NCBI GenBank assembly: GCA_902797055.1
Contig: CADBRT010000145.1
Span: 1-32,486, forward strand
DNA from: an uncultured Spirochaetaceae bacterium
GTDB taxonomy: Bacteria; Spirochaetota; Spirochaetia; Treponematales; Treponemataceae
Length of the DNA: 32,486 bases
Direction: 5' to 3'
Under the pieces are notes generated by a model. The model was given only the letters and a program-made list of their open reading frames with translations, did not search any database and had not been told where the DNA came from. A program made the translations under genes and the position numbers. The number at the start of each line of letters is the position of its first letter. Position 1 is the first letter of the stretch. Shown in pieces: positions 1 to 32,486 of the stretch.

Positions 1-74
1 CAGGTTTTGAACTTGTCAAAGCGAGGCAGAACTTTTTCTTCACGCAATTCAAGCAGGTCATCATCGTCTTTCAT
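1..74 (-). CDS. Clipped hypothetical ORF (N-terminal end only)
   Basis: An open frame begins with ATG at position 74 on the minus strand and runs off the left edge, giving 24 residues with an acidic start (MKDDDD) and a charged continuation. An in-frame TGA lies 27 bases upstream of this ATG, so the frame cannot extend much further. No convincing Shine-Dalgarno precedes it. I do not recognise a family. It may be the start of a real gene or a fragment of one, since the neighbouring 2 kb holds a decayed gene. Confidence 0.3.
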   Translation of the reverse strand, partial: MKDDDDLLELREEKVLPRFDKFKT

Positions 75-284
75 CAGAGTACGGCATGTCAGGGGGATTC
101 ATTTGACGCTTACGGATAAGTAGCCTGTTTTTTTTCAGGAGGATGGACGGAAGTCGAAAACGGTGCAATGGAGCGGAATGGAAATGAGTGTGCCGATGCC
201 ACTGCTGGAGCAAACATTAAAAATCTTGAGTAGCTTATGAATTATGCGTTGCTTTTTAGATACTGAATAGTTACGCTCTGCATA
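75..284. other. Non-coding stretch, nothing recognised
   Basis: About 210 bases between the clipped ORF and the promoter of the AAA+ ATPase. It contains a T-run followed by an AGGAGG-like string at 137-142, but the ATG directly abuts that string and its frame closes after 14 codons. Another frame reads through to a TAG near 232 without a start that looks real. This may be the relic of a lost gene. I see no RNA gene, repeat array or attachment site here. Confidence 0.4.
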
Positions 285-325
285 TTGACAGAAAAGTATA
301 AAGAGTTATAAAGTTATACATAACT
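285..325 (+). promoter_or_regulatory. Promoter with overlapping palindrome upstream of the AAA+ ATPase
   Basis: TTGACA at 285-290 and TATAAA at 307-312 are separated by 16 bases, a good sigma70-type pair. The region is built from TATAAAG-like units at 297, 307, 325 and 335. A palindrome, AGTTAT-AC-ATAACT, spans 312-325, so it sits on the -10 edge and the expected transcription start. That geometry suits an operator for autoregulation. The promoter parts are seen directly; operator function is inferred. A normal GAGGA Shine-Dalgarno follows at about 360-364. Confidence 0.55.
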
Positions 326-368
326 ATAAAGACTTATAAAAGAAAGACTAATCTGTAACGAGGACTAA

Positions 369-1436
369 ATGCAAAATCCATTTACGACTACATTCAGCAA
401 GAATCCGGGGTTCTCATATATTGCTACCGAACAAACTAACGAAATTCTTGAGAATTTCAGATATGAAAATCCTTCAGAATCTGTATATAAAATCACAGGT
501 GTCCGTGGCTCTGGAAAAACTGTAATTCTAGCAAAAATCGAAGAACAAATGAAAAACGAAGATTTCGCTGCTAATAACTGGATTGTTTTTGACGTTTCTC
601 CTGCAAGAGACTTACTCGTCCAGATTGCGGCTATGCTTCAGAAAGAAGGTTTTGGAAAAAAGTCTTCAAAGGGAAAGAGCGTCAGTCTTTCTGCAAGTGT
701 GCTTGGAAACGGAGGTGGAATTTCAATTTCGTCAGAAAAGGAGAACGTTTTTTTTGACATCGGTGTTGAAATTGAAGAGATGCTAAAAAAGGTTCAAAAA
801 AAAGGCAAAAAAATTCTTATCGGAATTGACGAAGTTTCTAAAACAAAGGAAATGATTCAGTTTGCGTCTGAATACGGTAAATGGCTACGAAACGCATATC
901 CGGTTTATCTTGTTTGTACTGGACTTTATGAAAACATTATGGAAGTGAGCAACGTAAAGAACCTGACATTTTTTAGGCGCGCAACGACCATAAAGACCGA
1001 GCAGCTCAATTTTGTCCGAATGAGCGAAATGTATAGAAGGCTTTTGAACATTGATTTAGATGAGGCAAGACAAATGGCAAAGTTTACAAAGGGATACGCC
1101 TATGCTTTTCAGGAGTTGGGCTCTTTGTACTTCAAAAAACATGAAGATGAAACTCTTGCAGATTTGATTCCAGATTTGAAATCCGAGTTGTTTGCATATT
1201 CCTATGAAAAGATTTGGGAAGAATTGACTGACTCTGACAGATTTCTTGTTCGTCTTTTGACGGAAAAAGCTGAATACAAACGGGAAGAAGTTTTGCTTCT
1301 TATGGGTGAAAAAGCAGGAAGCTACTCAATGTACCGCGACAGACTTTTAAAAAAAGGAATTCTTGACAGTCGTCAGTCATACATCTCCTTTTCACTACCT
1401 TTTTTTGCGGATTACATAAAGGAATATTGCAATTAA
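369..1436 (+). CDS. AAA+ family ATP-binding protein (orphan P-loop ATPase)
   Basis: This 355-residue protein has a Walker A motif GVRGSGKT at about residues 44-51 and a Walker B stretch KILIGIDEV near 149-157, followed by a sensor-like region. The last 90 or so residues (ELTDSDRFLVRLLTEK...) look like a winged-helix lid, as in the ORC/STAND-like ATPases of bacterial accessory regions. There is no signal peptide or membrane segment, so it should be cytoplasmic. A GAGGA Shine-Dalgarno lies 5 bases before the ATG. Its codons are rich in AAA, GAA, TTT and ATT, clearly more AT-rich than the rest of the window, which together with the adjacent pseudogene suggests horizontal acquisition. No partner gene is visible in the window. 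The specific function is unknown; it could be a solitary member of a defence or mobile-element module. Confidence 0.8.
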   Translation: MQNPFTTTFSKNPGFSYIATEQTNEILENFRYENPSESVYKITGVRGSGKTVILAKIEEQMKNEDFAANNWIVFDVSPARDLLVQIAAMLQKEGFGKKSSKGKSVSLSASVLGNGGGISISSEKENVFFDIGVEIEEMLKKVQKKGKKILIGIDEVSKTKEMIQFASEYGKWLRNAYPVYLVCTGLYENIMEVSNVKNLTFFRRATTIKTEQLNFVRMSEMYRRLLNIDLDEARQMAKFTKGYAYAFQELGSLYFKKHEDETLADLIPDLKSELFAYSYEKIWEELTDSDRFLVRLLTEKAEYKREEVLLLMGEKAGSYSMYRDRLLKKGILDSRQSYISFSLPFFADYIKEYCN

Positions 1437-1475
1437 TAGTAATTACCAGTGAATCCAGAATAAACGTATTTGTCC

Positions 1476-2298
1476 CTACGCCGTGCGCCAGTCTGCGATA
1501 TTGCGCTCCTTTGTGGAAAAGTTCACGCCCACCTTTTCTATGGGGCGGCCGTCGGCGGCGAATGCGTCGGCATATTTCATTTTTTCAATCTGCTCGAGCG
1601 CCTTCTCAACGCCTCCGTCACGCTTAAACTCGAAGATGTATATCGCACTCGCGGTCTTTACGATGCAGTCTGCTTTCCCTAGAGCTGTGTGCATCTTTAT
1701 CTCCGACCATTTCCCCAACAGAATGAATACGATGTATATCACGTTCTGGAAGTTCGCCTCGACATAGTTTTCGTCCGCTGTATTCGTGTAGGGCAGGCAG
1801 GCAAACAGAGCCTTGAATCGGTTCATCACGCCCTCTAGGTTTCCGCTGTCCATGTCCTGCGAGAATTTGCTGATAGAAAGTTCCGGCGCACTGGCGGGAA
1901 TTCTGTATAGTGTCGGGGCGAGGCTGCTTATGAATGCGTATTTAACTTCGATTCCAGCTGTGACTCCAGATTGCCATCAATCGCATACGTGTCCGTACTG
2001 AAGTCGATGCTGATTACGGTATGCTGCTGCCACGGCTCATCTTTTTGGTTTTCAAGCTCTTCGATTGCAAGCCCATGGAGCAGTTCTTTCCTGCCCTCGA
2101 AGTATGCCTTGAGCGTGGAGAGAAAAAGACTCTTGCCGAACCTGCGCGGGCGGGAGAGAAAGAATGTCCCCCCGCTCCTTCAATTCGGTGGATGAACGAT
2201 GTTTTATCGATATAGATGAATCCATCCTCTCGGAGTTTTGAAAAGTCTTGAATGCCGATTGGCAGCTTGTGCATCTCCATAGCTGCATTATACACCAA
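1476..2298 (-). pseudogene. Decayed AAA-ATPase-like / PD-(D/E)XK protein (DUF1703 type)
   Basis: On the minus strand the N-terminal piece (from 2298) reads LPIGIQDFSKLREDGFIYIDK, the typical opening of the AAA-ATPase_like family. The frame is then lost at a run of six G (plus-strand C at 2168-2173). One extra G would restore FFLSRPRRFGKSLFLSTLKA, the family P-loop. That second frame continues through FSTDTYAIDGNLESQLE and stops near 1927. A third frame picks up GIEVKYAFISSL and runs through the C-terminal nuclease-like domain (LGKADCIVK, IYIFEFKRDGG, GVNFSTKERNIADW) to TAG at 1476. Roughly the central half of the usual protein of 500 or more residues is missing. So this is a frameshifted, internally deleted relic. 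These proteins are frequent, often multicopy, in Treponema and Bacteroidetes genomes. Confidence 0.85.
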
Positions 2299-2324
2299 TT
2301 ATCGTAGGATGGCAATTTTGACGA

Positions 2325-4001
2325 CTATGCCCAGTGGCGGATGCTCCGCGCTACATTCATCAGGTGGTCGGCGACGCGCTCCGAATTCGAAGCGAGTGAG
2401 ATGTACTGGGAACCTGCCGTAGGGGAGCAGATGCCTTCGTTCAGCCGCTTGATGTGGTTCTTTGCCATTTCGTCAGTTGCGGCATCTATTTTGGTTTCCG
2501 ACTTTTCCGCTTCTTCAAGCGCAAGGAAGTCAGCCTGCACGTAGGCTTCGGTTGCCTGAACGAACAGAACATTCGTTAGGCGGCGCAAAGAATCGATTTC
2601 CGCCAGAGCTGCTGCGGAAAACTTTTCGCCGGAAGACGAGAGCAGTTCTGCATATTCCACGATGTTCTTTGCATAGTCTCCGACACGCTCAAAGTCGGAA
2701 GTTGTGTGGAACGCGGTCGAAAGGTACACGCGGTCTTTTTCCGACAGGCTCAAGCTGGACACCTTGGTGGCGTATGACACGACGGAATGGTTCAGGAAGT
2801 TTATCTTATCTTCCGTTCTGTCGAATATCTCTTTGTCGGTAAAATCCATTTTGCATATCATGTTGAGGGAGCGGTTGAAGTTTTCAAAGGCGAGTGTTCC
2901 CATGTAGACCAATTCGTTTTTGAGCTGAGAAATAGCAATCGGCGGTGTGCGCAGAAGGTAGTCGCTGATGTAGTGGGTTTTGAATTCCTGTTCGGCTTTG
3001 TCTTTTTTACTGTCCGGCATCAACCGGGTGACAAGCGAGACCAGTCCGTTGGTGAGCGGCAGCATCAGTACTACGGTGATAACGTTGAAGACGGTGTGGA
3101 ACATTGCCAGCTGAATCTGCGGTACACTGGGGAACAGATTTTCAAACGGGATTGCAATGGAAAAATTCGGAAGGGCAATGTGTATAACAAGCGAAAGCAG
3201 CAGGAAGAAAATGACGCCGCTGATGTTGAATATCAAGTGGATTAAAGCTGTTCGTTTGGCATTCTTGCCGCTGGCAAGGGAAGCAAGCACTGCGACCATA
3301 CAGGAGCCGATGTTTGAACCCATGGTGATGTATATGCCCTGTTCCAGCGTGATGAGGTTAGACACAACCATGGTGATGGCAACTGATGTCATGACGGAAG
3401 AACTCTGCACAATGGCGGTAAGCACTGCACCGATTGCCACCAGCAGGACGGCGTTTTTGATGGAAGCAAGAAAGTTCCGCAGAACCTCAAGTTCTGCAAA
3501 AGATTCCATTGCCCCTGCCATCATAGAAAGGCCGACGAACAGAAGTCCGAAGCCTCCCAGAATGCCGCCCATTTTTTTCCACAAATCTTTTTTTGCGAAG
3601 ACCAGGATGAAGGCTCCGATTCCGGCAAAGGCAGAAAAGATTGCCGTTGAAGAAATGGCGCTGCCACCCGACATGCCCCATGCCACAATCTGGCCGGTGA
3701 TGGTAGTTCCGATGTTTGCGCCGTAAATGACGGTTGCCGCTTGGGTGAGCGTCATGATTCCGGCGTTTACGAAACCGATTACCATCACTGTTGTGGCACC
3801 AGAGCTTTGTATGGCAGCCGTTCCTGCAGCACCGATGCCGACCCCGAGTATTTTGCTTTTAGCCGCGTGGTTGAAAAGCTTTTTGAGCTTTGATGCTCCA
3901 AGTGATTCCAAATTCGCGCTCATCATGGAACATCCGGTCAAAAAGATTCCTATGCCGGAAATCAGTGCAAGTAGTGCCGTTACGGCTGCAGTTGTGTTCA
4001 T
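2325..4001 (-). CDS. Na+/phosphate cotransporter family protein with PhoU-like domain
   Basis: The 558-residue protein has the two Na/Pi-cotransporter repeats with their QSS signatures, QSSGATTV near residue 65 and QSSSVMT near residue 199, within about eight to nine hydrophobic segments in the first 330 residues. The last 200 residues are hydrophilic and helical, with paired PhoU-like repeats (TSDFERVGDYAKNI and NSERVADHLMNVARSI). The family imports phosphate with sodium; the PhoU-like tail is presumed regulatory. The length is usual for bacterial NptA-like proteins. A GAGGA Shine-Dalgarno lies 6 bases before the ATG. It starts 27 bases after the GH120 gene stops, in the same direction, so the two are probably co-transcribed. 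The link between a xylosidase and phosphate uptake is not obvious. Confidence 0.9.
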   Translation of the reverse strand: MNTTAAVTALLALISGIGIFLTGCSMMSANLESLGASKLKKLFNHAAKSKILGVGIGAAGTAAIQSSGATTVMVIGFVNAGIMTLTQAATVIYGANIGTTITGQIVAWGMSGGSAISSTAIFSAFAGIGAFILVFAKKDLWKKMGGILGGFGLLFVGLSMMAGAMESFAELEVLRNFLASIKNAVLLVAIGAVLTAIVQSSSVMTSVAITMVVSNLITLEQGIYITMGSNIGSCMVAVLASLASGKNAKRTALIHLIFNISGVIFFLLLSLVIHIALPNFSIAIPFENLFPSVPQIQLAMFHTVFNVITVVLMLPLTNGLVSLVTRLMPDSKKDKAEQEFKTHYISDYLLRTPPIAISQLKNELVYMGTLAFENFNRSLNMICKMDFTDKEIFDRTEDKINFLNHSVVSYATKVSSLSLSEKDRVYLSTAFHTTSDFERVGDYAKNIVEYAELLSSSGEKFSAAALAEIDSLRRLTNVLFVQATEAYVQADFLALEEAEKSETKIDAATDEMAKNHIKRLNEGICSPTAGSQYISLASNSERVADHLMNVARSIRHWA

Positions 4002-4028
4002 ACAAATCCTCGTGTTCTTTATGTTCTG

Positions 4029-6029
4029 CTACAGCGGTTTGTCTGTGTATTGGGCACTGGCAAACGGTCCCGGAATGACGACGGCGCCGCGGTGGTTGCC
4101 CAGATAGTCCGTGTCAAAGGTAATCGGCGTACCGTCCGGGTTTTCGTATTGCTGCTCCGGTTCAAAGGCGCAGCCCAAGGTATCTGTGTTTATCATGCGT
4201 ACGGTAAAGTCTTTGATAAAGTCGTACAGGTTTGTGTCCAGAACGGGGGAACCGTTCTTTTCGACGAGGTCGAGTTTGAGTCCCTGTGCTTCCATCTGGA
4301 GCTTGTGGGTTTCGTTTTTGTATGCCTTTGCCCCTGCAAGGTACACGTTGCCTTCAGACCATACCGGCAGCGGACGGAAGTGGTAGGGTGCCATTTCTAT
4401 CATATTCGGGGTGTCGTTGTCCAGCTCAAAGTTTTTAATCCACTCATCATAGACAGGGTAGGCATCCAGTACATGGGTGCCGACTTCCCGGTTTTCAACT
4501 TCTGTGGTTCCGCTGGTGCCGTCGGCTTCCGTTTGTACCGGCCATTTCTGAATAAAGATATTGTTGTAGAAGCGGTCATCGCCATGCAGAATGGTCATGA
4601 ATCCCATGACTTCTGTTCTGTGCGGAATGTGGTACGGTGTGTAGCGCTGGCGCAAAGATCCGTCTATGATGTCGTCAGTGCCTCTGCCGACTGACGTAAA
4701 CGCCCCGCAGATGAGGTTGTGGACCATTGCAACGCCTTGTGTCGCCATGCGCAGACTTACGTCGGAAAGCAGGATGTTGTTGTCAATGAGCGTCGGTCCG
4801 TGTCCGACTTCCACAAAGATGTCCTGACTCATCATGCCGCCTTTGAGGCTTGCGGCGAATTTGGGCTTCTGGTTGTTGTACAGCAGGTTCTGCGTAATGC
4901 GGGTGCCCTGTGCCTCCCAGTCCGTCCATATGCCCATGGTGCAGTCGTGAATGCAGTTGCGTCGCATGATGACGTCGATTGCGGCGTGCATTTTTATGCC
5001 GGCGATTTCCGCGCCGCCGAGTTCCATCATGTTGTTGATGTGGTGGATATGGTTGTCTTCAATGATGGAGAAAACGCCTCCCATGCGGCCGATGATTCCG
5101 CCCTGTTCGCAGTGGTGGATATTGTTGCGTCTGATGATGTGGCTGCCGACTTTTTCCTTGAGCCACCCGTGGTACTGCCCGCGGCAGACGGCATCGCGTT
5201 CCATCTGTGTCGGTGTCTTTACATGCTTGCAGGTGAAGTAGTGGTCGTTCTGTTCATCGTAGTATTTGCCGACGCTGATACCCGCGCACTTGCTGTTGCT
5301 TATGTCGCAGTCTTCGATTATCCAGCCTTTTGACCAGTGAGGCCCGATCATGCCGTCCTGATATGCGGCGGGCGGCGCCCAGTTTGTCGCGGCCTTGTTG
5401 ATATTGAAGCCGGACACTGTGATATAGCTGACACCCGTTTTTTCCGGCATGAAGCAGCGTTTGCGCACATTGATTTCTATTTTTTCGGCATTAGGATCGT
5501 AGTCGTGGAAATTTGCATAGAAAACAGTGCGTCCGTCCTTCTGTTCTGCATACCATTTGTATTTTGAAGCTTCCGGTTCCCACGAGCAGGGGTACACATC
5601 GCCTTGTATGCACGCCTCAAGGCTTTCCGCTTCGTAGAGCATTTTATCGTTCAGATACACAGCGCCGGTGTGTTTGGTCTTTCCTGCAAAGTACCAGTCT
5701 CCGTAGACGAAGGTTGTGTATGGATTGTATGAGCCGAAGATGCTGTTGTCCACGCTTGCTGTCCAGGTGGTGCCTTCGTACCGCTTCCAGTCCGGCAACA
5801 GTTCCGCACCCGTTATGACTGCTCCGAGCGGCTGTGTGCTGCGGTACACAATGCGGTTGTCTTCTGTTCCCCCGTTTTCCGGGGCCACATATTCACGGTA
5901 GACACCGGGAGACACAAGGACTTCGTCCCCCGCAACAGCTTGTTTTGCCGCTTGGCTGATGGATTTAAAAGGCATTTCTTTGCTGCCGTTTCCGTCGCGG
6001 CCAGCGTTAATATCCACGTAGATTGTCAT
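4029..6029 (-). CDS. Probable GH120 family beta-xylosidase (right-handed beta-helix)
   Basis: This 666-residue protein opens with a DUF1565-like beta-helix start (IYVDINAGRDGNGS, GDEVLVSPGVYREYV). It then matches, from memory, the Thermoanaerobacterium XylC type of glycoside hydrolase 120. Shared blocks are WAPPAAYQDGMIGPHWSKGW, EIAGIKMHAAIDV, GIWTDWEAQGTR and DIFVEVGHGP. The family nucleophile and acid/base correspond to Asp370 (in WTDWEAQG) and Glu407 (in FVEVGHG), both present. Full length compares well with about 640 residues in XylC. There is no signal peptide, so it should act in the cytoplasm on imported xylo-oligosaccharides, releasing xylose. An AGGGGG Shine-Dalgarno precedes the ATG by 5 bases. 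It is the first gene of a two-gene unit with the Na/phosphate transporter. Substrate specificity is inferred from family only. Confidence 0.8.
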   Translation of the reverse strand: MTIYVDINAGRDGNGSKEMPFKSISQAAKQAVAGDEVLVSPGVYREYVAPENGGTEDNRIVYRSTQPLGAVITGAELLPDWKRYEGTTWTASVDNSIFGSYNPYTTFVYGDWYFAGKTKHTGAVYLNDKMLYEAESLEACIQGDVYPCSWEPEASKYKWYAEQKDGRTVFYANFHDYDPNAEKIEINVRKRCFMPEKTGVSYITVSGFNINKAATNWAPPAAYQDGMIGPHWSKGWIIEDCDISNSKCAGISVGKYYDEQNDHYFTCKHVKTPTQMERDAVCRGQYHGWLKEKVGSHIIRRNNIHHCEQGGIIGRMGGVFSIIEDNHIHHINNMMELGGAEIAGIKMHAAIDVIMRRNCIHDCTMGIWTDWEAQGTRITQNLLYNNQKPKFAASLKGGMMSQDIFVEVGHGPTLIDNNILLSDVSLRMATQGVAMVHNLICGAFTSVGRGTDDIIDGSLRQRYTPYHIPHRTEVMGFMTILHGDDRFYNNIFIQKWPVQTEADGTSGTTEVENREVGTHVLDAYPVYDEWIKNFELDNDTPNMIEMAPYHFRPLPVWSEGNVYLAGAKAYKNETHKLQMEAQGLKLDLVEKNGSPVLDTNLYDFIKDFTVRMINTDTLGCAFEPEQQYENPDGTPITFDTDYLGNHRGAVVIPGPFASAQYTDKPL

Positions 6030-6082
6030 AATTTCCCCCTGCCGGACTGCTTTTTCCGGTTTGTTATTTCGTAATAGCTTCT

Positions 6083-6088
6083 ATCATA
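6083..6088 (-). promoter_or_regulatory. Extended -10 promoter of the GH120 gene
   Basis: On the minus strand the sequence TGCTATGAT gives an extended -10 (TGn-TATGAT), with only weak -35 resemblance (TTTCTT at 17 bases). Transcription would start near 6076 and leave a 5' leader of about 45 bases. That leader carries a small CCGGA/TCCGG inverted repeat and a clear AGGGGG Shine-Dalgarno at 6035-6040. This contrasts with the leaderless promoters at other operon heads in the window. Confidence 0.45.
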
Positions 6089-6141
6089 GCACAGGTTACA
6101 GGAAAAAGAAACAAAAATCTCTGGATTGCCGGCTTCTCTGT

Positions 6142-6170
6142 TTGCAAAATCACAGTTGTCGGTTTATAAT
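6142..6170 (+). promoter_or_regulatory. Sigma70-like promoter of the M28 peptidase gene, leaderless
   Basis: TTGCAA (6142-6147), a 17-base spacer and a perfect TATAAT (6165-6170). The -10 ends 6 bases before the ATG at 6177, so the predicted transcription start falls on the start codon and no Shine-Dalgarno can be upstream. Confidence 0.75.
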
Positions 6171-6176
6171 AATAGT

Positions 6177-7076
6177 ATGCAATTTTTATCGGAGGAATTC
6201 AAAGCGTATATTGCTCCTGGAGCGAACCGGGGGGACATAATTCAGTCGTATCTCAAAGCGCGCGGTGTGGATTCTGCAGTTACTGTTATAGACGGGAAAC
6301 GTCATATTTTGGTTCAGTTTCCATCACGGTTCTACAATCCTCAGTTTAAAATAAAAACCGTTGTTGCCCACTATGACCGGGTAGAAGGCAGTCCTGGAGC
6401 GAATGACAACAGCGCTGCTGATTTCCAGATAATGGATTGGGCGGTGTCGCTCAAGGATTTTCAAGGGGTTCACAATGTCAGGATTTTTTTTACGGACGGT
6501 GAGGAACTTGGCTGGAACACCGGAGTGAACGAGCAGGGGGCCTTTGGCATTGCCAATGTCTTTAAGCGGCTCGGTATTACAAACGATGATGTGTACGTGT
6601 TTGATTCCTGCGGAAGAGGGGAAGTTCCGATTCTTTCAAAGACTGTGCTGCCTGTGGGTACTTCTCCTAAATTCGTAAATGTGTTCAACGATTTGTTTTC
6701 GCGGACTCAGGATTTGCTCCGGCGTTCCTGTCCCGGCAGGTGGATGAGCCTTCCTGTCCCCTACAGCGATAACGCTTCGTTCCTTGCCTGTGGCATTCCA
6801 GCGGTGGCCATAACCATTCTGCCCGCTTCGGAAGCGTCTTTGTATGCCCGGGAGCTCAGCAAGAATCCGGGGTTGTCCGATGCTGTCATGAACAGGGAGT
6901 CTTCCAAGCAGCGCCGCATGCAGGACGGCGAAGTTGAATACTCGTACAAAGAGCGGCTGCCCCGTACGTGGAGGTTGTTCCACACGCCGAACGATGACTT
7001 GGCGTCCCTTACGCCGGACAGTTTTCGTGTTATGTCAAATATCCTCCGCTCCCTTGCGGAAGCGAAGGCTTTTTAA
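6177..7076 (+). CDS. M28 family zinc peptidase (aminopeptidase-like)
   Basis: The 299-residue protein carries all five expected di-zinc ligands and the catalytic glutamate of the M28 fold in order: His65 (VVAHYD), Asp77 (GANDNSA), Glu109/Glu110 (DGEELG), Asp143 (FDSCG) and His269 (FHTPNDD). M28 enzymes remove N-terminal residues from peptides or act on related amides. No signal peptide is seen, so it is probably cytoplasmic and may recycle peptides. I chose ATG 6177 over the ATG at 6126, because the latter would place the promoter inside the coding frame and adds an unrelated segment. The gene is convergent with pepF, with one base between stop codons. Confidence 0.85.
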   Translation: MQFLSEEFKAYIAPGANRGDIIQSYLKARGVDSAVTVIDGKRHILVQFPSRFYNPQFKIKTVVAHYDRVEGSPGANDNSAADFQIMDWAVSLKDFQGVHNVRIFFTDGEELGWNTGVNEQGAFGIANVFKRLGITNDDVYVFDSCGRGEVPILSKTVLPVGTSPKFVNVFNDLFSRTQDLLRRSCPGRWMSLPVPYSDNASFLACGIPAVAITILPASEASLYARELSKNPGLSDAVMNRESSKQRRMQDGEVEYSYKERLPRTWRLFHTPNDDLASLTPDSFRVMSNILRSLAEAKAF

Positions 7077-7077
7077 A

Positions 7078-8886
7078 CTACAGCAGTTCTGATTCCAGTT
7101 CATCGACCAGCACTTTGAAGGTGTTAAGTGCTGCCTGTACCGGTTCCGTCTTTTCCATGTCGACGCCGGCAAGGCGCAGGCTTTCAAGCGGGTAGCGTGA
7201 ACCGCCGGATGTCAGAAATTTGAAGTAGTCGTTCCGTTCTGCCGTGCCGCCTTCGGTGACGCGCTTTGCAAGTGCGAGGGATGCGGAGATTCCTGTTGCG
7301 TATTTGTATACGTAGAATGCGTTGTAGAAGTGCGGAATGCGGAGTCCTTCAAGGTCGCTAGTGGTTTCAAACACTGTTTCCGGCCCGAAGTACTGCTCAA
7401 GGAGTGAGCGGTAGATGGCACGTATGCTGTCTGTGGTAAGCGGTTGTCCCTGTTCCGCTGATTCGTGAGCCTTGAGTTCGAATTCGGCAAACATCGTCTG
7501 GCGGTAGAGCGTGGCAAGAATGTCGTTCACTCGGGACGATGTGAGGTATGTGGCAAGTTTTTTGTCCCCAGCTTTTTTTGCTTCCTTAAGCAGGTATTCG
7601 AACACCAGTTCTTCATTGAAGGTTGACGCTGTTTCCGCTTCGAATATGGTATAGTCGTAGCACATGAACGGGTTGCTTTTTACGCTGTACCATGAGTGCA
7701 TGGAGTGTCCGCCTTCGTGTGCCATGGTATATACGTCGCGAATGGAATCATCTTTGTAGTTCAGCAGGATATACGGATAGCCTTCATAGCCGCCGGAAGA
7801 GAAAGCTCCTGAGCGCTTGCCTTTGTTTTCATAGCGGTCACACCATCCCCCTTGCAGCCCGCCGCACAATGTGTCTGTGTATTCACTTCCCAGCGGTGCG
7901 AGCGCATTCCGTACGATTTCCACAGCCTCATCGAAAGTCGTGTTCTTTTTGACTGATTTTACGAGCGGTACATAGACATCGTAGTGTCTGAGTTCATCGA
8001 GTTTCAGAACCTTTCTGCGCAGCGTATAATAGCGGTGCAGGGTGTCCAGATTCTTGTGGACGGTATCTATGAGGTTGCGGTAGACTGTCTCGGTGATTTT
8101 GTCGCGGTACAGCGCTGCCTCCAGGCTTGATTTATATCCGCGCGCCCGAGCGTGGAAGATATCGTTATTTACAGAACCCGCATACAGGGCGGCGAGCGTG
8201 TTTGCATGGGCTTCAAAGACGCCGTAGAATTTGTTGTAGGCTTCCTTTCTGATTGTTCTGTCTTCGTCTTCAAGGAATGTACTCCAGGTGCTGTGGGTGA
8301 GAGGTTTGTCTGCACCGTCTTTTTTTACTGTTCCGAAGTTCATGTCCACGTCGTTCAGCAGAGAGAAAGCATTGCTTGCTGTCTGTGATGATTCTGCTTC
8401 CAGTGCAATGATCCGCTCTTCTTTTTCGCTCAGCGTATAGGGCTTTAAGTGCAGGAGCTTTTTGATATAGACGCTGTAATCCTTGTACTGCTCATCTTGT
8501 ATCCATCCGTTTATTTTGTCATCGGGGATGGCGAGCAGTTCTGGTTCCCAGAAACTCAGCGCTGCTTCCGCCTGAGTGTATGCCATCATGACTCTGTTTT
8601 CTTTTTCTTGTGCACTGCTGTCGCCTTGGTCAGCGGAGTGCTGGAGGCTTGCATAATGGAAGACTTTTTCAATTTTCTTCTGGAAACGTTCGTAGTCTTT
8701 CAGCGCTTCCAGTAGTGTCTGGGAATTTTCCCCGAGTTTTCCTTTATATGATACAAGTTTCTCTGCGAGGGCGGGTATGCTTTTGAGGTCTTTTTCCCAA
8801 TCTTCATCTGATGTATATAACTTAGTCAGGTCCCATTTATCACGTGCGGGGACGTCTTTTCTTGCTGGAATAGTTTCATTTGCCAT
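7078..8886 (-). CDS. pepF: Oligoendopeptidase F (M3 family)
   Basis: The protein is 602 residues, the usual length for PepF, counted from ATG 8886 (MANETIPARK). The zinc motif HEGGH lies at about residues 390-394 (MAHEGGHSMHSWYS), and the third ligand is about Glu418 in FEAETASTFNEEL, both typical of family M3B. PepF is a cytoplasmic metallo-endopeptidase that cleaves oligopeptides of roughly 7-17 residues. An earlier ATG at 8904 would lie upstream of the predicted transcription start and adds MCYTFH only, so I reject it. The gene is divergent from azlCD and convergent with the M28 peptidase; together they may serve peptide turnover. Confidence 0.95.
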   Translation of the reverse strand: MANETIPARKDVPARDKWDLTKLYTSDEDWEKDLKSIPALAEKLVSYKGKLGENSQTLLEALKDYERFQKKIEKVFHYASLQHSADQGDSSAQEKENRVMMAYTQAEAALSFWEPELLAIPDDKINGWIQDEQYKDYSVYIKKLLHLKPYTLSEKEERIIALEAESSQTASNAFSLLNDVDMNFGTVKKDGADKPLTHSTWSTFLEDEDRTIRKEAYNKFYGVFEAHANTLAALYAGSVNNDIFHARARGYKSSLEAALYRDKITETVYRNLIDTVHKNLDTLHRYYTLRRKVLKLDELRHYDVYVPLVKSVKKNTTFDEAVEIVRNALAPLGSEYTDTLCGGLQGGWCDRYENKGKRSGAFSSGGYEGYPYILLNYKDDSIRDVYTMAHEGGHSMHSWYSVKSNPFMCYDYTIFEAETASTFNEELVFEYLLKEAKKAGDKKLATYLTSSRVNDILATLYRQTMFAEFELKAHESAEQGQPLTTDSIRAIYRSLLEQYFGPETVFETTSDLEGLRIPHFYNAFYVYKYATGISASLALAKRVTEGGTAERNDYFKFLTSGGSRYPLESLRLAGVDMEKTEPVQAALNTFKVLVDELESELL

Positions 8887-8892
8887 GTGAAA

Positions 8893-8921
8893 AGTGTAAC
8901 ACAACTACTTTTAACTTTCAA
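8893..8921 (-). promoter_or_regulatory. Sigma70-like promoter of pepF, leaderless
   Basis: On the minus strand TTGAAA (8916-8921), 17 bases, then TACACT (8893-8898). The -10 ends 6 bases before the ATG at 8886. No Shine-Dalgarno can exist on the mRNA. Confidence 0.7.
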
Positions 8922-8931
8922 TGATTGTAAG

Positions 8932-8937
8932 TATAAT
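8932..8937 (+). promoter_or_regulatory. -10 element of azlCD, leaderless
   Basis: A perfect TATAAT ends 6 bases before the GTG at 8944. No good -35 is visible at 16-18 bases, where sequence resembling TTTTAA lies inside the spacer of the divergent pepF promoter. The two promoters therefore interlock. Confidence 0.55.
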
Positions 8938-8943
8938 GCCCTC

Positions 8944-10080
8944 GTGAATCACTATGTTTTGAGGCAGTGTTGCAAGATTACAACTCCTATTTTCTTCGGG
9001 TACATAGCAATCGGTATTCCGTTCGGGCTGATGATTGTTCGTGCAGGCTATCCATGGTGGATGTCGCTTTTTATGGGCGTTACGATGTATTCGGGAGCGG
9101 GACAGTACATTGCTGCCGGGCTTTTGGGGGCTGGTGCCGCCCTTGCTGAGATAGCCATCACGGAATTTTTCGTAAATATAAGGCATATCGTATACGGGCT
9201 TTCACTCATCCGTAAAACGAAAGGCATCGGCTGGTGGAAGCAGGTTGTTGTGTATACGCTCACCGACGAGACGTATGCCATTCTCACCGGCATTTCTGTC
9301 CCAAAAAATGTTGCGCCGGGGCCGTTTTTGGGAACAATCGGTATACTTGACCACCTGTACTGGATTTTAGGCGGAGTGATAGGGGCCGTTGCGTACAATG
9401 TCTTGGAGCATTACAATCTGTCTCAGTATCTTGACGGGGTTGATTTCGCTCTGACCTCGCTTTTTGTTATTATCCTTTTCGGGCAGATTTCTGCGTCCCG
9501 CGATGTGTTGCCTCCGTTGGTCGGCGCGGGTGTGGCATTGATTGCGCTGGTGCTGTCAAAATGTCATCTTCTGGCTTCTTCAAATATTATTTTTCTTTCC
9601 ATTATACTAGGTGTTGCGTGTATCGTCCTTGCCCGCGGAAAAATCAAGGCTGTGCCTCTGTTTTTTGTTCTTGCAGTTGCGCTTGTCATTTGCGGGGCGC
9701 TGATTGCTATGGAAGTGTGTGGTATCGGTGTAAGAAGTGTCGCCTCGGCTTCTCAGCACACTCCGCTCCCGTTCGCTCTGCTTGCATCCCTTGTGTCCGG
9801 TTTGATTATCTATTTGGAACGTCTTTTCCCGTTTGCTTTGTTCAGCCGGAAGGATCCCCCTCCGGTTATCCGGTTTATCGAAAAGTACATACCGTCCATG
9901 GTTATAGCAATACTGGTGGTCTACAGTTTTAAAGATGTTTCTCTGGTTTTATTTCCCTGGGGAATACCGAATTTTGCCGGTGTCATAGCGGCAGTTCTGC
10001 TTCATATCATATTCAAAAATTCAATGGTTTCAATCTTTGGAAGCACAACGTTGTTTATGATTCTCCAGCGGTTGATGTAG
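8944..10080 (+). CDS. Fused AzlC-AzlD branched-chain amino acid exporter
   Basis: The 378-residue membrane protein starts with an AzlC domain, residues about 1-230, with IAIGIPFGLM, SGAGQYIAAGLLGAGA and FFVNIRHIVYGLSL. It ends with an AzlD-like domain, about 275-378 (YLERLFPFALF, PPPVIRFIEKYIPSMVIAIL), with extra hydrophobic segments between. In most bacteria AzlC (about 230 residues) and AzlD (about 100) are separate subunits; the pair exports branched-chain amino acids and some analogues. Here they are one chain. I set the start at GTG 8944 because a TATAAT lies 6 bases upstream and the first transmembrane segment follows directly; the longer frame from 8887 would run through the promoter. 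A 75-residue unknown follows after 57 bases. Confidence 0.8.
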   Translation: MNHYVLRQCCKITTPIFFGYIAIGIPFGLMIVRAGYPWWMSLFMGVTMYSGAGQYIAAGLLGAGAALAEIAITEFFVNIRHIVYGLSLIRKTKGIGWWKQVVVYTLTDETYAILTGISVPKNVAPGPFLGTIGILDHLYWILGGVIGAVAYNVLEHYNLSQYLDGVDFALTSLFVIILFGQISASRDVLPPLVGAGVALIALVLSKCHLLASSNIIFLSIILGVACIVLARGKIKAVPLFFVLAVALVICGALIAMEVCGIGVRSVASASQHTPLPFALLASLVSGLIIYLERLFPFALFSRKDPPPVIRFIEKYIPSMVIAILVVYSFKDVSLVLFPWGIPNFAGVIAAVLLHIIFKNSMVSIFGSTTLFMILQRLM

Positions 10081-10137
10081 TTGTGGTCTGTTTCTGCCGA
10101 TACAGTTAATGCAGGTTTTTATTTACAGGAGTTTTTT

Positions 10138-10365
10138 ATGGATGAAAAAGAGAGAAAGACGATGGAATTCGTTGCTATGATTCGCCAGTTGGTTTCTGAT
10201 GTCCAAGGGGCTCCGTACCCGGGACCGGGGTTTGAGCCAGAGGTGTATTCGATTTGGTATGAACATGTGCAGAGAAATGCCCAGAACTGCTATGAATTCC
10301 TCGATGCAAATTTCCCGCTCGATGCTGATGAATTCGATAAAACTCTTTCAAAAATGTTAAAATAG
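10138..10365 (+). CDS. Small acidic hypothetical protein
   Basis: The 75-residue soluble protein (MDEKERKTMEFVAM...) is acidic, with a Pro/Gly-rich centre (GAPYPGPGFEPEVYSIW). I do not recognise it. The start at ATG 10138 is set by a CAGGAG Shine-Dalgarno about 7 bases upstream; the frame is open further upstream but lacks a better signal. It lies 57 bases after azlCD in the same direction and is probably on the same transcript, but nothing in the sequence says it helps transport. Confidence 0.75.
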   Translation: MDEKERKTMEFVAMIRQLVSDVQGAPYPGPGFEPEVYSIWYEHVQRNAQNCYEFLDANFPLDADEFDKTLSKMLK

Positions 10366-10436
10366 TATATTCAAACACCGAAAATCATACTAAGGGTATA
10401 CGAGTCTTCGTTTTTTTGATTTTGGGTGGATGAAAT

Positions 10437-11615
10437 ATGGATTTGAATAAAATCAGTCGCAGCAAGCGTTATAAACTCGCGGGTTTGTTAAAGAAGAATG
10501 GATTTGACAGGTGGCGTCTGGTTACCAATGGAGTCAGTACCGAAACAGGTGAAGATGTTGCGTTTTTCATTGAGCTTTATATTGTCAATCCAATGTTGTC
10601 CCCATCAGAATGTGTGCTTGGTTTCAAAGATCGTATAGGCAAGACTGATGCTGATTTACAGGCCGCTTTGGCAGGATCAGCAAGTGAAAAAGCGCTTCTT
10701 ACTCAGAATTTTGTACATCCATCCTTTGTAATGGTCAAAGTTGGAAAGCTTGCAAAAGGCGGCAAACAGATAAATGCATATTTTCCCGCAAAGGCTTTAA
10801 AAACAGACTCTGATAACAATGTCGTCAAGGTAGGCACCTCAGAGGGGAATACCTGTACTATAACGGATTCCGGTATGGTCGGTTCGGTTTCTGTTTCGCG
10901 GGATGATTTGATTGAAACTCCTGAACTTATGTGTAATCCCGGTACTATGGTGTGGAATCTGCATTATACACTGGAGGAGAACTTTTTTCCGAACTACCGG
11001 AGTAAGACTATTAACTGGTCCTGTTTCGGAGCGCGCACATCGGTAAACGGTGTGATTACTTTTGACGGTGAAACATATTCCGTAAGTAAGAATTGTTCCT
11101 ACGGCTATTTTGATAAAAACTGGGGTCGAGGGTTTTCCAATCCGTTCCTGCATTTAAGTTCCTCCAATCTGACCAGCAATATCTCCGGCAAAAAACTCCT
11201 GCAGTCCTGCTTTGCAGTTCAGGGGGAATTCAACAAAAAACAGAGTGTCCTCGTGTCTTTCGAGGGTAAGAAGCTTGAATTTCATGCCGGCGGTTTCAGA
11301 AAGTACGATGTCGTTTACGAGTGTACTCAAATGCCGGAGGACGATGACGGTATAAAACTGCATTGGTCCGTCAGCATGAATGATAGAAAGTATTACATAG
11401 ACATTGATGTGTTCTGCAAAACCGATGTGATGTGCGTTCGTGACTATGAAGCTCCGGAGGGCGGCCGCAAAGTGCTCAAGGTGATTGGCGGCGGCAGTGG
11501 AATAGGGGAGCTTAAACTGTACCGCCGTGTAAAACGTTCTCTTGAACTCATTGAAGATGTTCATATAGCGAACTGTCTGTGTGAATATGGTACGATCGAA
11601 CTGCCGCAGACCTGA
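10437..11615 (+). CDS. Tocopherol-cyclase-like lipocalin-fold protein
   Basis: The 392-residue soluble protein has features of the tocopherol cyclase/AttH-CrtC-like lipocalin superfamily. There is an early WRLVTNGVSTETGEDVAFF block, a MVWNLHYTLEENFFPNY segment, and the signature KNWGRGFSNPFLHLSSSNL near residues 225-245, resembling KNWG...W.W.Q.N in the family. A C-terminal beta-rich half contains GGFRKYDVVYECTQMPE. No signal peptide is seen. Plant and cyanobacterial members cyclise prenylated quinols, but bacterial relatives in anaerobes are uncharacterised, so I would not assign that reaction here. A GGGTGGA Shine-Dalgarno lies about 6 bases before the ATG. The gene sits between azlCD and thrA and probably ends a transcription unit. 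Confidence 0.65.
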   Translation: MDLNKISRSKRYKLAGLLKKNGFDRWRLVTNGVSTETGEDVAFFIELYIVNPMLSPSECVLGFKDRIGKTDADLQAALAGSASEKALLTQNFVHPSFVMVKVGKLAKGGKQINAYFPAKALKTDSDNNVVKVGTSEGNTCTITDSGMVGSVSVSRDDLIETPELMCNPGTMVWNLHYTLEENFFPNYRSKTINWSCFGARTSVNGVITFDGETYSVSKNCSYGYFDKNWGRGFSNPFLHLSSSNLTSNISGKKLLQSCFAVQGEFNKKQSVLVSFEGKKLEFHAGGFRKYDVVYECTQMPEDDDGIKLHWSVSMNDRKYYIDIDVFCKTDVMCVRDYEAPEGGRKVLKVIGGGSGIGELKLYRRVKRSLELIEDVHIANCLCEYGTIELPQT

Positions 11616-11620
11616 TACTG

Positions 11621-11649
11621 TTGTCATTTTTGAATAAACTCGGTATAAT
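11621..11649 (+). promoter_or_regulatory. Sigma70 promoter of the thrA operon
   Basis: TTGTCA (11621-11626), 17 bases, TATAAT (11644-11649). The start point would be near 11656, giving a leader of about 29 bases with a GAGGAG Shine-Dalgarno at 11672-11677. No leader peptide or attenuator hairpin fits in this leader, so threonine attenuation of the enterobacterial kind is unlikely. Confidence 0.75.
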
Positions 11650-11684
11650 TATGCAATAATTTTTGTTTTCCGAGGAGCAGCAGT

Positions 11685-14180
11685 ATGCTGACACTAAAAT
11701 TTGGCGGCACAAGCATGGGTTCTGCCCGTCGCATTGTTGACAGCGCGGACATTATGATTGGCAGGGCGGAAAAAGACCGCATTTCAGTAGTCGTAAGTGC
11801 GGTGGCGGGAGTTTCCAACAAACTTCAGGCTGCCATTGATTCCTGTGTTGTTGGGGGAAGGCCTCAGACTGTTGTCAGTGAAATCCGGGGTATTCACTCT
11901 GATATCTGCCGTGAAATCAAATCCATGCTGCCGAATTTCGACATGGACCGTGTTCTTTCCGGTATTGATGTTGTTCTTGCAGAACTCGGAGAACTGTTAG
12001 GGGCTCTTGTTGCATTCGGGGAATGCCCTGATACGGCCCATTGCCGCATTATGGGCATGGGTGAGCTTATGTCCAGCCCGATTGTGGAGGCTGTGCTTGC
12101 TGCAAAGGGGCAGAGTGTCATGCTCCTTGATTCCAGAAAATTTATATTCACGACAGGCAACCAAAAAGAAGGTGATCCTGATTATATCGCCTGTGCGGAT
12201 GCTTTCGCCGCATACCGGGACAGCGACAAAAAATCTGCACGGATTCTGTTGTTCCCAGGGTTTATCTGCACATGGACGGGCGGCACTGGAAGCAAACCTC
12301 AGATGGGATTGCTCGGCCGCAACGGTAGCGACTTCAGCGCTGCTATCGTGGGAAGCTGTCTCGGCGCCTCAAAGGTAGAGTTTTGGACTGATGTGGAGGG
12401 AATCTATACTGCCGACCCCCGCATTGTAAAAGATGCAATCCTTGTCAAAGACATGAGTTATGATGAAGCGATGGAGCTCTCCTTCTTCGGAAGCAAGGTT
12501 CTTCATCCAAAGACGCTTGCTCCGCTTGCCGCCAGAGGAATTGAAGCATGGAGTTTGGACTCGTTCGCTCCTTCAGCGCGCGGTACCAGAATCGGTCACG
12601 GACCGTTTGAAAGCGAAAAGAAAGCCGGTCCGGTACGCGGCATCAGCTGTCTGAAGTCATGTTCCATGATTTCTGTCAGCGGTCCGGGTATGAAGGGCAA
12701 AAAGGGCATGGCAGCCCGTGTTTTTGCCGCCGTAAGCAATGCCGGCATTTCCGTCCTGCTCATAACGCAGTCTTCTTCTGAATACACCATTTCATTCTGT
12801 GTGCGAAAAGCGTATGCTGCCGCTGTTCAGGATGTCCTGTGTTCAGAGTTTTCTCTTGAGATATCCACAAAACTGGTGAATAAAATCGCGGTTCACGATG
12901 ATTGTGCCATCGTTTCGATTGTCGGTGACGCAATGCAGAAAAAGCGCGGTGTTGCCGGTACGTTCTTCGATGCCCTTGCTAGCAGGGATATCAACATCCT
13001 CGCTATTGCACAGGGATCCAGCGAGCGTTCTATTTCCGCAGTTATTGACGGGGCTGACGGTGATACCGCAGTCCGCGTCGCACACCAGTTCTTCTTCAAC
13101 ACCGTGCAGTCAATCCAGGTGTTCGTGTTCGGTGCCGGTACAATCGGCGGAAGACTTATCGACCAGATTCACAACCAGCAGCATTCCCTTTTGGAGCAGG
13201 GCATTGACGTAAAGGTGCTTGCCATTGCAAAGGCGCGCCAGATGCTGTTCAATCCAGAAGGCATCGATCTTGCCACGTGGCGGGACGACCTGCCGAAAAA
13301 TGCAAAGCAGACCGATGTTGACGCAATTCTCTCGTATGTCAGGGAGATGAAACCGCTGAATCCTGTGTTTGTCGACTGTACGGCTTCGTATGATTTGCCG
13401 GAGCGCTATATCGACATCTTCAAGGCGGGCATGAATATAGCGACTCCGAACAAGCGCGCGAATTCCATGAGCATGGAAACCTATGAGAAGTTGCGCGATA
13501 CCGCAAATTCAATGCATGTCCGCTTCCTCTATGAGACGAACGTCGGTGCCGGGCTTCCAATCATCGATACCTTGCAGAACCTCTTCAAGAGCGGTGACAA
13601 TCTGACCGGCTTCAACGGAATTATGTCTGGAAGCTTGAGCTATATCTTTGGCCGGCTTGATGAAGGTGCGACGTTCAGCGAGGCAGTGCTTGAAGCGAAG
13701 GAAAAGAAATTCACCGAGCCGGATCCTCGGGATGACCTAAAAGGTACGGATGTTGCACGCAAAGCGTTGATTATAGCCCGTGAAGCGGGCATGAGCATAG
13801 AACTGGAAGACATAAAGATGCACTCAATCTTCCCTGCTGAGTTTAATATTGAGGGAACTACGGAAGAATTCCTGAAGAGACTGCCTGAGCTTGACTCTTA
13901 TTTTGCTGACAAAATGGCTGCTCTTAAAAAGGATGGCAAAGTGTTGCGCATGGGTGCCAGCATAGAAAATGGAGAGGTGAGTGTCGGAATGCTTGAAGTC
14001 GGTGCAGATAATCCTCTGTATGCCGTAAAGGGAGGGGAAAATGCATTCGTATTCCACACCAGAAGATATTCTCCGATTCCTTTGACCATACGCGGATATG
14101 GAGCAGGTGCAGGGGTTACAGCTGCCGGTGTGTTCGGCGATATCCTTCGTACTGTGTCCTGGAACGTATCAAGCTTCTAA
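11685..14180 (+). CDS. thrA: Bifunctional aspartokinase / homoserine dehydrogenase
   Basis: The 831-residue fusion catalyses the first (aspartate phosphorylation) and third (homoserine formation) steps from aspartate to threonine and methionine. The aspartokinase domain opens with KFGGTSMGSA (residues 4-13) and has GRNGSDFSAAIVG and FWTDVEGIYTADPR near residues 205-245. Two ACT units follow at roughly 325-470 (SVSGPGMKGKKGMAARVFAA, SIVGDAMQKKRGVAGTFFDA). The homoserine dehydrogenase domain starts with VFGAGTIGG near residue 482 and has GIMSGSLSYIFG and DPRDDLKGTDVARKALI. Length and domain order match ThrA/MetL proteins. ACT-mediated threonine feedback is expected from the family. It leads an operon with the aroF/pheA fusion (25 bases downstream) and ilvN. 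Confidence 0.95.
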   Translation: MLTLKFGGTSMGSARRIVDSADIMIGRAEKDRISVVVSAVAGVSNKLQAAIDSCVVGGRPQTVVSEIRGIHSDICREIKSMLPNFDMDRVLSGIDVVLAELGELLGALVAFGECPDTAHCRIMGMGELMSSPIVEAVLAAKGQSVMLLDSRKFIFTTGNQKEGDPDYIACADAFAAYRDSDKKSARILLFPGFICTWTGGTGSKPQMGLLGRNGSDFSAAIVGSCLGASKVEFWTDVEGIYTADPRIVKDAILVKDMSYDEAMELSFFGSKVLHPKTLAPLAARGIEAWSLDSFAPSARGTRIGHGPFESEKKAGPVRGISCLKSCSMISVSGPGMKGKKGMAARVFAAVSNAGISVLLITQSSSEYTISFCVRKAYAAAVQDVLCSEFSLEISTKLVNKIAVHDDCAIVSIVGDAMQKKRGVAGTFFDALASRDINILAIAQGSSERSISAVIDGADGDTAVRVAHQFFFNTVQSIQVFVFGAGTIGGRLIDQIHNQQHSLLEQGIDVKVLAIAKARQMLFNPEGIDLATWRDDLPKNAKQTDVDAILSYVREMKPLNPVFVDCTASYDLPERYIDIFKAGMNIATPNKRANSMSMETYEKLRDTANSMHVRFLYETNVGAGLPIIDTLQNLFKSGDNLTGFNGIMSGSLSYIFGRLDEGATFSEAVLEAKEKKFTEPDPRDDLKGTDVARKALIIAREAGMSIELEDIKMHSIFPAEFNIEGTTEEFLKRLPELDSYFADKMAALKKDGKVLRMGASIENGEVSVGMLEVGADNPLYAVKGGENAFVFHTRRYSPIPLTIRGYGAGAGVTAAGVFGDILRTVSWNVSSF

Positions 14181-14205
14181 CCCTCGCCTGTCCGGGAGTT
14201 AATGT

Positions 14206-16140
14206 ATGGTAATTGTATTGAAGAAGGACATAACGCCTGTTCAGAAAACTGCGGTGTGTGATTTCCTTACCAGCAAGCGTTTCAAGCTTAATGAAATTGT
14301 AGGGGAAGAGGATACTGTCATTGCTGCTGTGGGTAAAGTGTCCATGGACAGGCGTGAAGTTGAGGTTCTCCCCGGAGTCAGTGCGGTTATTCCTATCAGT
14401 AAACCGTACAAACTTGCGAGCCGCGAGTTCAAGCAGGAAAACACGATAGTTGAAGTGCCGAACAAGCGCGGTCAGAAAATCCGTATCGGCGGACAGCGGG
14501 TTGTGGCAATTGCTGGTCCGCGTGCGGTGGAATCCCGCGAACAGATACTGGAAACTGCGCGTGCGGTGGCATCCAGCGGGGCTGTCATGCTCCGCGGCGG
14601 TGCATACGAGCCTAATTCTTCTCCGTATAATTTCCAGGGGCTGGGAGAAGAAGGCCTCAAATATTTGAAAGAGGCTGGCGAAAAATATGGCCTTCCTGTT
14701 GTGACAGAGATTCTTTCTCCAAAATTGATTCCGCTTATGCAGGATTATGTTGATGTGTATCAAATTGGTGCGCGCAACATGCAGGATTTTGACTTGCTCA
14801 AAAAGGTCGGTGCGACAGGAAAGCCTGTCATCCTGCGCCGCAGTCATTCCGCTACGCTGGAAGAGTTGTTGATGTCTGCCGAGTATTTGCTGTCGAGCGG
14901 GACGGATAATGTTATTCTCTGTGAACGCGGCATCAGAACCTTTGAACCGGCGACGCGTAATACGCTCGACCTTTCCGCCGTTCCTGTCCTTCGATCTCTT
15001 ACCCATCTTCCGATCATCGTTGACCCCAGTCACTGCATTTCTGTCCGCGACAAGGTCGGCCCAATGGGGCTTGCTGCTATAGCGTCCGGTGCGGACGGTC
15101 TCATGCTTGAAGTCCATTGTTCCCCAGAAAAAGCCCTCGTAGACGGTGCTTCTTCCATGATGCCGGTGCAGTTTGACAAGATGATGCACGACATTGAAGC
15201 GCTAGCTCCTGTCATGGGAAAGGCTGTTGCCCATATCCGCGAGGAACGGAATACCCAACTGTCAGAGAAGGCTTCAAAGCCAATCGGTAAGATTGTGGTC
15301 GCGTACAGTGGTAAGCGCGGCGCCTATGCGGAACAGGCGATTTCCCGCTACTTTGATGCTGCTGATGTGGAACCGGCAGCTGTCGATTCTTTCAGTGAGA
15401 TTTTCCAAAGCGTAATTGACGGCAAAGCTGATTACGGTATGGTTCCTATAGAGAATTCTTTGGCAGGCTCTGTTTATCAGAACTACGACAATTTTTCTCG
15501 ATTTGAAGATGTGAGCATTGTCGGTGCGCTGACACTTAATATCAGGCATGCGCTTTTGGGTGTCAAGGGTGCGTCAATCGACGGTATCAAAACGGTGTAC
15601 TCACATCCGCAGGGGTTCATCCAGTGTCATAAATTCCTTGACGAGCACAAATCATGGACTCATATCGATGCTGTTTCAACGGCAACTGCTGCTAAAACCG
15701 TTTCTGATTCAGGTTCAAAAGAATATGCTGCAATCGCCAGCCCACTGAACGCTTCCCTGTATCATCTGAATGTCCTTGCCGAAGATATTGAAGACGACCC
15801 GAGTAATTTTACGCGATTTGTGATAATAGCGGCGAACTCCGTAGCAGGAAGGGAACTCAACATAAAGATGAATATGGCGAGTTTTATCTTCAAGACGAAG
15901 AATGAGCCGGGAGCATTGTGCAATGTGCTTGGGGTGTTTAAAGATTTCTCATTGAATCTTACTCGTCTTGAGTCCCGTCCGATTGAGGGGGAATCCTGGC
16001 GGTACTGGTTCTATGCGGATGCGGAACTTTCCGGTGTAACGGAAAATGTTGAAGAATATGTGGAAAAACTTCTGGTGAAGCTGAGGGAAAAGACTGAAGA
16101 TACCAGATTGCTTGGAATATATGCTGAATCACAGCATTAA
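14206..16140 (+). CDS. DAHP synthase-like domain fused to prephenate dehydratase
   Basis: The 644-residue protein has a type I-beta (AroF/Thermotoga-type) DAHP synthase region at 1-345, with an N-terminal ferredoxin-like domain, and a prephenate dehydratase with ACT domain at 360-644. The dehydratase half looks intact: VPIENSLAGSV, SHPQGFIQC, FTRFVI and the ACT phenylalanine-site motif LESRP (about 588-592). In the synthase half His276, Glu302 and Asp313 of the metal site remain. However, the expected Cys of GPCSVE is Arg106 (GPRAVE), KPRTSPY reads EPNSSPY (135-141), and LLKRG reads ILRRS (209-213). DAHP synthase activity is therefore doubtful. The usual partner domain is chorismate mutase, so this fusion is uncommon. 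A GGGAG Shine-Dalgarno precedes ATG 14206. The gene is in an operon with thrA and ilvN. Confidence 0.85.
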   Translation: MVIVLKKDITPVQKTAVCDFLTSKRFKLNEIVGEEDTVIAAVGKVSMDRREVEVLPGVSAVIPISKPYKLASREFKQENTIVEVPNKRGQKIRIGGQRVVAIAGPRAVESREQILETARAVASSGAVMLRGGAYEPNSSPYNFQGLGEEGLKYLKEAGEKYGLPVVTEILSPKLIPLMQDYVDVYQIGARNMQDFDLLKKVGATGKPVILRRSHSATLEELLMSAEYLLSSGTDNVILCERGIRTFEPATRNTLDLSAVPVLRSLTHLPIIVDPSHCISVRDKVGPMGLAAIASGADGLMLEVHCSPEKALVDGASSMMPVQFDKMMHDIEALAPVMGKAVAHIREERNTQLSEKASKPIGKIVVAYSGKRGAYAEQAISRYFDAADVEPAAVDSFSEIFQSVIDGKADYGMVPIENSLAGSVYQNYDNFSRFEDVSIVGALTLNIRHALLGVKGASIDGIKTVYSHPQGFIQCHKFLDEHKSWTHIDAVSTATAAKTVSDSGSKEYAAIASPLNASLYHLNVLAEDIEDDPSNFTRFVIIAANSVAGRELNIKMNMASFIFKTKNEPGALCNVLGVFKDFSLNLTRLESRPIEGESWRYWFYADAELSGVTENVEEYVEKLLVKLREKTEDTRLLGIYAESQH

Positions 16141-16157
16141 TTATAGGAGAAATGCTT

Positions 16158-16652
16158 ATGGAAGGAAGATATGTGCTTTCTGTTCTTGTTGAAAACCATG
16201 CTGGGGTTCTCAGCCGTGTTTCCGGTTTGTTCAGCCGCCGTGGGTACAACATAGACTCTCTTACGGTGTGCGAAACAGCTGAACCTGATAAATCTCGCAT
16301 GACGATTGTCGTCCGGGGTGATGAGTATATTCTGGAGCAGATTGAAAAGCAGTTGTCAAAACTGGTGGAAGTGATTTCGATTGAACACTGTGATCATTCT
16401 ACGACAACGCAGCGTGAAATGGCGCTAGTAAAGGTCCGTGCCGATGGTCCGAACCGCGCTGTTATCATTGAAACCTGCAATATCTTCCGTGCTCATATCG
16501 TTGATGTTGCGGAGAATTCTCTTATTGTTGAAGCGACCGGAAGTGAGGATAAAATTTCTTCCCTCATCCGCTTGCTGGAGCCATACGGTATCCTTGAATT
16601 GCTGAAGTCAGGCTTGACAGCAATGGACAGGGGAGACAAAATAATGAAATAA
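16158..16652 (+). CDS. ilvN: Acetolactate synthase small (regulatory) subunit
   Basis: The 164-residue protein has the N-terminal ACT domain of IlvN/IlvH (YVLSVLVENHAGVLSRVSGLFSRRGYNIDSL) and the C-terminal subunit domain (ALVKVRADGPNRAVIIE, GILELLKSGLTAMDRG). It binds valine and controls the catalytic IlvB/IlvI subunit, the first common step to branched-chain amino acids. I start at ATG 16158 rather than 16152 because the AGGAG at 16145-16149 is then 8 bases away instead of 2. No large subunit gene is next to it, which is unusual; it must be elsewhere. It is the last gene of the thrA operon, 17 bases after the fusion gene. Confidence 0.92.
   Translation: MEGRYVLSVLVENHAGVLSRVSGLFSRRGYNIDSLTVCETAEPDKSRMTIVVRGDEYILEQIEKQLSKLVEVISIEHCDHSTTTQREMALVKVRADGPNRAVIIETCNIFRAHIVDVAENSLIVEATGSEDKISSLIRLLEPYGILELLKSGLTAMDRGDKIMK
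16614..16642 (+). promoter_or_regulatory. Possible rubrerythrin promoter inside the ilvN 3' end
   Basis: A perfect TTGACA (16614-16619) is followed after 17 bases by CAAAAT (16637-16642), within the last codons of ilvN. It could give rubrerythrin its own transcript. The -10 is imperfect and the site is coding, so it may be chance. Confidence 0.35.
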
Positions 16653-16657
16653 ACTGA

Positions 16658-16679
16658 CGGGCACTATGGCTGGTGCCCG
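16658..16679 (+). terminator. Hairpin after ilvN without U-tract
   Basis: CGGGCAC (16658-16664) pairs perfectly with GTGCCCG (16673-16679) around an 8-base loop, directly after the ilvN stop. No T-run follows (CCTGACATAAAACTG). It may be a weak or factor-dependent terminator, or an mRNA processing or stability element between ilvN and rubrerythrin. Confidence 0.4.
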
Positions 16680-16711
16680 CCTGACATAAAACTGACTGCA
16701 AGGAGAATACC

Positions 16712-17248
16712 ATGGAACTCAAAGGCTCAAAAACAGAAAAGAACCTGTGGACGGCATTTGCCGGGGAATCAGAGGCAAGAAACAAGTACAACTGGTTTGC
16801 AAGCCGTGCCCGTAAAGATGGCTTTGTTCAGATCGCGAATCTGTTTGATGAAACTGCAGAAAATGAAAAGGAACATGCAAAGATTTGGTTCAAGCTTTTG
16901 AACAATGGCATTCCGGATACTGCAGAAAACCTCAAGGCTGCTGCTCAGGGTGAAAACTATGAGTGGACGGACATGTATGACGGGTTTGCCAAGACAGCGA
17001 AGGAAGAAGGCTTTGATGATATTGCACGGCTCTTTGAGGGTGTTGCTGCTATTGAAAAAGCGCATGAGGAACGCTTCCGCGCTCTGTTGGACAACGTGAC
17101 GAAAGAACGCGTGTTCAGCAAGGACGGTGACGTTATTTGGCAGTGCTCCAACTGCGGACACATCTGTGTCGGTAAAAAGGCTCCTGATGTCTGTCCTGTC
17201 TGCAACCATCCTCAGTCATATTTCCAGGTCAAGGCAGAAAACTACTGA
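16712..17248 (+). CDS. rbr: Rubrerythrin
   Basis: The 178-residue protein has an erythrin-like four-helix di-iron domain with ESEARNKY and ENEKEHAK in the first pair of helices and [18 protein letters not shown] in the second. A C-terminal rubredoxin domain follows, WQCSNCGHI and [12 protein letters not shown], giving the CxxC...CxxC iron site. Rubrerythrin reduces hydrogen peroxide to water in anaerobes, using electrons from NADH through rubredoxin or another reductase. The cytoplasmic location and anaerobic lifestyle fit the rest of the window. A strong AAGGAGA Shine-Dalgarno lies 7 bases before the ATG. It converges with the next gene, and the two stop codons overlap by 7 bases. Confidence 0.95.
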
Positions 17249-17703
17249 TTTTCATTTTTGGGGATTTTGACCCACCGTTCATCGAAGACCTGCCAACTCT
17301 TGCCTCCTGAAGTTTCTTTCTGCTCCAGGCGGGCCAGGCGGAAAACTCTTTGAGGCAGTGGGAATCCTTCTGCCTGAATGGGCAGATGACATAGTGCATG
17401 CCGCGCCTTTGCAAACACAATGCGAAGGGTGCGGCATGTTCCGTTTAAAAGCTCCAGCTGAACGGGAAAATAACAGGTTTTATCCTTTTCATCGAGTGCA
17501 ATCTGTTCTATTGTGCAGGAACAGGTTGTCTGGGAATTTGTGTCTTCTCCGGCGTCATCTTCCGGAAAATATGCATAGAGTGGGAATTCCGGGAAAATCC
17601 AGTTTTCAGTGCTGTCAGTTTTTTTATTGTATTCGGCTATATACAAGTGTGCGGCCTGGGCGAGCGCAAAAGCGGTGTCTTTGTTGGGCATAAAAACTGT
17701 CAT
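17242..17703 (-). CDS. Hypothetical protein
   Basis: The 153-residue soluble protein starts [28 protein letters not shown]. It has an acidic middle, a CSC motif ([13 protein letters not shown]) and a basic C-terminal end ([14 protein letters not shown]). I do not recognise it. The frame is open up to 17916, but that would overlap the start of the divergent membrane protein by about 170 bases. ATG 17703 (or 17691, M5) sits just after a TACACT -10 element at 17713-17718, so I use 17703. It shares a promoter region of 49 bases with the divergent gene at 17753, and converges with rubrerythrin. Confidence 0.65.
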
Positions 17704-17712
17704 AACACGCAG

Positions 17713-17745
17713 AGTGTAGAATAAAACAGCGAAAAAGTGTAGTAT
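17713..17745. promoter_or_regulatory. Compact divergent promoter region
   Basis: On the minus strand TACACT (17713-17718) ends 9 bases before ATG 17703. On the plus strand TAGTAT (17740-17745) ends 7 bases before ATG 17753. Both -35 elements are poor; the expected plus-strand -35 would fall on the minus-strand -10. TACACT recurs on the minus strand 23 bases upstream. The layout matches the two better interlocked promoter pairs in the window. Confidence 0.4.
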
Positions 17746-17752
17746 GCAGGGC

Positions 17753-19534
17753 ATGAACCGTGGTGTAGCAGTCGTTTTTTTTGTCATCCTTTCACTCATT
17801 TTACTTTTGGGTGCTTCGTATTTTACGGTTGAGCGTTTTTTTACAACCACAACACCGATAGGCATGGACGGTGAAAGTTTTATCGCATTGAACCAGACAT
17901 CTGCACGTGCCCGCATTTCAAATCCGAAAAAAAATGCTTCCCTGTATTTTCATTTCACTGCAAACCAACGGGCGAAACTGGAGCGTTTAATCCATGCAAA
18001 AGGCGGGGCGTCAGTGCTTGCGACCATAGAAATGCTGGAAGATGAAAAGAAAGAGTTTTCTGTTGACGATTCTGCCTTTGAATTCGGTCTGCTTTATGAC
18101 CGCGGGACTCCTGACAAGCCGGAAGTTGCACCCGGCAGGCACATTGTGTCCGGCGAGTTTTCGGCATTGAAATCACAGGGTACACCGGTGTTTTCCATTT
18201 TGCTGTGTGTATTTGACGGTGAAGAACTTCCTTCCGGTTTTTTTATGCACGGACTTTACCCGTACGCTATAACCGATGTTAAATTTTCAGATATCCGCGT
18301 CGGTTATGATGTAAGCGGACCGGTTCCGCTCTATGCCTTTCACAGCGGAGGCGGCGACATTCCTGATTTGCGCCGTGCCAGTTACGATTTCACTTCCTGC
18401 GCTCCGTTTTTTCCTGCTTCAAATTCGTCACGCGGGGTATTCCCGAAGATAACGGTTTCCCTCAAACCGACAGCTGATATCGGCACGTGGGATGCCCAGA
18501 AGAAACTGGTGTTCCACTACAGCGGACAGGAGCTGACATTGCGCCGCTCATTAAGCCAACACACAGTGACGCTTCAGCTTTCCGCTATGGATGTTCCCTA
18601 CGGTGCACTGGATTTCGGACTGTCCGATGATGTCTGCGCCATGATGCTTACGCCGAATCATGCTTCTGACTATGCCGCTGTACAGAACCGGGTGCTGAAA
18701 CCATTTGTTGCGGATTTAGGGTTGGCGTTGACATGGCCTAAAAGCAGATGGCGCTCTGCTGATTTTGAGTTGTTTGAATGGGAGGCGGTGCCTCATGTCC
18801 TTGTGTTCGATTTTGCAGACTATGAAACGCAAAGTCTGTATCTGACACGTCTTGCCTATTTCGTTGAAAAAGCCGGCTACAAGGGGAAACTGGTGAGCGA
18901 TGAGTTTGCCCGGATGAATCACGGATACAATGCCCATGATTACCGCGATCAGTCACTTGCCGATTTCTTTACCAAAGCAAGTGTCGATCATTTTAAGCTG
19001 AACGCACAGGAATATCTGTTGCGCGATATTCTTCTGCAAAACGGAGTGATTGTCGATAACGGTGACGGAACATACCGCGCAGGGCTGGGGGCGGTCATTT
19101 CCATTTCGCGTGAATCTGCTGACTATCTGCGGAGACAACTGCTGGCTCACGAGAGTTGGCACGGTATTTTCTTTACGGATGAGTCCTTCCGCAATGAGGT
19201 TTCTTCACTGTATCAGAATTTTGATAAGACGAGCATGGAGTTTATCAAAGTGTATTGGGAAACCCAGAATGGACTTGGATACGACAGGACTGATGAATAT
19301 CTGATGAGGAACGAGTTCATGGCATACATAATGCAGCAGCCGCTTTCTGAAATCGGGAAATATTTTGTTGGACTTGCAAACCGCAAATCTGTTAATGAAA
19401 TAGAAGGAGACCTGGCGGCATACATTCGGCAGACAAGGGGAAGTGCATTTGCAGGGGCAGGAGAAGCCCTCAACCGCTGGGCGTTTGAACACTACGGGCT
19501 TGCCGCCGGACGCGTGCAATTGATTTCAAAGTGA
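17753..19534 (+). CDS. Membrane-anchored protein with HExxH motif (possible metallopeptidase)
   Basis: The 593-residue protein has an N-terminal signal anchor (residues 4-24, VAVVFFVILSLILLLG) and a large extracytoplasmic part. It is beta-rich for about 350 residues, then alpha-rich. Near residues 466-470 it has HESWH (LLAHESWHGIFF), a canonical zinc HExxH, and about 50 residues later NEFMAYIMQQ, with Glu521 well placed as the third gluzincin ligand. I do not recognise the family. The metallopeptidase idea is inferred from motif and spacing. An upstream ATG at 17744 would overlap the -10 element, so I use 17753; CAGGG just before it is too close to act as a Shine-Dalgarno. An M48 peptidase, also secreted, follows 22 bases later. 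Confidence 0.7.
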   Translation: MNRGVAVVFFVILSLILLLGASYFTVERFFTTTTPIGMDGESFIALNQTSARARISNPKKNASLYFHFTANQRAKLERLIHAKGGASVLATIEMLEDEKKEFSVDDSAFEFGLLYDRGTPDKPEVAPGRHIVSGEFSALKSQGTPVFSILLCVFDGEELPSGFFMHGLYPYAITDVKFSDIRVGYDVSGPVPLYAFHSGGGDIPDLRRASYDFTSCAPFFPASNSSRGVFPKITVSLKPTADIGTWDAQKKLVFHYSGQELTLRRSLSQHTVTLQLSAMDVPYGALDFGLSDDVCAMMLTPNHASDYAAVQNRVLKPFVADLGLALTWPKSRWRSADFELFEWEAVPHVLVFDFADYETQSLYLTRLAYFVEKAGYKGKLVSDEFARMNHGYNAHDYRDQSLADFFTKASVDHFKLNAQEYLLRDILLQNGVIVDNGDGTYRAGLGAVISISRESADYLRRQLLAHESWHGIFFTDESFRNEVSSLYQNFDKTSMEFIKVYWETQNGLGYDRTDEYLMRNEFMAYIMQQPLSEIGKYFVGLANRKSVNEIEGDLAAYIRQTRGSAFAGAGEALNRWAFEHYGLAAGRVQLISK

Positions 19535-19549
19535 TGAATTCGCTATCAT
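19520..19549 (+). promoter_or_regulatory. Sigma70-like promoter of the M48 peptidase gene, leaderless
   Basis: TTGATT (19520-19525), 18 bases, TATCAT (19544-19549), overlapping the end of the upstream gene. The -10 ends 7 bases before ATG 19557. The in-frame ATG at 19548 lies inside the -10, which supports 19557 as the start. Confidence 0.6.
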
Positions 19550-19556
19550 GGTGAGT

Positions 19557-20417
19557 ATGAAACGACTTCAAAAATTCATCTATGCTTTTCTTTTTGCATC
19601 GGCTTTGTCCGTTACTGTTCTGTCTCCCTCAGCCTCCGCAAAAGGTTTTTTGAGCAGGCTTTTCGGAAAGTCAAGCACAACATCAAGCGGCAGTGTCGGT
19701 GCTGACCGCGAACAGCTGATGCTGGTTTCTGCCGAAGACATGAACAAATCTGCAAATGAACAGTATGCACAGGTTCTGAGTGAGGCAAAGACAGCGGGTA
19801 CATTGAACACTGATACCAACGTGTACAATCGGGTCAACACAATCGCACAGAAACTCATTGCACAAGCCGGTGTTTTCCGCTCTGACGCAAAGGACTGGGA
19901 TTGGCAGGTAAACGTAATCAAAGATGACACCGTGAATGCCTGGTGCATGCCGGGCGGAAAGATTGTCGTCTATACGGGCATTATCGACTCACTTTCCCTT
20001 ACCGATGGAGAACTCGCTGCTGTTATGGGGCACGAGATTTCCCATGCCTTGAAGGAACACAGCCGTGAACAGGCGAGCAAGCAGTACGTCCAGCAGACGG
20101 GAATCGCGGTTGTTTCGAAAGTCGCCGGCATAAGCGAAACCGGACAGAATGTCCTCGCGCTCGGCATGCAGTACGGTATGACGCTGCCATTCAGCCGGGA
20201 CTGTGAAACAGAGGCGGACAATATGGGAACCGAACTTATGGCTCGTGCCGGATATGACCCGCACGAAGCAATCAATGTTTGGAATAAGATGAACAAGCTT
20301 TCAGGGGCTTCCGTCCCTGAAATCCTTTCAACCCATCCTTCAAACAACACCCGAATAAAGAATCTGACGACGATTGCAGAGAAGGTGTATCCGCTGTACC
20401 AAGCGGCAGTCAAATAA
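19557..20417 (+). CDS. Secreted M48 family zinc metallopeptidase
   Basis: The 286-residue protein has a signal peptide (KRLQKFIYAFLFASALSVTVLSPSASA) with likely cleavage after ASA near residue 28. The catalytic part has NAWCMPGGKIVVYTGI, the zinc motif HEISH (His159, Glu160, His163) and the third ligand Glu219 in CETEADNMG. The C-terminal region contains the LSTHPSNNTRIKNL motif of the BepA/LoiP/YggG branch (M48C). These periplasmic enzymes degrade or check misfolded outer-membrane proteins. No lipobox cysteine is seen, unlike LoiP. It converges with the MBL-fold gene, four bases apart, with no clear terminator between. Confidence 0.92.
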   Translation: MKRLQKFIYAFLFASALSVTVLSPSASAKGFLSRLFGKSSTTSSGSVGADREQLMLVSAEDMNKSANEQYAQVLSEAKTAGTLNTDTNVYNRVNTIAQKLIAQAGVFRSDAKDWDWQVNVIKDDTVNAWCMPGGKIVVYTGIIDSLSLTDGELAAVMGHEISHALKEHSREQASKQYVQQTGIAVVSKVAGISETGQNVLALGMQYGMTLPFSRDCETEADNMGTELMARAGYDPHEAINVWNKMNKLSGASVPEILSTHPSNNTRIKNLTTIAEKVYPLYQAAVK

Positions 20418-20421
20418 GCTT

Positions 20422-21003
20422 TTAAAACCGTTCCATGTCCGTCATGTCCAGGTTGTACTGTTTTTCAGATTCAACCGTGCTTGGCGGACCGTGTCCCGGC
20501 ATGATGACCATTATGTCGGTTTGGGAGAACACTTTTTCCTGAATTTTTTCCATCAAAAGTTTCCTGGAGTATTTGTTGGATGTTTCACCGATGATTCCTG
20601 ACGTGATGGTGTCTCCGGTAAAAAGCACGTTGCCAATCTTATATACCATGCTGTCTGCGCTGTGTCCCGGTACGGAGTAGTACTCCACATCCATACCGGC
20701 AACGCGTATGCGTCCGTCCCCTCGGAGCACAACGGTCTGATTGCCTGCTACATCGTAGTCCGCCGCGTAAACATCGGGTGAATATATTTTCTTGAGCGTA
20801 GCAAGCCCCTTTACATGGTTCGTGTGGTTGTGGGTTACCAGTACGGTTGTCAGCTTGTACGGTCCTGCCTCAATCTGGTTTATCAGCTCTTTGTTTATTT
20901 TCGCAGGGTCGACTATCAAAGCTTCCATTACGGAGGGGTCATCGTTTATGATGACATATCCGTTTGTAAACTCTTCGATGCTCAAGTGGAAGTATATTTT
21001 CAT
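20422..21003 (-). CDS. Metallo-beta-lactamase-fold hydrolase with altered metal motif
   Basis: The 193-residue protein is a short glyoxalase-II-like MBL-fold hydrolase: VDPAK, THNHTNHVKGL (58-63), VPGHSADSM (His114), LFTGDTI (Asp131) and MPGHGPPST (His171). The canonical HxHxDH is HNHTNH here: Asn62 replaces the aspartate that binds the second zinc. This could leave a single metal site or change specificity. Substrate is unknown; thioester hydrolysis would be the default guess from family. Its ATG overlaps the TGA of the pentapeptide gene (ATGA at 21000-21003), and a GAGGAG lies about 12 bases upstream inside that gene. Translation of the two is therefore coupled. Confidence 0.85.
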   Translation of the reverse strand: MKIYFHLSIEEFTNGYVIINDDPSVMEALIVDPAKINKELINQIEAGPYKLTTVLVTHNHTNHVKGLATLKKIYSPDVYAADYDVAGNQTVVLRGDGRIRVAGMDVEYYSVPGHSADSMVYKIGNVLFTGDTITSGIIGETSNKYSRKLLMEKIQEKVFSQTDIMVIMPGHGPPSTVESEKQYNLDMTDMERF

Positions 21004-21680
21004 AGGAGTGTCGTCTCCTCATCTTCGGTGAAGTTTTCTGAAAAGTCTCCCATCAAGCCGCCTTTATTTCTGTCGATGAGTGCTTCCCTTGTATTTGAAA
21101 GCTTGAACGAAACTCCGTCTCTCATGGAACTGTAGAACACTGTTTTTTTCAGGTTGCAGTTAGTCATCGAAGTGTTTATGAGCACGGCTTTGATAAACCG
21201 GGTGTTGTACAAATCGCTGTCATCAAAACTGCTTTGGTAGGCGGTTATGCCGTTGAAGTTGTTGTGAATCAAATCGCTTTCGGTAAAGAGCGCATGTACG
21301 AACTTGGAACCGGAAAAGGAAGAGAACTGGACGTTGCTTTTTATGAGATTGCAGTCAGTCATGGTTGAAAAATCGAACATACACATTCTCGCCCTCATGT
21401 TTATGGCACGTGTGTTTGTAAAGATGCAGTGCTGGAGATTGCAGCCGTAGAATTTTTTTCCACTCAAATCCAAGTCTGAGACTGTTATGCCGGAAGCGTT
21501 CAATCCCACGATTTTTTCATGGGAAAGAATATAGTTCCTCATCTTGTAAAGGATTTCTTCGGCATCTTTCTGGTGTTCCAGACAAAACCCCGGTGCTTCG
21601 CTCAGATTTCCGGAAGAATCGAACGAAGAAAGGGCTTGTTTGCGGCAGCCCGGGTACATACATGGATTGAAAGCGTACAT
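21000..21680 (-). CDS. Pentapeptide-repeat protein with N-terminal Cys/His cluster
   Basis: The 226-residue protein begins with CMYPGCRKQ, followed by FCLEHQ, a C-x4-C ... C-x2-H pattern that could bind zinc. From about residue 60 it has degenerate pentapeptide repeats, A/C/S-(D/N)-(L/F)-x-x (DLDLSGKKF, CNLQHCIF, CNLIKSNVQF, SDLIHNNF, SDLYNTRF, CNLKKTVF), forming a right-handed quadrilateral helix. Function is unknown; such proteins range from gyrase protection to scaffolds. The frame is open to 21716, but a TTGACT/TAAAGT promoter ends 7 bases before ATG 21680, so I start there. It is translationally coupled to the MBL-fold gene and divergent from murI. Confidence 0.8.
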   Translation of the reverse strand: MYAFNPCMYPGCRKQALSSFDSSGNLSEAPGFCLEHQKDAEEILYKMRNYILSHEKIVGLNASGITVSDLDLSGKKFYGCNLQHCIFTNTRAINMRARMCMFDFSTMTDCNLIKSNVQFSSFSGSKFVHALFTESDLIHNNFNGITAYQSSFDDSDLYNTRFIKAVLINTSMTNCNLKKTVFYSSMRDGVSFKLSNTREALIDRNKGGLMGDFSENFTEDEETTLL

Positions 21681-21687
21681 GACTCCT

Positions 21688-21716
21688 ACTTTAAGGTATT
21701 GCATACGATTAGTCAA
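21688..21716 (-). promoter_or_regulatory. Sigma70-like promoter of the pentapeptide gene, leaderless
   Basis: Minus strand TTGACT (21711-21716), 17 bases, TAAAGT (21688-21693), ending 7 bases before ATG 21680. AGGAG is present in those 7 bases but only 2 bases from the ATG, too close to be a normal Shine-Dalgarno. The site interlocks with the murI promoter. Confidence 0.65.
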
Positions 21717-21727
21717 ATGGATAAAAT
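21699..21727 (+). promoter_or_regulatory. Sigma70-like promoter of murI, nearly leaderless
   Basis: TTGCAT (21699-21704), 17 bases, TAAAAT (21722-21727), ending 9 bases before ATG 21737. Its -35 lies inside the spacer of the opposite promoter, and the opposite -35 lies inside its spacer. Confidence 0.65.
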
Positions 21728-21736
21728 TGGATTCCT

Positions 21737-22567
21737 ATGGTTTCACGGGTAGACTTTGCATTTATGGACAGCGGGACGGGAGGCATCCCGTATATGATGG
21801 AGTTGAAGAAAAAGTCTCCGTCATCGCGCTGTGTTTACCTTGGCGATACGGCTCATTTTCCCTACGGCGAAAAAACGCCGGAGCAGGTTGAGCGCTCTGC
21901 AGCAGAAACCATTCGAAAAATTGTAGCGAAATGGAATCCTGGTGCACTGGTCATCGCCTGCAATACCATAAGCGTAACGGCGCTGGACGGGCTTCGCAGG
22001 CAGTTTCCGTCTTTGCCGATTGTCGGTACGGTTCCTGCCATACGTCTTGCAGCCCGAATGACACGGAACAAAAGAATCGGGCTTTTGGCGACAAATGCGA
22101 CTGTTCGACATCCGTACTGCAAACGTTTGATCCAGTCATTCGCTTCTGACTGTACTGTGTACAGCCGGGGAGACCCGGATCTTGTGGCATTTGTGGAACA
22201 CGATTTGTTCACCGCGACTGCAGAAGACAGGCGGGCTGCTGTAACACCTGCGCTTGATTATTTTGAGTCGAATGACTGCGATACGATTATTTTAGGCTGT
22301 ACCCATTTTACCCATATTGCACAGGATATTCAGAACGCTGTGCCGGAAGGGGTGAGTGTCATCGACAGTCGCGACGGGGTTGCCAATCAGGCGCTGCGTG
22401 TTTGTCCGGTGATTGGAACCGAATCGGGAAATGATATGGAAAGAGGTGCCAAATCCCTGCCGCCCGACACTGGATTTTATGTTACCGCTTTGCGGTCTGA
22501 AAAGGACAGCGGGGAGTATCAGAAACTCTCCTCTCATTTCAGAATTCCGTGGTGCGGTGTCTTATGA
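21737..22567 (+). CDS. murI: Glutamate racemase
   Basis: The 276-residue cytoplasmic enzyme interconverts L- and D-glutamate for peptidoglycan. It shows the MurI landmarks FMDSGTGGIP (Asp11), YLGDTAHFPYGEK, the two catalytic cysteines Cys75 (VIACNTIS) and Cys188 (LGCTHFTH), and the following His190. Length is typical. The start is fixed by a promoter whose -10 ends 9 bases before the ATG, leaving no Shine-Dalgarno. It converges with the FMN-oxidase-like gene, the stop codons overlapping by 6 bases. Confidence 0.93.
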   Translation: MVSRVDFAFMDSGTGGIPYMMELKKKSPSSRCVYLGDTAHFPYGEKTPEQVERSAAETIRKIVAKWNPGALVIACNTISVTALDGLRRQFPSLPIVGTVPAIRLAARMTRNKRIGLLATNATVRHPYCKRLIQSFASDCTVYSRGDPDLVAFVEHDLFTATAEDRRAAVTPALDYFESNDCDTIILGCTHFTHIAQDIQNAVPEGVSVIDSRDGVANQALRVCPVIGTESGNDMERGAKSLPPDTGFYVTALRSEKDSGEYQKLSSHFRIPWCGVL

Positions 22568-23428
22568 TTGGTGCTGTTTCTGATATTCCTTACAGACTTC
22601 CGTAATAAAGGGACGTGCCTTTAGAATTGTTGTGACGCCGTAAGAAGCTGCTTTTGCGGCATCGCTATCTGTTCGTATGCCGCCGTCAATCCACAGTTCC
22701 CCGCAGTTCTGTCGAAGAATTTCTGCATTCTGCTCTAAAAAGTGGGCAGTGCTGCCGATTCTGTTTTCCACCCGTCCGCCGTGGTTTGAGATATATACGA
22801 TGTCAGGCTTTACTTCTTTTACAACAGCTATATCGTCATCGGTAAATATTCCCTTGATAGCAAACTGCAGTCCTTTTCCATTGAAGCGCTGCTTTAACTG
22901 TGAAAGTTTTGAGGCATCCTTCTTTTCCAAATGAACAAGATTGCGCATGGTGATGATGTTGTAGGCGTCGATGTCAATGCCGCCGATTTCTGAAACGCCG
23001 TCTGCCCAGTCGATCCGCTCAAATATCTTGTCATTGGGGTAGGGTTTTATGAAGACTGCAGCCTTTATGCCGGGATGTGTAGTTTGTACTTCCTTTACAG
23101 CCGCAATGCCGTATTGCAGCTTAAAGTCAGGAGTTCCGTCTCCGATAGACAGTTTAACTCCTGCATCCGCGCAGTGGCGGATAAGGTCAAAGTAAAACTG
23201 TTTTTCATCAGGATATCCGACATTTTCAACGGCTCCGGTGATAGGAGCCAGTCTTGTGTCTGTATGAGTTGCGGTGTGTGTTCCATCAGGAATTTGTTTC
23301 CAGGCTTCGCAGTTCAATATGAAGTTCCGGCTTGCATTCCAGCCTCCCATGCCAGGCATCTGCCCGACACAGCCATATCCGTCGCATACATCACAAAAAT
23401 GACAATTAAAAGATAGTTTGTCGTTCAC
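22562..23428 (-). CDS. FMN-dependent alpha-hydroxy-acid oxidase/dehydrogenase family protein
   Basis: The 288-residue protein has an N-terminal Cys cluster (CHFCDVCDGYGC, about residues 9-20) followed by MPGMGG. It then has a TIM barrel of the FMN_dh type: FIKPYPNDK, ISNHGGRVENR and DGGIRTDSDAAKAASYG with ARPFI at the phosphate site. Anaerobe members with this Cys-rich opening are annotated as alpha-hydroxy-acid (lactate) oxidising proteins. The true substrate is unknown, and the Cys cluster could hold iron-sulfur. The GTG start is 2 bases after the pfk stop, with GGAG 8 bases upstream inside pfk, so the genes are translationally coupled. Confidence 0.8.
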   Translation of the reverse strand: MNDKLSFNCHFCDVCDGYGCVGQMPGMGGWNASRNFILNCEAWKQIPDGTHTATHTDTRLAPITGAVENVGYPDEKQFYFDLIRHCADAGVKLSIGDGTPDFKLQYGIAAVKEVQTTHPGIKAAVFIKPYPNDKIFERIDWADGVSEIGGIDIDAYNIITMRNLVHLEKKDASKLSQLKQRFNGKGLQFAIKGIFTDDDIAVVKEVKPDIVYISNHGGRVENRIGSTAHFLEQNAEILRQNCGELWIDGGIRTDSDAAKAASYGVTTILKARPFITEVCKEYQKQHQS

Positions 23429-23430
23429 AA

Positions 23431-24516
23431 TCAGTCTCCAAGCCCGGTGCCCAGTTCCCGTGCAGTTTGAATCATGGGGTCATCGAGCGGAATATTTTTT
23501 ACTTTGCCTGCAATTTCTTCTAGCGGTACTCCGACTATTTTACCGTTCTGAACAGCAACTAATTTACCGAAGTCACCCTCTGAAAGAAAATGTGCCGCAG
23601 CCGTACCGTACTGTGTTGCAAGAATCCTGTCGTAAGGAGTAGGGGTGCCGCCGCGCTGCAGGTAGCCGAGTACGGTTACGCGGGATTCCAATCTCGTCGC
23701 AGTTTCCAGTTCATGGGCAACTCTGTACGCTATGGAATACGGCATTGCGGCCCGTGCTTTTTTCAGTTCTTTCTTCGTAAGCATGGCTTCCGCTTTGTTT
23801 TTTGCGCCTTCTGCAACAACTATGATTGAAAAATTTTTACCGGCATCCCGCCGCTCCATAATTTTTTCGGCGACGGAACGTATATCGTATGGAATTTCCG
23901 GTATGAGAATGACATCCCCGCCGCCTGCAATGCCGGAGTACAGTCCCAGCCAACCGGCTTTATGCCCCATGACTTCAATGACCATGAGACGGCTGTGGCT
24001 GTGTGCGGTCGTATGCAGTCGGTCGATGGCATCCGTCGCAACATCCAGCGCGGTATGGAAGCCGAAGGTCATGTCTGTTTTTACAATGTCGTTGTCTATG
24101 GTTTTCGGAAGCCCGATGACGTTGAGCCCTTCTTTTGCCAAAAGGCTTGCAGTTGTATTTGTTCCGTTGCCGCCGATACAGACAAGGGCGTCAAGCTTCC
24201 ATTTTTTGTAGTTTTGTTTTATGGCTTCGACCGGTAACAATCCTGTTGCTGAATCCGGAACCGGGTTTTTGAACGGCTTGTCACGTGACGTTCCCAGAAT
24301 AGTCCCTCCGGTGGAAAGGAGTCCTACAAGGTCGTCGGACAGCAGAGGAAACATATCCCCGGAGACTAACCCGCGGTATCCGTTGCGGATGCCGATGGCA
24401 TTCATACCGTATCTGATTTTCGCTGTGCGGCACACCGCACGGATGGCGGCGTTCAATCCGGGTGCGTCACCGCCGCTTGTAAGAATGCCGAATGTTTTTA
24501 CTGTAGAGTCAGCCAT
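23431..24516 (-). CDS. pfkA: 6-phosphofructokinase (GGNG subtype)
   Basis: The 361-residue enzyme phosphorylates fructose 6-phosphate in glycolysis. It has FGILTSGGDAPGLNA at the phosphoryl-donor loop, STGGTILGTSR, CIGGNGTNTTA, the catalytic PKTIDND and VEVMGHKAGWLGL. Where ATP-type PFKs read GGDGS and pyrophosphate types GGDDS, this reads GGNGT. The glycine argues for ATP rather than pyrophosphate, while PKTIDND (Lys) is typical of the pyrophosphate and mixed-substrate groups. I recall the same combination in a PFK subgroup of Clostridia and Bacteroidetes, so donor use should be left open. A TATAAT ends 6 bases before the ATG, so the mRNA looks leaderless. It leads a unit with the FMN-dependent oxidase relative. 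Confidence 0.92.
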   Translation of the reverse strand: MADSTVKTFGILTSGGDAPGLNAAIRAVCRTAKIRYGMNAIGIRNGYRGLVSGDMFPLLSDDLVGLLSTGGTILGTSRDKPFKNPVPDSATGLLPVEAIKQNYKKWKLDALVCIGGNGTNTTASLLAKEGLNVIGLPKTIDNDIVKTDMTFGFHTALDVATDAIDRLHTTAHSHSRLMVIEVMGHKAGWLGLYSGIAGGGDVILIPEIPYDIRSVAEKIMERRDAGKNFSIIVVAEGAKNKAEAMLTKKELKKARAAMPYSIAYRVAHELETATRLESRVTVLGYLQRGGTPTPYDRILATQYGTAAAHFLSEGDFGKLVAVQNGKIVGVPLEEIAGKVKNIPLDDPMIQTARELGTGLGD

Positions 24517-24522
24517 GAATGC

Positions 24523-24551
24523 ATTATAACAGAGGAAAGATATAAAAGCAA
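24523..24551 (-). promoter_or_regulatory. Sigma70-like promoter of pfkA, leaderless
   Basis: Minus strand TTGCTT (24546-24551), 17 bases, perfect TATAAT (24523-24528), ending 6 bases before ATG 24516. There is no place for a Shine-Dalgarno. Confidence 0.75.
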
Positions 24552-24552
24552 C

Positions 24553-25356
24553 TTAAAACTCCATGTCGTCGACGACAGTCACATCGCTGGGGGCTGCTTT
24601 TTTCTGCTTCTTCTGCTTTTTTTGTTTTGCAGGGGGCGCCGCCACTGTTTTTGCCGAGGACCAGTCGCTGTCGTCCGGTTCCCATGTATTTTCTGGTTCT
24701 CCCCGTTCTGCCTTTCTCACCTTCCGTCCGTTTTTGGGAGCAATCAGAAAGCCAAGAAGACTTCCGCTTATACCGCCGGCAAGGTCGACAAATACCGGTA
24801 TATTTTTGTTCAGCATGATTTGTATGCCCCCATCTGTCAGTTTGTCGGCAGGGACGGTGAACTGGTATACTTTGTAGGCTGTGAACATAACCAATATGAG
24901 AAGCCATGAAATCGGTATCTCTTTTCTGCCTAATGCAGTGAGTGAAGAAAGGGTAATCAGCATGAATATAACACTTGTTGCGCCTGTAATCGGCATGGCT
25001 GGAACGCATACTGATAAAACCCCTGATACCAAAGTGGTTATGATAATCATGAGCAGTATCATAGGAGAGCCATATCTGTCTTCCATCTGGGCCCCCAGCG
25101 CAAGCAGGAGCACAGAGTTCAAAAGCAAGTCTGTCCAACTTGTGTTTGCGAGGACATGTGCAAAAATCCGTGCATAGTCCAGCGCGTTTTTGAAGTCGAA
25201 TGCATTTTCCGCGTTCTTGAGGCTTCTGCAGACAAATGCCGTCGGTATAAGATTTCCTTTTAGGAAAATATTGGCAGTAAACACAGCGAGCCCCGACAAT
25301 ACAAAGAGTACAATAACGGGCGAATCAAACAAAAAACGATAGCTTTTCTTTTGCAT
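24553..25356 (-). CDS. Rhomboid-family membrane protein lacking catalytic residues
   Basis: The 267-residue protein has about six transmembrane segments in a rhomboid layout: FAHVLANTSWTDLLLNSVLLL, then GAQMEDRYGSPMILLMIIITTLVSG (the ExxxGS loop), TGATSVIFMLITL and VDLAGGISGSLLGFLIAP. At the GxSG site it reads GATS (Thr127, Ser128), and at the catalytic His it reads Asp191. So it is probably a pseudoprotease that binds rather than cleaves membrane proteins. The tail is Lys-rich (KQKKQKKQKK) and ends acidic. I chose ATG 25356 because AAGGAG lies 8 bases upstream; the longer frame adds 20 residues with no signal. It is upstream of pfkA in the same direction. Confidence 0.75.
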   Translation of the reverse strand: MQKKSYRFLFDSPVIVLFVLSGLAVFTANIFLKGNLIPTAFVCRSLKNAENAFDFKNALDYARIFAHVLANTSWTDLLLNSVLLLALGAQMEDRYGSPMILLMIIITTLVSGVLSVCVPAMPITGATSVIFMLITLSSLTALGRKEIPISWLLILVMFTAYKVYQFTVPADKLTDGGIQIMLNKNIPVFVDLAGGISGSLLGFLIAPKNGRKVRKAERGEPENTWEPDDSDWSSAKTVAAPPAKQKKQKKQKKAAPSDVTVVDDMEF

Positions 25357-25421
25357 ACAGACAACTCCTTCTTTCTTTATATCTGTAAAAAAACGCGGTG
25401 ACTTGACGGTAAACAAATTCC

Positions 25422-25450
25422 TTGCTTTTTGGGGGGTGCGCCCTTATACT
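25422..25450 (+). promoter_or_regulatory. Sigma70-like promoter of the alcohol dehydrogenase gene, leaderless
   Basis: TTGCTT (25422-25427), 17 bases, TATACT (25445-25450), ending 7 bases before ATG 25458. An upstream in-frame start within the -35 is therefore rejected. Confidence 0.7.
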
Positions 25451-25457
25451 GGAATAT

Positions 25458-26633
25458 ATGGAAAATTTCACATTCTATGCCCCAACATACTTTGTCTTTG
25501 GGAAAGACAGCGAGAACGACACTGGAAACTATGTCAAACGTTTCGGCGGCACTAAGGTGCTTATTCATTTTGGCGGAGGTTCTGTCGTCCGTTCTGGTCT
25601 GCTCGACAGGGTGAAAAAGTCCCTGGAAGCATCGGGTATTTCGTTTGTGGAGCTTGGAGGAGTACGCCCTAACCCGCGGAGTTGTCTTGTGTACACAGGT
25701 ATAGATCTGTGCCGCAAGGAACACATCGATTTTATCCTTGCCGTCGGAGGCGGCAGTGTCATTGACTCAGCAAAAGCCATTGCTGCAGGAGCTGTCTATG
25801 ACGGTGATTTCTGGGACTATTATCAGGGAAAGCCGGTAGAAAAAGCGTTGCCTGTCGGGACGGTTCTTACCATTGCGGCGGCAGGTTCAGAAGGTTCTCC
25901 TGATTCCGTCATTACAAAAGAGGATGGAATGTTCAAGCGCGGGGCAAGCGGTGAAGCGTTGCGCCCTAAATTTACCGTTATGAATCCCGCCCTTACGCAG
26001 ACCTTGCCGGCATATCAAACCGCATGCGGCATAACGGATATTATGGCACATCTGTATGAAAGGTATCTGACGAACACGTCCGAAGTTGAGGTTACTGACC
26101 GCGTAATTGAGGCTTTGCTGTTGACGATGGTTCATGAAGGACCGCGCGTCATTGTTGACCCGAACAACTATCAGGCACGCGCCAATATTATGTGGGCCGG
26201 AATGATGGCGCACAACAACTGCTGCGGTGTGGGACGGACTCAGGACTGGACTAGCCACGGCATTGAGCATGAACTCTCCGCCTTGTACGATTGCGCCCAC
26301 GGTGCGGGGCTGGCTGTTGTTATGCCCGCTGTGTTTAAATACAACCTGTCGCACGATGTTATGCGTTTTGCACAGGTCGCAGTCCGCGTCTGGGGATGCC
26401 AGATGGATTTCGCTCATCCCGATGTAACGGCACGTGCCGGAATTGAGGCGTTCCGTTCATTCCTTATCTCCATCGGCATGCCGAAGAATTTTGACGAGCT
26501 GGGAGCCAGGGAAGCGGATATTCAGAAACTGGCGCAGTTCTGCTGCTACGGGGACGGTGCATCGGGGACAATTGGTGGCTTTGTCCAGCTTACGCAAGAT
26601 GATGTCGAAAAGATTTACCGCATGATGCTGTAA
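25458..26633 (+). CDS. Iron-containing alcohol dehydrogenase (butanol dehydrogenase-like)
   Basis: The 391-residue protein begins MENFTFYAPTYFVFGKDSE, the usual opening of the BdhA branch of group III alcohol dehydrogenases. It has the NAD(P) loop AVGGGSVIDSAKAIA (about 95-109). The metal ligands are in GITDIMAHLYERY (Asp and His) and HGIEHELSALYDCAHGAGLA (two His). It reduces aldehydes to alcohols, probably with NADPH, in fermentation. The start is decided by the family alignment and by the promoter, which ends 7 bases before this ATG. A strong terminator follows, so it is monocistronic. Confidence 0.92.
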   Translation: MENFTFYAPTYFVFGKDSENDTGNYVKRFGGTKVLIHFGGGSVVRSGLLDRVKKSLEASGISFVELGGVRPNPRSCLVYTGIDLCRKEHIDFILAVGGGSVIDSAKAIAAGAVYDGDFWDYYQGKPVEKALPVGTVLTIAAAGSEGSPDSVITKEDGMFKRGASGEALRPKFTVMNPALTQTLPAYQTACGITDIMAHLYERYLTNTSEVEVTDRVIEALLLTMVHEGPRVIVDPNNYQARANIMWAGMMAHNNCCGVGRTQDWTSHGIEHELSALYDCAHGAGLAVVMPAVFKYNLSHDVMRFAQVAVRVWGCQMDFAHPDVTARAGIEAFRSFLISIGMPKNFDELGAREADIQKLAQFCCYGDGASGTIGGFVQLTQDDVEKIYRMML

Positions 26634-26650
26634 GTTTTATCCCTTGTTTT

Positions 26651-26684
26651 CCTGTCTCTTGCTTCCAAGAGGCAGGCTTTTCCC
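26651..26684 (+). terminator. Intrinsic terminator after the alcohol dehydrogenase gene
   Basis: CCTGTCTCTTG (26651-26661) pairs with CAAGAGGCAGG (26666-26676), 11 base pairs with one G-T, around a CTTC tetraloop, followed by CTTTTCCC. It lies 18 bases after the stop codon. Confidence 0.8.
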
Positions 26685-26724
26685 TTGACAATAGCCTTGT
26701 TTTCATTCACACTTTATATACTAT

Positions 26725-27687
26725 ATGCAAGGTCTTATATTAAACGGCACCAAGAACGTCTTTGAAGTGGAGTGTGATGACGGCTACACGCGTGACTGCT
26801 CAATAAAGGGCAAAGTCTTAAAATCCGACACAGATTATTATAACCCGCTTGCACCGGGAGATGTGGTGGAACTCGATGATGCTTCTGTTGAAGAAGACAA
26901 GGGACAGATAGTTTCCCTCGTTCCCCGCAAAAACGAATATGTCCGGTGGAACATAAAAAAACGTCTGCCACAGTTGATGGCTGCAAACCTTGATTACCTT
27001 CTGATTGTGACAACTCCTGACAATCCTCCCTTCAGACCCCGGTTTATCGACCGCGCGCTTGCACAAAGTGAATACGAGCACATAACGCCGATAATCGTCT
27101 GCAATAAATATGATGTAAAGGCTGCCAAAGAGGATGCCTTTCAGGAACAGCTTGAGGCTTGGGAAAACATAGGCTATAAAGTTATGCGGGTGAGCGCAAA
27201 GACAGGGGAGGGAATGATGGAACTTGCCGCACTGTTGAAAGACCATCTTTCTGCTTTGGTCGGCCAAAGCGGTGTCGGTAAAAGTTCTATCATCAATGTC
27301 CTGGACAATAATGTCGTGCTGAAGACGGGCAGTCTGTCACAGAAGTATGGACGAGGCTGTCATACCACGACGAAAGGCTCCCTCATGCATATACATATCG
27401 ATGAAGCGCTTACCGGTGGAATCCGCGATGTCGAAGCTGACATAATCGACACTCCTGGTGTGCGGCGTTTTCTCCTGCACGACATCAGCGCAGATAACCT
27501 TGCACTGTACTTCCGCGATTTTGTACCATTTGTGGGAAAGTGCGGTTTCGGCATGAGCTGTACGCATGGAAACGAAAAAAACTGCGCAATCCGGCAGGCG
27601 GTGGAAGACGGCAAAATAAGTCCTATCCGCTATGAAAGCTGGGAGAGAATACGCGACGAACTCAAGTCCGGCAGTTTTGAAGACTGA
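26725..27687 (+). CDS. rsgA: Ribosome small-subunit-dependent GTPase
   Basis: The 320-residue circularly permuted GTPase helps 30S ribosome maturation. An N-terminal OB-fold comes first, about residues 1-70. The GTPase motifs are in permuted order: NKYD (G4, about 126), SAKTG (G5), GQSGVGKSS (G1, about 180), a TTT switch I and DTPG (G3, about 244). The C-terminal zinc finger CGFGMSCTHGNEKNC follows. The ATG at 26725 has no Shine-Dalgarno. AT-rich -10-like sequences (TTTATA at 26713, TATACT at 26717) lie right before it, and a TTGACA (26685-26690) sits too far off for a standard spacer. The mRNA may be leaderless, but the promoter is less clear than for its neighbours. Confidence 0.95.
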   Translation: MQGLILNGTKNVFEVECDDGYTRDCSIKGKVLKSDTDYYNPLAPGDVVELDDASVEEDKGQIVSLVPRKNEYVRWNIKKRLPQLMAANLDYLLIVTTPDNPPFRPRFIDRALAQSEYEHITPIIVCNKYDVKAAKEDAFQEQLEAWENIGYKVMRVSAKTGEGMMELAALLKDHLSALVGQSGVGKSSIINVLDNNVVLKTGSLSQKYGRGCHTTTKGSLMHIHIDEALTGGIRDVEADIIDTPGVRRFLLHDISADNLALYFRDFVPFVGKCGFGMSCTHGNEKNCAIRQAVEDGKISPIRYESWERIRDELKSGSFED

Positions 27688-27697
27688 ATACGTATGA

Positions 27698-27726
27698 TTG
27701 CAAATTCCCTGTAAAAACTATACAAT
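27698..27726 (+). promoter_or_regulatory. Sigma70-like promoter of the J-domain gene, nearly leaderless
   Basis: TTGCAA (27698-27703), 17 bases, TACAAT (27721-27726), ending 12 bases before ATG 27739. The expected leader is about 5-6 bases and has no Shine-Dalgarno. Confidence 0.65.
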
Positions 27727-27738
27727 ACGGCTCGTATC

Positions 27739-28494
27739 ATGATAGACTGCTACAAGATTCTCGGCGTCAGCCACAATGCAACGGCAGCGGAAATCCGCCG
27801 CGCCTATCATAAAAAGGCCAAACTTCTCCATCCTGATGTTACTCATGCAGATTCTTCCGCGTTTCAGGAACTGGTGTCTGCCTATGAAACTCTTTCCGAC
27901 ATAAAATCCCGAAGTCTTTTTGATGAATCCTATGCATACAACAGCTTCCGCAAGGATTCTACTCATGCAAAGTCTTCCTTTGATTATCGTGAATGGCTTT
28001 TGGAGCGTGAGGATGATGAAAGCCGTGCAAAGCTTATTTTCTTTGACCTCACTCATCACCGGGAAGACACTGCGGTAAGTGAATTCAAGCGTATGAACAT
28101 GAGTCGCACCGGTTTCCGTTTGGCCAAGTGGTTTACAAGGGAAGATTTCATGGATTACGGCTTTATTCTCGCTGAGGAACTTGTCATCAGGCAGGAATAT
28201 TACGATGCGGTGATTCTCTTGGAACAGATTATAAAGATGGAGTACAGTTACCGTTACTTCAAACTGTTTTTTCCGGAGGTTATGAGCCTGACCCGTCATA
28301 TTCTGCGCAACAATATCGATGGACAGATGAACGACGAACTTGCCCTCGATGCCTGGGAACGGGCTTTGGATTTAGGATTCGGCAAGCGGGATGACTGCTA
28401 TTTTTTGCAGAAGATGGGGGACGCGTACGAGCGGATGGGAGACTTTGCTACGGCTCGTATCTGTCGGGAAGAGTCTGTTCGGTCTGCCAGTTGA
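27739..28494 (+). CDS. J-domain protein (DnaJ-like co-chaperone)
   Basis: The 251-residue protein starts with a complete J-domain, about residues 2-65 (DCYKILGVSHNATAAEIRRAYHKKA), with the HPD motif at about 31-33 that stimulates the DnaK ATPase. There is no Gly/Phe region, zinc-finger or DnaJ C-terminal domain. Instead residues 80-250 are helical with TPR-like pairing (EYYDAVILLEQII, DAWERALDLGFGKRDD, MGDAYERMGDFATA). It is therefore a class C J-protein with an unknown client-binding part. It starts a likely operon with map and icd, 25 bases to map. Confidence 0.88.
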   Translation: MIDCYKILGVSHNATAAEIRRAYHKKAKLLHPDVTHADSSAFQELVSAYETLSDIKSRSLFDESYAYNSFRKDSTHAKSSFDYREWLLEREDDESRAKLIFFDLTHHREDTAVSEFKRMNMSRTGFRLAKWFTREDFMDYGFILAEELVIRQEYYDAVILLEQIIKMEYSYRYFKLFFPEVMSLTRHILRNNIDGQMNDELALDAWERALDLGFGKRDDCYFLQKMGDAYERMGDFATARICREESVRSAS

Positions 28495-28519
28495 ACCAGG
28501 ATATATAGAGGTTACATAT

Positions 28520-29302
28520 ATGATTAGATTAAAGAACGACAAGGAGATTGTTGAGATTCGGAAAAGCTGCCATTTGCTGGCTGATTTGTTCAATGAGATT
28601 ATCCCGCAGGTGAAAGCGGGGGTGTCCACCAAACAGATTGATGACTGGTGCGTTGAATTTATCAGAAAGCACGGTGGCAAACCAGCCTGGTATTCGGAAG
28701 GCTTCCCTGGAGCTGCCTGTATCAGCATCAATGAAGAAGTCATTCACGGCGTTCCGAGCAAAAAACGCATCGTTCAGGACGGGGATTTGGTTTCACTCGA
28801 CATTGGAATCAATCTGAACGGCTACATCTCCGACAGCACCCATACCGTCATGGTGGGGAATGTAAAGCCTGAGCACAGAAAACTGGTGAAGGTTACCCGT
28901 GAAAGTCTGAATGCTGGAATTATGGCATGTGTCCCGGGACACAGAATCAGCGACATTTCAAAAGCGGTCTATGAGGTTGCAAACGGTCAGCATGGTTATG
29001 GTGTTGTCTACGATTACTGCGGACATGGTGTCGGTCTCGATGTTCACGAAGACCCCAGCATACCGAACTGTCCGAGCCAAGGTCCAAATCCGAGAATTCA
29101 GGCCGGTATGGTTCTTGCCATTGAGCCGATGATAAATGAAGGGACTGATGATGTCATAACCGGTGCGAACGGTAGTGATTGGACGGTTGTTTCCGCAGAC
29201 GGAAGCTGGAGCTGTCACGAGGAGCATACTGTTGCCGTGTTCCCCGACCACACCGAAGTTCTGACCGATTTGAACTACAACGGAAATGCCTGTGAGGTTT
29301 GA
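28520..29302 (+). CDS. map: Type I methionine aminopeptidase
   Basis: The 260-residue enzyme removes the initiator methionine from nascent proteins. The metal ligands are all visible: two Asp in SLDIGINLNGYISDSTH, His in YCGHGVGLDVHED, Glu in LAIEPMINEG and Glu in CHEEHTVAVF. The length suits type Ia without the N-terminal zinc extension. The frame is open 43 codons upstream into the J-domain gene, but AGAGG at 28507-28511 lies 8 bases before ATG 28520, and MIRLKNDKEI is the usual opening. It sits between the J-domain gene and icd, 34 bases before the latter. Confidence 0.95.
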   Translation: MIRLKNDKEIVEIRKSCHLLADLFNEIIPQVKAGVSTKQIDDWCVEFIRKHGGKPAWYSEGFPGAACISINEEVIHGVPSKKRIVQDGDLVSLDIGINLNGYISDSTHTVMVGNVKPEHRKLVKVTRESLNAGIMACVPGHRISDISKAVYEVANGQHGYGVVYDYCGHGVGLDVHEDPSIPNCPSQGPNPRIQAGMVLAIEPMINEGTDDVITGANGSDWTVVSADGSWSCHEEHTVAVFPDHTEVLTDLNYNGNACEV

Positions 29303-29336
29303 ACCCACAGTTTGATTTTATAAAAGGGAGAAACCA

Positions 29337-30533
29337 ATGTCAAAAATCCAGATGAAGAACCCCATCGCAGAGCTTGACGGCGATGAAATGACACGCGTAC
29401 TCTGGCAGCTTATCAAAGACAAGCTGTTGACACCGTTCGTAGACCTCAAGACCGAATACTACGATTTGAGCATAACTGAGAGGGACAAGACTGACGATAA
29501 GGTGACGTACGATGCTGCTGAAGCTATCAGACGGCTGGGGGTTGGCGTAAAGTGCGCCACAATCACGAGCAATGCGGCGCGCGTACAGGAATACAACCTG
29601 ACGCACCTTACTCCGAGCCCGAACGGCATTCTGCGCGGCGAACTCGACGGAACGGTGTTCAGGGCACCGATCTTCGTGAAAAATATCCACTGCAACGTCC
29701 GCAGCTGGACGAAGCCGATTGTCCTCGGCCGCCATGCCTACGGCGATGTGTACAAGAACTGCGAAATCAAAACTCCGTGCGCAGGAAAGGCGGAACTGGT
29801 GTTCACCGGAGCGGACGGCAAGGAAATCCGCAGGACAATCAAAGAGATGAACGGGCCTGGAATCATTCAGGGTATCCACAACCTCGATGATTCCATAAAG
29901 AGTTTCGCCCGCTGCTGCTTTACCTATGCCTTGGACAAGCATATTGATGTCTGGTTCGGCGCAAAGGACACCATCAGTAAGACCTATGACGGCAACTTCA
30001 AGGCTATCATGCAGCAGGTCTTCGATGAGGAGTATAAGGATGCATTTGAAAAGGCTGGGCTTACCTATTTCTATACACTCATCGACGATGCTGTTGCGAG
30101 AATCATGAAGTGCGAAGGCGGAATGCTCTGGGCCTGCAAGAACTACGACGGCGACGTTATGAGCGATATGATTGCTTCCGCCTGCGGCAGCCTTGCCATG
30201 ATGACGAGCGTGCTTGTCTGTCCCGGCGGACAGTTTGAGTACGAGGCAAGCCACGGTACCGTGCAAAAGCACTACTACCGCTACCTCAAAGGCGAAAAGA
30301 CAAGCACCAATCCTGTTGCAACAATCTTTGCATGGACAGGAGCCCTTACAAAGCGCGCTGAACTTGACGGCACTTCGGACTTGGCTGACTTTGCGCACAA
30401 GCTCGAAGCCGCAACGCTCGGTACGATTGAAGATGGCATAATGACGGGAGACCTTGCACGCCTTGCGGAACCCGCCGCCAAGAAAATCGTCAACAGCTGG
30501 GAGTTCATCGACGAGATAGCATCCAGACTGTAG
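29337..30533 (+). CDS. icd: NADP-dependent isocitrate dehydrogenase (type II, eukaryote-like)
   Basis: The 398-residue enzyme oxidises isocitrate to 2-oxoglutarate and CO2, giving NADPH and carbon for glutamate. It is of the homodimeric eukaryote-like subfamily: AELDGDEMTRVLW near the start, TPSPNGILRG in the substrate loop, DDAVARIMKCEGGMLWACKNYDGDVMSD in the metal site and STNPVATIFAWTGAL near the C-terminus. The GGGAG Shine-Dalgarno is about 8 bases from the ATG. A strong intrinsic terminator follows. No other citrate-cycle gene is in the window, in line with a partial cycle used for biosynthesis. Confidence 0.95.
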   Translation: MSKIQMKNPIAELDGDEMTRVLWQLIKDKLLTPFVDLKTEYYDLSITERDKTDDKVTYDAAEAIRRLGVGVKCATITSNAARVQEYNLTHLTPSPNGILRGELDGTVFRAPIFVKNIHCNVRSWTKPIVLGRHAYGDVYKNCEIKTPCAGKAELVFTGADGKEIRRTIKEMNGPGIIQGIHNLDDSIKSFARCCFTYALDKHIDVWFGAKDTISKTYDGNFKAIMQQVFDEEYKDAFEKAGLTYFYTLIDDAVARIMKCEGGMLWACKNYDGDVMSDMIASACGSLAMMTSVLVCPGGQFEYEASHGTVQKHYYRYLKGEKTSTNPVATIFAWTGALTKRAELDGTSDLADFAHKLEAATLGTIEDGIMTGDLARLAEPAAKKIVNSWEFIDEIASRL

Positions 30534-30560
30534 TAAGGAATATTCAAACGGATACAAAAG

Positions 30561-30591
30561 CTGCGCTTCGCACGAAGTGCGGTTTTTTTTT
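30561..30591 (+). terminator. Intrinsic terminator after icd
   Basis: CTGCGCTTC (30561-30569) pairs with GAAGTGCGG (30574-30582) through nine pairs including two G-T, with a GCAC loop, followed by nine T (30583-30591). Confidence 0.9.
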
Positions 30592-30607
30592 CGCCTCTAT
30601 AACAGGC

Positions 30608-30637
30608 TTGCAAAAATTAAGTAATTTTTAGTACAAT
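30608..30637 (+). promoter_or_regulatory. Promoter of the LacI-type gene with internal palindrome
   Basis: TTGCAA (30608-30613), 18 bases, TACAAT (30632-30637), ending 9 bases before ATG 30647, so the leader is at most a few bases. An 18-base perfect inverted repeat AAAAATTA-AG-TAATTTTT (30612-30629) fills the spacer. This is a strong candidate operator for autorepression. The repeat is seen directly; its function is inferred. Confidence 0.65.
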
Positions 30638-30646
30638 TTAGTTTAT

Positions 30647-31669
30647 ATGGAACGAAAGAAAAAAATTCGATTGGCAGATATAGCGGAAAAATTGCACATC
30701 AGCGTTGTTACGGTGTCGAAAGCGATGGCTGGAAAAGAGGGCGTGGGCGATGAGTTGCGCGAGAAAATCCTCGCAGTCGCGAATGAAATGGGCTACGAGG
30801 TGAAAAAGGACAAGAAAAACTCCGCCGAGCTTGCAAAAGCGGGTACAGACAATATCGGTATTGTCGTGCCGTCGCGGTTTATGGACAGGGCCGCGTCGTT
30901 TTACGCGAATATGTACAACGCACTGTCAAAAGAATTGCTCGCACACGGCTACTACGCAGTGATTGAACAACTGGAGAATACGGCGGAAGAGAGGCTGGAG
31001 CTGCCTCAGATAATCAAAAACGGCAAAGTCGATGGAGTGATATTCTTAGGACAAGTGAGCCAGGCCTATGCGAAGTTTATCACGGGCACGCATTCCCCGT
31101 TCATGTTCCTTGATTTCTACTCGGACGACGAGAACGTGGATTCTGTAACGACCGACAACTTTTACGGAGAATATGTGCTCACGAAGCATCTCATCGATTT
31201 AGGTCACCGCGACATTCGCTACGTCGGCACTTTTGGCGTTACGACAAGCATAAATGACAGGTTTATGGGGTTCCTCAAGGCAATGCTTGAGCACAATTTG
31301 AGCACGTCGGTCGCCGACATCATCGATGACAGGGACAAGAACGGCGTGTATAAGCCGATAGTGCTTCCCAAAAATATACCGACTGCGTTTGTGTGCAACT
31401 GCGATGAAGTTGCGGTTACGCTGATCCGTACACTGCATGAGCGCGGTTTGCGGGTGCCGGACGATGTTTCTGTCGTGGGGTTTGACGACTTTGTAACTTC
31501 GACGCAGATGTCGTCAAAATTAACGACCGTCGCCGTGGACTTTGAGGCAATGGCTCGCAGTGCAGTCGATATTATCATCAAAAAAATAGCTGGTCTTGCA
31601 TACAATACAGGACGTACCGTTATTTGTTGCAAGCCAGCCTATCGTGAATCGACGCGGAAAATTAGTTAA
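30647..31669 (+). CDS. LacI-family transcriptional regulator
   Basis: The 340-residue protein has an N-terminal LacI helix-turn-helix (IRLADIAEKLHISVVTVSKAMAG, about 7-29) and hinge, then a periplasmic-binding-like sugar domain: NIGIVVPSRF, VDGVIFLGQ, FLDFYSDDENVDSVTTDN, HRDIRYVG, FVCNCDEVAVTLI and VSVVGFDDF. It should repress sugar genes and release DNA on binding a sugar or sugar phosphate. It has no Shine-Dalgarno and a promoter ending 9 bases upstream. It converges with the epimerase gene, overlapping it by 8 bases at the stop codons. A second copy of its spacer palindrome (imperfect) lies at this overlap. The sugar is unknown; the epimerase beside it suggests a disaccharide or mannose/glucose-type ligand. 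Confidence 0.9.
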   Translation: MERKKKIRLADIAEKLHISVVTVSKAMAGKEGVGDELREKILAVANEMGYEVKKDKKNSAELAKAGTDNIGIVVPSRFMDRAASFYANMYNALSKELLAHGYYAVIEQLENTAEERLELPQIIKNGKVDGVIFLGQVSQAYAKFITGTHSPFMFLDFYSDDENVDSVTTDNFYGEYVLTKHLIDLGHRDIRYVGTFGVTTSINDRFMGFLKAMLEHNLSTSVADIIDDRDKNGVYKPIVLPKNIPTAFVCNCDEVAVTLIRTLHERGLRVPDDVSVVGFDDFVTSTQMSSKLTTVAVDFEAMARSAVDIIIKKIAGLAYNTGRTVICCKPAYRESTRKIS

Positions 31670-32486
31670 TTTCGTTCCGCCGTTTAAGTAACTCCATGCA
31701 CATTCGTCCATTGTGGTAACTGGTCTTCCAATTGCCACCTTTTTCTTTCGCGCGGTCTGGTATGCCGTCTATCGCGACTTCGCTAAACCATTCGCCGTTT
31801 TCTTTGTCTATTTGGAAGTCGTTTATCCACTTCCACATAGAAAGAACTGCGTCTTTGTACCGTTCGTTTTTCGTCAAAAGCCACGCATTGAAAAATCCGT
31901 TAATTGCCTCGGCTTGCACCCACCACACGTGCGTCGTATCGCGCACGCCGTGCCTGATAGCCTCGTCAAAACCTGTTGAAGCTTTGGAGAAGCCTTCTTC
32001 GAGAGCCGTTTGCGCGATGGCTAAAACGTCTCTTTTTACTTCACTTTTGATTTCTTCATCGCCCAAAACGCACGCCGCTTCCCACATCAGCCAACTCGCT
32101 TCGATGTCGTGTCCGAATGAAATTTCGTTTTTTTCAATCCTTGTCCAGTCTTTGTGGAAAAATAGCATAAGGTGGTTGTTCGCCCCCAAAATGCGCTCCT
32201 TATGCACGCGAAGCAGAGCGGCGAGAGCCTCGCCACCCACGCCGAATGCGCGATAGAGATTGCTGTACGCTTCCATAACGTGCAGGTTCGTGTTCATCGA
32301 TTTGTCGCAATTTATGTCCTTCGGGCTGAGCCTTGTTTCCGAAATCGGCGACCAGTCGCGAGCAAAGGCCTCGAAGTACCCGCCGTTTTCCCAGTCTCGT
32401 GCCTTTTTTTCTAGTAAATCAAAAAGCGAGAGAGCCATTTGTTCTGCGTCTTTGTTTTTCGTCACGGCGGCATACTCGCTCAAGCC
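31662..32486 (-). CDS. AGE-family epimerase, probably cellobiose 2-epimerase (partial, 5' end outside window)
   Basis: The visible 274 C-terminal residues are an (alpha/alpha)6-barrel of the N-acylglucosamine/cellobiose epimerase family: DKSMNTNLHVMEAYSNLY, FGHDIEASWLMWEAA, THVWWVQAEAINGFFNAW and GGNWKTSYHNGRMCMELL. The two His in GHDIEASW and SYHNGRM match the expected catalytic and substrate-site positions. The frame stays open to the right edge, so about 110-140 residues and the start lie outside; the TTG at 32483 is an internal Leu codon. Such enzymes epimerise cellobiose or mannobiose at C2, feeding beta-mannan or cellodextrin use. The convergent LacI-type regulator may control it. Confidence 0.85.
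   Translation of the reverse strand, partial: GLSEYAAVTKNKDAEQMALSLFDLLEKKARDWENGGYFEAFARDWSPISETRLSPKDINCDKSMNTNLHVMEAYSNLYRAFGVGGEALAALLRVHKERILGANNHLMLFFHKDWTRIEKNEISFGHDIEASWLMWEAACVLGDEEIKSEVKRDVLAIAQTALEEGFSKASTGFDEAIRHGVRDTTHVWWVQAEAINGFFNAWLLTKNERYKDAVLSMWKWINDFQIDKENGEWFSEVAIDGIPDRAKEKGGNWKTSYHNGRMCMELLKRRNEIN

Follow-up and report, generated by a model that had tools for sequence, protein, structure and literature searches.

Interlocked near-leaderless promoters predicted between murI and a pentapeptide-repeat gene in a lineage of Treponema

Divergent promoters that draw on the same DNA have been described in both chromosomes and plasmids. In Escherichia coli, bidirectional promoters are built around a shared -10 element, and their divergent starts mostly lie 18, 10 or 23 bp apart (Warman et al., PMC12825309); in five of these the two directions left each other unaffected at basal activity, and the opposite RNA was clearly repressed only under strong activation of one direction. 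Pc and Pr, the overlapping promoters of plasmid pLS20 (PMC4207663), are of very unequal strength and are controlled by a regulator and DNA looping; there, the -10 and -35 of each promoter fall on the -35 and -10 of its partner. Leaderless genes are known from the same phylum as the locus studied here: the survey by Zheng et al. (PMC3160421) gives them for 6 of 18 Spirochaetes genomes, at a mean of 3.9% of genes.

Here, we analyse a divergent gene pair in a spirochaete window, by which we mean the whole stretch of 32,486 nucleotides under study. With good confidence, we consider that the 56-bp gap between murI and a gene for a pentapeptide-repeat protein would hold two housekeeping-sigma promoters interlocked back to back, and that these are inherited, near-leaderless and active in parallel, competing only under strong activation. 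The overlap is old and conserved among a set of Treponema from gut and rumen, and it probably leads to mild competition and not to mutual switching-off.

The divergent genes and their promoter elements

The right-hand gene, murI (21737..22567, + strand), encodes a glutamate racemase of 276 aa, the product matching Pfam PF01177 and scoring 186.5 bits with the equivalog model NCBIfam TIGR00067 (cutoff 146.65). Both catalytic cysteines are present in the translation, in IACNTIS and LGCTHFT (the CNT and GCTH motifs), and the gene is the sole copy in the genome; a search of genome contigs by peptide patterns found no close relatives of murI. An FMN-dependent dehydrogenase-like protein is encoded convergently at 22562-23428, overlapping the end of murI by a few bases. 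The left-hand gene (21000..21680, - strand) encodes a pentapeptide-repeat protein of 226 aa (Pfam PF13599/PF00805), and directly downstream of it – as in relatives across the order – lies the gene for an MBL-fold hydrolase of 193 aa (mbl, 20422..21003, - strand; Pfam PF00753). The pentapeptide stop and the MBL start overlap as ATGA (21000-21003), an arrangement that suggests translational coupling.

The pentapeptide start codon, ATG 21680, is conserved in the 48 orthologues examined, bar one GTG, and a longer reading frame from TTG 21716 was rejected because homology begins at ATG 21680. The N-terminal part of the protein (21574-21680) carries a CCCH set, C7-C12-C33-H36, that is invariant in 37 sequences. 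The protein model (pLDDT 89.6) is the usual solenoid, with residues 208-226 disordered in the monomer model. The Qnr equivalog model NF033086 gives 23 bits against a cutoff of 240, and a search for viral relatives of the protein found none.

Only 56 bases separate ATG 21680 from the murI start at ATG 21737, as the first-pass annotation had reported, and direct reading also bears out its interlocked promoters at 21680-21739 in coordinates, spacers and nested -35s. For murI, the -35 hexamer TTGCAT (21699..21704, + strand), whose TTG is invariant in 11/11 interlocked orthologues, is followed after a spacer of 17 by the -10 hexamer TAAAAT (21722..21727, + strand), ending 9 nt before the ATG. For the pentapeptide gene, the -35 hexamer TTGACT (21711..21716, - strand) lies inside a conserved 9-mer, TAGTCAAAT (21710-21718, + strand), and the -10 hexamer TAAAGT (21688..21693, - strand), again at a spacer of 17, ends 7 nt before the ATG. 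Both have the sigma70-type form (TTGnnn, a spacer of ~17 bp, TANNNT) in the window and in the 48-genome profile, and they are overlapping divergent promoters in that their elements share DNA, with each -35 in the spacer of the other. The geometry of the 40-bp interlocked block (21688..21727) is symmetric, the pattern ANNNTA-N5-TTG-N12-CAA-N5-TANNNT being its own reverse complement; this pattern has a single match in the 2.52-Mb genome, at the murI/pentapeptide gap, and zero in controls, and a pattern search finds it again at the orthologous site of relatives.

The region taken by itself is less telling. A consensus scan returns 8 promoter-like sites where 9.0 are expected in shuffles, the two promoters match the consensus at only 8-9 of 12 positions, and that of murI (8/12) falls below the scan's threshold and goes unlisted. 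The single sequence being no better than chance, the case for promoters rests on comparison between genomes. An absence of excess sites, and an SD-like AGGAG (21683-21687) 2 nt from the pentapeptide ATG, are what might be seen if the elements were chance look-alikes in AT-rich intergenic DNA and the real starts lay elsewhere, e.g. inside coding regions; against this stand the conservation of spacing and position over 48 genomes, the single genome-wide match, the decay of particular elements after gene loss (described below), and the fact that AGGAG is unconserved among relatives, all of which make such an origin extremely improbable. SD-led translation of the pentapeptide gene from AGGAG was rejected for that same lack of conservation, and the motif is probably incidental. 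Given the comparison, the predicted interlocked promoters are beyond chance.

Leaderless position and the ancestral gene cluster

To profile start-codon distances, 48 intergenic regions were extracted from genomes of the order. TANNNT stands 6-7 nt before the start codon on the right-hand (znr/murI) side in 40/48 and on the left-hand (pentapeptide) side in 39/48, and at most other distances in 0-5 of 48 genomes. A TTG at a spacer of exactly 17 occurs in 18/25 right-hand promoters of the genus and 11/19 of other families, and in 16/28 and 12/17, respectively, of the left-hand ones; at other spacers it is near zero on both sides. Since a -10 box 6 nt upstream of the start codon implies that transcription begins at the codon, we predict leaderless transcripts for both genes order-wide. 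In the window the pentapeptide -10, at 7 nt, falls within the leaderless range (~6-7 nt from the start), and the murI -10 is 2-3 nt further out than in relatives, so that a 2-3 nt leader on the murI mRNA is likelier than none. These distances agree with the first-pass annotation, in which both transcripts have a negligible leader or none. Both mRNAs would begin at the initiation codon or at most ~3 nt from it – leaderless for pentapeptide-mbl and near-leaderless for murI – and the predicted starts fall at ~21681 (- strand) and ~21734 (+ strand), ~53 bp apart. Leaderless expression appears to be a minor genome-wide mode and no peculiarity of this pair, because, of 187 ORFs sampled over 273 kb of the window's genome, 13 are preceded by TTG-17-TANNNT at the leaderless distance, compared with 1.8 at control positions.

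Why murI should be linked to the pentapeptide/MBL pair was unexplained in the first-pass annotation; the association goes back to an ancient cluster, found order-wide and also in further families of the class. The comparison took in 59 relatives, spread over five families of a single order; every one of these genomes has both murI and the pentapeptide gene, and in most the two are divergent neighbours. In most relatives the gap is 320-490 bp and holds a further gene, znr, which lies immediately upstream of murI and on the same strand (1208-1483, + strand, in locus L005), and the order mbl-penta <-> znr-murI recurs in four genomes from other families of the class (G064, G107, G186 and G197). 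This spread points to mbl-penta <-> znr-murI as the ancestral arrangement. The znr product is ~92 aa long with eight invariant cysteines (C2, C5, C20, C23, C30, C33, C44 and C61) and a DKERxNFCDxF motif, and its family is widespread in Spirochaetia; Pfam gives only sub-threshold zinc-finger matches, with no family above cutoff, and solved structures give weak zinc-ribbon matches only. The possibility that the 320-490 bp gap encodes an RNA was discarded, as Rfam found none and znr is present there. A MurI-pentapeptide-YacG cluster of gyrase regulators is improbable, as znr has no YacG match and the models do not identify the pentapeptide protein as Qnr/MfpA.

znr was not found in the window's genome, of which the assembly is 91% complete, and it is certainly absent from the locus, so murI appears to have taken over the znr promoter. 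In five genomes where murI adjoins the pentapeptide gene (L086, L092, L096, L099 and L101), znr has been relocated elsewhere; the relocated copies have TANNNT 6 nt before the start in 2/5 (G023 and G004) and at 9 nt in one, and that of G007 has an SD-like GGAGG in place of TANNNT. A phylum search gave pentapeptide matches in two genera of the same family (g21 and g22) that begin only at profile position 39-44; znr has no match in these genomes.

Rearrangements among the relatives act as natural experiments on the two promoters. In G026, ~40 extra bases lie between them and both still read TTG-17-TANNNT; the pentapeptide promoter retains TAGTCAAA after the separation, and this motif therefore belongs to that promoter. 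The pentapeptide gene of G020 and G211 has lost both murI and znr as neighbours; there the right-hand -10 is gone and the pentapeptide promoter is intact, its -35 motif included, a pattern in which each -10 shares the fate of its own gene. These cases also bear on whether the pentapeptide promoter alone might function, with transcription of murI starting at an upstream promoter within the pentapeptide coding sequence or at some weak site. The murI promoter is the weaker match of the two (8/12) and its 9-nt spacing to the ATG is unlike that of relatives, but TTG-17-TAAAAT is intact after the loss of znr and the right-hand -10 decays where there is no gene to use it, and we judge a single working promoter very improbable.

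History of the interlock and probable mild competition between the genes

The gap-free interlocked geometry is identical in 11 genomes of the genus: counted from the pentapeptide ATG, the left -10 occupies 7-12, the right -35 18-23, the left -35 30-35 and the right -10 41-46, the layout in the window being offset by one base. Across these 11 orthologues, conservation peaks in the four promoter elements; the T, A and T of the murI-side -10 and T1, A2 and T6 of the pentapeptide -10 are invariant in 11/11, and columns 30-37, around the pentapeptide -35, are conserved in 9-11 of 11. At the level of sequence, comparison shows promoters, geometry, leaderless position, conservation and gene loss alike. 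G011 is a twelfth genome with the block, its pentapeptide start 26 bp further off and preceded by an SD-like GAGGTG. The interlock is also present in a sister genus (G148) and in ~20 named Treponema loci, many of the same species and including Treponema parvum (L160); the named relatives are Treponema, T. parvum and T. bryantii among them.

A tree of three concatenated proteins, which was quick and has some weak forks, places the interlocked state in both main clades, and by parsimony the interlock would be ancestral at the root of the genus, with direct adjacency of murI to the pentapeptide gene derived through ~7 changes. The blocks of three genomes that are both interlocked and murI-adjacent (G000, G031 and G007) resemble one another somewhat more than expected, and promoter capture may conceivably have happened twice instead of three times independently among them. 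The ancestral pair, with the pentapeptide gene facing znr-murI, would have kept its own leaderless promoter on each side throughout the order, and in the genus ancestor the gap would have shrunk to ~52 bp. Two 35-bp promoters with 6-nt lead-ins are too long to lie side by side in that space, which would have forced the interlock; in the window's lineage znr would then have been lost from the locus, leaving murI on the znr promoter.

Each polymerase would cover roughly -55 to +20, and the view that two polymerases are unable to occupy both sites at one instant is supported sterically. The further proposal of the first-pass annotation, that the genes are expressed in mutual exclusion or at least compete, stands in its weaker form, mild competition being likelier than mutual exclusion. 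Within the genus, several losses of the interlock have left both promoters in place (G026, G024 and G033), from which it follows that interlocking is not required; elsewhere in the order, other families have these two promoters 60-150 bp apart. This repeated loss, the middling promoter matches and the E. coli precedent together favour parallel expression with mild competition. We infer the actual start sites and the co-expression of the two operons on this footing: polymerases would alternate at the site, both operons would be expressed in parallel at basal strength, and one would depress the other only when strongly activated.

A two-way switch, in which polymerase at one promoter blocks the other so that the genes alternate, perhaps with a regulator at TAGTCAAAT, would draw on the ancestry of the interlock in the genus and its retention in many species, and on the role of overlapping divergent promoters in the pLS20 plasmid switch (PMC4207663). 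The conserved stretch of TAGTCAAAT also exceeds what a -35 box needs, and as a putative regulator site it may permit stronger cross-control. We nevertheless think a switch unlikely, because G026, G024 and G033 gave up the interlock and kept both promoters, other families hold the same promoters well apart, E. coli bidirectional promoters do not compete at basal strength (PMC12825309), and the pair has no regulator gene. More doubtful still is that the block has been a dedicated ratio-setting switch since the origin of the genus, tying murI (or znr-murI) inversely to pentapeptide-mbl. In other bacteria, gyrase is inhibited by MurI and by some pentapeptide proteins (PMC10886550). A functional link is thus conceivable, and such a switch, if it existed, could let the pair keep the supply of cell-wall precursors in balance with DNA supercoiling.

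Comparison with described systems

Parallel expression from interlocked promoters, the reading we prefer, is set here in a conserved natural series of interlock, separation and partner loss, from which the cost or benefit of promoter overlap can be read in evolution and which is directly testable. The locus also points to leaderless expression of cell-wall cluster genes throughout a spirochaete order, and brings to light an ancient cluster of four genes, one of them for a small eight-cysteine protein that Pfam assigns to no family.

The pentapeptide protein has the solenoid fold common to the gyrase-binding proteins MfpA and Qnr (reviewed in PMC10886550) and differs from them in its N-terminal CCCH; it may also differ at the C terminus, where the monomer model shows no ordered dimerisation helix. 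The leaderless signal of Zheng et al. (PMC3160421), TANNNT ~12 bp before the start, agrees with that found here in both sequence and position; here, both members of a divergent pair would be leaderless and their promoters interlocked, a combination undescribed in the part of that survey considered. As in pLS20 (PMC4207663), the same DNA is taken by two opposite promoters, although the geometry is another one and the pair here comes without a regulator gene. The E. coli bidirectional promoters (PMC12825309) likewise consist of short pseudo-symmetric DNA that is bound in two orientations and not jointly, whereas at the murI/pentapeptide gap each promoter has its own -10, the -35s are interlocked and the predicted starts are ~53 bp apart, which places the locus outside the strict definition of a bidirectional promoter.
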